From Enterococcus dispar ATCC 51266 (lineage in GTDB: Bacteria > Bacillota > Bacilli > Lactobacillales > Enterococcaceae): a stretch of 64,000 bases of DNA. A program made the position numbers and the translations under genes. The stretch is taken from the NCBI RefSeq assembly GCF_000406945.1, contig NZ_KE136354.1, positions 2,077,290 to 2,141,289 on the forward strand, written 5' to 3'. Shown here one piece after another: positions 1-64,000 of this stretch. The notes beneath the pieces are model-generated. The model saw only the letters and a program-made list of their open reading frames with translations. It was not told the DNA's origin and did no database searches. The first letter of the stretch is position 1, and each line of letters opens with the position of its first letter.

Positions 1-2842
1 TCAAACCGTAAACACCTAATTCATATATTCGCACCGCACTATCAGAACCTTGTGTTGGTTTGTCCACTATGATTTTGACATATCGAGCGGAAACGACTTT
101 AAAAGTATCTTGTGTTTCACCGTCGGTATTGGAAATTACCCGCGCAACTGACGTAAATTCCTTGCCATCTTCACTAACTAAAATACTATAAGCTTTTGTA
201 TTCATATCAGGTGCTTCTCCCCCAGCTTGGGCATGGGCCATGTGGACTTCACTAACGGTTTGGACAGAACCCAAATCAACTGTAATTTCATGAGGTGGAT
301 TGCCAGTAGCACACCATTTTGTTTTTAGATCTCCGTCTACAGCAAATTTTGGTGCCTCGCCATCATTAACAAAAGAAGAAGCTTGGGTTGTTGCATTTTT
401 TGATAATAACGATAAGCCATCGGCAGCTTGTTCACTAACGGTAATAAAACCTTTTGTTTGGCTAGTATCTTCACCAGCTTCATTTTTGGCAACCAATTTT
501 ACCGTATAGGTTCCCGGTTTATCATAGGTCACCTTTTGTTCATCTTTTTTACTTTCAGTTATATTTGCGCCTTCAAATTCCCAGCTAACGGATTTTGTAT
601 TTGTTGAAGAGCTGTTCGTAAATGTGACTTCTTCTCCTGGTTTAATCAATGTTTTAGATGCTTTGAAGGCTGCTTTCGGAATAGCGTTATCCGGCCATTT
701 GAGTGTGACTTTTTGCGATTCTTTTCCTTTATTGCCCCATATATCTACTGGAACTACAACAAAGTTGGTTTTGTTAGTGTCATCGTTTCGCTCTAAGGCA
801 TTAATATAATGATTGGCACTTGGCGTTGCACCAATAAATGAATAAGTTTCATCTTGATTAATACGATAAATTTCATAATGATCCAAATTGTTATCTTTCA
901 CTTTAGACCAAGTTAAACGAACACCGGCGTAGTTACTTTCTTCTTCATCAAATAGCTTATCCTCAATTTTTAAATTTTGAACTTGTTTGGAGAAATCTTT
1001 TTCCGGTGGGGTAATCGCTATTTGACCTAGTCGTAATTCATAAACATCCGAGCTCTTTTCAGCTGTTAAGTCATAACTAATAGCCTTAATTTCTTTACCC
1101 GCTGCTTTTTTGACATCATAAGTCACAGTTGTCCAGTCCGAACCGACTTTTTGATCGCCTTTAAAAGTTTGCTTTTTACCATCTGCGTAAGTTAATACTA
1201 ATTGCAATGCTGTTTTCTCCGTTGCTTTGGCGGTTGTGGTGAACACGGTATCTGATGCTAATTGCATATCTGTCGCATAAAGTTTTATTTTGCTGGTCGC
1301 GTCTTTTTCCATTGTTCCCCGCATTTTTATTGAATTACCACCTTGGTAAGCATCGGCATAATCCATTGTAATGTTTAATTTATTTTCTTTTTCATGTTCT
1401 GTAATCCAACGATAAGTCGGCATAATATCTTGTAGACTACGGTTATTCCAATCCATATTGGAAACTTTTTTGCCTTTAATAAAATAATTATAGCCATTCC
1501 CTAAGTTGAAATTAGTAACAAAGGGCATTGTGGTAATAGCAGTTTGTTCTAAAGCGTAAGTGGAAACCCCTGGCCATTTGCCATCGGCAACGGGAACGCT
1601 TAATTGGGGATTGGCTTGGCTATTTACCCAAAAGGTATTTTCCATTGTTTGATTATCATCTGGTGTACTACTTGAATAGTATGTCCAATCTGGTACGTAA
1701 AGTCCTAATGAAGTGTAAGGTTTATTATTTTTATCTGCAAATAAACTCCAACGTACCGGCGTACTAAAGCCATTTTCTTGCACATCGATACCCGCATATA
1801 AATCATAAGGATTCACTTTAATTTTTTCCGCTTTTTCTTTTGAAGCTTTTAATAGATCTTTATTCGCTAATTCTTCCGTGTTCCACCAAAAATTTAAAAA
1901 CATATTATCAGCGACGGGATTCATTTGGGCATCCACTAAATAGGCATCATTTTGATCCGTTAATGCATTTTGCCAATCCATTTTGCCTGCTTCAGTCATA
2001 GAGTCATACCACATGATGTCTTGTTTCTCTTTGACTTTTGCTTTGTAGGCTTTGATTAATTCTTGCATCAAAGTGGCGTGTTCTTTATTCAACCCATTTT
2101 TATCCGTAGTTTTTTTCGTCTCTTTGCCAGCAGCGACATCTTCAAAACTGGTAACTTCTGTATCGGTTTCTTGATTGATAAACCAGCCGTCAAAACCATA
2201 AGCATCTGCTACTGCAATCAATTTATCTACAATAGGAAAATTACCATTCCCATCTTTGGTTAAAAATTCATCTAACCACTCAATTTTACCCCCGTGAGCA
2301 GTTTGTGGGAAAAAGACAGTGCCTAAAATTGGGACACCATTTTTATGAGCTGCATCAATAACATCTGCGCTTGGCGGAACAATAATCCCTTCACCAGAAG
2401 AACCGCCCCAATAAACCATTTGATCGATGTATTGCCAAGATGAAAATGTATTGGCATCAAAGCTATTGATGCCCCGTGGCGCATTACCACTTGTACTGCT
2501 ATTCATAATCGACAATGCCACAACTTTCATGTCCGCATCTTGAGTAGGATTACTTTTTACTAACTCCTTTTTAGCTTCTCTTTTTGCTAATGGAATAGTA
2601 CTCACATTATATTTTGCATCCGGATCTTTTTTAAAATCCCATTTTAATAAGTCTGCTGGAAACCAATACGAGGATTGCGGCTGATTTTCCATACCACGAT
2701 CCAGTTTACTTTCTTCCGTTACTTTATAATTGATTTTATCTTCTTTACCTGCAGCCATTCCTTTGCCACAGCCCGTACCAGCAATGGTGAGTGCTGCAAG
2801 CATTGCAATCATTGCCGCACTTTTGAATCGAATAAATTTCAC
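1..2842 (-). CDS. Endo-beta-N-acetylglucosaminidase, GH85 lipoprotein (3' end outside window)
   Basis: Cleaves the GlcNAc-GlcNAc core of N-linked glycans at the cell surface. The gene opens with GTG (2842) after an AGAGGGGG ribosome-binding site and stays open to the window edge (947 codons seen). The first ~25 residues form a lipoprotein-like signal ending TIAGTGC; glycine at -3 is atypical for a lipobox. The GH85 barrel follows, with the catalytic pair in WFINQETD (Asn223 assisting, Glu225 acid). Then come a beta-sandwich, a fibronectin-III-like stretch (IRL-type HYEIYRI sequence), a PKD domain starting near residue 720 and a discoidin (F5/8 type C) domain from about 805 to beyond the edge. 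It is similar in layout to pneumococcal EndoD but appears lipid-anchored. It is transcribed apart from the upstream importer operon. Family assignment is secure; exact glycan specificity is inferred. Confidence 0.93.
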   Translation of the reverse strand, partial: MKFIRFKSAAMIAMLAALTIAGTGCGKGMAAGKEDKINYKVTEESKLDRGMENQPQSSYWFPADLLKWDFKKDPDAKYNVSTIPLAKREAKKELVKSNPTQDADMKVVALSIMNSSTSGNAPRGINSFDANTFSSWQYIDQMVYWGGSSGEGIIVPPSADVIDAAHKNGVPILGTVFFPQTAHGGKIEWLDEFLTKDGNGNFPIVDKLIAVADAYGFDGWFINQETDTEVTSFEDVAAGKETKKTTDKNGLNKEHATLMQELIKAYKAKVKEKQDIMWYDSMTEAGKMDWQNALTDQNDAYLVDAQMNPVADNMFLNFWWNTEELANKDLLKASKEKAEKIKVNPYDLYAGIDVQENGFSTPVRWSLFADKNNKPYTSLGLYVPDWTYYSSSTPDDNQTMENTFWVNSQANPQLSVPVADGKWPGVSTYALEQTAITTMPFVTNFNLGNGYNYFIKGKKVSNMDWNNRSLQDIMPTYRWITEHEKENKLNITMDYADAYQGGNSIKMRGTMEKDATSKIKLYATDMQLASDTVFTTTAKATEKTALQLVLTYADGKKQTFKGDQKVGSDWTTVTYDVKKAAGKEIKAISYDLTAEKSSDVYELRLGQIAITPPEKDFSKQVQNLKIEDKLFDEEESNYAGVRLTWSKVKDNNLDHYEIYRINQDETYSFIGATPSANHYINALERNDDTNKTNFVVVPVDIWGNKGKESQKVTLKWPDNAIPKAAFKASKTLIKPGEEVTFTNSSSTNTKSVSWEFEGANITESKKDEQKVTYDKPGTYTVKLVAKNEAGEDTSQTKGFITVSEQAADGLSLLSKNATTQASSFVNDGEAPKFAVDGDLKTKWCATGNPPHEITVDLGSVQTVSEVHMAHAQAGGEAPDMNTKAYSILVSEDGKEFTSVARVISNTDGETQDTFKVVSARYVKIIVDKPTQGSDSAVRIYELGVYGL

Positions 2843-3151
2843 TTTTTGTCCCCCTCTAAAACACTTTTTCACGTAATACGTCACTCCTAATTTACTCAAA
2901 CTATAGTTTGAATTTTCCTAATTTGTTGCTTTTTCGCTATTTTTTTACTACTCTGCTATCTTTTTACAATACTTACGATAAAAATATATAATTTCTAATA
3001 AAAAATAGTAGTATTTACTTAGCGATAAAATTTTTACTCCTTTCGTTATTTTTATAGCCTATTTAAAGATATCGCTTTCAAATGCGGTTTTATATTAACA
3101 AACTATAGTTTTTTTTGAACAAACTAAATAATCACTATCGTTATTTAAATA
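2843..3151 (-). promoter_or_regulatory. Regulatory region of the GH85 gene with two identical palindromes
   Basis: This AT-rich gap contains no gene. The 12-bp perfect palindrome AAACTATAGTTT occurs at 2898-2909 and again at 3100-3111, 202 bp apart. Each copy contains TATAGT, which could serve as a -10 element, but neither has a convincing -35 at 17 bp, as expected for an activator-dependent promoter. A cre-like site lies at 3067-3080. A binding protein is not identified; the YesN-type regulator encoded nearby, or a ROK/LacI repressor elsewhere, are possible. The repeat itself is seen directly; the operator role is inferred. Confidence 0.5.
3067..3080 (-). promoter_or_regulatory. Candidate cre (CcpA) site
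   Basis: On the minus strand the site reads TGAAAGCGATATCT, matching the cre consensus TGWAANCGNTNWCA at 13 of 14 positions. It lies between the ROK gene terminator and the GH85 start, so carbon-catabolite repression of the endoglycosidase is likely. Confidence 0.5.
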
Positions 3152-3195
3152 GACAAAAAACAGCTCATCAAGAACGTGTATGTCTTTGATGAGCC
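3152..3195 (-). terminator. Rho-independent terminator after the ROK kinase gene
   Basis: On the minus strand CTCATCAA pairs with TTGATGAG across a loop and is followed by a T-rich run (GTTTTTTG). It begins just past the ROK stop codon and separates that operon from the GH85 unit. Confidence 0.75.
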
Positions 3196-3201
3196 GAGTG
3201 A

Positions 3202-4059
3202 TTATCCTTTTAAAACTTCAAAATTCGCCGCAGCACCAATAAGATTGGCATCATTTTTAAATTTGCAGGCGACAACTTCTGGCATAATACTTTCGACACC
3301 TTCTGCTTTTAACAGCTCAAAAAGTCGCATTTTAATATTTTCAATCACATCTAGACGCACCGAGATTCCACCGCCAATAATCATAATCTCTGGGTCAATG
3401 GAAACTTGCACGTCGTATAAGGAGTGGGCAAGTGCATCGTACATCTCATTTAGATATTTTTGGGCTAACGCATCCCCTTGATCTGCCAACTCAAATAACC
3501 GCCGACCATCTACTTTTTGCCCCGTATCGGCGGTAAATTTTCTGGCGGTATTTACCGCTGTCCCAATCGGGCTTAAAATACTTTTACCAAAAGGTTTCAT
3601 CAAACCGAGTTCTCCGCCGAATAAATGACTGCCTTGATAAATTTTGCGATTAATAAAAATGGAGCCCCCAATACCGGTGCCAATGACGACAAAAACCGCA
3701 TTTTGCGCTTGTGTTCCTGCGCCTAATTCAATTTCGCTGATGCCCGCACAGTTGGCATCATTTTCAATTGTGACTGGCACTTTAAACTCCGCTTCCAATT
3801 GATCAAAAATGGGACGATTGTGTAAATATGTCACCGCACTAATCCCATCTATCCGACGTTCTTTAACGTTTACTGCACCAGGAGAGCTGATTGCCACACC
3901 GTCAATTGCACCAATCGTTGCAATAACATTCTTCATTTCGGCTACCATTTCTGCAAAAGTCGCCGGTGTAGCAAAGCTGCCTTGGTTATGTAGCGTTTTA
4001 TCTTCCCATGTTCCATATTTTACGGCTGAACCGCCAATATCAAAAACTGCAAGTACCAT
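3202..4059 (-). CDS. ROK-family sugar kinase
   Basis: A 285-residue ROK protein that probably phosphorylates a monosaccharide released in the cytoplasm (glucose, N-acetylmannosamine or mannose class). The N-terminal phosphate loop is DIGGSAVKYG, and the central sugar/ATP signature is VVIGTGIGGSIFINRKIYQG followed by GGELG. The CxCGxxGC zinc motif of classical ROK glucokinases is absent, so it belongs to the zinc-less kinase branch rather than the DNA-binding repressors; it also has no N-terminal helix-turn-helix. ATG with AGGAGG 5 nt upstream. It follows the GH1 gene after about 110 bp and ends the operon at a terminator. Pneumococcal N-glycan loci also carry a ROK kinase. Substrate is not determinable from sequence. 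Confidence 0.88.
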   Translation of the reverse strand: MVLAVFDIGGSAVKYGTWEDKTLHNQGSFATPATFAEMVAEMKNVIATIGAIDGVAISSPGAVNVKERRIDGISAVTYLHNRPIFDQLEAEFKVPVTIENDANCAGISEIELGAGTQAQNAVFVVIGTGIGGSIFINRKIYQGSHLFGGELGLMKPFGKSILSPIGTAVNTARKFTADTGQKVDGRRLFELADQGDALAQKYLNEMYDALAHSLYDVQVSIDPEIMIIGGGISVRLDVIENIKMRLFELLKAEGVESIMPEVVACKFKNDANLIGAAANFEVLKG

Positions 4060-4169
4060 CTAACTTCCTCCTTAGTTAAACTATCACCAATATTTTTAAA
4101 CGGATTAAAAATAACAAAAAATTTTTATATGCTTGAGGCCATTTATTTTGTTGCCTTTGGCATTGGCAA

Positions 4170-5567
4170 TCAATCCACGTTAATAACGTCATCATAGCCG
4201 TTGTTTTTACTCACTTCTTTAAACCATAAACCGCTTTTTTTCAAAGTCCGTTTGTAATGATCGTTTAAATCAACGCGGTAAAAACCGTAGCGGTTGCGAT
4301 AACCATTAAGCCATGACCAACAGTCGATAAATGTCCATGTATGGTAGCCAAAACAATTACTTCCTTCAGCAATTCCTTGATGGAGATAATTCAAATGTTC
4401 CACCATAAATTCAATCCGATAGTCATCTTGAATCATGCCATTTTCGTCCATAAAGCGTTCTTCGTCAGCTACTCCCATCCCATTTTCAGAGACAAACCAC
4501 GGAAGGTTCTTGTATTCATGTTTCATCATCATCGCCACATCATATAAAGCTTCGGGATAAATTTCCCACCCCCGATAAGGATTAATTCGTTTTTCAGGCC
4601 AGTCGTAAGGCGCATATAAATCTTCTGGCATGACCGCTGGAACATGAGGATTTTTTGGTGCTTGGACCCGCCGTGGATGGTAATAATTCAACCCGATAAA
4701 ATCAACGGTATTTTGCAAAAGCACTTTATCTTCTGCTTGTGTTTCAGGCGTTAATTCGTTTTCAGCTAATAAATCAATCAACCCTTGCGGAATTGTGCCA
4801 TGCACAGCTGGATCTAAGAAACTTTTGGTATTCAGTAAATCTGAAGCAAGTCCTGCTTTTTTATCCGCTTCAGCGTCACTGCGGGTATAAGTGGGGGTAA
4901 TATTCAAAATAATTCCGATTTTACCTGTTGGTAATACTTGGCGAAACTCGCTTACTGCTGCCGCATGCGCCAAAAGGGTGTGATAGCCTACTTGTACCGC
5001 TTTTTTAAAATCGACAAGCGCAGGATAATGGTAACCGTATAAATACCCCATCTCTACGTGCACAATGGGTTCATTGAAAGTGGTCCAGTCAGTCACCAAA
5101 TCGCCAAAAGTTTCAAAAGCGGTTTTCGCGTAAAAAGCAAAAGCGTCTACGGCTTCTCGAGCTTCCCAGCCGCCTTTATTCATTAACCACATGGGCATAT
5201 CAAAGTGAAACAAGTTAATAATCGGCTTGACACCGTTGGCTTTTATTTGCTTAAAATAATCCCGATAAAAAGTGACGGCTTCTTTGTTGACCGTTTTACC
5301 GTCTGGCAACAGGCGCGCCCATGAAATAGAAGTTCGATACGAATTCAATCCGATGTCTTGCATTCGCTTACAATCTTCTACATACATTTCATACAAATTC
5401 GAGGTATTTTCCGGACCTTCATTGTCATTGAATTTTTCCGGTGCTGTTTCATACCAGTAATCCCATGTTGTCTTTGTCTTGCCGTTTTCTAAACTGTGCC
5501 CTTCTGTTTGAGGGGCAGACGTTGCTGCCCCCCACAAGAATCCTTTTGGAAATTGCTTTATTGTCAT
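4170..5567 (-). CDS. GH1 beta-glycosidase
   Basis: A 465-residue TIM-barrel glycosidase. The acid/base is Glu166 in TFNEP and the nucleophile Glu361 in VSENG. The frame is open further upstream, but the ATG at 5567 is chosen because AGGAGG precedes it by 8 nt, the protein then begins MTIKQFPKGFLWGAATS as GH1 enzymes do, and the long version would overlap the response regulator gene. The phosphate-binding triad of 6-phospho-beta-glycosidases (Ser, Lys, Tyr) reads Ser418, Asn425, Tyr427 in SWLNGYRNRYG: the lysine is missing. With an ABC importer rather than a PTS next door, an unphosphorylated substrate is likely. It is probably co-transcribed with the ROK kinase downstream and the response regulator upstream. 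Confidence 0.9.
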   Translation of the reverse strand: MTIKQFPKGFLWGAATSAPQTEGHSLENGKTKTTWDYWYETAPEKFNDNEGPENTSNLYEMYVEDCKRMQDIGLNSYRTSISWARLLPDGKTVNKEAVTFYRDYFKQIKANGVKPIINLFHFDMPMWLMNKGGWEAREAVDAFAFYAKTAFETFGDLVTDWTTFNEPIVHVEMGYLYGYHYPALVDFKKAVQVGYHTLLAHAAAVSEFRQVLPTGKIGIILNITPTYTRSDAEADKKAGLASDLLNTKSFLDPAVHGTIPQGLIDLLAENELTPETQAEDKVLLQNTVDFIGLNYYHPRRVQAPKNPHVPAVMPEDLYAPYDWPEKRINPYRGWEIYPEALYDVAMMMKHEYKNLPWFVSENGMGVADEERFMDENGMIQDDYRIEFMVEHLNYLHQGIAEGSNCFGYHTWTFIDCWSWLNGYRNRYGFYRVDLNDHYKRTLKKSGLWFKEVSKNNGYDDVINVD

Positions 5568-5603
5568 CGTATTTCCTCCTACTTTCTGGTTATGATACAT
5601 TTT

Positions 5604-5628
5604 ACTTTTTCTTGTAATGAGAAAAAGT
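5604..5628. other. Perfect inverted repeat between response regulator and GH1 genes
   Basis: ACTTTTTCT and AGAAAAAGT form a 9-bp perfect stem with a 7-nt loop in the 64-bp gap. No T run follows on the minus strand, so it is not a standard terminator; an RNA-stability or processing hairpin is possible. Confidence 0.45.
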
Positions 5629-5631
5629 GCT

Positions 5632-7116
5632 TTAGCTTTGTAAATCAGCATAATCCCCATGATACGCATCACGAAATTCTTTGGGGGTAATCCCATTTAG
5701 TTTTTTAAACATTTTGGAAAAATAATTGGTATTGTTATAGCCAATTTCATCGGCGATCTCATTAATATTCAGATTACTATGGAGTAGCAACTGCTGTGCC
5801 CGTTTAATCCGAATTTGATTTAAATATTGTGAAAAACTATTGTGCATTTCTTTTTTAAAAACTTGACCGAGATAAACGGCATTTAAGTGGAGCTGGTCGG
5901 CGACGAGTTTTAGCGTTAAATCTTGCCGATAGTGATTTTGCACGATGTCGATTACTTTTTGTGTCATTTCAGAAAATTGTTTTTCAACTGGTTGGCGCTT
6001 GGCCATCTGCAAAACATTTTCCAGCAGTTCTTTTAACTGATAAACAGTATGACTTTGCCGAATTTTTTCAATTGTTGCTTCATAAATGTCTTTGGTTGCT
6101 GTCGGGTATTGCCGCGAAATATCCGTAAAGAGTAAAAAGGCAATATAGCGGGTATTTTCCGGTTGTAATTGCCGCGCGACAGCATCTTCAAAAACGGCAT
6201 CCAATTCTTGTTGAATCGTCTTTTGATCCCCAATCATTAGCGATTTATTAAAGGCCAAAAATGAAAATTTACTTTCTCTGATTTCTTCTGCCAAATCAGC
6301 GGCAAAAGTTGGCAATAAATCCGGATAAAAATCATTCAATTCTTCTATTTGTAAGACTTTTTCATAGCTTTCGTATAAATTTTCCCATTCTTCAATCGTT
6401 TCACCAACAAAAATCTTTAAAATTTTAGGATATTGGCGTTTTAAATAGGCCAAAAAGTGTAAAACATTTGCCGATGTCCCGTCAAAAATTAACGTGATTT
6501 GCTGGTACTGTTGGGGACCACCGGCAATAATCAGCGGTTGTCCAACTTTTTTGGCTTCTTTTACAATCGCTAGCAAAATGTCAGATTCACTTAAAATTTT
6601 AATGACCGTAAACGGACCAAAAGGATTGGTCCCAAAATGATCCATCAATTCATAAAAGTCTGTTTCGTTTAGTTCATCATTTAACCAACGACTCAAACTA
6701 TTTTCCAACACCAATTGTTCTTGTTCTTGGCGATGAACGGTTTTATCCAGCTCTATCTTAATTTTTTCCACAATTGCTAAAAGTTCTTCTTGATCGACAG
6801 GTTTGACCAAGTAGTCTTTTACCCCTAGGCGAATGCCTTCTTTGACGTATTCAAATTCCTGATAACCGGATAAAAAAATTGCCGCAAACTTATCCCCCCG
6901 CTGATATGCTTTATCAATCATTTCAATTCCCGTCATTTCGGGCATGGTAATATCGCTGATGACCAAATCTACTGTCGCATCTTTTAAATACGCCAAAGCT
7001 TCGGTACCGGTACGGGCGGTCTTAACGATTTCAAACCCCAGTTCGTGCCAAGGTAAAATTTGTTTTAACCCTTCTAAAATCATATATTCATCATCCACTA
7101 GCATTACCTTATACAA
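5632..7116 (-). CDS. YesN-type response regulator (AraC family)
   Basis: A 494-residue transcription regulator. The receiver domain occupies residues 1-120, with acidic pocket Asp8/Asp9, phospho-acceptor Asp55 in LVISDITMPEM and the lysine of LVKPVD. A long central linker of about 250 residues follows. The C-terminal 100 residues carry two AraC helix-turn-helix motifs, including LKLVADQLHLNAVYLGQVFKKE and INEIADEIGYNNTNYFSKMFKK. Its start overlaps the end of the histidine kinase gene by 8 bp, so the two are translationally coupled partners. YesMN-type pairs control neighbouring ABC importers and glycosidases, so the targets are probably the local importer and the GH85 gene. Confidence 0.93.
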   Translation of the reverse strand: MYKVMLVDDEYMILEGLKQILPWHELGFEIVKTARTGTEALAYLKDATVDLVISDITMPEMTGIEMIDKAYQRGDKFAAIFLSGYQEFEYVKEGIRLGVKDYLVKPVDQEELLAIVEKIKIELDKTVHRQEQEQLVLENSLSRWLNDELNETDFYELMDHFGTNPFGPFTVIKILSESDILLAIVKEAKKVGQPLIIAGGPQQYQQITLIFDGTSANVLHFLAYLKRQYPKILKIFVGETIEEWENLYESYEKVLQIEELNDFYPDLLPTFAADLAEEIRESKFSFLAFNKSLMIGDQKTIQQELDAVFEDAVARQLQPENTRYIAFLLFTDISRQYPTATKDIYEATIEKIRQSHTVYQLKELLENVLQMAKRQPVEKQFSEMTQKVIDIVQNHYRQDLTLKLVADQLHLNAVYLGQVFKKEMHNSFSQYLNQIRIKRAQQLLLHSNLNINEIADEIGYNNTNYFSKMFKKLNGITPKEFRDAYHGDYADLQS

Positions 7117-8836
7117 AATGATGTCCCCCTTTGATTTTAATCGTCAGAGTTGTTCCTTTGCCTAACTTAGAATCGATTGCCATGCTAAACGCTATTCCAA
7201 AAGTATTTTGTAAACGAGCATAGACATTGTGCATCCCAATTGAATTTTGCGCTTCATTTTCAATTTGTTTCAGTTTATTTTGTACTTCTTGCAAACGTTC
7301 AGGTGTCATTCCTTTGCCGTTATCAATGACGTAAATAACAATATCATCATCAACAAAATGCGCTTTGACACTAATCGCATTATCATTTCTCGTATAGTCA
7401 ATACCATGAACAAAATAATTTTCAATTAGTGGTTGAATGGTAAATTTCGGGATAACCAGTTCCTCTAAAGCCGGTTCAATCGTAAAGTTATAGGCCACCC
7501 GATCGGGGTAACGCATTTGATACAAGTAGACATATTTTTCACAAAAAGAGAGTTCTTTTTTTAATGTGGTCGTTTTTTCTTGCGTGGTATTATTACGCAA
7601 AAGGGCTGAAAAAGCGTAAACTACATCAGCTAATTCTTTTTGTTGTTTGCTCAAAGCATACATCCGAATATATTCTAAGGTGTTATATAAAAAGTGTGGA
7701 TTAATTTGCGATTGTAACGCCTGCATATGGGCATCGCGTTGTTTAATCTCCAACTCATAATTATCCCGAATATATTGATCTAAGCTGGCGATCATAAAAT
7801 TAATCGCTTCTGATAAATCATACAATTCATCTTGGACTTTGGAAACATCGATGCGCTCTTGTAAATTTCCTTCGGCGACACTGTGGGTAATGCCCACAAT
7901 CGTTTCAATTTGTTGGAAATAGCGTCTAAAGGTCCGTTTTAATGTGATGAGTAAGACCGCAGCCAGCCCACTGCCGACTAAAATTGCAATCGCAAAAGTG
8001 CGCAGATTTTTTTGCCATAGCACCTTTTTGCTGGCCAATAAAACATAGGAAAGATCACGACTGGTTTTTCTTTGTAATACATAATATTTACGGCTGATTT
8101 TTTTAGGGATCGGCTGTTTATTTTCTACGGCCGAAACTAATTTTTGATAGCCTTTTGGACTCAATTGATTATGCGTAGTAAACATAGGATTATTGGCGTT
8201 ATCAAATATATAGGCATCCATCCCATCCGAGACCATCGAATTTTCCAACATCCCCAACACAGCTGCTCGAGAAAAGACGGCGGAAACTTCTCCCACCATT
8301 TTGGAGCCATATTGATCTACAATCGGTCGTGTAATCACAAAGCCGCTTTTTGGCGGTATTTTCCCTTGTAGTTTACGGCCATTATGATTATTTTTATCCG
8401 CCATCAAATAACTAGATGAGCCATCCAGGGTCACATAAAGCTGCTCCAAATCATTAAAGGCATTAAAAAAACCGTTAATTGTTTCGGAGATACGAGTATC
8501 CCGTTGGTAAGCTAACCAAGAATCTTGGGTATACTCAAAATAATCAGCAGCAGATAAATTCAAGTATTGTCTTACATTATCAATGGCTGCATTGGAGCCT
8601 GCCAACTCCATGTAAATAAAACTCATCGTATCATTATTATCTTCCACTGAATTCATTACGCGATTTTCCAATCCCGCTAAATCACTGTTCATTTTCCGAT
8701 AATTGCTATCTGCTGTATAAACGCACAAAGCAGCCACCGTCAGCAGGATAACTCCTACCAACAGAAGGCTGTAAATTTGCATCAAGCGATTCATTAAATA
8801 TTTGCCTTTATCAAAACGAGCTAAGAATTTAGCCAT
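7109..8836 (-). CDS. YesM-type sensor histidine kinase
   Basis: A 575-residue membrane kinase. One helix near residues 18-41 and another near 277-298 flank a ~235-residue extracellular sensor region; a HAMP domain follows. The phospho-acceptor is His381 in NPHFLYNTLEYIRM (His_kinase/LytS-YesM class), and the ATPase domain has IQPLIENYFVHG (N box) and VIDNGKGM (G1 box). It overlaps yesL (8 bp) upstream and the response regulator (8 bp) downstream. The cue is probably an extracellular sugar or a sugar-loaded binding protein, which is inference. Confidence 0.93.
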   Translation of the reverse strand: MAKFLARFDKGKYLMNRLMQIYSLLLVGVILLTVAALCVYTADSNYRKMNSDLAGLENRVMNSVEDNNDTMSFIYMELAGSNAAIDNVRQYLNLSAADYFEYTQDSWLAYQRDTRISETINGFFNAFNDLEQLYVTLDGSSSYLMADKNNHNGRKLQGKIPPKSGFVITRPIVDQYGSKMVGEVSAVFSRAAVLGMLENSMVSDGMDAYIFDNANNPMFTTHNQLSPKGYQKLVSAVENKQPIPKKISRKYYVLQRKTSRDLSYVLLASKKVLWQKNLRTFAIAILVGSGLAAVLLITLKRTFRRYFQQIETIVGITHSVAEGNLQERIDVSKVQDELYDLSEAINFMIASLDQYIRDNYELEIKQRDAHMQALQSQINPHFLYNTLEYIRMYALSKQQKELADVVYAFSALLRNNTTQEKTTTLKKELSFCEKYVYLYQMRYPDRVAYNFTIEPALEELVIPKFTIQPLIENYFVHGIDYTRNDNAISVKAHFVDDDIVIYVIDNGKGMTPERLQEVQNKLKQIENEAQNSIGMHNVYARLQNTFGIAFSMAIDSKLGKGTTLTIKIKGGHHFV

Positions 8837-9443
8837 GTTGCGCCAACTTTCGTGCTACCATAAAACGATTGTCCTTGGTTGCAAAGCCGCTCCAAACCGC
8901 GATAAGCGCAAAAGTGGCAAATAACAACAACCCTTTAAAGAACCAAGTAAGCACCAAAATGGAAATGAGTCCAAATAGCACTTTTAAGAAGGCACTGAAA
9001 TTCAAAAAGACACTGACAAAAGCCAATTTGAATAAATTAAAATGCGTAATCTCATATTTTGTTTCATATTGGGTCACATATAAATAAAAAACAGTTGCTA
9101 ATAACAAGACAAAGACCAAAACAAAATCAATGACTAACCACAGAAGCCCTTGAATTTGGGCGGATAAATATAAGTTATAGCCCAGGAAAAAACTAATCCC
9201 CGCAAAAATCAAAAACTGAACATTGCTTCGTTTAAAGTTTTTACGCCATTGTCCCATAAATCCTTTAAAGGTCACTTGTTGATAATCAATACCATGTTCC
9301 ATCAACAAATCGGTCATCGTTTGAAAGGCTGGTCCCGCCCCCAAAAGCACACCACCCATTAAGGTAAATAAAACAAAATACAAATTTAATTTGATAATCA
9401 TCCAGACTACGTAAAAAAGACGCTGAATTCCGCTACTTACCAT
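8829..9443 (-). CDS. YesL-like DUF624 membrane protein
   Basis: A 204-residue protein with about five hydrophobic segments. DUF624/YesL proteins are commonly encoded beside LplABC-type importers and YesMN kinases; an accessory role in signalling or transport is presumed but unproven. The ATG has no strong GGAGG; AAGGAGTTTTTAAC precedes it. It overlaps the kinase gene by 8 bp. Confidence 0.8.
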   Translation of the reverse strand: MVSSGIQRLFYVVWMIIKLNLYFVLFTLMGGVLLGAGPAFQTMTDLLMEHGIDYQQVTFKGFMGQWRKNFKRSNVQFLIFAGISFFLGYNLYLSAQIQGLLWLVIDFVLVFVLLLATVFYLYVTQYETKYEITHFNLFKLAFVSVFLNFSAFLKVLFGLISILVLTWFFKGLLLFATFALIAVWSGFATKDNRFMVARKLAQHG

Positions 9444-9577
9444 GTTAAAAACTCCTTTATTCTCATTTTACAAATTCTTGCTTATTTGTAAAAACAACTT
9501 TTTTGATAATCACAGCTGAAACAACACGATGTTATTGCCTCAGCTTTAATCATCAATTTTACCATACTTTTCTTATG

Positions 9578-9615
9578 AGAAAAGCCAGCGACAGCAAATA
9601 ATTACCGCCGCTGAC
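9578..9615 (-). terminator. Terminator between binding-protein gene and yesL
   Basis: On the minus strand GTCAGCG pairs with CGCTGGC (one G-T pair) around a long loop, then TTTTCTC. The 202-bp gap also lets the abundant binding protein mRNA end here, with partial read-through or a separate promoter serving the regulatory genes. Confidence 0.6.
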
Positions 9616-9645
9616 AATTTCAAAATAAGAATATTTTCAAATTAA

Positions 9646-11115
9646 TTATTTGTTATCTTTCACAAATTGATCCAATTGTTTTTGCATATCTTTTTGAGCG
9701 TCATCCCAACCTGCTTTTTTCAATTCAGAAACCATTTCTGGAATCGTTTTTTCTGGGTCGATTGAACCGGTATTTAAGTTTGCTTTGTAGCGGTTCATGA
9801 CGTTCATGATGCTAGATAATTGGGTTTTGAAATTATCTGTTTTAACGTTGAAACCTAAGATTGGTGAAGTTTTAGCATTTTCAATACTTTCATCACGTTC
9901 TTTGATTTGTTCGTCTGTAATGGTATCTTGGGTGTATAAAATCATGTTGTTACCTGTATTCCAAGCGGCCATATGTTCATTTGGTTTGTAGCCATCTAGT
10001 AATTTCAACTTGTCATCGCCCACTTTTTCCCAGGCTTTGCCTTCCACACCGTAAACTAAACCATTTAATAATTCAGGGTCAGTGTTTAACAAGTTCAAGA
10101 ATTCAACTGCTTTTTCTTTGTTTTTAGAAGTATTGGAAACAACAAAGTTTGCCATTTGCGCTTGGCTTGTTGTTTTCAATTGTTGTGTTAACGGACGTGA
10201 AGTTAAATCTTGTTGTGCAGCATTACGTAAAATTGTATCGCCGTAATCCATTGGTCCTTGGGTTTCTTCCCGCATAAACCAAGTGTTGCCTTCTAATGGG
10301 AAACCAGTTGTGTTAGTAGCTGCATCCGTTGGAATTAAACCTTCTTTGTACCATTCATGCAATGTTTTCAAATTGTCTTGGAATTCTTTGTCTTCGTATT
10401 GGTTAATGATTTTTGGTGCACCATCAGCATCTAAACGAACTGCAAAAGGATAATCTTTTCCTAATGGGAAGTCCATGTTAGAAGAAGCGTTAAAGCTTTG
10501 ACCAATTGCAAAAGCAGCAATATTTGGTTCTTTTTCATGGAATTGCTTCAATACTTCAGTGGCAGATTGATAAGAGCCGTCTACTTTTGAAATATCCAAG
10601 TTATATTTTTTCACGTATTGATCGTTAAAAGTTAAAACTTGTTGTGCCCATGCATTGCCATAAACTGGAATTGCGTATAATTTGCCGTCTACTTCATTCC
10701 CTTTTTTGTACATTTCAGGTAATTGATCCATATAATCTTTGGCATATTTTTGTGACAATTCGGTTAAGTCAGCAAAAGCGCCTTTTTGGGCATTTGCAAC
10801 ATATTGATAAGCAAACGCAATATCATAACTTTCACCCGAGTTGATGATGGTTGGCATCTTCTTATCCCAATCGCCCCAACCAATATATTGTAAGTCAACT
10901 GTCACACCAATTTTTTCTTTGATGCGTTTGTTGGCAATCTTCATTAATTCATCGTAATTTTCTGGCTTGTCCCCAACTTGATACATTAATAATGTTTTTG
11001 AATCGCCACTTGTTCCTGAGTCTGTTGAGGCATCTTTTTGACTACCACAAGCAGCTAGCCCAGCTGTCATCAATGCCAATGCACTGACACCTAGCACTTT
11101 TTTCCACGTTTTCAT
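9646..11115 (-). CDS. ABC importer sugar-binding lipoprotein (LplA/NgtS-like)
   Basis: A 489-residue extracellular solute-binding protein. A lipoprotein signal ends at LAAC (Cys23) and is followed by a Ser/Thr/Asp-rich linker; the rest matches the large family 1 binding proteins of LplABC/YtcQ importers, similar in size to pneumococcal NgtS. The start follows GGAGGAG by 6 nt. It lies 18 bp downstream of the second permease gene. No ATPase gene is nearby, so it probably borrows a shared MsmK-type ATPase, as such importers usually do. Complex N-glycan is the inferred ligand because of the GH85 gene. Confidence 0.92.
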   Translation of the reverse strand: MKTWKKVLGVSALALMTAGLAACGSQKDASTDSGTSGDSKTLLMYQVGDKPENYDELMKIANKRIKEKIGVTVDLQYIGWGDWDKKMPTIINSGESYDIAFAYQYVANAQKGAFADLTELSQKYAKDYMDQLPEMYKKGNEVDGKLYAIPVYGNAWAQQVLTFNDQYVKKYNLDISKVDGSYQSATEVLKQFHEKEPNIAAFAIGQSFNASSNMDFPLGKDYPFAVRLDADGAPKIINQYEDKEFQDNLKTLHEWYKEGLIPTDAATNTTGFPLEGNTWFMREETQGPMDYGDTILRNAAQQDLTSRPLTQQLKTTSQAQMANFVVSNTSKNKEKAVEFLNLLNTDPELLNGLVYGVEGKAWEKVGDDKLKLLDGYKPNEHMAAWNTGNNMILYTQDTITDEQIKERDESIENAKTSPILGFNVKTDNFKTQLSSIMNVMNRYKANLNTGSIDPEKTIPEMVSELKKAGWDDAQKDMQKQLDQFVKDNK

Positions 11116-11133
11116 TACTTCTCCTCCACTCTA

Positions 11134-12060
11134 TTATTCTTTCACTCCGCCGATTGTCAATCCGCCGACAAAATATTTTTGGAAAAACGGATAGGTCAAT
11201 GCGATCGGTAATGTTGAAACCACAACGATTGCCATGCGGGCAGATTCAGAAGGTAATGCGGCAAGTCCACCTTGGATTTGCGCTCCCATGCCCGCGTTTT
11301 TAGCTAGAAAATCCAAATTGCTTTGAATTTTCATCAATAAATATTGTAAAGGTACCAAGTTGTCATTTTGAATGTAAAGTAATGCGTTAAACCAGTCATT
11401 CCAATAACCTAATGCGGCAAATAAACTAATCGTCGCAATCCCTGGTACTGCTAAAGGTAAAACAATTTTTGTAAAAATTCGTAATTCTGTTGCCCCGTCA
11501 ATCCGAGCAGATTCAATAATACTATCTGGCACTGTTTTAATAAAGAAGGTACGCATCACTAAAATATTAAAAGGTCCCAATGCCATTGGTAAAATCAATG
11601 CCCAAATTGTATCTTTCAAATACAGCATGTTGCTGACAATTAAGTACGTTGCTACCATCCCTGGTGTGAAAAGCATCGTCACTAAAGCAAAAACGGTAAA
11701 GAAACGGCGGAAAGGAAAATTTGACCGCGAAATCACATACGCATAAAGTGATGTCATGGTGGCATTTACCAGTGTCCCTAAAACCGTTACAAAAATCGTT
11801 ACGCCAAAAGCACGGAAGATTTTTGAACTCATTTGGCCGGCAAAAATGTAAGAATACGCCGCGGTTGAAAATTCTTTGGGCCAAAAACGATAGCCCAATT
11901 CCGCTAGTGAATGTTCTTCTGTCAGTGAGATCATCACGACAAAGAAAAACGGTAACACACATGAAATCGCAAATAACGCAATCAAGATATTGAAGATAAT
12001 ATTAACTGTAGGACTAAAGGAACGAATTTCCACTTTTGAAACTTTTTCTTTTTTACCCAT
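11134..12060 (-). CDS. ABC sugar importer permease (LplC-like)
   Basis: A 308-residue inner permease with six predicted helices and the EAA loop ESARIDGATELRIFTKIVLPLAVPG near residue 190-215, which contacts the ATPase. An upstream in-frame ATG exists, but the ATG at 12060 is preferred since AGGAGCGAC precedes it and the previous permease would otherwise be overlapped. It sits 13 bp after the partner permease gene. Confidence 0.93.
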   Translation of the reverse strand: MGKKEKVSKVEIRSFSPTVNIIFNILIALFAISCVLPFFFVVMISLTEEHSLAELGYRFWPKEFSTAAYSYIFAGQMSSKIFRAFGVTIFVTVLGTLVNATMTSLYAYVISRSNFPFRRFFTVFALVTMLFTPGMVATYLIVSNMLYLKDTIWALILPMALGPFNILVMRTFFIKTVPDSIIESARIDGATELRIFTKIVLPLAVPGIATISLFAALGYWNDWFNALLYIQNDNLVPLQYLLMKIQSNLDFLAKNAGMGAQIQGGLAALPSESARMAIVVVSTLPIALTYPFFQKYFVGGLTIGGVKE

Positions 12061-12073
12061 GTGTCGCTCCTCC

Positions 12074-13018
12074 TTAGAATAATGCTGAATCTGGTTCGAT
12101 CCGACGAACCACAAAGTTTGTGCCTAATAATAAAATTGCTCCGACCACTGATTGATACAAACTAGCGGCTGAAGACATCCCAATGTCTCCGGTGGCGGTT
12201 AAGCCGTTATAGATGTAAGTATCCAAAACTGATGTTACTTGATACAAGGCGCCGTTATTTCGCGGCAAGTTATAAAACATCCCAAAGTCTGCTCTAAAAA
12301 TACCGCCGATGTTTAAAATCAACAAGACCATCATCATTGGGACAATTTGCGGAATAGTAACATTTTTAATTTGTTGCCATTTGGAAGCTCCGTCCACCAT
12401 TGCAGCTTCATAATACGTCGGGTCAATTCCCATCACAGAAGCATAGTAGATGATACTGTTATAACCTAAGCTCTTCCAGACATTCATCACGACAAAAATC
12501 AGCGGCCACCAGGTTGGATCTGTGTACCAGTTAACAGGATTCTTACCGTTATTGGTCAACCATAAATTGAAAATCCCTTTGTCTGGGCTTAAAAAGGCAT
12601 ATAAAAAGTAACCGATTACAACCCAAGATAAAAAATAAGGTAAAAGAGACATCGTATGGTAAACTTTCACCAATTTTTTATTGCGTAATTCACTCATAAT
12701 AATTGCAAAAGCAATCGCAAAAAATAAATTGAATGCTAAGAAAACTACGTTGTAAGCAATAGTATTACGGGTAATTAACCACGCATCTTTTGAAGCAAAT
12801 AAGAATTTAAAATTCTCAAAGCCAACCCACTTACTCGTTACCAAACTATCAATGAAACCATTGGGTGAAATGTGAAAATCTTTAAAAGCTACCACATTGG
12901 CAAACACCGGTATATAAAAGAAAAAGATAAACCAAACAAATCCTGGCAATGCCATTAAAATCAAAGCTTTATAACGCCACACATTTTGCCAAAAGCTCAC
13001 TTTTTTTCTTTTCTTCAT
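12074..13018 (-). CDS. ABC sugar importer permease (LplB-like)
   Basis: A 314-residue permease, first gene of the importer operon. It starts with a basic MKKRKK end and a first helix ALILMALPGFVWFIFFFY, and carries the EAA loop YYEAAMVDGASKWQQIKNVTIPQIVP. The ATG follows AAAGGAGGTTTAAAG. LplB-type permeases serve oligosaccharide importers; here it pairs with the downstream LplC-like protein. Confidence 0.93.
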   Translation of the reverse strand: MKKRKKVSFWQNVWRYKALILMALPGFVWFIFFFYIPVFANVVAFKDFHISPNGFIDSLVTSKWVGFENFKFLFASKDAWLITRNTIAYNVVFLAFNLFFAIAFAIIMSELRNKKLVKVYHTMSLLPYFLSWVVIGYFLYAFLSPDKGIFNLWLTNNGKNPVNWYTDPTWWPLIFVVMNVWKSLGYNSIIYYASVMGIDPTYYEAAMVDGASKWQQIKNVTIPQIVPMMMVLLILNIGGIFRADFGMFYNLPRNNGALYQVTSVLDTYIYNGLTATGDIGMSSAASLYQSVVGAILLLGTNFVVRRIEPDSALF

Positions 13019-13332
13019 CTTTAAACCTCCTTTAATTTTTCTACTAACAGAAGACTTGGACTACGCCTCCCTGACGTAGTAATAATACCGCTTTCAATTG
13101 TCTGAAGTAAGAAACAAACTTTAGATAAGATGCAACAAATTTTAGAAATGGTATATCTTTTTTCATATTTTGTTCACAATAAGAAAAGCTAAATGAAGAT
13201 ATATCTTCATAAAGATATATCTTCTCTATAAATATAAAAACAACAAGTGAACGATTTTTATTTTCCGTCTTTTTAAAGCAGGTATATAATAACAATTGTT
13301 TTAAAAATAAAATAAAGGTTGGCGTTAAGAAA
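13019..13332. promoter_or_regulatory. Divergent control region between importer operon and GW-C39 gene
   Basis: No gene is seen. A cre-like site on the minus strand, TGAAAGCGGTATTA (13083-13096), matches the consensus at 13 of 14 positions and sits about 65 bp before the permease start. A small hairpin CTACG...CGTAG lies in the leader near 13062-13080. At about 13196-13224 AGATATATCTT is repeated directly, each copy being itself palindromic. On the plus strand TATAAT (13285-13290) is a good -10 for the GW-C39 gene, with a poor -35. Confidence 0.5.
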
Positions 13333-14919
13333 ATGAAAAATAAGAAGATCTTTTTAGGAGGATTGGCGTTATTAATCCTGCTAAGTCTTGCTCCTATGTC
13401 AACTCAAGCAAAGACAACAGAACCAACCAGTAGCGATGCTCCCTCTATCCAATCTAGTACTACCGATTATAATGATACTTTTGAAAGTAGCGCTGTAGTA
13501 AGAAGCAGTTCTATCCCACAGGCTGTAATTTCTGCTACAGGACAAATGACAGAAAGTTCTATCAGTAAAGAAGAAGTCAGTCCACAAGGTAGAACAGCGA
13601 CAGTAATAGAAAATGAACCACAAAAAACCAGTACTACAAAATCCGGTGCTAAAAAGACAGCGGCAAATACCCCCATCAAAGCAAAAAAAGCAAATTTTTA
13701 TATTCAAATTACTAATAAAAACTACACTATTTGGTCAAATTTTTCTTGGCATAAGCGGGCTGTTAGTGCCATTTATATCAATACACTATTGCATGTAAAA
13801 GTGGTGTATCTCCACCAAAACGGAGCGACCTACTACTCTTTATATAATAATCAAGATAAATGGGTGGGCTATTTGAATGCTGGCGCAACCAAAACAGTCC
13901 CCATACAAGGTTTATGGCATGCTACCACAAAATACGTCACCGTCACGAAACCGTCTTGGACAATATGGAATAACTTTAACGGTCAAGCCAAATACAAAGC
14001 CGCTACACTTAATAATCGCGTCGTAAAAGTAAGTGGCTACTACAAACATTTTAACGGTGCAACTTACTACTCACTTTATGATAATAACAATAAGTGGTTA
14101 GGCTATTTGAATGCTGGCGGCGTGAAAGAAGTAGTACCGCAGGGTTATTATCATAGTTTAAATAAATACGTTAAAATTACTAAAAATTGGACAGTCTGGC
14201 GCAATTTTAGTTGGCAATTCAAAAGTTCGGCCAATAGTATTGCTAAGCAAACAATTCTCGCTAAAGGTTATTATCACCATTTTAATGGGTCAACATATTA
14301 TTCTTTATACAATACAAAAGGAAGTTGGTTAGGCTATATCAATAGTGGTGCTACTGCAATTACAGCTGCTCCGAAGCCTGGTAAAGTAGTTTTATTGGGT
14401 GTCCCTTATATTAATCAAGGTAATACTATGTTATGCGAAGGCGCTTCACTGTTAGAATCCCTACATTATAAAGGGATCGCAACCAAACAAAATTTAATGA
14501 CTTTTGTGAAGTCGATGCCAGTTTCTTCTAACAACAATCCCAATAATGGCTTTTCTGGCGAATGGCGGCATAACGTTAATGGTACGTATCAGGGAATGAA
14601 TCCAGCACCCGTAGTTAAATGGGGCAATAAAAACGGTGGCAAATTAGTAAATCTGACAGGTGCTACCGTTCAAATGTTGAAAAATGAAGTAGCCAACGCA
14701 AATCCGGTTATCGTGTGGGTTACTTATGCTTTTGAACCAGCGGAACATAAACACTTGTTTTGGGGTGATGCGCTTTGGAATCGCCATGTTGTCACAATGG
14801 ATGGTTATAAAAATGGCTTTTATCATGTCGTTGATCCCGTCTTCGGGCCAAGTTGGATTACGGCTAAAAACTTTGAAACTGCATATAACGTTTCACATTT
14901 AGCTGTTAGTGTACGCTAA
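13333..14919 (+). CDS. Secreted GW-repeat protein with C39-like cysteine peptidase domain
   Basis: A 528-residue exported protein. A signal peptide ends near AQAKT (about residue 28), and a Ser/Thr/Glu-rich linker runs to about 115. Three GW/SH3-like repeats of ~75 residues follow (about 120-345), each with a ...TYYSLYN...WLGYLNAG pattern, expected to bind wall teichoic or lipoteichoic acid. The last ~180 residues match the Peptidase_C39_2 (YvpB-like) fold, with candidate Cys368 (NTMLCEGAS), His485 (NRHVVTMDGY) and Asp501 (VDPVFG). No LPXTG. The ribosome-binding site is weak. A non-covalently wall-attached hydrolase or processing enzyme is the likely role; the substrate is unknown. Confidence 0.85.
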   Translation: MKNKKIFLGGLALLILLSLAPMSTQAKTTEPTSSDAPSIQSSTTDYNDTFESSAVVRSSSIPQAVISATGQMTESSISKEEVSPQGRTATVIENEPQKTSTTKSGAKKTAANTPIKAKKANFYIQITNKNYTIWSNFSWHKRAVSAIYINTLLHVKVVYLHQNGATYYSLYNNQDKWVGYLNAGATKTVPIQGLWHATTKYVTVTKPSWTIWNNFNGQAKYKAATLNNRVVKVSGYYKHFNGATYYSLYDNNNKWLGYLNAGGVKEVVPQGYYHSLNKYVKITKNWTVWRNFSWQFKSSANSIAKQTILAKGYYHHFNGSTYYSLYNTKGSWLGYINSGATAITAAPKPGKVVLLGVPYINQGNTMLCEGASLLESLHYKGIATKQNLMTFVKSMPVSSNNNPNNGFSGEWRHNVNGTYQGMNPAPVVKWGNKNGGKLVNLTGATVQMLKNEVANANPVIVWVTYAFEPAEHKHLFWGDALWNRHVVTMDGYKNGFYHVVDPVFGPSWITAKNFETAYNVSHLAVSVR

Positions 14920-15029
14920 ATATCAGTATCTTTACCTGAACTATTTTTCATAAATAAATTCTACTAAAAAGATGTCATAAATATTTGAAACATCAAGACA
15001 CACGTTCTTGAAAAATACTATTAAAGCCA

Positions 15030-15192
15030 AAAAAAGAGGTTGTGATAAAAATTTATCACAACCTCTTTTTTTCAAATAAACGGTGTTCCAGAAGCAAATT
15101 CTTCAGAAATAAGCCAAAAATTTGTACAGCAATTTTCTTAAATTCCTTCTTATTTCTTGAAACTAACTACTTCTGTCACAACCTCTTTTTTC
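15030..15192 (+). repeat. Intergenic repeat copy A, carrying a bidirectional terminator
   Basis: The first part is a strong hairpin, GAGGTTGTGATAAA against its complement, flanked by A and T runs, which terminates both the GW-C39 gene and recA. After a spacer comes CTTATTTCTTGAA (15149-15161), and the element ends with TGTCACAACCTC, which repeats one arm of the initial hairpin. The same arrangement is seen at 53530-53692. Confidence 0.7.
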
Positions 15193-15193
15193 A

Positions 15194-16231
15194 TTAATCT
15201 AAAGGTAATTCTTCTTGCGCTTTTTCAGGAACTTCACTACCATCGCCAATCCCGTAAGCTTCTCTGACACGCGTTGAGATTTCAGCTTTCATTTCAGGAT
15301 GTTCTTTCATGTAGTTCTTCGCGTTGTCACGACCTTGACCAATGCGATCGCCTTTATAAGAATACCAAGCACCACTTTTATCAACAATATCTTGTTCAGA
15401 TGCCATATCCAACAGTTCGCCTTCTTGAGAGATACCTTGGCCATACATCAAGTCCACTTCAGCGACTTTAAATGGCGGAGCGACTTTGTTTTTAACAACT
15501 TTGATTTTTGTCCGGTTCCCAATAATATCGGTACCAGATTTTAATTGTTCTGCCCGGCGTACTTCTAAGCGAATGGTTGCGTAGAATTTCAGAGCCCGGC
15601 CCCCAGGAGTTGTTTCAGGGTTCCCAAACATGATACCAACTTTTTCACGAATTTGGTTAATAAAGACAGCAATTGTTTTGGTTTTATTAATAGAACCTGA
15701 AAGTTTACGCAACGCTTGAGACATCAAACGTGCTTGTAGCCCCACATGGGCATCTCCCATTTCGCCATCAATTTCTGCTCGTGGTACTAAAGCGGCAACA
15801 GAATCGATTACAACGATATCAATCGCACCACTGGAAACTAAAGCATCAGCAATTTCTAATCCTTGTTCTCCTGTATCTGGTTGCGATAATAGCAATTCAT
15901 CAATATTAACGCCTAAGTTTTGTGCATATAACGGGTCTAAGGCATGTTCTGCATCAATAAAAGCAGCAGTTCCGCCATTTTTTTGCACTTCGGCAATAGC
16001 ATGTAAAGCTACTGTTGTTTTACCAGAACTTTCAGGGCCGTAGATTTCAACAATTCGGCCGCGGGGATAGCCACCCACACCTAAAGCTACGTCTAACGCA
16101 AGTGAGCCACTTGGAATAGTCGAAATTTGTTGGTCGGCTTTTTCTCCTAATTTCATTACGGCACCTTTACCGTAGTTTTTCTCAATTTTTTTTAATGCAG
16201 CATCTAAAGCTGATTTGCGATCATCTGCCAA
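15194..16231 (-). CDS. recA: RecA recombinase
   Basis: Central recombinase that coats single-stranded DNA, exchanges strands and triggers LexA self-cleavage. The 345-residue protein has Walker A GPESSGKT (65-72), VVIDSVAAL (Walker B) and [19 protein letters not shown] loops. A TTG at 16231 is chosen as start: GGAGGG lies 6 nt before it and the protein then begins (M)[12 protein letters not shown] like enterococcal RecA. The in-frame ATG at 16246 lies within the ribosome-binding site itself. It ends at an acidic tail. Confidence 0.97.
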
Positions 16232-16353
16232 ATAAATTCCCTCCATTATCTTTTCATCTATCTATCAAAAGCCTCATCTTTTGAAGCGAAACGGTATCCA
16301 TCCATAAAAACATAGTGACTTCTTAAGAGAAATTATCTCCTAACTACTGTTTA

Positions 16354-16403
16354 ATAATAGCCTTTCTAAGTCAAAAAAGCAAGAAAAAGCGAACGTATTT
16401 TCG
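16354..16403 (-). promoter_or_regulatory. recA promoter with candidate LexA (SOS) box
   Basis: On the minus strand TTGCTT (16377-16382) and TATTAT (16354-16359) are separated by exactly 17 bp. Eight bp upstream, CGAAAATACGTTCG (16390-16403) matches the Gram-positive SOS consensus CGAACRNRYGTTCG with one departure in one half. The box overlaps the cinA terminator. Confidence 0.6.
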
Positions 16404-16439
16404 CATGTTAAAAGATATTAATCTTTTGTTCGCTTTTCT
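16384..16439 (-). terminator. Terminator after cinA
   Basis: On the minus strand AAAAGCGAAC pairs with GTTCGCTTTTT over a loop that holds a second small hairpin (AAAGATTAATATCTTT). It overlaps the recA SOS box. Confidence 0.7.
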
Positions 16440-16443
16440 ACTT

Positions 16444-17685
16444 TTATTTTTTCAAAACAGCGTGGCGCAGTAGGTCTAGCCCCGCCATTACGGCACTATG
16501 GCGTACATAACTCCGGTCGCGGGTAAAGTGATACAAGTAGGCAACTACTTCTTTTTCGCTCGCTAAACCAATCCAAACAGTTCCTGCAGGCTGACCTTCC
16601 AATTCATTTGGACCAGCCACACCGGTGAAACTTAGGGCATAATCAGCGCCGATAATTTCTCTAGCATTTTGAGCCATGGCCTTGGCACAGGCTTCACTGA
16701 CCACGCCATGTTCTGCCAATAAATTTGGATTAATTTGCAATAATTTTTCTTTTTGTTCTTTAGCATAAGTGACAAATCCGCCGCTAAAAATTTGGGAAGC
16801 GCCACTCACATTGGCAAGGGTGGCTTGAAAGAGTCCAGCAGTTAAACTTTCAGCAGCAGTTACAGTGCAGCCCTTGTCTTGTAATAATTTTACAACGACG
16901 GCTTCCAGAGAATTTTCCTCGCCGTAACCGTAAAAATATTCCCCCACCTCCTCTTTAATCGCAGCTTCTGTTTCATCCAATAATTTTTGGCCGCTCTTTT
17001 CATCTTGGGTCTTAACCGTTAATCGTAACGTCACCTCATTGGGTTTAGCATAAGGCGCAATTGTAGGATTCGTCTGATTTTCAATTAGTTGCGCCAATTG
17101 AGTGACTAATTTCGACTCCCCAATGCCATAAAAACGTAAGACGCGGGAAATTAATTGCTCTTGTTGGGGAAATTTTTCTTGTAATAACGCTTTGCCATGG
17201 TGTAAAAACATCGGCCGTAACTCAGATGGCGGTCCTGGCAAAAGTAAGAAAGCAGTGGTCGGGCTTTGGTAAAAAATACCAATTGCCAGCCCAGTTTCAT
17301 TGGGCAAAGCATTCCCGTCTTCAAAAACCAGTACTTGTCTTAAATTATTGGCTGTCATTTCCCGCTTAGCGCGCGTGAAAAAAGTTTCTAATTCTTTACG
17401 CCCGGCTGCATCTTCGACTAAACGTTGACCAACATGAGCGGCGACAACATCTTTGGTTAAATCGTCTGTAGTAGGTCCCAACCCTCCACATAAAACCACT
17501 AAATCGCTCCGCTGATCAGCTGTTTTTAATAGACTTTCTAAACGTTCGGGATTATCTCCTACCACGCTATGGTAATAGACTTCAATCCCAAGATCTGCTA
17601 ATTCTTCTGAAAGAAAAGTCGCATTGGTATTCACAACTTGACCCAATAAAATTTCTGTCCCAACCGCAATAATTTCTGCTTTCAT
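16444..17685 (-). CDS. cinA: CinA-like competence/damage-inducible protein
   Basis: A 413-residue protein with an N-terminal molybdopterin-binding-like domain (1-170; [23 protein letters not shown]) and a C-terminal CinA domain (about 255-413; [17 protein letters not shown]) known as a nicotinamide-nucleotide amidohydrolase. It acts in pyridine nucleotide salvage, and in streptococci brings RecA to the membrane. AGGAGACACA precedes the ATG. The order cinA-recA is conserved in Lactobacillales, but here a terminator and a separate recA promoter lie between. Confidence 0.95.
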
Positions 17686-17729
17686 TGTGTCTCCTCACTT
17701 TCATATACGCATTTAGGTAAAAAAACAAC

Positions 17730-17770
17730 GAGGCACTGTAAAATAAAATTCATTTCACAGCACCTCATTT
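17730..17770 (-). terminator. Terminator after pgsA
   Basis: A 15-bp stem (GAGGTGCTGTGAAAT against ATTTTACAGTGCCTC) with short loop, followed on the minus strand by a T run. It separates pgsA from cinA. Confidence 0.75.
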
Positions 17771-17818
17771 TGAAGGGGTTCAATTTGAAATAAAAATTTC
17801 CCCACTACTATTTCGCTT

Positions 17819-18397
17819 TTACATAGAACCTTTAAAGACAGCGGTATTTTTGGCAAAATAATCAATTCCTGAATAAATTGTAAAAATCAAGCAGGCATAA
17901 AGTAAAATTTGATCCACGGGAATACCGATTAGATTAAAGGGAATATTATTTAAAAATAAGAAAATAATCGCTAGCATTTGGGTAGCCGTTTTAACTTTTC
18001 CTGGCCACGCAGCAGCCATCACTTCGCCACCTTCAACCAGTAACAAACGTAAACCCGTGACTGCTAACTCGCGACAAACGATAATGGCCACAACCCAGCC
18101 TGGGGCTTTGTTCAAGTCTACTAATAAAATAAAAGCAGTCATTACCAACATCTTATCGGCCAAAGGATCGGCAAATTTGCCAAAGTTGGTCACTAAACCA
18201 CGGGCACGGGCAATATGGCCATCTAACCAGTCGGTAAAACTTGCTACCGCAAAAATAATAGCAGCTACTAAATGCGTGGTTGGCAACATCGTGTCCCCTA
18301 CTGTTAGCGTGCCAAAATCCAAAGGTAAAACTAAAATCAAGATAAAAATTGGAATCATACAGATTCTAATCACCGTCAACTTATTGGGTAAATTCAA
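17819..18397 (-). CDS. pgsA: CDP-diacylglycerol-glycerol-3-phosphate 3-phosphatidyltransferase
   Basis: Makes phosphatidylglycerophosphate, the first committed step to phosphatidylglycerol and cardiolipin. The 192-residue membrane protein carries the full CDP-alcohol phosphotransferase signature DGHIARARGLVTNFGKFADP, with the metal-binding aspartates, and four to five hydrophobic helices. It is last in the ymfF-ymfH-ymfI-rodZ-pgsA run, 33 bp after rodZ. Confidence 0.96.
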   Translation of the reverse strand: MNLPNKLTVIRICMIPIFILILVLPLDFGTLTVGDTMLPTTHLVAAIIFAVASFTDWLDGHIARARGLVTNFGKFADPLADKMLVMTAFILLVDLNKAPGWVVAIIVCRELAVTGLRLLLVEGGEVMAAAWPGKVKTATQMLAIIFLFLNNIPFNLIGIPVDQILLYACLIFTIYSGIDYFAKNTAVFKGSM

Positions 18398-18430
18398 TTG
18401 AAAAAATCTCCTTTTCTAATTCAAGACTGT

Positions 18431-19348
18431 CTAATCCGCTTTTTGATACGCAATGTTCAACGTTACATTTTTACGTAAGGCCGGAATGTTAGGAACCGTA
18501 TAATTTAAGTCTTTGCCGTTAGCCTTAATCGTCAAATTACCACTTGCTCCTAAGACGATAGTGGCATTGGTGGCGCCATCAGGTAACGTGGTTGACTGTG
18601 ACTCACCCGCTTGCAGGGTATATTGGTAAACGTAACCATTATTCACTAAAACCCCGATCCAACAAGGTCCATTGGCACTACCGACAAAATCTAATTTAAC
18701 GGGTGTTTTCGCATCGGTCAGACTAAAAACAGCATCACTTTGCGTATTGCTATCCAATTTAACCGCCATTTCTTTTTCTTTGGTGGACTCTTTCGTGGAT
18801 TCTTTCGTCGTACTTTCTGTCTGCTTTTTTGACTCTGAGGTAGACTCTGACGCTTTGGTGGAACTTTGCGTTGCGACCTGTTCCACTGTGACAGAGGAAT
18901 TGGCTGCAATCAGAGAATCTTGGTTGTTACGATCTTGCCATGTCATATAAAATACGATGACAACAATTACCAGGGCGACTAACCCAAAGAAAATAACCGG
19001 TAGTAGTCGCATAATCGGATTTCCGGTTTGTTCTTCAACATGTAGCGATTTTCTTGATCCTTGAACGGTTTCAGGCTGGGGTCTTTTGGGAGGCGGTGGT
19101 GTTAAAGATTCTTTGCCTGCTAAAACGGCAACCAGTTTTTCACCATCTTCACCAACTGCTTGGGCATATTGCCGCACAAAAGCCCGTTCGTAAAAAGAGC
19201 CCGGCAATGCATCTAAGTCCCCACTTTCAATGGCTTCTAAATAACGTTTTTGTATTTTAGTTATCTGTTGTAATTCATCTAATGAAATATTCTTATTTAA
19301 ACGGGCTTGCCGTAATCTTGCGCCGATAGTTGTTGCTTCATTTGCCAC
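18431..19348 (-). CDS. rodZ: RodZ-like helix-turn-helix membrane protein (YmfM)
   Basis: A cell-shape protein that links MreB-type machinery to the membrane. A helix-turn-helix domain (about 5-70: GARLRQARLNKNISLDELQQITKIQ) is followed by a proline-rich stretch, a transmembrane helix (about 115-137), a Ser/Thr/Lys/Glu-rich linker with ESTKESTKE repeats, and a C-terminal DUF4115 beta domain (about 210-305). 305 residues, normal for the family. It lies 20 bp after ymfI. Confidence 0.9.
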   Translation of the reverse strand: MANEATTIGARLRQARLNKNISLDELQQITKIQKRYLEAIESGDLDALPGSFYERAFVRQYAQAVGEDGEKLVAVLAGKESLTPPPPKRPQPETVQGSRKSLHVEEQTGNPIMRLLPVIFFGLVALVIVVIVFYMTWQDRNNQDSLIAANSSVTVEQVATQSSTKASESTSESKKQTESTTKESTKESTKEKEMAVKLDSNTQSDAVFSLTDAKTPVKLDFVGSANGPCWIGVLVNNGYVYQYTLQAGESQSTTLPDGATNATIVLGASGNLTIKANGKDLNYTVPNIPALRKNVTLNIAYQKAD

Positions 19349-19368
19349 TTACACATTCTCTCCAGTCT

Positions 19369-20094
19369 TTATTGCAGCCAGCCTCCTGTTACAGGGATAG
19401 TCGCACCAGTAATATACTGGGCGTCTGGTTGAAACAAAAAAGCTACGGCTGCCGCGATTTCCTTGGCGTATGCTAGTCTTCCTAGCGGGATTTCATCTGT
19501 TAATTGTTTTAACTCAGCAGGCGACCAACCTTCGTTCATCTTCGTTGCTACAGCTCCTGGTGCGATACAATTGACGGTACAACCATTAGCGGCGACCTCT
19601 TTTGCATAGGCATTCACAAAACTTTGTTGGGCCCCTTTAACTGCACTATAAACAGTCTCTAAGCTACTGCCAGACAAACCGTAAACAGAGCCGACAAAAA
19701 CGATTCTTGGTCGGCTAGAACGCCGTAATTTTTCTTCCAAGCCCTGCAAAATCAGCAGCGGTGTTTCCAAATGAATTTGCCACAACTGACGCATATCTTG
19801 TTGTGTATGTTCACAAAGCAAACCATATTTGGTAAAACCGGCGGCAAAAACAATGCCATCTACTTGAAACAAATCCGCCAAAAATGACGGAATATCGGGG
19901 GTTTCTAGCATATCTAAGCATACCATAAAAAAATCTTGCTGGGGATAGGTTTCCTTTAAGTCGCTAACAAATTTTAATACTTTTTCTTCGTTGCGATAGT
20001 AGTGGCAATATAACGACCAGCCATCTTGGGCTAAAGCGCGGCAAATTGCCTCACCAATATCACCGCTAGCTCCCATAACAAGCGCACTTTTCAT
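19369..20094 (-). CDS. ymfI: EF-P 5-aminopentanone reductase (YmfI, SDR family)
   Basis: A 241-residue short-chain dehydrogenase. The cofactor loop is GASGDIG and the catalytic set Ser...Tyr-x-x-x-Lys lies in VGSVYGLSGSSLETVYSAVKGA. In Bacillus subtilis YmfI reduces the 5-aminopentanone group on elongation factor P; position next to ymfH/ymfF supports the same role rather than FabG. It overlaps nothing and starts 2 bp after ymfH. Confidence 0.88.
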   Translation of the reverse strand: MKSALVMGASGDIGEAICRALAQDGWSLYCHYYRNEEKVLKFVSDLKETYPQQDFFMVCLDMLETPDIPSFLADLFQVDGIVFAAGFTKYGLLCEHTQQDMRQLWQIHLETPLLILQGLEEKLRRSSRPRIVFVGSVYGLSGSSLETVYSAVKGAQQSFVNAYAKEVAANGCTVNCIAPGAVATKMNEGWSPAELKQLTDEIPLGRLAYAKEIAAAVAFLFQPDAQYITGATIPVTGGWLQ

Positions 20095-20096
20095 GA

Positions 20097-21392
20097 TTAA
20101 TCCTCCTTGGGATACATGAAAAATTCACTCATTGCGTCTTCATTTATCAAGCGCTGTCCGCAAACATAAATATCCTCTAAAGTAATCGACTGAATAATTT
20201 CAGGTAAATCAAAGAGCGTTAAATCACCAAATAAATTTTGATTGAATTGATTGGCAATGTATTCGAGAGAATTTAACGACTGGAAGAATTTTCCCATCAT
20301 ACGTTTTTTCAATAAAGTTAAATTAGCCTCATTGATTTCAGAATCTTCGCCGTAATTGATTAAAATAGTTTGTACAGCTTTTGTCAGTTCCTGTGGTTCA
20401 TCACTATCCCCGCCAAAATCAGCAAAACAAAAAGTGCGGTCTAAATTAAACTCATACCCAAATGTATCGTCAATGATACCTGCGTCATATAAGCGCAAAT
20501 AGTTTTTAGAAGTCGAACCTAAAAGCAGTTGCCAGAGCAAGCTGGTAGCAGTTTTAAAGCGCAATAATTCACGGTTATCTGCTGGTAAATCAGTGGTTAA
20601 CATTTTGATCCCCAAAATTCCTTTAGCCCGTGTTACCGGCATTTCTAAACAATCAGATTTTTTAATATCCGTCAGTGTTTCAGCCGGAAATTCCCGTTTG
20701 ATCGGTTGCGGAACAGGAAAATCTTTAGCAGCTTGATTTTCTTTAATAAGTGTCATCATCTCAGCAGGATCAATATTGCCTACCACAAATAATTTCATAT
20801 TGCTGGGATGATAAAAAGTGTTGTAACAAGTATATAAATCTTCTGCTGTAATCTCATCAATACTTTCCACCGTTCCGGCAATATCGATGTGTAGCGGATG
20901 TTCGGGATATAAATTGTTAATAATACCAAAAAATTGCCGCCAATTGGGATCATCTTGATACATTTGAATTTCTTGACCGATAATTCCCTTTTCCTTATTG
21001 ACACTTTCAGCGGTAAAATAAGGAGCTTGGACAAAATCCAGTAAGGTCGTCAGATTTAAATCAATATTATCCGTCGCAGAAAAAAGATAGCTCGTTTTGG
21101 TGAAACTTGTAAAAGCATTTGCTGAAGCACCTTGTTTACCAAAGTCTTGAAAAACATCCCCAGTTTCTTTTTCAAACATTTTGTGCTCCAAAAAGTGCGC
21201 TATGCCATCAGGTACCGTGATAAATTCTTTTTGTCCCCGCGGGATAAAGCGGTTGTCAATTGAGCCATAATCCGTGGTAAATAATCCATACGTTTTGTGA
21301 AATCCCGGTTTTGGCAATAAATAGACTGTCAAACCATTGGGTAAAACTTCGCTATATAAAGTCTCATTAATTTTTTTATATTCTTTTTTCAT
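20097..21392 (-). CDS. ymfH: M16-family zinc peptidase-like protein YmfH
   Basis: A 431-residue insulinase-type protein (also written YfmH), genetically tied to EF-P modification. It keeps the inverted zinc motif HxxEH in IAHFLEHKMFE, with the downstream Glu in NKEKGIIGQEIQMY. Its ATG overlaps the ymfF stop by one base, so the two are coupled and probably form a heterodimer in which YmfH is the catalytic half. Confidence 0.9.
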   Translation of the reverse strand: MKKEYKKINETLYSEVLPNGLTVYLLPKPGFHKTYGLFTTDYGSIDNRFIPRGQKEFITVPDGIAHFLEHKMFEKETGDVFQDFGKQGASANAFTSFTKTSYLFSATDNIDLNLTTLLDFVQAPYFTAESVNKEKGIIGQEIQMYQDDPNWRQFFGIINNLYPEHPLHIDIAGTVESIDEITAEDLYTCYNTFYHPSNMKLFVVGNIDPAEMMTLIKENQAAKDFPVPQPIKREFPAETLTDIKKSDCLEMPVTRAKGILGIKMLTTDLPADNRELLRFKTATSLLWQLLLGSTSKNYLRLYDAGIIDDTFGYEFNLDRTFCFADFGGDSDEPQELTKAVQTILINYGEDSEINEANLTLLKKRMMGKFFQSLNSLEYIANQFNQNLFGDLTLFDLPEIIQSITLEDIYVCGQRLINEDAMSEFFMYPKED

Positions 21393-22654
21393 TATGCCTC
21401 ACTCCTTTCCAAACAGTAAATGGCTTTTAATTCCATTGCCAGAGCAATTTTCTGCACAGACTCAACCGTTACTGTTTCAATGCCTGTAATAAACTGATCT
21501 TCAGACATTTTGGTGTGGGGCAACCACAAATTCAAATAAGCATTTTCCATCAAAGCTTGGGGATTATCGAGTGAAAGTAAAAATTGGTTTTTTAACATTG
21601 CTTTTGTTTGGGCCAATTCTTCTGTTGTCACTTCCCCTTTTCTTAAGCTTTCCAGTTGCGCGTTAATTAAACGCAAAACATCTTCTCTTTTTTCTTGGTC
21701 AATTCCGGTCTGGACCTTTAACATCCCCCGAAATGAGTCAAAAGAAGAAGAGGCGTAATAGGCCAAACTCTCTTTTTCTCTAACGTTCATAAATAATTTG
21801 GAGTGAGGAAAGCCGCCAAATAAACCATTAAAAACCATTAATGCAAACCGGCTGGGATCCCCATAATAAGTGTCTATCTGATAAGCTAAATTCAATTTTG
21901 CTTGAACAACTTGGTCATATTCGACATGCTCGTTGATAATATTGCTATGGTTTTGGGTAAAGAAAATTTCCGGTTTTACTCGCTCGCTATTTTCAAAGGG
22001 CAATTTAGCAAAAATTGCTTCCACGGATTCCGGTTGCACATCACCAATTACAAAAATATCAATCTGATCTTCTGTCATCATATTTTGATAAATAGAAACT
22101 AATTCTGTGGCTGTTAAATCTTGCGCTGTTGCCACTGTTCCAAAACTTGGTACTTTTTGATCGGCATCATTTTGGAAAAATAGTTCTTGGACACGTAAAG
22201 AAGCATAAGTTTGCTTATCTTCTTTCATACTCTTTAAATAAGCAATCAAATTTTCTTTTTCAGTAGCAAACGTTTTTTCATCAAAAGCACCTTCTTTAAC
22301 ATTGGGTGCAAATAAGATTTCTTGTAAAAAAGTTACGGCTTCATTTAAAAGATTTTCTTCGCCAACATAACTGCCGTTAACAATAGACATGCCCACATTC
22401 ACTTGATGAATATTCCCTTTTTTAGCCACACTTACACCAAAACTAGCCCCATAAAGCTCAGCTAAACGGGTGCTCAAATCATTTTGGGTAGGATAATTTA
22501 AACTGTTGGTTTCTAACAAGCTAGTTAACAAGGTACGGGCTGCTGCCGTTTTTTCACTGTGGCGAGCAGAAAAACGGATTAAAATCCGGGTTGTCTTATA
22601 CTTTTTGGTGGGTATCACTTCAAGATTGATACCTTTGCCTAATTCAAATGACAT
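21392..22654 (-). CDS. ymfF: M16-family protein YmfF, inactive partner
   Basis: A 420-residue M16 protein (also YfmF). The HxxEH motif is absent (the matching region reads RTLLTSLLETN), so it is likely the non-catalytic partner of YmfH. The ATG at 22654 follows AAGGAGCATCTAT; an upstream in-frame ATG adds 15 residues unlike the family. First gene of the conserved operon leading to pgsA. Confidence 0.9.
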   Translation of the reverse strand: MSFELGKGINLEVIPTKKYKTTRILIRFSARHSEKTAAARTLLTSLLETNSLNYPTQNDLSTRLAELYGASFGVSVAKKGNIHQVNVGMSIVNGSYVGEENLLNEAVTFLQEILFAPNVKEGAFDEKTFATEKENLIAYLKSMKEDKQTYASLRVQELFFQNDADQKVPSFGTVATAQDLTATELVSIYQNMMTEDQIDIFVIGDVQPESVEAIFAKLPFENSERVKPEIFFTQNHSNIINEHVEYDQVVQAKLNLAYQIDTYYGDPSRFALMVFNGLFGGFPHSKLFMNVREKESLAYYASSSFDSFRGMLKVQTGIDQEKREDVLRLINAQLESLRKGEVTTEELAQTKAMLKNQFLLSLDNPQALMENAYLNLWLPHTKMSEDQFITGIETVTVESVQKIALAMELKAIYCLERSEA

Positions 22655-22993
22655 ATAGATGCTCCTTAAAAAAATTTCAGCTCTTAAGCGCTGATACACT
22701 GCAATTTATTATTTTGATTCACTTTGTGATCAAAAAATTCCATATTTGCTTTTAAAAATGGAATGTTTAGCTCCACTGGGTGTCAATACGACATCATTAT
22801 AATTATAGCATAGCCCTTAGATAACCATTGATTTTAAGCCTATTTGCTCCTTAGTTTCATATTATTTCAAATATTTAAAAATCTTCGTTATACTAATTTT
22901 AGTAATCCGCATTTTCATGCAGATTTTTCATGACAAGTGGAAATTTTTTTCCATCATTTTTGATGCGGGTAATAACAGAAAGGAGCAAAACAG

Positions 22994-23443
22994 ATGATTA
23001 AAGAATTTAAAGAGTTTTTAATGCGTGGCAATGTCTTAGACTTAGCCGTTGGGGTAGTGATTGGAGGTGCTTTTACAAGCATCGTGAATCAGGTTGTGGA
23101 AGGTTTAATCACGCCACTTATTGGCCTGGTTGTTTCTTTATTTACTAAAAAAGGCGACTTGGATTCTGCTATGAATGTTCTAGATGTGAAAATTAACGGT
23201 GTCAAATTCGAATTTGGCAATGTCATCAGTGCTATTATTACCTTTATCATTACTGGTTTCGTTTTATTTATTATTGTAAAATTTGCCAACCGTGCCAAAG
23301 AGTTACGCCATACAGAAGACGTCGAAGAAGAACCAGAAATTACTGCAGAAGACTATCTAAAAGATATTCGCGATTTGTTAGAAGCTCAAAGCGGACCCGT
23401 TGCTAAAAAAGCGCAGGAAGATTTAAATAACTCGCAATATTAA
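22994..23443 (+). CDS. mscL: Large-conductance mechanosensitive channel MscL
   Basis: A 149-residue pore protein opened by membrane tension on osmotic downshock. N-terminal amphipathic helix MIKEFKEFLMRGNVLDLAVGVVIGGAF leads into TM1; TM2 is IISAIITFIITGFVLFIIVKF; the charged C-terminal bundle helix ends DYLKDIRDLLEAQ. AAAGGAG precedes the ATG by 8 nt. It is a monocistronic gene facing away from ymfF. Confidence 0.97.
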   Translation: MIKEFKEFLMRGNVLDLAVGVVIGGAFTSIVNQVVEGLITPLIGLVVSLFTKKGDLDSAMNVLDVKINGVKFEFGNVISAIITFIITGFVLFIIVKFANRAKELRHTEDVEEEPEITAEDYLKDIRDLLEAQSGPVAKKAQEDLNNSQY

Positions 23444-23506
23444 GTCCTCTCAAAAAAGAAAGATACATCATATCTTTAAAAAAAGACTATCGAACGTTTC
23501 TCCAGC

Positions 23507-23613
23507 ATAAAAAAAAACGCTTAGGAAGGAAAATGCAGTGGCACCGGTAAGTTAGATATCTTATCTAACTCTTGGTGTCGCTTCAAAATCCGTTTTAAGC
23601 GTTTTTTTCGCTA
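23507..23613. repeat. Long imperfect inverted repeat after mscL
   Basis: Two arms of about 47 nt pair over most of their length: outer AAAAAAACGCTTA against TAAGCGTTTTTTT, a middle section GTGGCACC against GGTGTCGC, and inner GTTAGATA against TATCTAAC. The ends make a bidirectional terminator for mscL and the facing GNAT gene. It is far longer than a terminator needs and might be a palindromic mobile-element relic. Confidence 0.6.
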
Positions 23614-23651
23614 TATAAGTTCACATTCGATGTTCCTGAAATGAAAAGTGC

Positions 23652-24083
23652 TTACAAGGCCATATCAATATGGGGAATATCGTCTTCTAAATACACTTCT
23701 GAAATTGCTTTAAAGCCAAAGCCGCCATAAAAGTCTTGTAAGTAAGCTTGCGCACCTATCACAATTTTTTGATCAGGAAATTTTTCATGGATTACTTCCA
23801 AGGTCTTTGCTACAATTTTTTTGCCTAAACCGGTGCCTCGAAATGCTGCCGTCACCAAGACACGTCCAAAATGGACCGTATCATTATCACTATAAATCCG
23901 CGTATATGCTGCAATTTCTCCTTTTTCATCAAGGAAATAGGTATGCAATGCAACTTCGTCTGTTTCATCGATTTCTTGATAAGGACAATTTTGTTCCACA
24001 ACAAACACTGCTACGCGTTCTTTGGCCAATTGATAAAATTCTTTCGTACTTAATTCAGCAAAACTTTTCACAATATATTCCAT
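23652..24083 (-). CDS. GNAT-family N-acetyltransferase (ElaA-like)
   Basis: A 143-residue acetyltransferase. The acetyl-CoA loop is seen in FGRVLVTAAFRGTGLGKKIV (R/Q-x-x-G-x-G/A), followed by AQAYLQDFYGGFGFKAI. The sequence as a whole fits the ElaA group, whose substrate is not established. GGAGGTTACC precedes the ATG. It stands alone. Confidence 0.85.
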   Translation of the reverse strand: MEYIVKSFAELSTKEFYQLAKERVAVFVVEQNCPYQEIDETDEVALHTYFLDEKGEIAAYTRIYSDNDTVHFGRVLVTAAFRGTGLGKKIVAKTLEVIHEKFPDQKIVIGAQAYLQDFYGGFGFKAISEVYLEDDIPHIDMAL

Positions 24084-24160
24084 TGGTAACCTCCTAATAA
24101 TAAAAAATCTTTCATTTTACCCAGCGCTAATTTTTGAAACTCATTTTGTGTCTGCATATT

Positions 24161-24195
24161 AAAAAAAATACGAAAGCTCATCTGAGCCTCCGTAA
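24161..24195 (-). terminator. Terminator after veg
   Basis: On the minus strand TACGGAGGCTC pairs with GAGCTTTCGTA (11 bp, two G-T pairs, 4-nt loop), then eight T residues. Confidence 0.75.
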
Positions 24196-24199
24196 TTTT

Positions 24200-24445
24200 T
24201 TATATTGTTTCTCCTAAAAATTCGATTTCGACAGTTCGAGTTAAAACATCTGAATAGCTATATGAAACTCGTTCGAAGGAATTTTCTTCTGGATCTAAAT
24301 CGACCACGAAGACAGAAGGGTATGTTTCAGTCAAAATCCCTTTGCGTTCAGTCTGACGTTTACGACCAGTTTGAGCTACCAGCATAATTTCACTGCCGAT
24401 ACGACATTCTAAATCTTTTTTGATAGAAGCTAAAGTTGTTGGCAT
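24200..24445 (-). CDS. veg: Veg family protein
   Basis: An 81-residue protein widespread in Firmicutes; in Bacillus it promotes biofilm formation and spore outgrowth, but its role in cocci is unknown. The sequence MPTTLASIKKDLECRIG...GRKRQTERKGIL is the family's typical start. The ATG at 24445 is chosen because GAGGTG stands 5 nt before it; an upstream in-frame ATG adds 19 unrelated residues. Confidence 0.92.
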   Translation of the reverse strand: MPTTLASIKKDLECRIGSEIMLVAQTGRKRQTERKGILTETYPSVFVVDLDPEENSFERVSYSYSDVLTRTVEIEFLGETI

Positions 24446-24577
24446 CGCATTCACCTCATCCACCATTATATCACATTTTACCAAAAATATCAAGTTTATC
24501 ATAATTTATTTGTCGTTTCAACAGTCAATTTTTCGTTATTTTTTTGTTTTTTAAAAAGTTCGCTTTCCCCAAAAAAT

Positions 24578-25153
24578 TCACGGCATTACTTTTATTTGCT
24601 TCCGTATTTTTCTTCTGGACCGCTCTAACGCACAACGAATCTTTTGATAACTGAGGGTCGTTTTATAGGCATAATATTCCAATTGCTCACCGCTTAAATA
24701 AGCCCCTAATACATCCGCTTCCAATCCTGATAATAAACGAAAAGATGCCCACAGCTCTTCTTCTAAAAGAATCTGTTCTTCGGCCAAAACCATGCTGTAA
24801 TTGTAGTCTACTAAAAAATCCGGCCCTTCTTGCGCGATTTTTTCTTCCAACGAGACGGCTTCGACCATACCTTTTCTTTTATAAGCGCCTTGTTTTCGCA
24901 GTTCGCTTTTTATTTTATTTTCAAAGTTATTTTTGAAGAAGGTACCAAAAGACACACCCCGACCTTCTTCATAAGAACACAAGGAATAAAAGAAACTAAT
25001 GCGGCCTTCTTGCAACCAATCATCCGAATCGAAGTCACGTAAATAATAACGTCCCATTACTTTATAGATAACCGGTCGATAATCATAAAAAAGCCTTTCA
25101 AAAACTTCCATCTGGGTCAAAACTGCTTGGGGGTTAAAATCTGTCCAACTCAT
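24578..25153 (-). CDS. Sigma-70-family sigma factor (SigH/ComX-like)
   Basis: A 191-residue alternative sigma factor. Region 2 is visible in YYLRDFDSDDWLQEGRISFFYSL and region 4 in YYAYKTTLSYQKIRCALERSRRKIRKQ. The ATG at 25153 follows GGAGG by 7 nt. It lies just after rae1, the position of sigH in Bacillus and of the SigH-like gene in enterococci. Regulon not evident; competence or stationary-phase genes are the family precedent. Confidence 0.85.
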   Translation of the reverse strand: MSWTDFNPQAVLTQMEVFERLFYDYRPVIYKVMGRYYLRDFDSDDWLQEGRISFFYSLCSYEEGRGVSFGTFFKNNFENKIKSELRKQGAYKRKGMVEAVSLEEKIAQEGPDFLVDYNYSMVLAEEQILLEEELWASFRLLSGLEADVLGAYLSGEQLEYYAYKTTLSYQKIRCALERSRRKIRKQIKVMP

Positions 25154-25250
25154 TTTAATGCCTCCTCCCAAATTCTCTTGCTTTTTGACTGTACCATGAA
25201 AAAAAGCCCAACCAGTTTCATCTGGTGGGCTAATTATCATTACAATTTTT

Positions 25251-25787
25251 TTAGTTCTTTTTACTTAGTTCTTGTAGTTTTTGCTGCAAATCAGAAAGTT
25301 GTTCTTCATTCCAAGGTGAGTTGCGGCGAAAATCACGAAATTTCAAATCTTCTTGATGTTCAGAAATTAATTTCTTCGTTTTTTGTACTGCCTTGTACAA
25401 TTCTCGGGCGGAAGTGCGTAAAGCCCCTTGGGAAAAGACGACCCATTGTTCTGCTAAGTCACTTGTAGCTACCGTCACTTGCGTTAGCGCATTATTCAAC
25501 TCACCGGCGACGCGTTCAATATAACTATCCGCTGTTTCCCCTTCTTCGGTGAAAATAACTTGTAATTGATATTTGGTATAGCGCTGGGTAATTCCAGGTA
25601 CAAATTGGGCATCAAAAACGACGATAATTTCCAAACCTTCATATTTGGCATAATTAGACAATAGACTCAGCAAGGTTTCTCTGGCATCTTCTAGCTTTTC
25701 CGCGTTTTTTAAAGAGACTAATTCTGGCCAAGCTCCAATCATATTGTAGCCGTCAACAAGCAACAGTTGTTTTTTCACCCTATTCAC
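25251..25787 (-). CDS. rae1: Ribosome-associated endonuclease Rae1 (YacP, NYN domain)
   Basis: A 178-residue NYN/PIN-like nuclease that cuts mRNA in the ribosomal A site. N-terminal active-site loop LLVDGYNMIGAWPEL, then IIVVFDAQFVPG, EEGETADSYIERV and TSDLAEQ carry the conserved acidic residues. It overlaps rlmB by 8-9 bp, matching the conserved cysS-mrnC-rlmB-yacP order. Confidence 0.92.
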   Translation of the reverse strand: MNRVKKQLLLVDGYNMIGAWPELVSLKNAEKLEDARETLLSLLSNYAKYEGLEIIVVFDAQFVPGITQRYTKYQLQVIFTEEGETADSYIERVAGELNNALTQVTVATSDLAEQWVVFSQGALRTSARELYKAVQKTKKLISEHQEDLKFRDFRRNSPWNEEQLSDLQQKLQELSKKN

Positions 25788-26688
25788 CTGCCCGCTGGCT
25801 GAAAGCTTGGTAAATCAAAAGGCCACTGGCAACGCTGGCGTTTAAACTCTGAACGTGTCCCGTCATGGGAATTGTTAAAAGTTCATCCACGGCTTTCATT
25901 AAGCCTGCACTCATCCCTTTGCCTTCATTGCCAATAATTAAGGCAACTTTCCCTTTGGCGTTCCACTGGCGGTAATCCGTTCCTTCCATCGCAGTGCCGA
26001 AAATCCAAAAACCAGCATCTTTTAATTGTTGGACAGCTTGGCTTAAATTCGTGACACGCGCAATTGGCATATACTCCACTGCACCTGTCGAGGTTTTCAC
26101 CACAATTGGCGTAATACCTACTGCACGATGTTTAGGAATAATCACCCCATCTACCCCGCCAGCGTCGGCTGTCCGTAAAATGGAACCAAAATTATGCGGA
26201 TCTTCCAAGTTATCTAAAATCAGATAAAAAGGATTTTCTTTGGTTGTGGTTTCCAATAATTCTGGTAGAGACAGATATTCATAAGGTGTGATTGCTAAAA
26301 CCATCCCTTGATGAACTCCGCTGTCACTCATGGTATCCAGCTTACTTTTGGGGACCCATTTCACTGGGACTGCTTGCTCTGTCGCTAATGTTTTCAATCC
26401 TTCGATTTTATCGCCTCTGGCATCTTCAGCTAAAAATAATTTGTTACCCCGTCCTGCTTTTAACGCTTCTACTACTGCATGATGTCCAAAAACAAAATTT
26501 TCATTTACTTCTGTTGCAGCTTCGTTTTCAACGTTATCCTTTTTTACAGGAGCTTTAAAATTATCGTGTTTTTTGTGACGGGGATTACTTTTTTCAGCGA
26601 AGTTTTTACCTCGACGATTTTTATCTTTTGCACCATAGTTCGTACGATTCTGATTTTTATCAGCTTTGTCTTCCCGTCTATTTGCCAT
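25780..26688 (-). CDS. rlmB: 23S rRNA 2'-O-methyltransferase RlmB
   Basis: Methylates the ribose of a 23S rRNA guanosine (2251, E. coli numbering). 302 residues: a basic, Asn/Lys-rich N-terminal tail (~1-65), a substrate-binding domain starting FVFGHHAVVEALK, and the SPOUT knot with NLEDPHNFGSILRTADAGG, IIGNEGKGMS and QSLNASVASGLLIYQ. The ATG at 26688 is preferred to a GTG three codons upstream that lies inside the AGGTG ribosome-binding site. Overlaps both neighbours. Confidence 0.94.
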   Translation of the reverse strand: MANRREDKADKNQNRTNYGAKDKNRRGKNFAEKSNPRHKKHDNFKAPVKKDNVENEAATEVNENFVFGHHAVVEALKAGRGNKLFLAEDARGDKIEGLKTLATEQAVPVKWVPKSKLDTMSDSGVHQGMVLAITPYEYLSLPELLETTTKENPFYLILDNLEDPHNFGSILRTADAGGVDGVIIPKHRAVGITPIVVKTSTGAVEYMPIARVTNLSQAVQQLKDAGFWIFGTAMEGTDYRQWNAKGKVALIIGNEGKGMSAGLMKAVDELLTIPMTGHVQSLNASVASGLLIYQAFSQRAGE

Positions 26689-27076
26689 TTGTGTCACCTA
26701 CTTTCTTGATACACCAGTCTATTAGCTCTTCTAAGCGTTCTTGTCGTTTGGTTAGATGAAGATAACCCATCAACGCTTCAAAGCCTGTCGCAATCCGATA
26801 CGTGGTAATATCGGCATTTTTGGCGCTGGTATGGCTTTTACTATTGCGTCCCCGGCGATAAAACAGTGCTTCATCTTCTGATAAAATCCCTGCAGTTAAC
26901 ATTTCATTCATTAAGAATGCTTGGGCTTTTGCTGAAACATAGTGGGTCGCCTGTTTGTGTAACTGATTGGGACGTGTCAGGCCAGTGGCAACCAAATAAT
27001 CACGAATATAAACTTCGTAAATCGCATCGCCCACATATGCTAGTGCTAAACCGTTTAATTGTGTGTAATCTCTCAT
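26678..27076 (-). CDS. mrnC: Mini-ribonuclease III
   Basis: Processes the ends of 23S rRNA precursors. 132 residues comprising only the RNase III catalytic fold, with [20 protein letters not shown] and [13 protein letters not shown], and no double-strand RNA-binding domain, as usual for the family. The ATG at 27076 overlaps the cysS stop (ATGA). Confidence 0.94.
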
Positions 27077-28485
27077 GCTTCTCGTCTCCAACGGGTACCT
27101 TGGGCTGTATCTTCCAAAATAATCCCTTGTTCTTTTAATTGATCGCGAATTTCATCACTACGGGCAAAATCTTTATTTTGGCGGGCAGTGATTCTTTCGG
27201 TAATTAATTTTTCAATTTCTTCGTCTAATAACTCATTGCTGACAAAATAAATACCAAAAACAGTTAGCCAAGCATGTAATTTTTCAATAGCAGCATTTAA
27301 AACCGCTTGAGATACTTCACTTTGTTCGGCATAAGTATTCAGCCATTTTGCCAATTCATAAAGTACAGTCACACCATTTGCTGCATTAAAATCATCATCC
27401 ATTTCTGTAACGAAACGATTTTCCAACTCTGCTAATTCGGCTAACTTCACCTCATCATCTGACAGAGTCATTTGAGCGGTTGTTAAACGGAAGTTCGCAT
27501 TTTCACTGGCTGTTTTTAAGCGTTGTAAGTTATTGGCGGCATCTTGTAATGTTGCTTCACTGTAACGAATCGGGCGCCGATATTGCGTGGTCGCCATAAA
27601 GAACCGCAAAACTTGTGGATCAACTTTTTGAATTAAGTCATGAACCGTCACAAAATTTCCCAAGGACTTACTCATTTTTTCATCGTCTTCTCCAATTGTC
27701 ACGTAGCCGTTATGCATCCAATAATTGGCAAAGGTGTGTCCCGTTTTGGCTTCACTTTGGGCAATTTCATTTTCATGATGGGGAAATTCCAAATCTTGAC
27801 CGCCCCCATGAATATCAATGGTATCTCCTAAATGTTTTGTCGCCATTACCGAACACTCGATATGCCACCCTGGACGTCCTAATCCCCAAGGAGAATCCCA
27901 AGCAATTTCTTCTGGCTTGGCGCTTTTCCATAAAGCAAAATCTAAAGGATCTTCTTTAATATCTTGCTCTGCACCTGTTCTTTGACTTGCCCCCACTTCT
28001 AATTCATCAATCGACTGATCACTTAGTTTACCGTAATTTTTAAACTTACGGGTTCGATAATAAACGTCGCCATTTGCTTCATAGGCAAACCCTTTTTCCA
28101 CTAAAACGGAAATAAAGTCAATAATATCAGGAATATGGTCCATTACCCGTGGATGTAACGTAGCGGGTTCGATATTTAAAGCATTGGTATCTTCTTCAAA
28201 GGCATGGATAAAACGCTCTGCTACTTCTGGAGCAGTTACACCCAACTCTTTGGCAGCGCGGATAATTTTATCATCGACATCGGTAAAATTAGAAACGTAA
28301 TTGACGAAAAAACCACGGTATTCAAAATAACGCCGAATCGTATCAAAAGCAATCGTACTTCTGGCATTGCCGATGTGGATGTAGTTGTAAACCGTAGGGC
28401 CACAAACATACATCCGTACCTTGCCCGCTTCAATTGGTTTAAACTCTTCTTTTTCTCGTGTCATCGTATTGTATATCTTAATCAT
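27073..28485 (-). CDS. cysS: Cysteinyl-tRNA synthetase
   Basis: Charges tRNA-Cys. 470 residues with the zinc cysteine and HIGH motif in [17 protein letters not shown], zinc ligands in WHIECSVM and [12 protein letters not shown], and KMSKS in [10 protein letters not shown]. The four-base overlap with cysE couples serine acetylation to Cys-tRNA charging; both are downstream of a Cys T-box. Confidence 0.97.
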
Positions 28486-29012
28486 GACTCAACCTTCTTT
28501 CCTGCAATTCGCACAACTTTGGCAGGAACGCCTACCGCGGTTGCTTCATCTGGGATATCTTTTAAAACAACAGCACCAGCACCAATCTTGGCATTTTTGC
28601 CAATCGTCACTGGCCCTAAAATTTGCGCATTGGCCGAAATCATCGCGCCGGTTTTCACCGTCGGATGACGCTTGCCTGCATGTTTACCGGTCCCCCCCAG
28701 CGTGACACCATGAAACAAAACGACATCATCGCCCACTTCAGCCGTTTCTCCGATCACAACCCCCATGCCGTGATCAATAAAAACTCCTTGACCGATTGTG
28801 GCGCCAGGATGAATCTCAATGCCCGTTAAAAAGCGCTGAAACTGGGAACTGATTCGTGCCCATAAAAACAGCTTGTGGTTGTATAAAAAATGTTCAAATC
28901 GATGCCAAAACAGCGCATGTATACCCGGGTATGTCAAAATAATTTCCAATGTGTGTCGGGCCGCCGGATCATTTTCCTTGGCCGCTTGAATTGCACGTTT
29001 CCCCCATCCCAT
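28482..29012 (-). CDS. cysE: Serine O-acetyltransferase
   Basis: Makes O-acetylserine, the carbon precursor of cysteine. 176 residues (short Gram-positive type) with a helical N-terminus and left-handed beta-helix hexapeptide repeats; catalytic His in [14 protein letters not shown] and acetyl-CoA contacts in [31 protein letters not shown] precedes the ATG. First gene after the T-box. Confidence 0.95.
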
Positions 29013-29184
29013 TATGTCGTGTCCCTCCTATTTAAGATAGTTTAATAGAGCTTTAAAAAATGAGCTGCAAGACAAATAATTCTTAATGTCGTTTTTTTAA
29101 TGTTGAACTATCAAATCATTTTGAACTCGTTTTATAAGTATTTACTAGCTCCTAATAAATTATTAATAAGAAAAGCTAAAGGCA

Positions 29185-29280
29185 GCGGTAGCTCTTTGGA
29201 AAAATCTCAGAAATTCGTCTGCTGGTGATCTTTACCAGAAACTAATTTTTAAATTTTTTCCGAAGAGTTGCTGCATGCGC
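29185..29280 (-). repeat. Intergenic repeat copy E in the cysE leader
   Basis: On the minus strand the core GCAACTCTTCGG (29260-29271) followed by A/T-rich sequence matches copy D at about 54798 in roughly 24 of 28 positions. It lies in the ~330-nt stretch between the T-box terminator and cysE, where no gene is seen. Confidence 0.5.
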
Positions 29281-29346
29281 CAGACATCAAAAAAAGCGGT
29301 ATGCCGACCCTATTCCTTATAAAAATCAGATAATCCTTTTACCGAT

Positions 29347-29600
29347 AAAAAAGCGCCCTTTAAATAAGTTTCCTTATTTAAAAGACGCTTTTGGCGTGGT
29401 TCCACTTTCATTTGAACCAATTCAAATTCCTTGGCTCCTCCTGAGTGGGTAACGTCCACAAAACGGCTTAAAGCTTGCTCATAGGTGCATTTCCTGCTTT
29501 GTTTCAGCCACTTTCCACCAACTGTAGCCTCTCTTTAGAAACATCCGCAGTACTTCGTCTAATCACCGCAATCATATTCAATTTGTAAAAATAATTCACT
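29347..29600 (-). promoter_or_regulatory. Cysteine-specific T-box riboswitch
   Basis: On the minus strand the T-box bulge sequence GAAAGTGGAACCACGC is at 29394-29409, followed by a terminator whose arms are GCGTCTTTTAAATAAG and CTTATTTAAAGGGCGC with a long T run (29347-29393). Stem I precedes it, with a specifier loop GGAAATGCACC in which TGC (29487-29489) is a cysteine codon. Uncharged tRNA-Cys would favour the antiterminator and allow cysE-cysS expression. Exact 5' end not determined. Confidence 0.88.
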
Positions 29601-29644
29601 GTACGTATTATGACTGTTGCTAATCGCTTTAGTTTTATATTAAT

Positions 29645-31102
29645 TTATAAAACTTGTTCCAAATGAGCCAATGCTTTTTCTTTACCTAAAAGTTCCACAG
29701 TTTCTGGTAATTCTGGGCCGTGGGTTTGGCCTGAAACAGCCACACGAATTGGCATAAATAAGTTTTTCCCTTTGACGCCAGTTTCTTTTTGTACTTCTTT
29801 AATTGCAGCTTTTACGCTTGGCGCTTCAACAGTATCCATTGCTTCTAGTTTTGCTTTAAAAGCAGCTAATACTTGTGGTACTGTTTCACCGGCTAAAACT
29901 TCTTTTGCGGCATCGTCTAAAACAGGATGTTCTGTAAAGAATAGTTCTGATAATTCAACGATTTGAGCAGCATAACTCATTTGTGGTTGATACAAGGCCA
30001 CAATTTTTTTCACACGTTCTAACTCTTCGGCTGATAAATCTTCGGAGACGCGACCTGCTTTTTGTAAGTAAGGTAAGCACATTTCTACTAAAACATCCAA
30101 GTCCATCGCTTTGATGTAGTGGTTGTTTACCCATTCCAATTTCTTGGCATCAAAAGCAGCCGGTGACTTACTTAGCCGGTTTGGATCAAACATTTTAATC
30201 AATTCGTCTTGACTAAAGATTTCATCTTCTCCTACTGGTGACCAGCCTAATAAGGCAATAAAGTTGAACATAGCTTCTGGTAAGTAGCCTAATTCACGGT
30301 ATTGTTCGATAAATTGCAGGATTGATTCATCCCGTTTACTTAATTTTTTACCAGTTTCTGAATTAATGATTAACGTCATATGGCCAAATTCTGGTGCTTG
30401 CCAACCAAATGCGTCATAAATCATTAATTGTTTTGGAGTGTTGGCAATATGGTCATCACCGCGCAAAACATGGGTGATTTTCATCATATGATCATCTACA
30501 GCCACTGCAAAATTGTACGTTGGCATGCCATCGCGTTTTTGAATAACAAAATCCCCACCGACATTATCTGATTCAAAAGAGATTTCGCCTTTGACCATGT
30601 CGTGGAATTTGAATTCCGTATTTTTTGGTACGCGGAAACGAATAACCGGTTCCAACCCTTGTGCTTCTTTTTGAGCTTGTTCTTCTGGTGTTAAATGTGA
30701 ACATTTACCAGAGTAGTGCGGCATTTCGCCACGCGCCCGTTGCGCTTCCCGTTCTGCTTCTAATTCTTCTGGTGTGCAGTAACATTTATAAGCACGATTG
30801 GAAGCTAGTAATTGATCGATTAATGGTTGGTAGATATCAGCTCTTTCGGATTGACGATAAGGCCCATATTCACCAGGATTTGCTGGAGATTCATCCCAGT
30901 CCATTCCTAACCATTTCAAATTATCTAACTGGCTTTTTTCTCCATCTTCAATATTCCGTTTGGTATCCGTATCTTCAATGCGGATAATGAAATCTCCACC
31001 GTTGTGGCGGGCAAATAAATAGTTAAATAGCGCTGTTCTGGCATTACCAATGTGTAAATGTCCAGTTGGGCTTGGTGCATAACGCACGCGAATTTTCGTC
31101 AT
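29645..31102 (-). CDS. gltX: Glutamyl-tRNA synthetase
   Basis: Charges tRNA-Glu and, in most Firmicutes, tRNA-Gln as the substrate for GatCAB. 485 residues; HIGH region [22 protein letters not shown] in [12 protein letters not shown]. Its start overlaps the ispF stop by four bases. Bacterial length and no truncation. Confidence 0.97.
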
Positions 31103-31599
31103 CTAATCGCTTCCTTCGAATTATTTTCAAGTAGGGTAACAGCCAGTGCCGCAATTGCTTCATTGCGACCAACAGGCCCTAAATGTTCCATTGTTGTGGC
31201 TTTAATACTAAGCAGATTTTCTTCTAATTGACAAATTTCACAAAGCACTTGCCGCATTTTGGGAATAGAGTCCGCAAGTTTCGGCTGTTCAGCTAGAATT
31301 GTACAATCAATATTGTGAATAGTAAAGCCAAGCGACCACGCTTTTTGTAAAACCGTGGCCAATAAGTGAGTAGAATTGGCATTTTGCACCGTTTCATCAG
31401 TAGCCGGAAACATTTGGCCAATATCCCCTAAGCCTGCGGCACCTAAAATGGCATCGATAATCGCATGGGTCAAACAATCGCCATCGGTTACCCCTGCTAA
31501 ACCAAGTTTTTTAGGATGGGAAAGTGTAACACCTCCTAAAATCAAGGGGCGGTGCAACACTAAAGGATGCAAATCATAACCTTGACCAATTCTAAGCAT
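31099..31599 (-). CDS. ispF: IspF-like 2C-methyl-D-erythritol 2,4-cyclodiphosphate synthase, divergent
   Basis: Homologue of the fifth enzyme of the MEP isoprenoid pathway, 166 residues. Metal ligands are kept: Asp and His in GQGYDLHPL and His in [15 protein letters not shown]; the GDIG and [16 protein letters not shown] motifs are also present. Two normally conserved residues differ: the His of the GHSDAD motif is Val (GLAGVTDGD) and the Asp of FPDTD is Ala (FPATD). The ATG at 31599 is chosen by homology; the longer frame would add 34 unrelated residues inside yacL. ispD, usually adjacent, is absent. Activity is uncertain, since Lactobacillales normally use mevalonate. Confidence 0.85.
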
Positions 31600-32827
31600 G
31601 CTTACGGCCTTTATCTTTATTGCGATTTTTTGAATTGCCTGATGAATTGGTAGTGGATTGCGTTTGATTATTTTGAGGATGGTTATTTTCAGCATCCGCA
31701 TCTTCTTCGGTTGGTACTTTCACATCATCAATACCACGACCAGAGTGGGCAGGTTTAGCAAAAATCATGCGGCCCGCTGCTGTTTGGAGAGCACTGGTCA
31801 CCACAACTTTGATGCGTTCATTCATATAATGTTGCCCGTCTTCGACTACGACCATGGTGCCATCATCTAGATAGGCTACCCCTTGTTGACGCTCCGTGCC
31901 GGCTTTTACTAATAAAACATCCATTGTTTCTCCGGGAATTACGACAGGTTTTACAGCATTGGCTAAGGCATTAATATTTAAGACGGGAACGTTTTGAAAC
32001 TCTGCGACTTTATTTAAGTTGTAATCATTCGTAACGACAACGCCATCTAAAAGTTTGGCCAACTTCAACAACTTACTATCTACTTCTTGAATATCTTCAA
32101 AATCACCTTCGTACATTTCGACGGAAATATCTTCTTCTTTTTGTAAAGCGTTTAAAATGTCGAGCCCGCGACGTCCCCGGACGCGTTTTAGACTATCACC
32201 AGAATCAGCAATATATTGTAATTCATACAAAACAAAATTTGGAATTAAAATGGTGCCTTCTAAAAAGCCGGTCTTGGCAATATCATAAATACGTCCGTCA
32301 ATGATGACACTCGTATCTAAAATTTTGTAACGGTGAAAAGTGTCACCAGCTTTTCGTTCTAAAAGCTGTTGTTGGGTTTCTTCATTTTTTTTCGATTTTG
32401 GTGTGAAAATCTTCTTCCACTCATCAATGCGCGTCACCCCGACTTGAAAACCAAAATACCCCAGTAAAATCATTACAAAAAAGGGCATAAAGCTTGTCAC
32501 AAAAGGAATGTTTAAATTGTACAATGGAATAGAGATAATCATCCCAATCATTAGACCAATAATGGTTCCAATCGCACCAAAGAGCAAATAGGTCAAACTA
32601 ATTTCGCTCAGTTTTTTCTCAATATAAGACAATCCTGCTGAAATATAACGCTCCAATACCAACGCGAATAAAAAGAAAATAATTGCGCCAATCAAAATGT
32701 TGGTAAACGGATTGTTCAGCCACTGATTGCCAGTCAAGCCAATCGTATCCCACGCCATGGGTAAAAATGAAGCTCCCAAGCTTGCGCCGGCTACGACCAT
32801 TAAAACAATAATGATCCGTCGTTGCAT
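31592..32827 (-). CDS. yacL: PIN/TRAM domain membrane protein YacL
   Basis: A 411-residue putative RNase. Four N-terminal membrane helices (about 1-135), then a PIN nuclease domain (about 168-290) with acidic residues in YKILDTSVIIDGRIYD and VTNDYNL, then a TRAM RNA-binding domain and a polar Asn/Gln/Lys tail. It stands in its conserved place next to radA. Target RNA unknown. Confidence 0.92.
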   Translation of the reverse strand: MQRRIIIVLMVVAGASLGASFLPMAWDTIGLTGNQWLNNPFTNILIGAIIFFLFALVLERYISAGLSYIEKKLSEISLTYLLFGAIGTIIGLMIGMIISIPLYNLNIPFVTSFMPFFVMILLGYFGFQVGVTRIDEWKKIFTPKSKKNEETQQQLLERKAGDTFHRYKILDTSVIIDGRIYDIAKTGFLEGTILIPNFVLYELQYIADSGDSLKRVRGRRGLDILNALQKEEDISVEMYEGDFEDIQEVDSKLLKLAKLLDGVVVTNDYNLNKVAEFQNVPVLNINALANAVKPVVIPGETMDVLLVKAGTERQQGVAYLDDGTMVVVEDGQHYMNERIKVVVTSALQTAAGRMIFAKPAHSGRGIDDVKVPTEEDADAENNHPQNNQTQSTTNSSGNSKNRNKDKGRKHA

Positions 32828-32965
32828 ACAAAACTCCTCCGATTTTTTTGCTGCTAGAAGAAAAGATAACTTGGAAAATCGCTAAAATTTATAATTTTAC
32901 CCAAGATATCTTATCTATTCCTAGCGCGGTAATCCTTTATAAAAACATCCGTGCTAACTTGCAAG

Positions 32966-34336
32966 TTAGCCAAAAACTTTTTTTAATGTTTCGGCCAGTG
33001 TCGCCACACCGACAACTTGGATGCCTTTTGGTGCCTGCCAGCCACTCAAATTATTTTTAGGCAAGTATACCTTTGTGAATCCCAATTTTTGTACTTCTTT
33101 AACTCGTTGTTCAATATTTGAGACGCGGCGAATTTCACCAGTTAAGCCGATTTCACCGATAAAACACTCGGTGGGACTGGTTCCTTTTTCTTTGTAACTA
33201 GACGCAATGGCTACCGCTACGGCTAAATCAATCGCCGGCTCATTTAATTTTACGCCACCAGCAGCTTTTAAATACGCATCTTGATTTTGCAAAAGCAGCC
33301 CCGCCCGTTTTTCCAAAACAGCCATAATCAGCGAAACCCGATTAAAATCAAGCCCTGTGGTCGTGCGTTTGGCGTTACCAAACATAGTTGGCGTGACCAG
33401 GGCCTGAATTTCGACTAAAATCGGCCGACTGCCTTCCATGGCAACGACAATGGCCGAACCCGTGGCCCCTGCTAAACGTTCTTCTAAAAAAACTTGAGAG
33501 GGATTAGCCACTTCATGGAGGCCATCTTCATGCATTTCAAAAATGCCAATTTCATTAGTGGAGCCAAAGCGGTTTTTTACTGCCCGTAAAATCCGGAAAG
33601 TATGGTGTTTTTCCCCTTCAAAATACAAAACAGTATCCACCATATGCTCTAACATCCGCGGTCCGGCAATGGAACCTTCTTTGGTCACATGACCGACAAT
33701 AAAAATTGCAATACCATTTGATTTGGCAATCTTTAATAATTCAGCGGTGGTTTCTCTCACCTGTGAAACGCTGCCGGCCACACTGGTAACATCTGGCTGG
33801 GTCATAGTTTGAATGGAGTCGATAATGACATAGTCCGGCGCCAAATTTTCAATCGCGCGTGAGATTTCATGCATATCCGTTTCGGCATACAAATAAAACT
33901 CGGTTTTAATGGAGCCTAAGCGCTCAGCCCGCATTTTAATTTGTTCGGCGCTTTCTTCACCGGAAACATATAAAACTTTGCCGCCTGATTCTGCCAATTG
34001 TTGGGAAACTTGTAACAGCAAAGTTGATTTCCCAATCCCAGGATCTCCTCCGATTAACACCATTGAGCCAGGGACAACCCCGCCACCTAAAACACGATTT
34101 AATTCCGCGAGTTTGGTTTTAACGCGTGGTTCTTTTTTAGGAATGACATCGGCAATTTTTGTTGGCTTGGTTTTTTCACCAGTTAAACTCGTGCGGACGC
34201 GGCGGTCTGTTGTATCTTGAATCACCACTTCCACCATGGAATTCCAACTGCCACAGTTGGGACATTTCCCTAGATATTTTGGTGAGATATAGCCACAATG
34301 TTGACATTCAAATTGGACTTTTGGCTTTTTTGCCAC
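32966..34336 (-). CDS. radA: DNA repair protein RadA
   Basis: A branch-migration helicase that helps RecA in recombination. 456 residues: a C4 zinc finger ([18 protein letters not shown], 10-27), a RecA-like ATPase with Walker [11 protein letters not shown] and the RadA-specific [11 protein letters not shown], and a C-terminal Lon-protease-like domain. disA, which follows radA in Bacillus, is not here. Confidence 0.97.
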
Positions 34337-34399
34337 AAATATCCCTTCCTTTATTTTAGCACACTGCCTGCATTTCTAAGCTGTGTAAACCGTGTACTT

Positions 34400-34909
34400 T
34401 TATTTATTCGATGAACCAAAACCACCCGTGCGCAGGGCATTTGTCGTATCTTGATCCGCTTTTAAAAATGGCAAGAAAATTCCTTGACCGATTCTCTCTC
34501 CTTTTTTAATCGTTACATCAGTTAACCCGAAGTTGGTAAATTGGAACATAATATGGCCTTCGTTATCTGGATTATCATAATAATCACTGTCGATAACGCC
34601 AACGCCATTGGTTAAAACTAAGAAACGTTTTAAAGGATTACTGGAACGATTAGCTAGTTGTAAAAATTCATCTTCTCCCATATAAGCTTTAATTCCTGTC
34701 GGCACGAGCACCGGTTTTAAAAACTTGCTCTCATCTTTTGCTTTTAATGCTTTTAAACCTGTCAGTAGTCCCTCATGCCAAATACTTGGAATGACCACGT
34801 CACACGCCGCTTCAAAATCATAACCAGCAGCATGATTGGTTGCACGTTTTGGTAAATGAATTTCTTGACTTAAAAATTGTGAAACGACTTCAAAACCTCG
34901 TGTTCGCAA
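34400..34909 (-). CDS. dut: dUTP diphosphatase
   Basis: Hydrolyses dUTP to dUMP, keeping uracil out of DNA. 169 residues with the five trimeric dUTPase motifs: AGYDFEAACD, RSSNPLK, GVIDSDYYDNPDNEGHI, GERIGQGIF and RTGGFGSS. An insertion between motifs 1 and 2 (about 45-75) is longer than in many members. The start is TTG, 7 nt after AGGAGG. Confidence 0.93.
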   Translation of the reverse strand: MRTRGFEVVSQFLSQEIHLPKRATNHAAGYDFEAACDVVIPSIWHEGLLTGLKALKAKDESKFLKPVLVPTGIKAYMGEDEFLQLANRSSNPLKRFLVLTNGVGVIDSDYYDNPDNEGHIMFQFTNFGLTDVTIKKGERIGQGIFLPFLKADQDTTNALRTGGFGSSNK

Positions 34910-35513
34910 ACAAATACCTCCTAAAACAATTTCAAAAGAAAATTGTTATTTCACTAAACTTTAAAAAATTTTTTCCAGCATTTTTATATTAAAAATGTTT
35001 TCAAATAGCAGAAAATATACTTATTTATATAACACTATTTTAGCATAAGTACGCTTCTTTTTTGTGGATTCAAACTAATAATACGAAAAATTTCGTAAAA
35101 TCCATACAATCTTCAAAAATCAGCAACTAAACTTACTTTTTTCTTATTTTTCATGACCAAAAGAAGTTACTTTAACAGCATCTCCTCCAATTTGTTTTTC
35201 TGTCACAAAATACGACAAAAAAACAAATTGAAACGCGCGCAAGTAGCTTTCTATCAATCAGTAGGTGAAAATTCTGCCAAAACCAAGTACAATGAAGGCA
35301 AACTACCGACAAATTCGTCCTATTAAACAGAAAGCCCCGCAAACCTTAAGAAACGGTGGCTTTTTCCGAAATTTTTCTAAAACTAATGAAACGAAAGCGT
35401 GTAGAGAGTAGAAAGGTCACAAATATCAGCCTCTCAAAATTTGACTGGGAAAAGTCAGAGTTGCTTTACTACTATTTGCCCTGTTGCTTACACGCCAAAC
35501 GAGGAGTACAGAT
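34910..35513 (+). promoter_or_regulatory. 600-bp gap with structured proB leader
   Basis: No gene is seen. A hairpin with arms AAAGCCCCG and CGGTGGCTTT plus five T residues (35330-35366) is a likely terminator lying about 150 bp before proB. Just upstream (about 35262-35312), GGT and TGCC can pair with GGCA and ACC, forming a nested stem, preceded by TAGGTGAAAATT; the same string recurs in the proA leader. This resembles an attenuated leader, but no known riboswitch class is recognised. Confidence 0.4.
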
Positions 35514-36320
35514 ATGGAACGTGAATTTTTAAAAACAGCCCAACGCATTGTCATTAAAATTGGCACTAGCTCCCTTATTTACCCCAATGGCAATATCAAC
35601 TTAGCGGGCATTGATCAACTGGCTTTTGTATTAACCGATTTAAAAAATCAGGGAAAAGAAATTGTATTGGTGTCTTCTGGCGCGATTGGTGTGGGCATGA
35701 ACAAATTACACTTAGAAAGCCGCCCCGCCACTATCCCCGCCCAACAAGCCGTAGCTGCCGTAGGACAAGCAGAGTTGATGAATATTTATAATCAGCGCTT
35801 TTTAACCTACAGTCAACAAACTGCCCAAGTCTTATTAACTCGCGATATTGTGGAGTTTCCCGAAAGTCGCAAAAATGTAGTAAATACCTTGGAACAGTTG
35901 TTACAGATGGGGATTATTCCCATCATCAATGAAAATGATACCGTCGCAATTGATGAATTGGATCACCAAACCAAATTTGGTGATAACGATCAGCTTTCGG
36001 CTATCGTAACCCAGTTGGTCAAAGGTGATTTATTAATCATGCTATCTGATATCGACGGCTTTTATTCTGGTAATCCCGCCAAAAATAAAAATGCGATTTT
36101 GTTTCATGCTATCCATGAAATCACGCCCCAAATTTGGGACTATGCGGGAGATAAAGGCTCAAAATTTGGTACCGGCGGAATGGTTAGTAAATTAAATGCA
36201 GCCCAACGCATTTTAACAACAGATAGCGCGATGGTTTTAGCCAATGGCCAACAACCACAAGTTATTTTTGATATTTTAGCCGGCAAACAAATTGGCACTC
36301 TTTTTTGCCAAGAAAATTAA
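35514..36320 (+). CDS. proB: Glutamate 5-kinase
   Basis: First step of proline synthesis from glutamate. 268 residues of amino acid kinase fold: IVIKIGTSSL, VSSGAIGVGMN, NENDTVA and FGTGGMVSKLNAAQ. The C-terminal PUA domain found in E. coli ProB is absent, as in many Gram-positives. ATG at 35514 follows GGAG; the open frame upstream lacks family similarity. Confidence 0.95.
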   Translation: MEREFLKTAQRIVIKIGTSSLIYPNGNINLAGIDQLAFVLTDLKNQGKEIVLVSSGAIGVGMNKLHLESRPATIPAQQAVAAVGQAELMNIYNQRFLTYSQQTAQVLLTRDIVEFPESRKNVVNTLEQLLQMGIIPIINENDTVAIDELDHQTKFGDNDQLSAIVTQLVKGDLLIMLSDIDGFYSGNPAKNKNAILFHAIHEITPQIWDYAGDKGSKFGTGGMVSKLNAAQRILTTDSAMVLANGQQPQVIFDILAGKQIGTLFCQEN

Positions 36321-36362
36321 AAAAATTTTCTTAACACCGCTTCATAAAGTAAAAAAAAGTGC

Positions 36363-36418
36363 AAAACGCGGGCTATTTCATGAAAAGTTTAATGGAAAGT
36401 AAACTTTCTCGCGTTTTT
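36363..36418 (+). terminator. Terminator between proB and proA
   Basis: AAAACGCG pairs with CGCGTTTTT, enclosing a second pairing of AAAGTTTA with TAAACTTT. A TATAAT (36431-36436) follows directly and could start a separate proA transcript, although its -35 is poor. The proA leader repeats TAGGTGAAAATT and has competing pairings (AGCCAA/TTGGTAGGCT or AAAGCA/TGCTTT). Confidence 0.6.
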
Positions 36419-36550
36419 AAAAAAACGTCCTATAATTAAAAAGAAATGTAGCCAAGTAAAGCATTCGTTATAGGTGAAAATTGGTAGGCTGCTTTATTGT
36501 ATTTCATTGAGGAAAAGGTCTATTTAACCACAGCCATAAGGAGGAAAAAT

Positions 36551-37798
36551 ATGTTTGATTTAACAGTTTTAGGGCAACAAGCAAAAAAAAGTGCGCGTGA
36601 ATTGGCATTAATGTCCACTACCCGCAAAAATGAATTATTAGCCTTAATGGCTCAAGCCCTTTTGGACAATGAAGAAAATATCTTAGTTGCCAATCAAAAA
36701 GACTTAGCTCAGGCTAATGACAACGGTATTTCGACTGTAATGCAAGATCGCTTACGGTTAACGCGTCAACGGATTGAAGAAATGGCAGTGGGAATGCGCC
36801 AAGTAATTCAATTAGCCGATCCGATCGGTGAAGTGGAAAAAATGTGGAAAAATCCAGATGGTTTAATGATTGGCCGTCAAAAAGTCCCATTAGGTGTGAT
36901 TGGCATTATCTACGAATCTCGTCCCAATGTGACTACAGATGCTGCTAGTTTGTGTTTCAAAACAGGTAATGCTGTTATTTTACGTGGAGGAAAAGAAGCG
37001 TTTTATTCCAATCAAATTCTAGTTGCAATTTTGCAAAAAACGTTAAAAAGTGCTGGGGTGGATGAAAACGCCATTCAATTTGTCGCAGACACCAGCCATG
37101 AAGTTGCCAATCAAATGATGCGTCTCACCCAATACTTAGATGTTTTAATTCCCCGCGGTGGTGCCGGTTTAATTCGTCGCGTCAAAGAAACAGCAACTGT
37201 CCCTGTGATTGAAACAGGAACGGGCAATAATCACATTTACGTCGATAAAGATGCCCAATTGGAAATGGCAATCAGAATTACCGACAATGCAAAAACACAG
37301 CGCCCTTCTGTTTGTAATGCTGCGGAAACTTTATTAATTCATCAAGACGTAGCTGCGGAATTTTTACCAAAAATCGCGGAAAAATTAGCCGAACACAATG
37401 TCGAACTTCACGCTGATGAACGGGCAATGCAATATTTGCCAGATGCTGTGGCTGCAGTAGAAGAGGACTGGTCGACAGAATATTTGGATTACATCATGGC
37501 TGTAAAAGTAGTCGATTCCATCACCGAAGCCATTGCACATATCAATTTTTACAATACCAAACATTCAGAAGCGATTATTACTGACAATTATTTTGCTAGC
37601 CAAAAATTCTTAAACGAAGTGGATGCTGCGGCGGTTTACGTCAATGCTTCCACGCGCTTTACAGATGGCTTTGTTTTTGGCTTTGGTGCGGAAATTGGGA
37701 TTTCCACTCAAAAACTCCATGCCCGCGGACCAATGGGGCTAGAAGAACTCACTTCGACAAAATATATTATTTATGGCGATGGTCAAATTCGTGAATAA
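36551..37798 (+). CDS. proA: Glutamate-5-semialdehyde dehydrogenase
   Basis: Reduces glutamyl-5-phosphate to the semialdehyde. 415 residues of the aldehyde dehydrogenase fold; catalytic Cys in [16 protein letters not shown](P) region [10 protein letters not shown], and the ending [17 protein letters not shown] at 36551 follows AAGGAGGAAAAAT. The usual proBA pair is split here by a terminator. Confidence 0.96.
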
Positions 37799-37811
37799 CA
37801 GAAGCGATAAC

Positions 37812-37871
37812 AACACAAAAAACACAGAAATCCTGTCTTGGCGCGACAGGTATTTCTGTGTTTTTTGTGTT
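37812..37871 (+). terminator. Strong terminator after proA
   Basis: A near-perfect stem of about 25 bp (AACACAAAAAACACAGAAA paired with its complement, inner CCTGTC/GACAGG) with T runs on both strands; works in either direction. Confidence 0.85.
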
Positions 37872-37979
37872 ATCTAATTTTAGCTAAAAAAGCAGCAAAC
37901 TGGAGTCGATTAGAGCAAATTCCCAACTTTTTCAACTTTCCTCGCCCACTGTCAGCAGCCCAGTCCTCAAAATCGTCAT

Positions 37980-38273
37980 TTAATTTTTGCGCTGGCGCCA
38001 CATTGCTAAAAATGCCAAAATACTTCCTAATCCAAAAGCAAAAATATTACGTATTCTTTTACTAAAAGTTTGATTATCTGTTTTTTGATTTAGATCGGGC
38101 TCAATATTTACGGCATTTGGAGCGGGAAGCTTGGTAACAGAACCCGTACCCTCTGTTTTTAATTCACTGGCGATTACAAAATTGGTTGGAGCAACAGAAT
38201 TTTTATAAAAGACACCCGTTAGACTACTGCCAATTGCTAAGATAACCAACCATCTTATAACGAATTTTTTCAT
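37980..38273 (-). CDS. Small exported protein with sorting-signal-like tail lacking LPXTG
   Basis: A 97-residue protein of unknown function. A signal or anchor helix (about 7-25) is followed by ~50 polar residues and a C-terminal hydrophobic helix ending in WRQRKN, just as in wall-anchored proteins. Where LPXTG would be expected stands LNQKTD. GGGGGAG precedes the ATG. It could be a decayed sortase substrate or a two-helix membrane protein. Confidence 0.65.
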   Translation of the reverse strand: MKKFVIRWLVILAIGSSLTGVFYKNSVAPTNFVIASELKTEGTGSVTKLPAPNAVNIEPDLNQKTDNQTFSKRIRNIFAFGLGSILAFLAMWRQRKN

Positions 38274-38496
38274 GCCACTCCCCCAATATTTTTTCTAAAC
38301 AAATTATAACAAAACAATTAGATTTTTTCTAATAATAATACAGCTATTTTCACTTCGTTTTTTTTAAAGAAATAAAAAATATTGATTTATTCAACATCAA
38401 CTGCAAAAAACTTATCCATATTTTTTTAATCCTATTTTTAAAAATTTTTATAGAAAATACTCTCTCTTCGTAAATTTACTTAAATTACGCTAAAAT

Positions 38497-38512
38497 TGTT
38501 TCATGTGAAACA
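38497..38512. other. parS-like ParB-binding site
   Basis: TGTTTCATGTGAAACA is a perfect 16-bp palindrome but for its centre, and differs from the Firmicute parS consensus TGTTNCACGTGAAACA at one position. It lies in a non-coding gap upstream of a membrane protein gene. parS sites cluster near the origin, which fits the neighbouring radA-sigma block. Confidence 0.75.
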
Positions 38513-38534
38513 TCTTTTAAGAAAGGAAATATCA

Positions 38535-38840
38535 ATGACCTATTCTATCACTGAAGGTTTATTCGTTATTTTGCTAACTTTATCTGGTATGGGAGTGCTT
38601 TTATGGTTGACCCGCAAATATCCTTGGCGCAAAAGCGATACTTTTTTACTAATACTTACGGGAATTTTTTATCTTCTCGATACAGTGTGGTGGTGGTTTA
38701 ATCTGCATTTTTGTTGGAGTGATGTCTATTTTACTTTTGGCAAGCATCGCGAACAATTGACCATCTTTTTTATTCTGGCTGGTATTAGCTTTGGTACATT
38801 GCTTTTTTTACGTATTAAAAGAAAAACCCGTCAGCACTAA
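38535..38840 (+). CDS. Small membrane protein
   Basis: A 101-residue protein with three predicted helices (about 8-27, 37-58, 74-95), the second followed by WWWFNLHFCW; no family recognised. ATG at 38535 follows AAAGGAAAT; the upstream in-frame ATG lies inside the parS-like palindrome. It ends at a shared terminator facing the MFS gene. Confidence 0.7.
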   Translation: MTYSITEGLFVILLTLSGMGVLLWLTRKYPWRKSDTFLLILTGIFYLLDTVWWWFNLHFCWSDVYFTFGKHREQLTIFFILAGISFGTLLFLRIKRKTRQH

Positions 38841-38856
38841 AAACTGACGGGGTTAA
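38827..38856. terminator. Bidirectional terminator
   Basis: CCCGTCAG and CTGACGGG form an 8-bp stem between the 101-residue membrane protein and the MFS gene; it overlaps the former's last codons, and A/T runs flank it. Confidence 0.7.
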
Positions 38857-38861
38857 TTATT

Positions 38862-40067
38862 TTATTGTTGGGTTAAAACTTCTGATTGGGGGCGCATTTT
38901 CTTCAATCCAGGTAAAGTCAACATTACGACTAAACTAATCAGATAAATTGCCGATAAGAAAATAATGACGGTCATTAAAGAATAGTGATCCATCAAAAAA
39001 CCGATGATAACGGAAGAAAAACCACCAATTGCCCGTCCGACATTCATAATGAAATTATTCGCTGTGGCACGAATGGTGGTGGGATAAAGGCTACTAATAA
39101 TCGCACCATAACCACCATACATCCCGTTAATGAAATACCCTACAATAACGGCCGCACCTAGTAATGTCCATTTATCATGAGCCAGAACAATTAAGAAAAC
39201 AGAGGCTGCAGAACAGATTAGAAAAACACCATAGGCTAAGCGTGGTCCTAATTTATCCATTACTGTCCCAAAAGTCATCATACCCAGACACATACCCAAA
39301 ATGGTACTGATCATCCATAAAGAAGAACCTGAAACCGATAAATGCAATTGCTTTTGCATGATAGAAGGCAGCCAGTTCATTAAACCAAAATAGCCAGCAA
39401 TTTGCACAGTCACCATTAAACTTAAACCAATTGTTTGCCACGCCGTCTGTTTATCGGCAAAGAGTAATGAAAATTTTCCGGCCAGTTTGTCATTATGATT
39501 TTTAGCAAAAGATTCTGGTTCTTTTAACCCGCGGCGAATATCTAAAACTAACAATACCGGAATTACACCGATAACATACAACATCTTCCAACCCAGTAAT
39601 GGAATAATCAAGGAAGCTAAAATCGCAGCTAAAATTGCGCCCACTTGTGCGCCGATCGCCGCAGTAGACGTTGCGCGCCCCAAGTGTTTTTTTGAAAATG
39701 TTTCAGAGATTAAAGACATACATGCCCCATATTCCCCACCGGCGCCAATACCGGCAATAAAACGGAAAAGATAAACGAGATAAATGTTAGAGGCAAAAAA
39801 CATTAATAAAGAAGCAATCGAGAAGATAATAACGGTTTGGGAGAAAACTTTTACTCGACCATATTTATCGGCTAAAATACCAAAAATAATCCCACCGACT
39901 AACATGCCAAGATTGGTAACAGTAGAAATAAAACCTGCCTGCGTTCCCGTAATGCCAAAGGTTGTGATAATAGTAGATAAGGAGAAAGATAAGAACATAA
40001 TATCCATATTCTCAAGAGCAATCCCCGCTGAGGTAGAAACTAACACTTTGCGCTGATATTTTGACAT
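38862..40067 (-). CDS. Major facilitator superfamily transporter
   Basis: A 401-residue, 12-helix carrier. The family loop GILADKYGRVKVF lies after helix 2 and PESFAKNHNDKLAGK in the central loop; overall it fits the metabolite:proton symporter branch (aromatic acid or sugar acid type). ATG at 40067 follows GAAAGG by 9 nt, and is preferred over a GTG three codons upstream. Substrate not inferable. The Mga-like regulator is divergent and may control it. Confidence 0.85.
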   Translation of the reverse strand: MSKYQRKVLVSTSAGIALENMDIMFLSFSLSTIITTFGITGTQAGFISTVTNLGMLVGGIIFGILADKYGRVKVFSQTVIIFSIASLLMFFASNIYLVYLFRFIAGIGAGGEYGACMSLISETFSKKHLGRATSTAAIGAQVGAILAAILASLIIPLLGWKMLYVIGVIPVLLVLDIRRGLKEPESFAKNHNDKLAGKFSLLFADKQTAWQTIGLSLMVTVQIAGYFGLMNWLPSIMQKQLHLSVSGSSLWMISTILGMCLGMMTFGTVMDKLGPRLAYGVFLICSAASVFLIVLAHDKWTLLGAAVIVGYFINGMYGGYGAIISSLYPTTIRATANNFIMNVGRAIGGFSSVIIGFLMDHYSLMTVIIFLSAIYLISLVVMLTLPGLKKMRPQSEVLTQQ

Positions 40068-40543
40068 AAAGAACACCTTTCTTCATCCCACGATTTTTTT
40101 CAGCCATTTTTAGTACAAAAACCAGTTTTTGGGCAAAAAAAATTTGGGACACTTTTTGGTGTCGGCAAATTTCCCTTCTCATACCTCAAATGGGCAAAAA
40201 ATATTTCGTAGGATTTTTAAAAGATTTTACCCTTATCCAAAAGGAATTCAAGGAACTCCTGACATATTCATGTTAGGTTTCGTTTTTCTACGTAAATCAG
40301 TTTACGTCCTAACAGAGAAAACTTTCAGAAAATTATCGCAGATAACACATAGTAAAAATCTCATTAAACTTTTTTTCTTCTAATGAAAAAAACGGCAGTT
40401 ATTTCTCAATTTGTGACAATTTGATCATTATTTTAATTTATCACTTTTCCCAGTGGTGCCCTTTCCTATTAGCTCACTAAATAACGGGTTGCTTGACGGG
40501 AACTTTTTTTCTCCGTATGCTAAAAATTAAAGGGGGGATCACA
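40068..40543. other. Non-coding divergent region
   Basis: 476 bp of AT-rich sequence between the divergent MFS and Mga-like genes. An 84-codon frame here starts with TTG, has no ribosome-binding site and no protein-like composition. No clear operator was found. Confidence 0.4.
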
Positions 40544-41986
40544 ATGTATACGCTGCTAAAGAGAATTATCACAGAAAAAGATTTACATCGTCAAATACGT
40601 TTATTAGAACAATTGCTACACCAGCCACAAATTACCGCCAAAGAACTGGCCCACCAAATTCAAACGACGGAACGAACGGTTTTTTCCGATTTACAAATTA
40701 TTAAAGAGCAGTTGCCAAAAAATTGGCAAATCAAAACCGACAGTAGCGGTATTGCTCTACTAAGAAAAAAAGATGCTTTAACCAATGATTTATGGGACGC
40801 TTTTTTGCCCCATTCTCTTAGCGTACAATTAATGAAAGCATTGCTGTTTCAACCAAATTTAGCCATTAAACCATTTTTAAACGCCACTGGTGTTTCTTTT
40901 GAAACACTAAAGCGTCATACCAAAAAGATAAATACCCAATTACTGGATTATCATTTACAAATTAAATTAACTGCCACTAACGCCAAAATAGTCGGATTAG
41001 AAAGCAATATCCGCATTTTTTATCATCGGCTCTTGGTCCCTTTCACCCATAACAATTACTTTTTTAGCGATTATGCGGTTCATGAGGTTCATTATTTTCA
41101 ATTTTTAAAACAAATTCAAAAAGCGCAAATCCAAGCGGAGACAGAAGAGATTTTTGGTGTTTGTTGGTTTTTCATCAATACCATCCGCAATAAAACCCGC
41201 TGTTTACTGCCTGAATTTTCATTTAAAGAAGATGCTTTGTTTCAATTATACGCCCCTTATCTAAAGGCGCTTTATCAAAAAGAAGGAGTATATTTACAAG
41301 GAAACGAATTATTTTTTGCTTTTTTCTGTTTTTTAGAAAGCTGGAATTACAATAATCAATTTGGCCCGCAGTTAGAGCAGGTATTTGTCCACAATTATCA
41401 TGATTTAACAGTCCGTACCCAACAGTTTGTCTTGCAATGGAGCCAAGATTTTCAACTGCCGGCTTTAGCAGATACCCATTTAGCAGAAAATTTAATGCTC
41501 TTACTTTTGAAATATAATGAATCCCCCGATTTGGCGGATAAATTTGAAGCGGATTATCAACAATCGCCCCCTCAAAAGGCCACCTTTGCAACCTTGCAAG
41601 AAGATAACTTGCGATTATTACAGCAAGATTTTGCTGAAACTAAGGAAAACAAGCCGGTTTATTTGCTTCATTTGATTATGTTATTGCAACAGCAAGCCTT
41701 TTTTTCACTGGAACAAAAAACACGCACTGTTTACTTTCTGTTTCAAAGTGAACCCGCCTGGAAAGCTTTTTTAGAACAAGAATTAAAAGACTACTTAGGC
41801 AAGCGCATTGCATTAAAGACGATTGAAGTTACGGATTTGCCCCACTTAAAAGCCAATCATAAAGATCTAATCGTTTCAAATTTTCCTTTAGATCAAAGTG
41901 ACTTGCCTATTTTTTATATTTCTACTTTTCCAACTAAAAATGAGCTCCGCCAATTAGCCGAGCTCACGTTTGAAACTTATTTGTAA
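40544..41986 (+). CDS. Mga-like helix-turn-helix regulator
   Basis: A 480-residue regulator. Two N-terminal helix-turn-helix domains are visible (about 18-60 ITAKELAHQIQTTERTVFSDLQII and about 80-130), followed by long helical PRD-like segments and a C-terminal EIIB-like part, the layout of Mga/AtxA proteins. Such regulators respond to PTS phosphorylation and control virulence or sugar genes. ATG at 40544 follows AAAGGGGGG. Targets unknown. Confidence 0.82.
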   Translation: MYTLLKRIITEKDLHRQIRLLEQLLHQPQITAKELAHQIQTTERTVFSDLQIIKEQLPKNWQIKTDSSGIALLRKKDALTNDLWDAFLPHSLSVQLMKALLFQPNLAIKPFLNATGVSFETLKRHTKKINTQLLDYHLQIKLTATNAKIVGLESNIRIFYHRLLVPFTHNNYFFSDYAVHEVHYFQFLKQIQKAQIQAETEEIFGVCWFFINTIRNKTRCLLPEFSFKEDALFQLYAPYLKALYQKEGVYLQGNELFFAFFCFLESWNYNNQFGPQLEQVFVHNYHDLTVRTQQFVLQWSQDFQLPALADTHLAENLMLLLLKYNESPDLADKFEADYQQSPPQKATFATLQEDNLRLLQQDFAETKENKPVYLLHLIMLLQQQAFFSLEQKTRTVYFLFQSEPAWKAFLEQELKDYLGKRIALKTIEVTDLPHLKANHKDLIVSNFPLDQSDLPIFYISTFPTKNELRQLAELTFETYL

Positions 41987-44530
41987 TTAGTTTACTTTTT
42001 GAGCAGAAACTCTTTTAGAAAAGCGCCGTGTAACCCACTTTTCTGCTTCCACGATTGCAAACAAGATGGCTACATGTCCCAAGACCAGAAGTTGTTGCAT
42101 CATATTTAAGGTTGTTGTGCCGATGAGATTTTGTGCAATCGGTGTGAATACCACAATTGTTTGCAGTAGCAGCAGCAATCCTAATGAAATGAACAACGCT
42201 TTGTTTTGTAACATCCCTTTATTTAACGCCGGCTTTAATAGTTCCCGACAATTTAGCATATAAACAGCTTGAGCCATCACGATTGTTTGTAGTAAAATTG
42301 TTTGCTGTAATGCCGTTCCTTCAAATTGTAATGCAATAAAGTAAGCTGGCAATACGGTAATTAACGAGACATAGACTATCCGAAACAAGCTATAGCCTGA
42401 CAATATGCCTTCATTAACTGGTCGTGGTGGCCGCGTCATCGTATCTTTACTAGCCTTTTCAAACCCTAAAGCGTAAGAAAGCGTAATGGTTGTCACCATG
42501 TTGACCCATAAAATCTGCACCGGTGTTAGAGGCAAGGGACGATTTAATAATAGCGCAATCACTACAATCAAACCTTGTGCTAATGCTGATGGTAAGAAGA
42601 AGTTGATAGTTTTCTTTAAGTTATCAAAAATTCGACGTCCTTCTTTGACAGCTTTAGCAATCGTGTGGAAATTATCATCGGCTAAAACCATATCAGCAGC
42701 TTGTTTGGTTACTTCACTGCCTTTTATCCCCATCGCAATTCCGATATCGGCTTTTTTCAAAGCCGGCGCATCGTTCACCCCATCACCAGTCATACCGACT
42801 ACTTCGCCATTATTTTGCAGTGCCGTGACAATTCTTAACTTGTGTGCAGGCGTGGTGCGGGCAAAAATATCTACTTTTTTAACCGCTTGCGCTAACTCGT
42901 CATCGCTTAATTGATCAATCTCAATTCCTTCTAAGACTTGGGCGGTATGCTTTAAACCAATTTCGCTTCCAATCGCTTGGGCTGTATCTTTGTGATCTCC
43001 GGTAATCATTTTCACAGCAATTCCTGCTGCTTGGGTTTCTTTTATCGCTTGAATTGCACTTTCTTTGGGTGGATCAATAATACCAACTAGTCCGATAAAT
43101 TCCAAATCCGTTAAGATTTCTGGGCTAAGTGCTGTGTCAGAGGCAACCTTTTTAACCGCAAAGGCTAAGACGCGCTGTCCTTTTTTGGCAAAGCTTGAAG
43201 CACGTTGTTGCCAAGACTGCATTTCAGCAGCACTTAATTTAGCTTTTGCCAGTAAAACTTCCGGTGCTCCTTTAATGAAAATACTATTACCAGTGGCTTC
43301 CTTGTGCATCGTCGCCATATATTTCGTACTGGAACTAAAGGGAATTTTACCAATTTGTTTTTTTAATGGTAATTTTTCTTCTGCTACATAATGTAAGAGC
43401 GCCAACTCGGTCGGATTGCCCTTTAATGTAGTGACATCTTCGTTATCTTGCAATTTTAAATCTTGACAGTTATTCATAATTTCCATTAATAAGGCTTTAT
43501 TTTCGGTGGCGGTATTCACAACTGTCATTTCATTTTTCGTTAACGTACCGGTTTTATCAGAGCAAATGACTGTCATCGAGCCTAATGTTTCAACAGAAGG
43601 CATACTTTTGATGATGGCATTTTCTGTCGCCATCTCTTTGACCCCAAGGGATAAAATCATCGTTAAAACCGCCGGCAAACCTTCTGGAATCATGGCAACA
43701 ATTAAGGCAATCATGGCAGAAAACAGTAAGTTTAATTCCATACCATAACGGAACGTGGTAAAGAAAACTAAAAAGAGAATTAAAACGAGAATACCGCGAA
43801 AAATTTGCTTATTTAACTGATGCATTTTACGTACCAGTGGTGTAGTAGTTTCCGTTACTGTTTGCAGTGCCTGATTAATTTTCCCAATCTCTGTGTCACT
43901 CCCAGTTGCAACGACAACTCCTGTAGCAGAACCCGCTTGTACGAGTGTGCCGGAAAAAGCCATGTTTTTTTGATCGCCGGCCATTGCTTCTTGTAAAATT
44001 TCGGTGGTATTTTTTTCAACCGCCTCGGCTTCACCGGTTAAAATTGCCTCTTCCACCACCAAATCGTGAACTTCCACTAAGCGGACATCTGCTGCCACAA
44101 CGTCCCCGGCTTTCAAATATAAAATATCCCCGGGAACAATGGAGGTTGTTGGGACTGTTTCTTTTTGCCCATTCGTTAAAATCACTGCTTCTTGACTCAT
44201 CATCTGCTTTAAGCCATCCAGTGATTCCTCGGCTTTTCGTTCTTGCCAGTAGCTAACCAAGCCATTGACCACAACCACGAGTAAGATAATACCCCCTTCT
44301 ACCAAGTCACCGGTCATAAATTTTAAAATAGCGGCAAAAAGTAAAACGAGCATTAATAAATCGGTAAAATGCTTTAAAAATTTGCGCCAAGGTTTCACCT
44401 GTTGTTTTTCGGCAATTTTATTTTCACCATTTTCCATTAAACGTTCTTGTCGTTGTGTTTTGTTTAAGCCATCTGTTTGGCTTACTAATTTTTGTAAAAC
44501 TTGCGTTGTCTGTAACTGATACCATTTCAT
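41987..44530 (-). CDS. P-type cation-transporting ATPase
   Basis: An 847-residue E1-E2 ATPase with ten predicted helices. Phosphorylation site Asp325 in CSDKTGTLTKNEM, actuator motif ILTGEAEAVEKN, hinge MTGDGVNDAPALKKADIG and M4 motif MIPEGLPAVLT. In M6 the SERCA-type N...D pair reads WVNMVTTITLSYALGFE: the calcium-binding Asp is Thr, so calcium specificity should not be assumed. ATG at 44530 follows GGAGG by 8 nt; the ATG two codons earlier is too close. Confidence 0.92.
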   Translation of the reverse strand: MKWYQLQTTQVLQKLVSQTDGLNKTQRQERLMENGENKIAEKQQVKPWRKFLKHFTDLLMLVLLFAAILKFMTGDLVEGGIILLVVVVNGLVSYWQERKAEESLDGLKQMMSQEAVILTNGQKETVPTTSIVPGDILYLKAGDVVAADVRLVEVHDLVVEEAILTGEAEAVEKNTTEILQEAMAGDQKNMAFSGTLVQAGSATGVVVATGSDTEIGKINQALQTVTETTTPLVRKMHQLNKQIFRGILVLILFLVFFTTFRYGMELNLLFSAMIALIVAMIPEGLPAVLTMILSLGVKEMATENAIIKSMPSVETLGSMTVICSDKTGTLTKNEMTVVNTATENKALLMEIMNNCQDLKLQDNEDVTTLKGNPTELALLHYVAEEKLPLKKQIGKIPFSSSTKYMATMHKEATGNSIFIKGAPEVLLAKAKLSAAEMQSWQQRASSFAKKGQRVLAFAVKKVASDTALSPEILTDLEFIGLVGIIDPPKESAIQAIKETQAAGIAVKMITGDHKDTAQAIGSEIGLKHTAQVLEGIEIDQLSDDELAQAVKKVDIFARTTPAHKLRIVTALQNNGEVVGMTGDGVNDAPALKKADIGIAMGIKGSEVTKQAADMVLADDNFHTIAKAVKEGRRIFDNLKKTINFFLPSALAQGLIVVIALLLNRPLPLTPVQILWVNMVTTITLSYALGFEKASKDTMTRPPRPVNEGILSGYSLFRIVYVSLITVLPAYFIALQFEGTALQQTILLQTIVMAQAVYMLNCRELLKPALNKGMLQNKALFISLGLLLLLQTIVVFTPIAQNLIGTTTLNMMQQLLVLGHVAILFAIVEAEKWVTRRFSKRVSAQKVN

Positions 44531-44767
44531 AAGCATGTCCTCCTAATTTGTTGATACCCTTATTATAGGGAGGATAATGTTTTAAAACGGCCGATAATTT
44601 CAGTGCACCCTGAAAAAAATGTGGCTACTAAAGCCGTTAAAGAATAAAAGACACTTGACGAGAAGCGTTACATTTGAAAATTTTCTGAAATAGCTGTATG
44701 CTAACAGTGGAATTTCGTTATCGACTTAGTTGCCTTTCGTCAGCAAAACAAAGAAAGGAGAATGAAT

Positions 44768-44923
44768 ATGACATTCTATAACACAAAAACAAACGTACCT
44801 TATCGGGTAACGTTGGACACCAAGTTGAACTTGTTTATCGTTTTTGACCAACGCAACAGTAATCACTTTGCTACCGGTGTAACGATTGAACAAGCGGTTC
44901 AAGAATTACAAAAATCTGCGTAA
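44768..44923 (+). CDS. 51-residue small protein of unknown function
   Basis: The reading frame begins MTFYNTKTNVPYRVTLDTK and ends VTIEQAVQELQKSA. AAAGGAG precedes the ATG by 7-8 nt and a strong terminator follows at 44959, so it is a self-contained transcription unit. It is soluble, with a predicted beta-beta-alpha pattern (LFIVFD, then a helix). No family recognised. Confidence 0.65.
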   Translation: MTFYNTKTNVPYRVTLDTKLNLFIVFDQRNSNHFATGVTIEQAVQELQKSA

Positions 44924-44958
44924 GGAGTAAACTCCCATGGAAGATTCCAGTTATTCTT

Positions 44959-44996
44959 AAAAAGCATCTGCGAAAATAGTCAGCAGATGCTTTTTT
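44959..44996 (+). terminator. Terminator after the 51-residue gene
   Basis: AAAGCATCTGC and GCAGATGCTTTTTT form an 11-bp stem with a 10-nt loop. A 7-codon frame (MEDSSYS) with its own AAGGAG lies between the small gene and the stem. Confidence 0.85.
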
Positions 44997-45029
44997 GTTG
45001 TCTTCATTTTTGATAACGCAAAAAATTAG

Positions 45030-45125
45030 CCGGACGCCTTCTGCTCTCAAGTAAGAAGATGAAATTTTAATAACCTGCGCTTACATTTCTTGCGATTTTA
45101 GCGTATTCTTGCAAAAAGCACGTAC
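45030..45125 (-). repeat. Intergenic repeat copy F
   Basis: On the minus strand, AAGCGCAGGTTAT followed by TCTTCTTACTTGAGAGC resembles copy D (AAGCGCAATTTAT, then TCTTATTACTTGAGAGC). It lies between convergent genes. Confidence 0.45.
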
Positions 45126-45171
45126 ATGAAGCTTTTAGTCCTCAGGAAAATCATATAATTGATTTTCATAC

Positions 45172-45215
45172 AAAAAAAACACGCCTGCACTTGTGAGGGG
45201 CAAACATGTTTTTTT
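45172..45215 (-). terminator. Terminator after the CNAC-motif gene
   Basis: On the minus strand AACA, GCC and CAC pair in order with GTG, GGC and TGTT around AA, followed by a run of eight T residues. Confidence 0.55.
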
Positions 45216-45288
45216 ATTCTATTAGTTTTTTTACCAATAACTATTACTGACAAGTCATAAACTTGGCTTCACTTACATAATGCTTTTC

Positions 45289-45696
45289 TTACTTTTCCAA
45301 AGGTTTGACTTCAAAATCTGTATTTTCTAAATGGAAAAGTTCTTTTGCAATTTCATTTACTCGTGCAAACAAAGCCGTTAAGTCACAATCTTTCTTATCA
45401 AAAGTTTGTTTTGTGCCCGCTTTTTCAAAAGTAATTTGGCGGGGTGTCTCTTTTACTGCAATCTTCGTCGTTTCTTTTTGGTAAATGAGAATATCATCAA
45501 AATCATCTTCTTCATAGGATTGCCGCCACTGATTTTTTTGGGCCAACGCCATAATTAAGGAAGGAATATCGAGTTCCTCTAATGAAGTTGTCGTTCCATC
45601 TTCAAAAGTTAAATCATATGTCGCCATCGTAAAAGGTTGGCATGCATTGCAGCCGCCTTCGGTATAAAATTCTTCACTGGTGATAATTGCTTTCAT
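45289..45696 (-). CDS. Conserved-type hypothetical protein with CNAC motif
   Basis: A 135-residue soluble protein with no family recognised. Near the N-terminus it has GGCNACQPF, a CxxC pair that could bind metal or be redox-active. The remainder is acidic with short beta strands. ATG at 45696 follows AGGGAGTAATAGAA; 29 upstream in-frame residues are not needed. Monocistronic. Confidence 0.7.
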   Translation of the reverse strand: MKAIITSEEFYTEGGCNACQPFTMATYDLTFEDGTTTSLEELDIPSLIMALAQKNQWRQSYEEDDFDDILIYQKETTKIAVKETPRQITFEKAGTKQTFDKKDCDLTALFARVNEIAKELFHLENTDFEVKPLEK

Positions 45697-45930
45697 TTCT
45701 ATTACTCCCTTTTTACAAATTTTCAATCCATAACCTATGTAATTTTGCTCTATTATACCGCCCATTAGCGAAATTGAACACAAAAAATTGGTACCGTTTT
45801 AATATTTTTCTTTATTAGACCAAGTTGCGGGAAAAAAGGGTGTAGCAATAAATTCCCAACATAAAATTCAAAGTTTTCGACTTATTTTAGCGAGAACTTT
45901 ACAATTAGAGTAAAGATAGGAGGGAAGGAT

Positions 45931-46893
45931 ATGACACAAATTTATATTTCAGCCCAGATTCCCCAAAAAGGAGTCCAACTGTTAAAAGAGAATGGTGTAA
46001 CCTTTGAAATGTACACCGGAAAAGATGTAATTGATCAAGCGACATTACAACAAAAAGTACCAGAGGTTGAAGTTTTAATTACCCCACTTTCGACAACTGT
46101 TGATGCAGCGATTATCGATGCGGCCCCAAAATTGAAATTAATTGCCAACTTTGGCGCCGGCTTTAATAATATTGCCACTGATTACGCCAAAGAAAAAGGA
46201 ATCTTCGTTACCAACACACCATTTGTTTCTACTGATGCCACCGCAGAACTTACTGCCGGCTTGATCATTTCATTAAGTCGCCGTATTGTAGCAGGAGATC
46301 ACTTAATGCGCACGACTGGTTTTTCCGGTTGGGCGCCCCTGTTCTTTTTAGGTCATGAATTAAAAGATAAAACATTGGGCATTATCGGAATGGGCCAAAT
46401 CGGCCAAGGCGTAGCGACGCGCTTGAAAGCCTTTGGCATGAAAATCATTTACAGCCAGCGCCACCAGCTCCCAAAAGAAGTAGAAGAAACTTTAGGGGCA
46501 ACTTATTTAACCCAAGCAGAAGTTTTAGCCCAAGCAGATATTATTAGTTTGCATACACCTTTAACCAATGGTACGTATCATTTAATTGACCAAACAGCCT
46601 TTGCGCAAATGAAGCCGGGCGCGTTTTTAGTCAATGCCTCTCGAGGTCCAATTGTATCAGAAGCGGATTTAATTACTGCCTTACAAACAGAAAAAATTGC
46701 CGGCGCCGCTTTGGATGTCTATGAATTTGAGCCAAAAGTTAGCGATACTTTAAAACAAATGCCCCAAGTGATTTTAACCCCTCACATTGGCAATGCAACC
46801 GTCGAAGCAAGAGATGCCATGGCTGTTATTGTGGCCAACAATGCCTTAGCCATCTTACAAAATAAAAAACCGGATTATATTGTTAATTTGTAA
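45931..46893 (+). CDS. D-2-hydroxyacid dehydrogenase
   Basis: A 320-residue NAD-dependent dehydrogenase that interconverts a 2-oxoacid and a D-2-hydroxyacid. NAD loop GIIGMGQIGQGVA, catalytic Arg in NASRGPIVSE, Glu in DVYEFEPKV and His in LTPHIGNAT. The overall sequence is nearer glyoxylate/hydroxypyruvate reductase-like members than D-lactate dehydrogenase. GGAGGGAAGGAT precedes the ATG. Substrate uncertain. Confidence 0.88.
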   Translation: MTQIYISAQIPQKGVQLLKENGVTFEMYTGKDVIDQATLQQKVPEVEVLITPLSTTVDAAIIDAAPKLKLIANFGAGFNNIATDYAKEKGIFVTNTPFVSTDATAELTAGLIISLSRRIVAGDHLMRTTGFSGWAPLFFLGHELKDKTLGIIGMGQIGQGVATRLKAFGMKIIYSQRHQLPKEVEETLGATYLTQAEVLAQADIISLHTPLTNGTYHLIDQTAFAQMKPGAFLVNASRGPIVSEADLITALQTEKIAGAALDVYEFEPKVSDTLKQMPQVILTPHIGNATVEARDAMAVIVANNALAILQNKKPDYIVNL

Positions 46894-46937
46894 CAATTTT
46901 TTTTACATTCCGGTAGAGAATTAGATAAAAAGCGCGT

Positions 46938-46976
46938 AAAAAAGCTGTGCCAATAATTGGACACAGCTTTTTTTGC
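46938..46976. terminator. Bidirectional terminator
   Basis: AAAAAAGCTGTG pairs with CACAGCTTTTTTT around a 13-nt loop that has its own CCAAT/ATTGG pairing; it sits between the convergent dehydrogenase and MalY-like genes. Confidence 0.85.
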
Positions 46977-48172
46977 TATTTGTTTTGATCGACAAAATTT
47001 TTAATTCGATTTAAAGCTTCGACTAGAATCGGCTTAGGGGTACCAATATTCAAGCGAACAAAGTTTTCACCGTCGCTGGCATAATTGGTGCCGGGTTCAA
47101 TAATCACACCGCCTATTTTTGCCAATGGTTCGACAATCTCCATAGCCGTTTTACCGGTTTTTGAAATATCAATCCACGGCAGATAAGAAGCTGTCATGGC
47201 CATTAATTGCCAATGGGGCAGATTTTTTTCGATAAATTCTTGGGTATAACGATAGTTTTCCCGAATATACGCCGTCATAGCATCGAGCCAATCTTCACAC
47301 TCGTTGTAGGCAGTAATAATTCCCACTACCCCAAATAGATTCGGTGAAGTAATTGAATTCATTTCCAAACGGTGGCGGAAAATCCGACGTAATGGTTCAT
47401 GGGGAATAATTGAATAGGAAGTTTTTAAGCCGCCTAAATTAAAACCTTTATTAGGTGAAGTCAATACAATCAAATTCTCGTGGTATTTTTTAGGCAATTG
47501 CAGCGCCGAAACAAAATTTCCACTTAAGATAATTTCAGAATGGACTTCATCACAGACAAAAATTGTCCCGTATTGTTGACACAATTGCGCCACTTTTTCA
47601 ATTTCTGCTAGCTGCCACACCCGACCCGAAGGATTGTGGGGGGAGCAAAATAGAAAGACCCGCGGCCGTTTTTTTCGTAACTGTTCTTCTAATAGTTCAT
47701 AATCAATTTCGTATTGTCCGGCCACTATTTTAAGAGAATTGGCGACAACATTAAGCCCATTGTGTTCTGCAGCGTAACGAAACGGATCATAGACCGGTGT
47801 ATTCATAATGACACAATCATTAGGCTGACAAAAAGCTTGGTACAAATAATGAATAGTTGAAACAGTCCCATATGATAACGTAATCCAATCTTTTTCTACC
47901 TGATTATTGTGACGCCGTTTATGCCAATGAATAACCGCTTCATAAAATTCATCATACGCATACGTATAGCCATATGCCCCATTTTGTGCAATTTTCATAA
48001 ACGCTTCATTAATAGGCGGCGCTGCTGGAAAATCCATATCGGCAATCCACATCGGAATACAGTCTTTTGGTGTACCGGGATATTTGCTTTGAATAATTTT
48101 TTGATCCCATTTTCTGGCATGATCAATTCTTCGATCCGCCATTTGATCAAATTGATAGTCCACTTTCATCAT
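46976..48172 (-). CDS. MalY/PatB-type PLP aminotransferase or beta C-S lyase
   Basis: A 398-residue fold-type I PLP enzyme. Motifs are WIADMDFPAAPPI, FCSPHNPSGRVW, CDEVHSEI and the PLP-lysine in SPNKGFNLGGLK. MalY/PatB proteins are cystathionine beta-lyases; in E. coli MalY also represses the maltose regulon. Its ATG overlaps the stop of the upstream PTS gene (ATGA), the same malX-malY order as in E. coli. Confidence 0.9.
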   Translation of the reverse strand: MMKVDYQFDQMADRRIDHARKWDQKIIQSKYPGTPKDCIPMWIADMDFPAAPPINEAFMKIAQNGAYGYTYAYDEFYEAVIHWHKRRHNNQVEKDWITLSYGTVSTIHYLYQAFCQPNDCVIMNTPVYDPFRYAAEHNGLNVVANSLKIVAGQYEIDYELLEEQLRKKRPRVFLFCSPHNPSGRVWQLAEIEKVAQLCQQYGTIFVCDEVHSEIILSGNFVSALQLPKKYHENLIVLTSPNKGFNLGGLKTSYSIIPHEPLRRIFRHRLEMNSITSPNLFGVVGIITAYNECEDWLDAMTAYIRENYRYTQEFIEKNLPHWQLMAMTASYLPWIDISKTGKTAMEIVEPLAKIGGVIIEPGTNYASDGENFVRLNIGTPKPILVEALNRIKNFVDQNK

Positions 48173-49773
48173 GCCGGACTCACCATCATTTCTTCAATAC
48201 CGTTTTTCACGGTTTGTACTTGTGCGCCGATAACGACTTGAACATTGTGTTCGTCTAATTCTACAATGGCTAACGCTCCAGCTTTTTTCAAAGTTGCTTT
48301 GTCCATTAAGCTCTTGTCTTTTAATTGTAAACGTAAACGCGTCACGCAATTGTCTAAGCTGGTAATATTGCTCGTTCCACCTAGCGCTTCTAAAATAATC
48401 CCTGGATCATAAATGCCATTGCCTTTTGTGAATGTTTTGGGTTTAGCAGTAACGCCATCAGCTAATGCCAATTCGTCTTCTTCTTCCCGTCCTGGTGTTT
48501 CCAAATTGTGTTTTAAAATATACCAACGGAAAACAAAGAAATAAGCTGCAAACCAGACAATCCCAACAGGAATCAACAAGTACCATTTTGTTTCATTTCC
48601 CTGCATAATACCAAAAATCAACCAGTCCAAAATCCCACCATCGGTATTACCGATATTAACTCCGATCAAGCTCATCACCATTAAGGCTGCGCCAGACATT
48701 ACAGAGTGGAATAAGTATAAACTTGGTGCTAAGAATAAGAACAAGAACTCAGTCGGTTCTGAAATACCTGTCACCACTGCTACCAAGACTGCAGAAATTA
48801 AAATCCCTTTGATACCGGGACGGTTTTTCTTATAAGCAGTTAAGTAAATAGCTAAACAAATCGCTGGTAAACCAAACATGAAGGTAGGCATGAAACCTTG
48901 TGATAAAAAGGCAGTCGCTTGATGTGAAATTGGCGCGCCGGCATTTAATTCGGCATAAAAAATATTTAAAGCGCCAGAAATTGGTTTGCCGTCTACAACT
49001 TGTGTACCGCCAGCTTCAGTAAAACGAACCAACGCCAGTAAGATATGGTGCATCCCAAACGGTTTCAATAATAAAACGCCTAATCCATATAAAAATGGTC
49101 CAAAAATCCCCGCACCTTGAATACCATTGCCTAAAGCTTCAATACCAGATTGTAATACCGGCCAAGTAAAAGGTACGATCAAACCGACTAAGCCTAAAAC
49201 CAACACACTAATAATTGGAATAAAACGAATCCCGCCAAAGAATGAAAAAGCATCTGGTAAGCGAATATCTTGGAATTTTTCTTGTAAAACATAGACGATC
49301 AAGCCCACGATAATTCCGCCTAAAACCCCCATCTCAATACTTTGAATTCCTAAAACCATGTTTTGGCCAGCAATTTTCATATTTTCAGCATCGGCTAGTT
49401 CTCCACGATAATTGAGTAAGAAATTAATCGATAAATTCATTGCTACATAACCGGCAAAAGCAGCGATTGCCCCTACCCCTTTGTTGCGTTTACACATACC
49501 AAATGGAATTGCCATCGCAAACATTACCGGTAAATAAGTAAAACCAAAGCCACCAACTGTGTTCATAAAACTAAAAATAAATTGAATAATATCATTGCCT
49601 AAAAATGGTAACTTTTCAATCATCGCTTCTGAAGTTACTGAACTCCCTAATCCAACTAAAATCCCCATAAATGCCAAAGTTGAAACAGGAAACATAAAGG
49701 TTTTTCCTAATTCTTGCAAAAAGCTCAAAACTTTTGTCCGTAGTGATCGTGATATTGTCGCTGCGTTGCTCAT
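48169..49773 (-). CDS. PTS sugar transporter EIICB, glucose/maltose (MalX-like) type
   Basis: Imports and phosphorylates a hexose or maltose-type sugar. 534 residues: EIIC membrane domain (~1-425; ten or so helices, with the motif TGISEPTEF) and a C-terminal EIIB domain (~455-534) with phospho-cysteine in SLDNCVTRLRLQL. EIIA is encoded separately upstream. GGAGGAAAGAAA precedes the ATG. Its expression should depend on antitermination at the RAT/terminator before it. Confidence 0.92.
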   Translation of the reverse strand: MSNAATISRSLRTKVLSFLQELGKTFMFPVSTLAFMGILVGLGSSVTSEAMIEKLPFLGNDIIQFIFSFMNTVGGFGFTYLPVMFAMAIPFGMCKRNKGVGAIAAFAGYVAMNLSINFLLNYRGELADAENMKIAGQNMVLGIQSIEMGVLGGIIVGLIVYVLQEKFQDIRLPDAFSFFGGIRFIPIISVLVLGLVGLIVPFTWPVLQSGIEALGNGIQGAGIFGPFLYGLGVLLLKPFGMHHILLALVRFTEAGGTQVVDGKPISGALNIFYAELNAGAPISHQATAFLSQGFMPTFMFGLPAICLAIYLTAYKKNRPGIKGILISAVLVAVVTGISEPTEFLFLFLAPSLYLFHSVMSGAALMVMSLIGVNIGNTDGGILDWLIFGIMQGNETKWYLLIPVGIVWFAAYFFVFRWYILKHNLETPGREEEDELALADGVTAKPKTFTKGNGIYDPGIILEALGGTSNITSLDNCVTRLRLQLKDKSLMDKATLKKAGALAIVELDEHNVQVVIGAQVQTVKNGIEEMMVSPA

Positions 49774-49935
49774 TTTCTTTCCTCCTAATTTAAGCTAGCC
49801 AAAAAGATGACGCCTGTGGCAATTTTCTCCATCTTTTTGCACTTTCTTTTGTGGTTGCACTTTTTCAATTTTTTGGTAATACCAAGTTTTTAACGGCTAA
49901 AGCTTCCCTTATAAAATGGCATGCAACAAGTTATA

Positions 49936-49949
49936 AGTAAACGCTTTAA
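49936..49949 (-). promoter_or_regulatory. Weaker cre-like site before the EIICB gene
   Basis: The minus strand reads TTAAAGCGTTTACT, 12 of 14 matches to the cre consensus. It lies downstream of the attenuator terminator, where CcpA could act as a roadblock. Confidence 0.35.
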
Positions 49950-49961
49950 AAATTAAAAAAT

Positions 49962-50060
49962 ATAAAAAGACCTAGTCAGAAGGTAGCCTAAAGACAGCAG
50001 TCGTCACTGCGTTTTAGAAACCCTTCTGACTAGATCTTGCCTACCGAATAGTAACACTCT
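49962..50060 (-). promoter_or_regulatory. RAT antiterminator site and overlapping terminator
   Basis: Directly after the antiterminator gene's stop codon the minus strand reads AGTGTTACTATTCGGTAGGC, the LicT/SacY RAT pattern (TGTTACT...GGCAAGA). Its 3' end runs into a terminator: AAGATCTAGTCAGAAGG pairs with CCTTCTGACTAGGTCTT, then TTTTTATATTTTTT. Bound regulator would hold the RAT hairpin and let transcription reach the EIICB gene. Confidence 0.88.
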
Positions 50061-50892
50061 AGTTTTGAAGAATACGATTAATATGAATGGTCAAAAAGAC
50101 CTTTTCTTCTTTTGGTACCTGATGGCCAAAAAATGTCTCTAAGTAGATGGCAATTTTTTTTGCACCAGCATAAGCTTGCGGAAAATCTTGAATTACTTGG
50201 TCAAAGTAGCCGAAATCATCTACCCTTACTTGTTGCTGCATTCCAAATTCTCGCAAAAGAAAATACTTCAGATGCGTCACCAAGCGATGATAATTAATGC
50301 TATCTTGCTTGAAATCTCGTTGAAAAGTTTCGTTTAAAATCGCAATCAAGTCGTTGATAATCTTATTAAAATCCTGCTCAGAGTGTGTGTCTTCTCCACG
50401 CCAACGGGCATTAATGATGTGTAAGGCAATGAAACCTGCTTCATCTGCTTGTAAATTAACCTCTGCTCTTTCATTCAAAAGTAAAACCGCCCACTCGCCT
50501 AAGCGATATTCCGCCGGATAAAACATCTGAACTTCATGGAGCACCGCATTGGGAAGATAAACCCCTGTTTTGGCTCGTTCAATGGCAAAGCTGATATGGT
50601 CGGCTAAAGACAGATAAATCAAGTCATTTAGCGGATAATCCAAGTTTGCTTTGAAGTGTTCAATAATTTCAAACGCCAATGTCGACTCTTCATAACTAAT
50701 TTTTTCAAAAAGTTTTTGAAATTTTTCATCGATTTGGTTGGTATTGGCAACAAACTTACGTTCAACTTTGATTGCGTCAATTTCATCACCGCTTTTTTTG
50801 CCAAAAGAAAGGCCATTGCCAATCACGATTGCTTCATGATCGCCGTCTGAGACGATTGCCGCACTATTATTTAGCACTTTAATAACTTTCAT
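50059..50892 (-). CDS. BglG/LicT-family transcription antiterminator
   Basis: A 277-residue RNA-binding regulator. The first 55 residues are the CAT RNA-binding domain (MKVIKVLNNSAAIVSDGDHEAIVIGNGLSFG); two PRD domains follow, with phosphorylation-site histidines in LADHISFAIERA and AFIALHIINARW-type motifs. PTS phosphorylation via HPr and EIIB tunes activity. It lies between EIIA and EIICB genes and has its own promoter with a cre overlap. Confidence 0.93.
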   Translation of the reverse strand: MKVIKVLNNSAAIVSDGDHEAIVIGNGLSFGKKSGDEIDAIKVERKFVANTNQIDEKFQKLFEKISYEESTLAFEIIEHFKANLDYPLNDLIYLSLADHISFAIERAKTGVYLPNAVLHEVQMFYPAEYRLGEWAVLLLNERAEVNLQADEAGFIALHIINARWRGEDTHSEQDFNKIINDLIAILNETFQRDFKQDSINYHRLVTHLKYFLLREFGMQQQVRVDDFGYFDQVIQDFPQAYAGAKKIAIYLETFFGHQVPKEEKVFLTIHINRILQN

Positions 50893-50919
50893 GATGGTCC
50901 CTTTCTTTGCTGCATGCTC

Positions 50920-50948
50920 AATTTAACAGATTTTGAAAACGGTGTCAA
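50920..50948 (-). promoter_or_regulatory. Antiterminator gene promoter overlapped by a cre site
   Basis: On the minus strand TTGACA (50943-50948), 17 bp, TAAATT (50920-50925). TGACACCGTTTTCA (50934-50947) matches the cre consensus at 13 of 14 positions and covers the -35, so CcpA would block polymerase. Confidence 0.65.
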
Positions 50949-50976
50949 CATTATTTTTATAACTATATTGGTATTT

Positions 50977-51456
50977 TTATTTTGTAACCACCGTGCCCAA
51001 TTCTGTTGCGTGCAACGAGTCTCCTGTTATTTTTAAATCAATTGATTTAATTGCATCCATGTTGGTAAAGATAATCATAACATCACTTTCTTTTTCCTTT
51101 TCCGCTAAAAGGGGTAAATTGATGGTGGCTAATTGCGTTTCAGGAGTGACGGCATCGCCTTCTTTTACAAAAATTTCAAAAGGCGCTCCATTTAATTCTA
51201 CTGTATCAATCCCAATGTGAATTAAAACATCTAAGCCCGTTTTAGTCGTAATACCTACTGCATGTTTAGTGGGAAAAACACTTGATACTGTGCCGTTGAC
51301 AGGTGAATAAAGGACACCTTCTTTGGGAATTACAGCAAAGCCATCTCCCATCATTTTTTCTGAAAAAACCGGATCACTTACTTGTGCCAATTCTTTTAAA
51401 GTCCCGTTAATTGGGTTGTAAATTGTTTCGTTTTTTTTCTTTTTATTGAAAAACAT
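50977..51456 (-). CDS. PTS glucose-type EIIA protein
   Basis: A 159-residue soluble EIIA (Crr type) that passes phosphate from HPr to EIIB. Active His in TGLDVLIHIGIDTVEL, with the partner His in PTKHAVGI. It supplies the domain missing from the EIICB protein two genes downstream. GGGAAATGGA precedes the ATG; an 84-bp gap with a promoter separates it from the antiterminator gene. Confidence 0.92.
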   Translation of the reverse strand: MFFNKKKKNETIYNPINGTLKELAQVSDPVFSEKMMGDGFAVIPKEGVLYSPVNGTVSSVFPTKHAVGITTKTGLDVLIHIGIDTVELNGAPFEIFVKEGDAVTPETQLATINLPLLAEKEKESDVMIIFTNMDAIKSIDLKITGDSLHATELGTVVTK

Positions 51457-51490
51457 TCCATTTCCCTACTTTCTTGAAAAGTTCGTAATC

Positions 51491-51519
51491 AGTATAGTAT
51501 GCGGTTTCAGATTATGCAA
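51491..51519 (-). promoter_or_regulatory. Promoter of the EIIA gene
   Basis: On the minus strand TTGCAT (51514-51519), a 17-bp spacer and TATACT (51491-51496). Confidence 0.6.
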
Positions 51520-51708
51520 GCTAAAAATGGTGTGTGTTTTTTAATTTTGTTAAATTTATCACAATATCGTTAAAATCATTTATAAAATAACTAATAATAA
51601 GTTCTGCATAATTCAAACTTCTCATCAAATGATAATGACCACATTTGTAACCTCCCAAAACGAGGTGTATATTTTTAATAACAGTTTAAAAGAATGAGGT
51701 ACATTTTT

Positions 51709-52734
51709 GTGAAGAAAAAAAACATTTCTCTATTTCTACTCGTGATGGGCGCTATCCTGCTGGGCTTTGTCGTGCAGCGCTATAGTGGTATTTTGTATCA
51801 AACGCCCATTTTAACAGTCGAAAAAGTCCAAAAACAAGCAGATCAAATTACAATTGCGGGCAAATTAGTAAATCACCAGCAAGAAGCTGTCACCCTTAAA
51901 ACGGATGCGCATAGTGTAGCCGCCCTGACAATTTCCTTTAAGGAAGGACAGCAACTTTTGCTTAATCCTACCAAAGAAGAAATCATCACTGAAAAACAAG
52001 ATGGCGTGGTTTTTTCTATTATTTTTATCTTTTTGGGATTCGTATTATTGCTTGGCGGAAAAAGCGGCGCTATGGCACTTTGGGGGCTCGCATTAAATTT
52101 AGCACTTCTTTTTGCGTTGCTAAAACTAGCTGCCGTTTGGTCTGCACTCCCAACGCTTGGGTTAATGTTGATTTATGGTGCCGGCTCTATTATCATCACT
52201 TTTTTAGCCAACTATGGTATAAAATCTTTTCGGATTGATCTAATTTTAACGACTGGCGCTATCGTATTAGGCGGCTTTTTAATTTGTCTGGCAGCGCTAA
52301 AAGCATTTGAAAATAACGGCATTCGTTTTGAAGAAATGCAATTTCTAACCCGGCCTTATTTGGGGGTTTTTTATGGCAGTTTGCTAATTGGCGGTATTGG
52401 TGCGGCCGTCGATATGGTGGTGACACTAGTGTCTTCTTTAAAAGAACTCGTCTATCAACAGCCTACTATCACGCAAAAAGAATTGTTGCACTCTGGTCGC
52501 CGCATTGCCCAAGATGTAACTTCTTCCATGATGAATGTGTTATTACTTGCCTATTTAAGTGGGGCAATTCCAATGCTGATTTTCTATTTAAAAAACGGCT
52601 GGCCCTTTGTTGCAACCTTGCAATTACATTTATCATTGGAGTTATTGCGAGCTTTTTGTGGCGCCTTTACCATTTTACTTTCGATTCCCGCTAGTCTTTT
52701 ATGCGTTATTTTAGAAAGGAGGAAACAGGCATGA
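51709..52734 (+). CDS. YibE/F family membrane protein (first of pair)
   Basis: A 341-residue membrane protein. An N-terminal helix and ~70-residue extracellular beta part are followed by about seven helices; the conserved ALKELVYQQPTITQKELLHSGRRIAQDVTSSMMN-type region is present. Start GTG at 51709 is preferred: GAGGT lies 8 nt before it, while the upstream ATG has no ribosome-binding site. Function of YibE/YibF pairs is unproven. The stop overlaps the next start (ATGA). Confidence 0.85.
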   Translation: MKKKNISLFLLVMGAILLGFVVQRYSGILYQTPILTVEKVQKQADQITIAGKLVNHQQEAVTLKTDAHSVAALTISFKEGQQLLLNPTKEEIITEKQDGVVFSIIFIFLGFVLLLGGKSGAMALWGLALNLALLFALLKLAAVWSALPTLGLMLIYGAGSIIITFLANYGIKSFRIDLILTTGAIVLGGFLICLAALKAFENNGIRFEEMQFLTRPYLGVFYGSLLIGGIGAAVDMVVTLVSSLKELVYQQPTITQKELLHSGRRIAQDVTSSMMNVLLLAYLSGAIPMLIFYLKNGWPFVATLQLHLSLELLRAFCGAFTILLSIPASLLCVILERRKQA

Positions 52735-53476
52735 ATGTTTTGATCTTCCTTTTTTTCATTCTTTGCCTTTTAAGTTTCATTATTTTAGGCAAACCTGCTT
52801 TTTATTTCATTACCGGGCTTTTTATGACATTGGTGCTTTTTTTAGCAGCCATTTATTTCATCAGTCATAATTTTGCCGTAGCTCCGGTTTTTTAGTGGTA
52901 CTCCTGGTACTCACAAGTATTATTTTATTTTATACCAATGGCTATAACGAAAAAACAAAACTCGCTTTTTTCTGCGCAATAATGACTTTTCTTTTAACGC
53001 TTTTCTTTGTCCCTTTTTTGACAAGAATAATTGCGATTGCAGGTTTTACACCTGAAGAAATTGACGAATTGGCGACGATGAATTTTTCAGTTGATGTACC
53101 TTTTCAGATGCTCACAACGATTTTAATTATTCTGAGTATGGCAGGCGCTGTGATTGATGCCAGTATAGCCGTGGCTAGCGGGCTATATGAACTGCGGTAC
53201 AAAGGACAAGTTTTAAACACCAAAGACCTTTTTTACTCCAGTATGAAGGTAGTTCAAGAAATTTTAGTCTCGAGTATTCATACCCTCTTTTTTGCTTTTG
53301 TGGCAAATAATTTGGCCCTCATCTTTTGGTTTAGTGATTTGCACTACTCCTTTGAGACATTAATCAATGCCAAAGCTTTTGTGGCTGAAATTGTAGTGAG
53401 TTTTTTAGCTGGAATTATGACTGTGGCCACATTACCATTTACGGCTTATCTCGGAGCAAAATATTTTACCCGCTAA
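52731..53476 (+). pseudogene. YibE/F family membrane protein (second of pair), frameshifted
   Basis: The partner of the preceding gene, split in two frames. Codons from ATG 52731 (AGGAGG upstream) encode MNVLIFLFFILCLLSFIILG and run to a TAG at 52893-52895, just after six T residues (52888-52893). A second frame starting GTG at 52895 encodes the remaining 193 residues to 53476, including TNGYNEKTKLAFF and the family signature SSMKVVQEILVSSIHTLFF. One extra T would fuse them as VFLVVLL, giving a normal ~248-residue protein. It may be a true mutation, a sequencing error, or slippage; coupled translation through TAGTG is also possible. Confidence 0.75.
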
Positions 53477-53529
53477 AAAAGGCTGTGGCTCAACTGTTCC
53501 ACTTCTAAAAAGATAGCAGCTGTCTGCAC

Positions 53530-53692
53530 AAAAGGCCGTGACAAAAAATTTGTCACGACCTTTTGTGGAATAGTCGGTGTTTTAGCAGCAACTTCTTCTT
53601 AAATACGCCAAAATTTTGCCAAAATTGGAGAAGTAATTTTTGGAAATTTCCGCTTATTTCTTGAAGCCAATCCCTTTGTCACACCCTCCTTT
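53530..53692 (+). repeat. Intergenic repeat copy B, carrying a terminator
   Basis: Same layout as copy A: hairpin AAAGGCCGTGACAAA/TTTGTCACGACCTTTT, then CGGTGTTTTAGCAGCAACTT, a spacer with CCAAAATT motifs, CTTATTTCTTGAA (53653-53665) and a closing TGTCACACCCTC. It lies between convergent genes and ends transcription of both. Confidence 0.7.
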
Positions 53693-53698
53693 AGCCAA

Positions 53699-54133
53699 TC
53701 ATTTTACGAGCCTTTTTTCCAAAGATTGACAAGGAACGCCATCTTCATAATAGATATCTGAGCAAATAGTGTACCCAAGCTTTTGATAAAATCCTACTGC
53801 CGTTTGTTCCGCATGGACTAATGATTGAACATAGCCATTTTCTACGCCATAATTTTCAATTGCTGTCATAATTTTCGCGCCTAAATTTTGTTTGCGATAC
53901 TCTTTTAACGTAGCAATACGCGTTGGCCGAATTGTTTTTTCATCTTCAATAAAAATCCGGCCGGTAGCTACTGGCAAATCCTCATCATAAATAACAGCAT
54001 AAAACCGTTCAGGCGTATCCTGGGCATCAAATTCTTCTGCTAAAGGAATCCCCCTTTCCAAAACAAAGACCTCCATGCGAACATAACAACTAGCAGCTCG
54101 CTGAAAATTTTCATTGCCCATTTTTAATTCCAT
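53699..54133 (-). CDS. GNAT-family N-acetyltransferase
   Basis: A 144-residue acetyltransferase. Acetyl-CoA motif IATLKEYRKQNLGAKIM and the C-terminal HAEQTAVGFYQKLGYTI. Start ATG 54133 follows AAGGGAATTTC; an extended upstream frame (43 residues) is hydrophobic and unlike the family. Substrate unknown. Confidence 0.85.
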   Translation of the reverse strand: MELKMGNENFQRAASCYVRMEVFVLERGIPLAEEFDAQDTPERFYAVIYDEDLPVATGRIFIEDEKTIRPTRIATLKEYRKQNLGAKIMTAIENYGVENGYVQSLVHAEQTAVGFYQKLGYTICSDIYYEDGVPCQSLEKRLVK

Positions 54134-54443
54134 GAAATTCCCTTCTTTCTGTCCAGATTTTAAATTATTACCCACATACGCTAAAACAGAGCATCCTTTG
54201 ATTAATTTAAGCATAGCAAAAAAGATGCTAATCACAAAATGGGAACCTGATTTTATCACTTCCTTTAAAAAATCTACCGCTAGGCGGAGAGAAATATCGG
54301 ACTTGGGGCTGATTAAAACAGGCGTTATTCTTGTTATGATAGTTTTATAGAAAAAGCAGGCTACTTTTAAAACAGGAACAAAGGAGCATATACTGTTCCT
54401 TTTGGCAGCAGTCGTTGGCTTTTAAATAAATGGAGGAGTTATC

Positions 54444-54650
54444 ATGGAAAATAATTCAATGTTAATGCGCATCTTGATGTTTATTGGGTTTCTTTTTGTC
54501 GCAGGGATCATTTTGAATTTAGTGTTGGGAATTGCAGGTTCCTTAATCGCGTTCGTCTTTCGCTTTGGGATTCCCCTATTAATCGCAATCGTACTTGTAC
54601 GTTGGTTAACCGGCGCTTCAACAAAACGCAACAATCGTCGTTACTATTAA
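54444..54650 (+). CDS. Small two-helix membrane protein
   Basis: A 68-residue protein with two predicted helices (about 8-36 and 38-56) and a basic tail TKRNNRRYY. TGGAGGAG precedes the ATG by 8 nt and a strong terminator follows, so it is a genuine unit. No function recognised. Confidence 0.75.
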   Translation: MENNSMLMRILMFIGFLFVAGIILNLVLGIAGSLIAFVFRFGIPLLIAIVLVRWLTGASTKRNNRRYY

Positions 54651-54667
54651 TTCTCTAGCCAAAAATA

Positions 54668-54725
54668 CCAGACGCAGCTGATAGTGTTAGTTTTTACTAA
54701 TCTATCAGTACGTCTGGCTTTTTTT
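54668..54725 (+). terminator. Terminator after the 68-residue gene
   Basis: CCAGACG, CTGATAG and TTAG pair in register with CTAA, CTATCAG and CGTCTGG, then seven T residues. Confidence 0.85.
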
Positions 54726-54797
54726 AGTTAGAAAAATTCTATTTTTTCACAAAGAATAAGTTTGATATCCCACGTTTCTTGCTGTCTAACACATATA

Positions 54798-54900
54798 GCA
54801 ACTCTTCGGCAAAAGTTCAAAAGTTGGAGAAATTAAAGCGCAATTTATCAACATTCCGTCTTATTACTTGAGAGCGCAACGCGTTCATTCCCCTTTTTTC
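54798..54900 (+). repeat. Intergenic repeat copy D
   Basis: Contains GCAACTCTTCGGCAAAAGTT (shared with copy E), TTGGAGAA (shared with copy B) and TCTTATTACTTGAGAGC (shared with copy F), followed by a T-rich end. It lies between convergent genes. Confidence 0.5.
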
Positions 54901-54912
54901 TCTACCGCCACA

Positions 54913-55734
54913 TTAACCTAATGCCACGTCTAAAATCATCATAATCATAAAGCCCAGCATCGTACCAAAAACAGCAAAATGACGATGGCTCGAACTTTCT
55001 TGCTGGGCCTCTGGAATTAATTCTTCCACCACAACATAAATCATCGCACCGGCAGCAAAAGCTAACGCATAAGGTAAAATTGCGGTCATGCGTGAAACTA
55101 GAATTGCGCCGATAACACCGGCAATCGGTTCGACAATTCCGGAAGCTTGTCCGTACACAAAGGCTTTTGTCCGACTTAATCCTTCTTGGCGTAAGGGAAT
55201 GGAAACAGCCGCACCTTCTGGAAAATTTTGAATACCGATTCCTAAAGCCACCGAAATAGCAGCTAATACTGCTGCGGTTGGATTATCTGCGCTAGCTGCC
55301 GCACCAAAAGCAACCCCTACTGCAAGTCCTTCTGGAATATTGTGTAACGTAATCGAAAATACCAATAGAATGGTCCGTTTCAAATGCGTTGGCAGCCCTT
55401 CTTGTTCATGGTCCGGGCCAAAGTGCATATGGGGGATCGTTTTATCCGCCAAATATAAAAATAATCCACCTGCCCCAAAGCCAATCGCCACTACTAGCCA
55501 CGGAAATTGCGAACCATTTTCTTCTGCGCGAGCAATAGCAGGATCTAACAACGACCAAAAACTTGCCGCAATCATGACCCCTGACGCAAAGCCAAGCATT
55601 AAATTTAACACATCTTTTTTAATTTCCTTAAAGAAAAAAACTAATGCTGCACCAAGGGCTGTCATCAAATAAGTAAAAGCCGTCCCCGTCAGCGCCTGTT
55701 GCCACGGCTGCAACAGTAAAATCCAATCCAGCAC
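54913..55734 (-). CDS. ZIP-family metal transporter
   Basis: A 273-residue, eight-helix transporter for zinc or related divalent metals. The metal site is seen in helix 4, TLHNIPEGLAVG, and helix 5, QNFPEGAAVSIPL, with the His-containing loop IPHMHFGPDHEQEG. It resembles the GufA/ZupT-like group. Direction of transport and ion are not settled by sequence; the same window holds a zinc-import lipoprotein, adcA. Confidence 0.9.
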   Translation of the reverse strand: MLDWILLLQPWQQALTGTAFTYLMTALGAALVFFFKEIKKDVLNLMLGFASGVMIAASFWSLLDPAIARAEENGSQFPWLVVAIGFGAGGLFLYLADKTIPHMHFGPDHEQEGLPTHLKRTILLVFSITLHNIPEGLAVGVAFGAAASADNPTAAVLAAISVALGIGIQNFPEGAAVSIPLRQEGLSRTKAFVYGQASGIVEPIAGVIGAILVSRMTAILPYALAFAAGAMIYVVVEELIPEAQQESSSHRHFAVFGTMLGFMIMMILDVALG

Positions 55735-55812
55735 AAAAAAACCTCCTGCTCTTTTTATTTAACTGTAGCATAAAAAGAACAAGAGGGCGACTATTTACTT
55801 AGGTGCACCTAA

Positions 55813-56334
55813 TTATTTGCGGAAAGCATACACGATTTGGGTAATCCCCCACATCATGAAATAAAAACCGACTAAGAAACTTAGCGTTAAGGCTGAAGAA
55901 ATTGGATTAAATAACAGCATAAATCCAACAATGATTCCCAATATATCAATAATTAATGAGAACCAGAAATAACCATTGCTGTGTTGACGGGCCAAATCCA
56001 AATTAAACAGACCAAAAATGGAGTCCACGATAAACCAAATCGCAAAGACAAATGGCAATGCCAAAACACTCGCATTCATATTCCAAAGTAAGAAAATCCC
56101 GATAATAATATCTAAAATCCCCACAACCAGCGGCATTTTTGCCTTATACCCCGTCAAATCTTTAAAACGATTGCGCAAGAAAATTTCAAAAATTCCTTTT
56201 AAAATTGCAAATACACCAAAGACAATCACAATTGCGACTAAATTCCCAACTGGATCTTGGAAAGACATCAGGGCTACAATCACAAATAAAATTCCTAAAA
56301 TCAGCGAACCCCAGTCAAAACCTCTTTTTTCCAT
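55813..56334 (-). CDS. HdeD-like (DUF308) membrane protein
   Basis: A 173-residue protein with six helices in three similar hairpins, each starting with a G-I-L-x-I/V...P pattern (GILFVIVALMSFQDP, GILDIIIGIFLLWN, DILGIIVGFMLLFNP), as in HdeD acid-resistance family proteins. Role in cocci unproven. Monocistronic, 78 bp upstream of the ZIP gene. Confidence 0.85.
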   Translation of the reverse strand: MEKRGFDWGSLILGILFVIVALMSFQDPVGNLVAIVIVFGVFAILKGIFEIFLRNRFKDLTGYKAKMPLVVGILDIIIGIFLLWNMNASVLALPFVFAIWFIVDSIFGLFNLDLARQHSNGYFWFSLIIDILGIIVGFMLLFNPISSALTLSFLVGFYFMMWGITQIVYAFRK

Positions 56335-56600
56335 GATAAACCACCTTCTTATAATTTTTCGAAAATCTCATGCATTTTTTCATTCGGATAAATCATCCCC
56401 TGCATTCATTTTCATCTACACTCAATGGTACCCTCATGGTAAATTTTGGTCAAAAGTTACGCTTTTTTTTGAGTAGTTTGCTGATAATATTCATTTATTC
56501 CAATTAATAAGAAATTTAGTTGACTAGAATTCCTTTTGTCCATTTATCCTCCTTATTTCCTAACAAAATCTTTGATTTTGCATGAAATGTCCAGATAAGG

Positions 56601-56629
56601 TTGCAACTTCGCACAGAGGCCTATATAAT
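56601..56629 (+). promoter_or_regulatory. Strong promoter of the ABC-F gene
   Basis: TTGCAA (56601-56606), an exact 17-bp spacer and a perfect TATAAT (56624-56629). Transcription would begin about 270 nt before the ABC-F start. Between this and the HdeD gene (56335-56600) nothing else is recognised. Confidence 0.75.
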
Positions 56630-56635
56630 GCTATA

Positions 56636-56905
56636 AGATTGCATATATTTTTAATATATATAGTAGGAAAAATTGAAAAAACGCGACCCCTTCTTTATTT
56701 TGTGTTCCTTTTGTGTGCAAAAAGTAGAAGTTATGTGGCCGCATCTTTTTTTGCCCGCCGAATTTTAGTTTGGCAGCTTTGAGAATTTATTTTAGTCCCT
56801 GCTTTTGCAAAAAAATTTTATCGCGTCTCACTTTTTCACAAGACTCATTTTTGTGAAGCACATTGTGAGAGTTAGTGGTAAGTAAATCAAGGAGGATTAT
56901 TTTTT
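56636..56905 (+). promoter_or_regulatory. ABC-F leader: attenuator-like hairpin, leader ORF and second stem
   Basis: A 31-codon frame (TTG 56673 to TAG 56768) after TAGGAAAA would encode a peptide starting (M)KKRDPFFILCSFCVQK. It spans a hairpin in which GCG, CC and CTTCT pair with AGAAG, GG and CGC (56683-56742), followed by TTTTTTT, a plausible terminator. Later CTCAC/GTGAG enclose TTCACAA/TTGTGAA (56828-56869), just before the AAGGAGG site. ABC-F resistance genes are often controlled by ribosome stalling on such leaders; this role is inferred. Confidence 0.5.
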
Positions 56906-58528
56906 ATGATTACAGTAAGTGACGTAAGTTTACATTTTTCAGACCGTAAACTTTTTGATGATGTGAATATTAAATTTACACCGGGAAATTGCTACGGCTT
57001 AATTGGAGCAAACGGTGCCGGAAAATCAACTTTTTTAAAAGTCTTATCGGGTGAATTGCAGCCCTCAACCGGAAATGTTTCTTTAGGTCCGGATGAACGG
57101 ATGGCGGTATTAAAGCAAAATCACTTTGATTTTGAAGAAGTTACTGTCATTGAAACAGTGATTATGGGACATAAACGTTTGTATGATGTGATGAAAGAAA
57201 AAGATGCGATTTACATGAAAGAAGATTTCAGCGACGAAGACGGCATTAAAGCTGCCGAATTAGAAGGTGAATTTGCCGAGTTAAATGGTTGGGAAGCTGA
57301 ACCAGAAGCCGCAGTCCTATTACAAGGTTTAAATATCCCGGATGAATTGCACCATCTGCAAATGAAAGAATTAACGGCTGGTCAAAAAGTGAAAGTATTG
57401 CTTGCTCAAGCTTTATTTGGAAAACCGGATGTACTTTTACTAGACGAACCTACCAACGGCTTAGATATTCAATCGATCAACTGGTTAGAAGAATTTTTAA
57501 TTAACTTTGAAAATACAGTTATCGTCGTTTCCCATGACCGCCACTTTTTAAACAAAGTCTGCACCCACATGGCTGATTTGGACTTTGGCAAAATTCAACT
57601 GTATGTTGGGAATTACGATTTCTGGTTGGAGTCAAGCCAATTGGCAACAAAACTACAATCCCAACAAAATGCGAAAAAAGAAGAACAAATCAAAGAGTTA
57701 CAAGACTTTATTGCCCGCTTTTCAGCGAACGCTTCAAAATCTAAACAAGCAACTTCAAGAAAGAAAATGTTGGAAAAAATCACATTGGATGATATTAAAC
57801 CATCTAGCCGCCGCTATCCTTTTGTTGGTTTTAAACCGGAACGCGAAATTGGTAATGACTTATTACAAGTAGATAATGTCAGTGTGACGATTGATGGTAA
57901 GAAAATTTTAGACAATATCAGCTTTACGTTAAATAAAGATGATAAAGTGGCGTTTGTTGCCAACAACGATATAGTTACCACTACGTTATTTAAAGTTATT
58001 ATGGGGGAAATTACGCCGGATACAGGTTCTGTCCGTTGGGGTGTAACAACCACCCAATCTTATTTACCAAAAGATAGTAGCAGTGAATTTGCCAGCAACT
58101 TAACAATTTTGGATTGGTTACGCCAATATGCTTCAAAAGAAGAAGACGACAATACTTTCCTACGTAGTTTCTTAGGTCGGATGTTGTTTTCTGGCGACGA
58201 AGTGTTAAAACCCGTCAATGTTTTATCCGGGGGAGAAAAAGTTCGTTGCATGCTTTCAAAATTAATGCTTTCAAAATCTAATGTCCTGGTACTAGATGAT
58301 CCAACCAACCACTTGGACTTGGAATCAATCACAGCTTTAAATGATGGCTTAATGGCTTTCACTGGTTCATTACTCTTTGCTTCTCACGACCATCAATTTA
58401 TTCAAACTTTGGCAAATCGCATCATTGCGATTTCAGATAAAGGGGTTGTGGATCGGGCTGAAACAACGTATGATGAATTTTTAGAAAATCCCGATGTCAA
58501 AAACCGGATGGCAGAAATTTTCGCTTAA
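56906..58528 (+). CDS. ABC-F family ATPase (YkpA/YbiT-like)
   Basis: A 540-residue soluble protein with two ATPase domains and no membrane part, expected to bind the ribosomal E site. Domain 1: Walker A GANGAGKST (34-42), signature ELTAGQK and LLLDEPTNGLD. A charged linker of ~80 residues (KSKQATSRKK) follows. Domain 2 lacks the Walker A lysine (VANNDIVTTTLF, ~350) and has LDDPTNHLD, Asp for the catalytic Glu, though VLSGGEK is intact. The sequence fits the translation-factor branch more than known resistance proteins. CAAGGAGG precedes the ATG. Confidence 0.92.
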   Translation: MITVSDVSLHFSDRKLFDDVNIKFTPGNCYGLIGANGAGKSTFLKVLSGELQPSTGNVSLGPDERMAVLKQNHFDFEEVTVIETVIMGHKRLYDVMKEKDAIYMKEDFSDEDGIKAAELEGEFAELNGWEAEPEAAVLLQGLNIPDELHHLQMKELTAGQKVKVLLAQALFGKPDVLLLDEPTNGLDIQSINWLEEFLINFENTVIVVSHDRHFLNKVCTHMADLDFGKIQLYVGNYDFWLESSQLATKLQSQQNAKKEEQIKELQDFIARFSANASKSKQATSRKKMLEKITLDDIKPSSRRYPFVGFKPEREIGNDLLQVDNVSVTIDGKKILDNISFTLNKDDKVAFVANNDIVTTTLFKVIMGEITPDTGSVRWGVTTTQSYLPKDSSSEFASNLTILDWLRQYASKEEDDNTFLRSFLGRMLFSGDEVLKPVNVLSGGEKVRCMLSKLMLSKSNVLVLDDPTNHLDLESITALNDGLMAFTGSLLFASHDHQFIQTLANRIIAISDKGVVDRAETTYDEFLENPDVKNRMAEIFA

Positions 58529-58570
58529 TTTTGAGTTATCGGACACCGGTAAGTTTATCCCATAGTCAAA

Positions 58571-58680
58571 AAGAAGCTATGACAAAAATTGTCATAGCTT
58601 CTTTTAACGTCTAAATCCTATTTTTCAATACATTATGCGCTTTATTTCTTCGTGCCACAACTTTTGTTACCGCTACTTTT
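58571..58680 (+). repeat. Intergenic repeat copy C, carrying a terminator
   Basis: Hairpin AAGAAGCTATGAC/GTCATAGCTTCTTTT (58571-58605) serves both convergent genes; then a shorter spacer and CTTTATTTCTTCG...GCCACAACTTTTGTTACC, a diverged form of the end of copies A and B. Confidence 0.55.
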
Positions 58681-60198
58681 TTAATGGGCCATCATCTCTT
58701 GGGCAATGGCATGATCTGATAAATTAGCGGGATAATAAGTCGGCCAGTTGTGCATTTCTTCTAGTAAAGTATTCTGACTTTCGCCTCCAAAATAAATATG
58801 AAAATGAGCCGTTTTAGTCGGTGCAATATTGTGATCGCTAAATTGTACATATTGGAAACGGCCGGCATCTTCTTTTGCTTCAAATAAAAAGCGTACCCCT
58901 CGATTGCCTTTATCATAGGTTAAAATCTGGTAACCTTTTGCAACGTATTCATATTTATGATGTTGACCATTCACTACAAAATCCATCGTATTAGCGGTAA
59001 TATCAATTTTTTCCACATCGGTTTTGTAACCAGTCGTATAATATTCTTTGTATTGGGCTGCAGACATATCTTGATTTAGCTTGGCTTTGTAATCAAAGAC
59101 TTGATCCAACGCACCTTCTGTTAGTAATGGATAGACCGACTGCCATTTACCAGTAAAATCACTTAATTGTCGCTCTTTGACTGCACTATTAGCAAAATAA
59201 CCGTTCGCAACTGTCTTTTCTTCTGTGGCAGCAGCTTCTGGTTTGACTTCTTTTCCCGCCACCTCTGTTGTTTTTTCCAAAGCTTGCAAGTTTTCCTTCA
59301 TGACAGAAAGATAACTTTCTCCGTTCGCAATTTGTTCTTTGGTTAAACTTTCCAATGGATTTAAAACCGCCATCTTCACATCTGCTTCATTAGCCAGTGT
59401 TTTAGCGATTTTATCGCTGGTATTTTCTTCAAAATAAATATAGTGGATGCCGTTATCTTTCACATATTCTTTCAATTCCCCTAAACGGCTGGCAGAAGGT
59501 TCCTGTTCTGGTGAAAGTCCCGAAATCGCAACTTGATTTAAGCCGTAATCTAATGCTAAATAACCAAAAGCCGCGTGCTGGGTAACAAAACTTTTTTGTT
59601 TGGCATTGTGTAGACTTTCACTGTATGTTTGATCCAACTTCTTTAATTCTGTTAAATACTTAGCGGCATTGGTTTCAAAGGCTTTTGCTTTTTTGGGATA
59701 AAGTTTTTGTAACTGTTCTTTAATAGATGTCACTTCTTGAATGGCACGATAAGGTGAGACCCACGTGTGGGGATCTAACTCGTGATGATGATCTTCTTCA
59801 CTATGATCGTGATCATGTTCTTCATCGCCCCCAGGTAAAAGAACCATATTTTTGGTGCCTGCCACGACATGGGGTTTCTCTTTTGCAAAACTCTTCTGTG
59901 CTTTTGGTACCCACGTTTCCATATTTTCATTGTGATAAACAAAAACGTCTGCATCGTGAACAGCCGCCATATCCTTTGCGGAAGGTTCGTAGTCATGGGG
60001 TTCAGAACCGGCAGGAATCATTACCGTGACATTGGCTTCATCCCCGACAATATTTTTAGTAAAATCATACATCGGATAAAATGTGGTGACAATTTCTAAC
60101 TTATCCTTTTTATTTTCAGTGGAATGCGCACTTGTGCCACAAGCACTCAACAATCCTAAAGCTACTAGAGTTGCTAATCCAATCCCAATTTTTTTCAT
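58681..60198 (-). CDS. adcA: Zinc-binding lipoprotein AdcA with C-terminal ZinT domain
   Basis: Captures zinc for the AdcBC importer. 505 residues: lipoprotein signal to LLSAC (Cys20), a cluster A-I (ZnuA-like) domain with metal histidines in GSEPHDYEPS, a His/Asp/Glu-rich loop HDHDHSEEDHHHELDPHTW and VTQHAAFGYLA, and a ZinT domain from about 315 with the histidines of AHFHIYFGG. The length and fusion match streptococcal/enterococcal AdcA. ATG 60198 follows AAAGGATAAG. adcBC and adcR are not adjacent. Confidence 0.94.
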   Translation of the reverse strand: MKKIGIGLATLVALGLLSACGTSAHSTENKKDKLEIVTTFYPMYDFTKNIVGDEANVTVMIPAGSEPHDYEPSAKDMAAVHDADVFVYHNENMETWVPKAQKSFAKEKPHVVAGTKNMVLLPGGDEEHDHDHSEEDHHHELDPHTWVSPYRAIQEVTSIKEQLQKLYPKKAKAFETNAAKYLTELKKLDQTYSESLHNAKQKSFVTQHAAFGYLALDYGLNQVAISGLSPEQEPSASRLGELKEYVKDNGIHYIYFEENTSDKIAKTLANEADVKMAVLNPLESLTKEQIANGESYLSVMKENLQALEKTTEVAGKEVKPEAAATEEKTVANGYFANSAVKERQLSDFTGKWQSVYPLLTEGALDQVFDYKAKLNQDMSAAQYKEYYTTGYKTDVEKIDITANTMDFVVNGQHHKYEYVAKGYQILTYDKGNRGVRFLFEAKEDAGRFQYVQFSDHNIAPTKTAHFHIYFGGESQNTLLEEMHNWPTYYPANLSDHAIAQEMMAH

Positions 60199-60320
60199 TA
60201 ATCTTATCCTTTCTCTTCGAACAAATTGCATACCAGCTTAAAACGAACAAAACGAAATAATTACGATTTACTCCATAAACAATAGCAAGTCTTTTTCTTC
60301 CTGTCAATATAAAAATAACA

Positions 60321-60353
60321 TGAATTATAATTCAAATGAGCATGCATTCATTT
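60321..60353. promoter_or_regulatory. Candidate metal-regulator operator upstream of adcA
   Basis: TGAATTATAATTCA (60321-60334) is a perfect palindrome, of the form bound by Fur-family proteins, and a second imperfect one, AAATGA...TCATTT (about 60335-60353), abuts it. No AdcR-type TTAACNNGTTAA was seen. The regulator is inferred only. Confidence 0.4.
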
Positions 60354-60365
60354 AAACCGTTGCTA

Positions 60366-60444
60366 TTAAACAACAAATACCATTTCTACAAATGAATAAT
60401 AACAAAAAGGAGGAAGTGTTTTGTTTTAAACAACAAATGTCATT
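60366..60444 (+). repeat. Direct repeats upstream of the immunity gene
   Basis: TTAAACAACAAATACCATT (60366-60384) and TTAAACAACAAATGTCATT (60426-60444) differ at two positions and are spaced exactly 60 bp apart. They may be regulator binding sites for the divergent adcA or the immunity gene. Confidence 0.6.
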
Positions 60445-60493
60445 GCAAAGTAAAGCGGAAGCGTGTAGGCTGTGAAAAAGGGAGTGAAAAGAA

Positions 60494-60790
60494 ATGAAAG
60501 AGATAAAATGGTTTAGTGGCGGTACCGAACGCGCAGAAGTCGCCTTAAGTGAAATTTCGATAATTTTAGGTTTGATTCCTGCAGAAACCAAGACCAATGA
60601 ATTACGGCAACTACTTTTTGATTACGCCCAAGAAATTAACGAAGGTGTAACCGCCGTCCCATATATCTTAAGCCGCATGAGCATTGCGGTATCCAATTGT
60701 ATGACAAAAAATAAAATTACAATTTCTCCTGAAGCCTCTGTGCATTTAAAAAAATTATTTGCTCTTGGGGAAATCCGATATGGGTATTGA
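60494..60790 (+). CDS. Class IIa bacteriocin immunity protein (EntA_Immun-like), orphan
   Basis: A 98-residue helical-bundle protein of the enterocin A/pediocin immunity type: MKEIKWFSGGTERAEVALSEIS, LLFDYAQEINEGVTAVPYILSRMS and a short C-terminal part. It would protect the mannose-PTS receptor from class IIa bacteriocins. AAAGGGAG precedes the ATG. No bacteriocin precursor with a double-glycine leader is next to it. Confidence 0.8.
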   Translation: MKEIKWFSGGTERAEVALSEISIILGLIPAETKTNELRQLLFDYAQEINEGVTAVPYILSRMSIAVSNCMTKNKITISPEASVHLKKLFALGEIRYGY

Positions 60791-60890
60791 GAAGTTTTTT
60801 TAACTTGTTAAATTCGCTGGTAAGAAAAGTGAAATAAATTAAATCAATTACCCACCAAGAACCAAATTATCGCAAATTGAAGTACACAAC

Positions 60891-60960
60891 AAAAAACATC
60901 TTTCTTCAGCAAGTTTCCGTAATTTCTACGGTTACTGACTGAAAAAAGACGTTTTTATTT
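60891..60960. terminator. Bidirectional terminator after the immunity gene
   Basis: AAAACATCTTTCTTCAG pairs imperfectly with CTGAAAAAAGACGTTTT; an inner CCGTA/TACGG hairpin sits between. T runs flank both sides. The 77-residue frame on the minus strand ends inside it. Confidence 0.65.
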
Positions 60961-61139
60961 TTTTGTTTAAAGGAAACGTGAACAAGTAGTATGGGAACTC
61001 CAAAAACTACAAGTATACGTAAGAACTGATGACTCCCATTAAGCCAAGGTTTGAGCGTGAATAATAAGACGATGAACACACAACTATCTATAAAAAAAGC
61101 TGAAGACTTTAAATAGCTTTTTACTTTTTGATTTCGCAT
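60906..61139 (-). CDS. Possible small membrane protein
   Basis: A 77-codon frame with two hydrophobic segments (about 13-35 and 40-56) flanked by basic residues (MRNQKVKSYLK, KQKNKN), a plausible small membrane protein. A weak GGCAGG precedes the ATG by 7 nt. Its last ~15 codons fall in the terminator hairpin, which is unusual, so it may be a chance frame. Confidence 0.4.
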   Translation of the reverse strand: MRNQKVKSYLKSSAFFIDSCVFIVLLFTLKPWLNGSHQFLRILVVFGVPILLVHVSFKQKNKNVFFQSVTVEITETC

Positions 61140-61225
61140 TTTATTGCCTGCCTTTTTCTGATATTTCTAATTTTTGCATTCAGCGTAAATCTTTTATTCA
61201 TCGTAATTATAACTAAATCAAATAA

Positions 61226-62962
61226 TTAGTCTGCTACTGAAACCGGCACAATTTCAAATTTAGTGACATCGACTAAGCCCAGATCCGTAATTTTCAAATT
61301 AGGAATCACCGCTAAAGACATAAAACTTAAAGTCATAATCGGATCTACTTTTGCTGAGATACCTAATTTTTCATGAGCTAATTGATTAAGGGCTTCTTCT
61401 TGTTGCGCTACTTCTTCACCGGTTAGTTCACTCATTAAACCGGCAATCGGGAGCGCCATACTACCAATTACTTGGCCTTCATCGACTAAAACGACGCCAC
61501 CTTCCTGGTCTTTAAGTGCGTTTATCGCTACTGTCATATCGGCATCGTTTGTTCCGGCTATAATTAAATTATGGGAATCATGGGCAATCGAAATGCCAAT
61601 TGCGCCTTTTTTCAACCCATAATCTTTCAAAAGTCCGACAAAAACATTCCCCGTATTTCGATGACGTTCCACGACGGCAATTTTGATTACATCTTGTGTT
61701 GGCTCATAGATAAATTCGTCATTTTCATCTCGTTTGATTGTAATGATGGCTTCGTTTGTCAACGCTTCTTGGGGAATGACTTCAATGGCACGGGCTTTAT
61801 CACTCGTCAATTTTAGTTTTAATTGGTCTTTAGCAAACGCCTCAATATGAACACTGGACTGAACGGCGGTGGTAGACATCCGTTTTACTTCAGGCAAATA
61901 GACATTCTTCCTAGCGACTAATTGTCCGGCAATATAAGTGGCTTCAATTTCTGGTGCCGCTAAATCAGAGAAGACAACCAAATCGCCCCGCAGCCCTGGT
62001 GCAATTGCGCCCCGATCAGTTAGCTGGCAACATTTGGCCGCATTAATCGTTGCCATTTGAATGGCGCGAATTGGTGCAATTCCTTCTTCGATACAAATGC
62101 GAATACTATTATCCAAATGTCCTTTAGTCAGAATATCTTTTGCCTGTAAATCATCAGCAACTAATACACAGCGTTGGTAATTGTTGTCCGTGACACCTTT
62201 TAAAAGTGTGCGTAGATTTTGCGTGACAGTCCCTTCCCGTAATAATACGTACATACCACGGGCAATCCGCGCTTTTAATTCTGCCACTGTGGAACACTCA
62301 TGATCATTTTTTATCCCGGCGGCCACATAAGCATTGAGCGCTTTACCTGAAACCATTGGCGCATGTCCATCAATTTGCAGGCCATAGTGTTTGGCTAGTA
62401 AGAGTTTATCTAAGACATCCTCTTTTGCTGCTATGATACCAGGAAAGTTCATAAATTCGGCCAGACCAGCTACCTGTTGCCTTTCAAATGCAGGCACCAT
62501 ATCTTCAGCAGTAACGACGGCACCGGAATTTTCCATGTCAGTCGCTGGCACACAAGAAGGCATCGTGTAGCGGATATCTAAGGCCGTTTCTTTTGCCGCT
62601 GCAATCATATAATCTAAGCCTGTCAGCCCTAACACATTTACAATTTCATGGGGGTCAGCAAGTACGGTTGTGGTGCCGTGGGGAACTAAAAGTCGACCAA
62701 ATTCTTCTGGGGTCACATAAGCCGATTCGACATGAATGTGCGCATCAATAAAACCCGGCGCCACAAATTTTCCTTTTAAATCAATACTCTTTTTACCTTC
62801 GTATTCTCCTACACCTGCAATCAAACCATCTACAAGCGCAATATCGCCTTGGATAATTTCAGCTTGATAAACGTCAATGACTTGCGCATTTTTTAAAACA
62901 AGATCTGCCGGTTTGCGGCCAGCAGCTGTGTCAATCAGTCGTTTTAGCACCTCTTTATGCAT
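61226..62962 (-). CDS. ade: Adenine deaminase
   Basis: Converts adenine to hypoxanthine for purine salvage. 578 residues of the amidohydrolase fold: metal site FIDAHIHVES, then LADPHEIVNVLG, IDGHAPMVSG and NDHECSTVAE, with VADDLQAKDI, and the C-terminal adenine deaminase domain with SIAHDSHNLI. ATG 62962 follows AAAGGAGAG; an upstream in-frame ATG adds 11 residues. Monocistronic. Confidence 0.95.
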   Translation of the reverse strand: MHKEVLKRLIDTAAGRKPADLVLKNAQVIDVYQAEIIQGDIALVDGLIAGVGEYEGKKSIDLKGKFVAPGFIDAHIHVESAYVTPEEFGRLLVPHGTTTVLADPHEIVNVLGLTGLDYMIAAAKETALDIRYTMPSCVPATDMENSGAVVTAEDMVPAFERQQVAGLAEFMNFPGIIAAKEDVLDKLLLAKHYGLQIDGHAPMVSGKALNAYVAAGIKNDHECSTVAELKARIARGMYVLLREGTVTQNLRTLLKGVTDNNYQRCVLVADDLQAKDILTKGHLDNSIRICIEEGIAPIRAIQMATINAAKCCQLTDRGAIAPGLRGDLVVFSDLAAPEIEATYIAGQLVARKNVYLPEVKRMSTTAVQSSVHIEAFAKDQLKLKLTSDKARAIEVIPQEALTNEAIITIKRDENDEFIYEPTQDVIKIAVVERHRNTGNVFVGLLKDYGLKKGAIGISIAHDSHNLIIAGTNDADMTVAINALKDQEGGVVLVDEGQVIGSMALPIAGLMSELTGEEVAQQEEALNQLAHEKLGISAKVDPIMTLSFMSLAVIPNLKITDLGLVDVTKFEIVPVSVAD

Positions 62963-63054
62963 AAATTCTCTCCTTTGGTGTCTTCTGGGTAACAACCATT
63001 CTAGTTCAAAATCTTGTGTTAAATTGTAACACGACTATCGTGTAATTTGTGGGG

Positions 63055-63696
63055 CTATTTTTTTCTTTTTTGTCGGATACTAACTGCCAATATAATTAAA
63101 GGTAAATATAAAAAAGCTAAAGAAATCCGCTGTACTACACCTTTATAAGTAAAAGCAAAGAGTTGTGCTAAGCCGTTAGCTGCCGAAGTAAGGAGTGCAC
63201 CATAAAAAATGAACCAACAAATTTGGGCAATCTTTGGTTTTGATTTGGCAAAAATGCGCGCCATCAGCCACGGCGCAACAAGCATCCCGAAAATTCCAGC
63301 TCCTGAACCTAAGCCGTGGATAATCGTGTCCAAAGTCAAACCACTCGTTGTATGATTAATGGAAAAAACACCAGTAAAAATACAGTCACCAATTGCAAAA
63401 GCAGTAATACTAAAAAGCAGCAAATTAATTTCTTTGCGTTTCTCTTGGAAAATTTCACCTGCATTGAAAAAATAATATTGCACAGGTGGTAATGCGATTA
63501 ATAACAAGCTTCCCGTCATGATTGACCCATGTTCGAAATAGGTTTTAACCGGACTTGTCACACTTCCCAAGTCACTGACAACCTGCTTGGTCTGACTAAA
63601 TCCATCCCATAATGTTCCTAAAACATAGGGCATCCCCCCATCACAAAGAACAAATAAAATTAAGAGAAGCCAGCCATAATTGCGATAAAATTTCAT
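63055..63696 (-). CDS. DUF998 family membrane protein
   Basis: A 213-residue protein with six predicted helices, fitting DUF998 (LSDLGSVTSPVKTYFEHG-like loop after helix 1, HGLGSGAGIFGML later). Function unknown. ATG 63696 follows GGAGGTAGATTA, excluding the 16 upstream in-frame residues. Confidence 0.8.
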   Translation of the reverse strand: MKFYRNYGWLLLILFVLCDGGMPYVLGTLWDGFSQTKQVVSDLGSVTSPVKTYFEHGSIMTGSLLLIALPPVQYYFFNAGEIFQEKRKEINLLLFSITAFAIGDCIFTGVFSINHTTSGLTLDTIIHGLGSGAGIFGMLVAPWLMARIFAKSKPKIAQICWFIFYGALLTSAANGLAQLFAFTYKGVVQRISLAFLYLPLIILAVSIRQKRKK

Positions 63697-63810
63697 TAAT
63701 CTACCTCCACTCATCATAAATCTGTACGGGGTAATTCTAATCAATTAGCTGAATACCCCACCATAATTTATTTTCGCTGTGGCAAGTTTGCCAAACGAGT
63801 TAAAATTACA

Positions 63811-63848
63811 AAAAAACTCTAGCCTTTTTTAACAGGCTAAAGTTTTAT
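63811..63848 (-). terminator. Terminator after the degV-type gene
   Basis: On the minus strand CTTTAGCCT pairs with AGGCTAGAG, with a run of T residues after it. Confidence 0.75.
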
Positions 63849-63851
63849 TCA

Positions 63852-64000
63852 TTATGCTTCTTCGTTACGATTTTTACCAAAAGTGAAAATCGCTACACAA
63901 CCCAAACCGGTATGAGCTGAAATAGTCGGACCGAGGGGTAAACATGCAATATCTTCTATTGCAACTTCTTCTACAATTCCCGCTAAGACGGTTTCTGCTG
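63852..64000 (-). CDS. DegV family fatty-acid-binding protein (C-terminal part)
   Basis: The last 49 codons of a gene that starts beyond the window. The sequence ends IACLPLGPTISAHTGLGCVA, the conserved C-terminal motif of DegV proteins (GP.ISAHTGPG), then IFTFGKNRNEEA. DegV/FakB proteins hold fatty acids for the FakA kinase. Identity rests on this short part only. Confidence 0.8.
   Translation of the reverse strand, partial: AETVLAGIVEEVAIEDIACLPLGPTISAHTGLGCVAIFTFGKNRNEEA

Follow-up and report, generated by a model that had tools for sequence, protein, structure and literature searches.

An Enterococcus locus that likely encodes a complete N-glycan utilisation system, with a GH1-ROK pair as candidates for its last step

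The window, the whole stretch of 64,000 nucleotides analysed here, opens with genes for an endoglycosidase, a sugar importer, a two-component system and two enzymes of sugar metabolism. It comes from the genome of an Enterococcus close to E. canintestini. This raises the question of whether the locus serves the foraging of host N-glycans and, if so, what becomes of the disaccharide core of the glycan. The original prediction had described a collinear minus-strand set of an LplBC/LplA importer, YesL-YesM-YesN, GH1, ROK and GH85. A profile search of the open reading frames recovered all of these genes in that arrangement, each above its Pfam cut-off:

1..2899, minus strand: GH85 endo-beta-N-acetylglucosaminidase with GH85_C, PKD and F5/8C (discoidin) modules; from Pfam, nearest solved structures and the FINQE motif
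2898..2909, no strand: palindrome AAACTATAGTTT, first copy, in the GH85 promoter region; from motif search
3100..3111, no strand: palindrome AAACTATAGTTT, second copy; from motif search
3155..3196, minus strand: stem-loop resembling a terminator, with a T run, downstream of ROK; from folding
3202..4059, minus strand: ROK sugar kinase, proposed Man-beta-1,4-GlcNAc kinase; from Pfam and nearest solved relatives
4170..5567, minus strand: GH1 beta-glycosidase, proposed to split (phosphorylated) Man-beta-1,4-GlcNAc; from Pfam, neighbourhoods and motifs (reading frame open as far as 5696)
5632..7116, minus strand: YesN-type response regulator (REC and AraC HTH); from Pfam
7109..8836, minus strand: YesM-type sensor histidine kinase (His_kinase/HAMP/HATPase); from Pfam
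8829..9443, minus strand: YesL-type DUF624 membrane protein; from Pfam
9646..11115, minus strand: NgtS-like solute-binding lipoprotein (SBP_bac_1 and DUF3502); from Pfam, best solved match 5swa with 507 bits
11134..12114, minus strand: ABC permease, LplC/NgtP2-like (BPD_transp_1); from Pfam
12074..13018, minus strand: ABC permease, LplB/NgtP1-like (BPD_transp_1), first gene of the long operon; from Pfam
13150..13221, no strand: three GRTATAYC operator-like sites (13150, 13198 and 13214) upstream of the transporter operon; from motif search

In the extended sequence, the GH85 gene ends 17 bases past position 1. A family search revealed GH92, a GntR regulator, GH125, GH38 and GH20 directly beyond this position, and the N-glycan gene set here spans approximately 24 kb. 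It had been proposed that the alpha-mannosidases missing from the window either lie beyond position 1, where a search for GH92, GH38, GH125 and GH20 was suggested, or are not needed, the pathway being a simpler one that serves another glycan. All four families were found where they had been suspected, and the simpler pathway was rejected on this ground. Since the alpha-mannosidases lie beyond position 1, the locus likely represents an N-glycan system of the Ngt/EndoD/CPL type that is complete and carries YesLMN genes of its own.

The solved structures nearest to the binding protein are 5swa, 5mlt and 5suo (at least 500 bits to 5swa and 5suo), those nearest to GH38 are 3lvt/5kbp followed by 2wyh, and those nearest to GH92 are 6dwo followed by 5swi, while GH125 is closest to 3qpf. 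We take 5swa and 5suo to be pneumococcal NgtS, 5swi to be SpGH92 and 3qpf to be SpGH125. The locus combines a predicted secreted GH85, an NgtS-like binding protein with two permeases, and GH92, GH38, GH125, GH20 and ROK, with the ATPase encoded elsewhere: a single gene in the genome, at C1:1445923, exceeds the Pfam cut-off for a MalK-type ATPase, and it scores 484 bits against the UgpC model (cut-off 432). We concluded that this is very probably an N-glycan utilisation locus; foraging on host N-glycans by a route like that of EndoD/Ngt, as originally predicted, is well supported by the gene content. That the locus is instead devoted to mannan from fungi or plants, or to free oligomannosides, with GH85 being incidental, appears highly improbable. 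Four congeners do keep the locus, as far as its sequence was examined, without any GH85, and related GH1-ROK pairs occur in PTS operons with a mannosylglycerate-hydrolase-like GH38. However, the match of the binding protein to 5swa/5suo and the presence of the CPL set GH125/GH38/GH92/GH20 argue against this explanation, as do the binding of Man5GlcNAc by NgtS (PMC5215778) and the observation that N-glycans are the exclusive substrate of characterised GH85 enzymes (PMC10154615).

The N-glycan system of S. pneumoniae, comprising CPL, EndoD, NgtS-P1-P2 and TCS07, resembles the locus in having GH85, GH92, GH38, GH125, GH20 and ROK (PMC5215778, PMC7075642), an NgtS-like importer without its own ATPase, a two-component system with an AraC-type regulator, and a GH1 (BglA3) that is raised with the regulon. 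In contrast to the scattered pneumococcal genes, the pathway stands in this Enterococcus as one readable block of about 24 kb, in which GH1 and ROK sit in the transporter/YesLMN operon, an extra GntR-LacI regulator with operator-like sites occurs, and GH85 has PKD and discoidin modules and no LPXTG. A further difference is GH29 fucosidase, which the family search did not detect among the locus ORFs scanned. This gene is not a defining one, as it is missing in S. suis, S. intermedius and S. iniae (PMC7075642). Many of the N-glycan genes that are scattered in pneumococcus lie together in other bacteria, among them S. gordonii and S. iniae (PMC7075642).

Judged from the gene content, GH85 would cut Man(n)GlcNAc from glycoproteins outside the cell, and the NgtS-like protein and the two permeases would import it with energy from a shared ATPase of the MsmK/UgpC type, whose gene lies outside the locus. 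Inside the cell, GH20 would take off GlcNAc caps, and GH92, GH38 and GH125 would strip alpha-mannose down to Man-beta-1,4-GlcNAc; by eye, no signal peptides were seen in these four enzymes. The adjacent ROK may then phosphorylate O6 of the mannose, and GH1 would hydrolyse the resulting disaccharide phosphate, releasing mannose-6-phosphate and GlcNAc. As a whole, an N-glycan locus ending in phosphorylation by ROK and hydrolysis of ManGlcNAc by GH1 is the explanation that we favour on balance. Gene content, gene order, family assignments and neighbourhood counts are observed here, whereas every activity and all regulation are inferred from them.

In pneumococcus, the fate of the Man1GlcNAc left by the alpha-mannosidases is not known (PMC7075642, PMC5215778), and the gene order described here points to candidates for this step. 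In this species, the GH1 enzyme BglA3 is raised together with the regulator of TCS07, at a log2FC of 7.6 (PMC7075642). A review of 2023 lists, in the text available, only GH2, GH5_18 and GH130 for the Man-beta-1,4-GlcNAc bond (PMC10154615), and the accessible open-licence literature yielded no assignment of ManGlcNAc cleavage to GH1 or ROK. GH1 had originally been singled out as odd, with no role offered for it. We consider it fairly likely that GH1 acts on the ManGlcNAc core. More tentatively, Bacillota N-glycan loci might process the core by way of its phosphate, with a ROK making 6-phospho-Man-beta-1,4-GlcNAc, to be split by a GH1 6-phospho-beta-mannosidase, a plausible route that we would not yet call probable; to our knowledge, such an activity would be new to GH1. 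If true, the phosphorylated route could also account for the last step that is missing in pneumococcus, with ROK SPD_1970 and BglA3 as the candidate enzymes, and if the GH1-ROK pair does the cleavage, the pathway would be closed in many Bacillota with such loci.

GH1 exceeds the Pfam cut-off of its family and contains the motifs TFNEP and SENGMG, which we take to be catalytic. Its nearest solved relatives are 4b3k (beta-glucosidase) and 5foo (6-phospho-beta-D-glycosidase), and it stays under the cut-offs of all eight NCBIfam models listed (for example 307.9 versus 610 for PRK13511, 255.6 versus 561.2 for lacG and 239 versus 623 for PRK09852). ROK is closest to 2gup (ROK) and 4htl (beta-glucoside kinase). 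Among 13 NCBIfam models, ROK scored highest with that of the disaccharide kinase BglK (NF042998), at 136 bits and below the cut-off of 550. A loop SWxNx[YF]xNRYG was present in 84 of 84 GH1 family rows, in the 17 PTS-adjacent and the 34 ROK-adjacent ones alike. Its Ser presumably stands where non-phospho GH1 enzymes have a sugar-binding Glu, and Asn occupies the position of the Lys found in classical 6-P enzymes. Because 18 of 20 control GH1 share the Ser and 11 share NRYG, the loop would mark a phospho-type enzyme at most, and not a 'manno' type. In the analysis as a whole, motifs, thresholds and control loci were partly picked after inspection of the data. Pneumococcal BglA3 is described as a 6-phospho-beta-glucosidase, and we take 4b3k to be SPy1599 of S. 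pyogenes. The same name is given to SPy1599 in the title of its paper; the nearest characterised relatives of GH1 are named for gluco, not manno, substrates.

These features bear on whether GH1 is a plain beta-mannosidase acting on Man-beta-1,4-GlcNAc, with ROK phosphorylating the freed mannose or GlcNAc. The replacement of the presumed sugar-binding Glu by Ser in every row, the same loop in PTS-adjacent relatives and the title given to SPy1599 argue against such an enzyme, which we regard as unlikely. The exchange of the classical Lys for Asn, the occurrence of alpha-mannosidase loci having GH1 without a BglK-like ROK, and the beta-1,4-mannosidase activity of S. oralis grown on RNase B (cited in PMC2815779) would fit it.

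Cleavage of the core by GH1 after phosphorylation by ROK, the reading we prefer, draws on neighbourhood counts. Among the 80 best named GH1 relatives, an alpha-mannosidase gene occurred in the examined flanks of 39 and within 1 kb in 30, and ROK adjoined GH1 in 34, compared to none of the 20 control GH1 loci in each case (Fisher 1.5e-5, 6e-4 and 1e-4, respectively, on loci that are not independent). Reciprocally, 27 of 39 ROK genes with at least 50% identity adjoin such a GH1. In a quick tree of GH1, at least 19 changes of linkage were counted for alpha-mannosidase and at least 11 for ROK, indicating that the linkage recurs. No alpha-mannosidase was seen in the examined flanks of the other 41 relatives, and 12 of the 39 linked loci had neither an adjacent ROK nor a detected PTS EIIC. 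A BglK-like ROK was not seen in 20 kb of five loci (L049, L072, L075, L076 and L077), and in E. casseliflavus-type loci the kinase adjoining GH1 is ScrK-like. ROK and PTS as strict alternatives were rejected, as 4 of the 80 loci have both and 29 have neither.

GH1 might also be an operon passenger: as a 6-phospho-beta-glucosidase or -galactosidase, it would act on some disaccharide that has no part in the pathway, with ManGlcNAc left to GH130 or excreted. The descriptions of SPy1599 and BglA3 are in line with this, as are the 13 of 80 relatives with a PTS EIIC nearby and neither ROK nor alpha-mannosidase seen, and a GH130 is encoded in this genome, 134 kb from the locus. The repeated linkage of GH1 to alpha-mannosidases speaks against it. 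Moreover, GH130 exceeded the cut-off in only 7 of 24 genomes searched (13 at E 0.001) and was not found in G004, G008 and G009, which have the same ROK-GH1 locus; read by eye, the genes next to the GH130 in this genome resemble those for GH13, ABC and phosphohexomutase proteins rather than N-glycan genes. We consider the passenger explanation unlikely. A search for GH2 beta-mannosidase gave no hit in the 24 genomes, with its control search silent too.

The proposed succession of ROK and GH1 has parallels in other systems. BglK is paired with a 6-phospho-beta-glucosidase in Klebsiella and Listeria, and the BglK system (PDB 4htl) likewise joins a ROK disaccharide kinase to a 6-phospho-beta-glycosidase; here, however, ROK and GH1 score far under the family cut-offs, and mannose takes the place of glucose as the proposed sugar. 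The same GH1-ROK pair stands beside an alpha-mannosidase gene in PTS-GH38-RpiR-like-GH1-ROK operons (L107, L117 and L160; families searched for L107), which have a fructose-type PTS instead of ABC import and an MngB-like GH38. The GH1 of the S. pyogenes GH38 operon, which we take to be SPy1599 (4b3k), would be the nearest solved relative. That operon (SPy1604, GH84 SPy1600 and a GH1) also combines GH1 and GH38 with transporter and two-component genes, but it has a GH84, and GH85 and GH125 are not mentioned for it in the text available (PMC2815779); its SPy1599, by title, is a gluco enzyme.

With regard to regulation, the locus was predicted to have its own YesMN-type signalling. The genes are present, with a PF06580/HATPase sensor, a REC and AraC regulator and an adjoining DUF624 protein, and YesLMN may sense the glycan. 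Two further GRTATAYC sites lie between gh125 and gntR, and the GntR-LacI-type regulator may act via GATATATC-like operators at both halves of the locus. Control by a two-component system is not special to the locus, since in pneumococcus the same N-glycan gene set is governed by TCS07, which has a regulator of the AraC/XylS type (PMC7075642, PMC9603416). In our reading TCS07 is of the YesMN type, a term absent from the available text of PMC7075642.

GH85 had been described as a lipoprotein with PKD and discoidin modules rather than an LPXTG-anchored protein. The modules are there and LPXTG is absent from the C-terminus, while the lipoprotein reading is uncertain: the N-terminus reads by eye as secreted, but ends in ...AGTGC at the Cys and not in the canonical lipobox [LVI][ASTVI][GAS]C. 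The binding protein, by contrast, has LAAC at this position. The nearest solved structures are 3fha, presumably EndoA, and then 2w91 (EndoD), and we take FINQE to be the catalytic motif. Between ROK and GH85, folding revealed a strong stem-loop with a T run behind it, at -18.4 kcal/mol (z -5.17); 0 of 200 shuffles folded to so low an energy. A simple terminator scan did not list this long-loop stem. Because of this element, GH85 probably forms its own transcript apart from the ROK operon. The idea that GH85 is the core of the locus was rejected, as the four congeners that keep the rest, as far as its sequence was examined, have none genome-wide, and it looks like an addition to the locus. Seven relatives of GH85 lack the palindrome AAACTATAGTTT within their 4-kb loci. 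The architecture of GH85 is not unusual, as relatives align over nearly all 902 residues, identity being 73-75% for three congeners and 61-62.5% for a further four members of the family.

The whole source genome (2.82 Mb, with the window at C1:2077290-2141289) was searched. All genes named in the original prediction were found on the minus strand in the order stated, which confirmed the observation, and its interpretation proved partly right. For the alpha-mannosidases missing from the window it had allowed either a position beyond position 1 or a simpler pathway for a different glycan; the former is correct, since GH92, GH125, GH38 and GH20 all lie in the adjoining stretch L002. Outward from the window, L002 carries an Rgg-type regulator, GH92 and a regulator with a GntR-type HTH and a LacI-type sensor, followed by the divergent genes for GH125, GH38 and GH20; the gene past GH20, read by eye, resembles RNase Y. 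The N-glycan block in full spans about 24 kb.

Features of the N-glycan block
Window 2898-2909 and 3100-3111: two copies, 202 bases apart, of the perfect palindrome AAACTATAGTTT in the GH85 promoter region
Window 13019-13332 and L002:8979-9140: operator-like GRTATAYC sites, present in each of the two divergent promoter regions
L002:13325-14215: Rgg-type regulator gene, situated between GH92 and GH85 and retained in congeners

The long operon is ordered permease-permease-SBP-YesL-YesM-YesN-GH1-ROK. GH1 most likely starts at the ATG at 5567, which is where its relatives begin, rather than at 5696, where the open frame has its first ATG. When folded, the gap between ROK and GH85 formed a strong stem-loop with a T run after it, and the operon therefore probably stops there, leaving GH85 under its own promoter. 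The sequence CAAACTATAGTTTG has one exact occurrence in the genome, and its sole one-mismatch site is the second palindrome copy. The GH85 gene ends 17 bases past position 1. Its proposed PKD and discoidin (F5/8C) modules were borne out, together with a GH85_C domain; the proposed lipoprotein status is doubtful under the lipobox rule, given the residues ...AGTGC up to the cysteine. The binding protein (SBP) carries a normal lipobox. Divergent from the permease gene, the plus strand (13333-14919) encodes a C39-like peptidase, secreted and built with repeated W-containing modules.

In the loci of four congeners (L033-L036, from G008, G009, G004 and G001, respectively), the transporter operon, YesLMN, GH1, ROK, GH92, GntR and GH125 occur in identical order, and the G008 GH1 is 95% identical to that of the window. 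GH38 was seen in L034-L036; all four stretches stop short of GH20. In each, the Rgg gene comes next after ROK with no GH85 in between, and a genome search revealed no GH85 elsewhere in these four genomes. They would have to use a different endoglycosidase or live on glycans that other organisms set free. GH85, present in 7 of the 23 genomes searched, including congeners G002, G005 and G007, looks like an addition to the locus.

The motif GRTATAYC occurs nine times in the 34-kb stretch scanned, with three sites upstream of the transporter operon and two between gh125 and gntR. These five fall within 476 intergenic bases, where 0.02 would be expected, and none of 2000 random sequences matched this, for a motif picked after looking. 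Upstream of the permease, all four congeners examined retain one site, and L047 lacks any there. Both gh125-gntR sites are kept in the four relatives extracted (L034-L036 and L047, without L033 and L048). We take the sites as predicted GntR operators, through which the regulator would tie the two halves of the locus together. Rgg regulators respond to peptides in other systems. A MalK/UgpC-type ATPase, of the type that importers of this kind share, is encoded at C1:1445923, the sole site in the genome above the Pfam cut-off; a second site lies below it.

Closest solved relatives were 5swa/5mlt/5suo for the SBP (507 to 500 bits), 3qpf for GH125, 3lvt/5kbp and next 2wyh for GH38, 6dwo/7fe1 and next 5swi for GH92, 3fha and next 2w91 (EndoD) for GH85, 2gup and next 4htl (beta-glucoside kinase) for ROK, and 4b3k (beta-glucosidase) and 5foo (6-phospho-beta-D-glycosidase) for GH1, the source organisms of these codes being presumed; those of GH20 were further off (best 113 bits).

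The N-glycan system as a whole is already known; the block found in Enterococcus adds a new member to it. In the pneumococcus, the set is dispersed over the genome as EndoD, NgtS-P1-P2 and a locus of GH20, ROK, GH38, GH125, GH92 and GH29 (PMC5215778), whereas Enterococcus has one block of about 24 kb. Two further studies describe activation via TCS07, whose regulator is of the AraC/XylS kind (PMC7075642, PMC9603416) and which we read as YesMN-like. Ectopic expression of this regulator raised the GH1 BglA3 (log2FC 7.6) and the ROK (8.6); in S. gordonii, S. cristatus and S. iniae, bglA3 is found directly downstream of tcs07, and it is described in the same study as not specifically co-inherited (PMC7075642). 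The pneumococcal study gives the fate of Man1GlcNAc as unknown and reports no beta-1,4-mannosidase candidate (PMC5215778).

GH1 is the sole hydrolase of the locus without an assigned role, and Man-beta-1,4-GlcNAc is the bond expected to be left by GH20, GH92, GH38 and GH125. We scanned named genomes using 13 aligned GH1 sequences as the query, keeping the best 80 of 574 relatives, a set biased to close ones; neighbours were marked by tblastn, and ROK adjacency meant same strand within 1 kb, a limit chosen because 500 bp (31 of 80) left out the window-type locus L103. Among these best 80, a BglK-like ROK adjoins GH1 in 34, an alpha-mannosidase (GH38, MngB-like GH38, GH125 or GH92) lies in the flanks of 39, some flanks being shortened by contig ends, and within 1 kb in 30, and a PTS EIIC lies within 6 kb in 21. 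The 20 control loci, more distant GH1 paralogues (35-43% identity) hand-picked among the matches listed, gave no adjacent ROK and no alpha-mannosidase in the flanks or within 1 kb, and 13 had PTS EIIC; in four, a ROK was present further off. In an order-wide sample, among the matches listed, 27 of 39 ROK genes (at least 50% identity) adjoin a GH1 of this kind; for 53 GH1 genes (at least 66%), 27 have such a ROK next to them and 10 have a GH125 there, and 37 either neighbour such a ROK or lie no more than 25 kb from a listed GH125. Examples outside Lactobacillales are Erysipelothrix (L149), Evansella (L170; GH85-GH1-ROK-GH38-GH125) and Anaerosalibacter (L154). A quick tree built from 85 family rows plus 7 controls showed no fewer than 19 changes in alpha-mannosidase linkage and no fewer than 11 in ROK adjacency; four streptococcal relatives had neither.

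Twelve loci (L107, L112, L117, L120, L124, L126, L127, L135, L154, L160, L164 and L166) show the order GH38, GH1, ROK; the GH38 of L107 is mannosylglycerate-hydrolase-like, and a fructose-type PTS lies ahead in L107 (family search), L117 and L160 (by eye). A variant in L068-L071 (L068 family-searched) reads GH38, PTS EIIC, RpiR-type regulator, GH125, GH1, with no ROK in the stretch.

Sugar enters through an ABC importer in unphosphorylated form, and if GH1 splits a phosphorylated disaccharide the cell would therefore require a cytosolic kinase; the nearest NCBIfam model of the neighbouring ROK is BglK. Other loci have a ScrK-like ROK that differs from it: the one in L080 scores 362 bits against ScrK (cut-off 400) and 33 against BglK. 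One GH1 loop holds the phosphate in 6-phospho enzymes, and its motif SWxNx[YF]xNRYG is present in all 84 rows, of which 34 adjoin a ROK, 17 adjoin a PTS, 4 are streptococcal and 29 are others; the PTS-adjacent members presumably meet phosphorylated sugar. SPy1599, a Streptococcus pyogenes GH1, is called a 6-phospho-beta-glucosidase in the title of a paper. However, the controls share the Ser in 18 of 20 and NRYG in 11, two being unmatched by the pattern, and the loop thus argues for a phospho-type enzyme generally, not for mannose. Against the phosphorylated route, GH1 has Asn where classical enzymes have Lys, and neither GH1 nor ROK reaches its curated cut-off. No ROK or PTS was nearby in 12 of the 39 mannosidase-linked loci among the best 80 of 574, L049 and L077 being clear cases. 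Because the control counts weaken the loop argument, we regard the GH1-ROK phosphorylated route as tentative, its chances somewhat short of even.

The 24 genomes searched for GH130, all with GH1 and alpha-mannosidase loci, comprised 7 with one above the cut-off and 17 without (including G004, G008 and G009). The source genome encodes a GH130 at C1:2214184, its neighbours resembling GH13, ABC and phosphohexomutase genes.

L101:5480-14694 (G000:C1:2211479-2220693): separate GH130 locus with ABC, GH13-like, GH130 and phosphohexomutase-like genes, read by eye

This locus perhaps serves beta-mannobiose.
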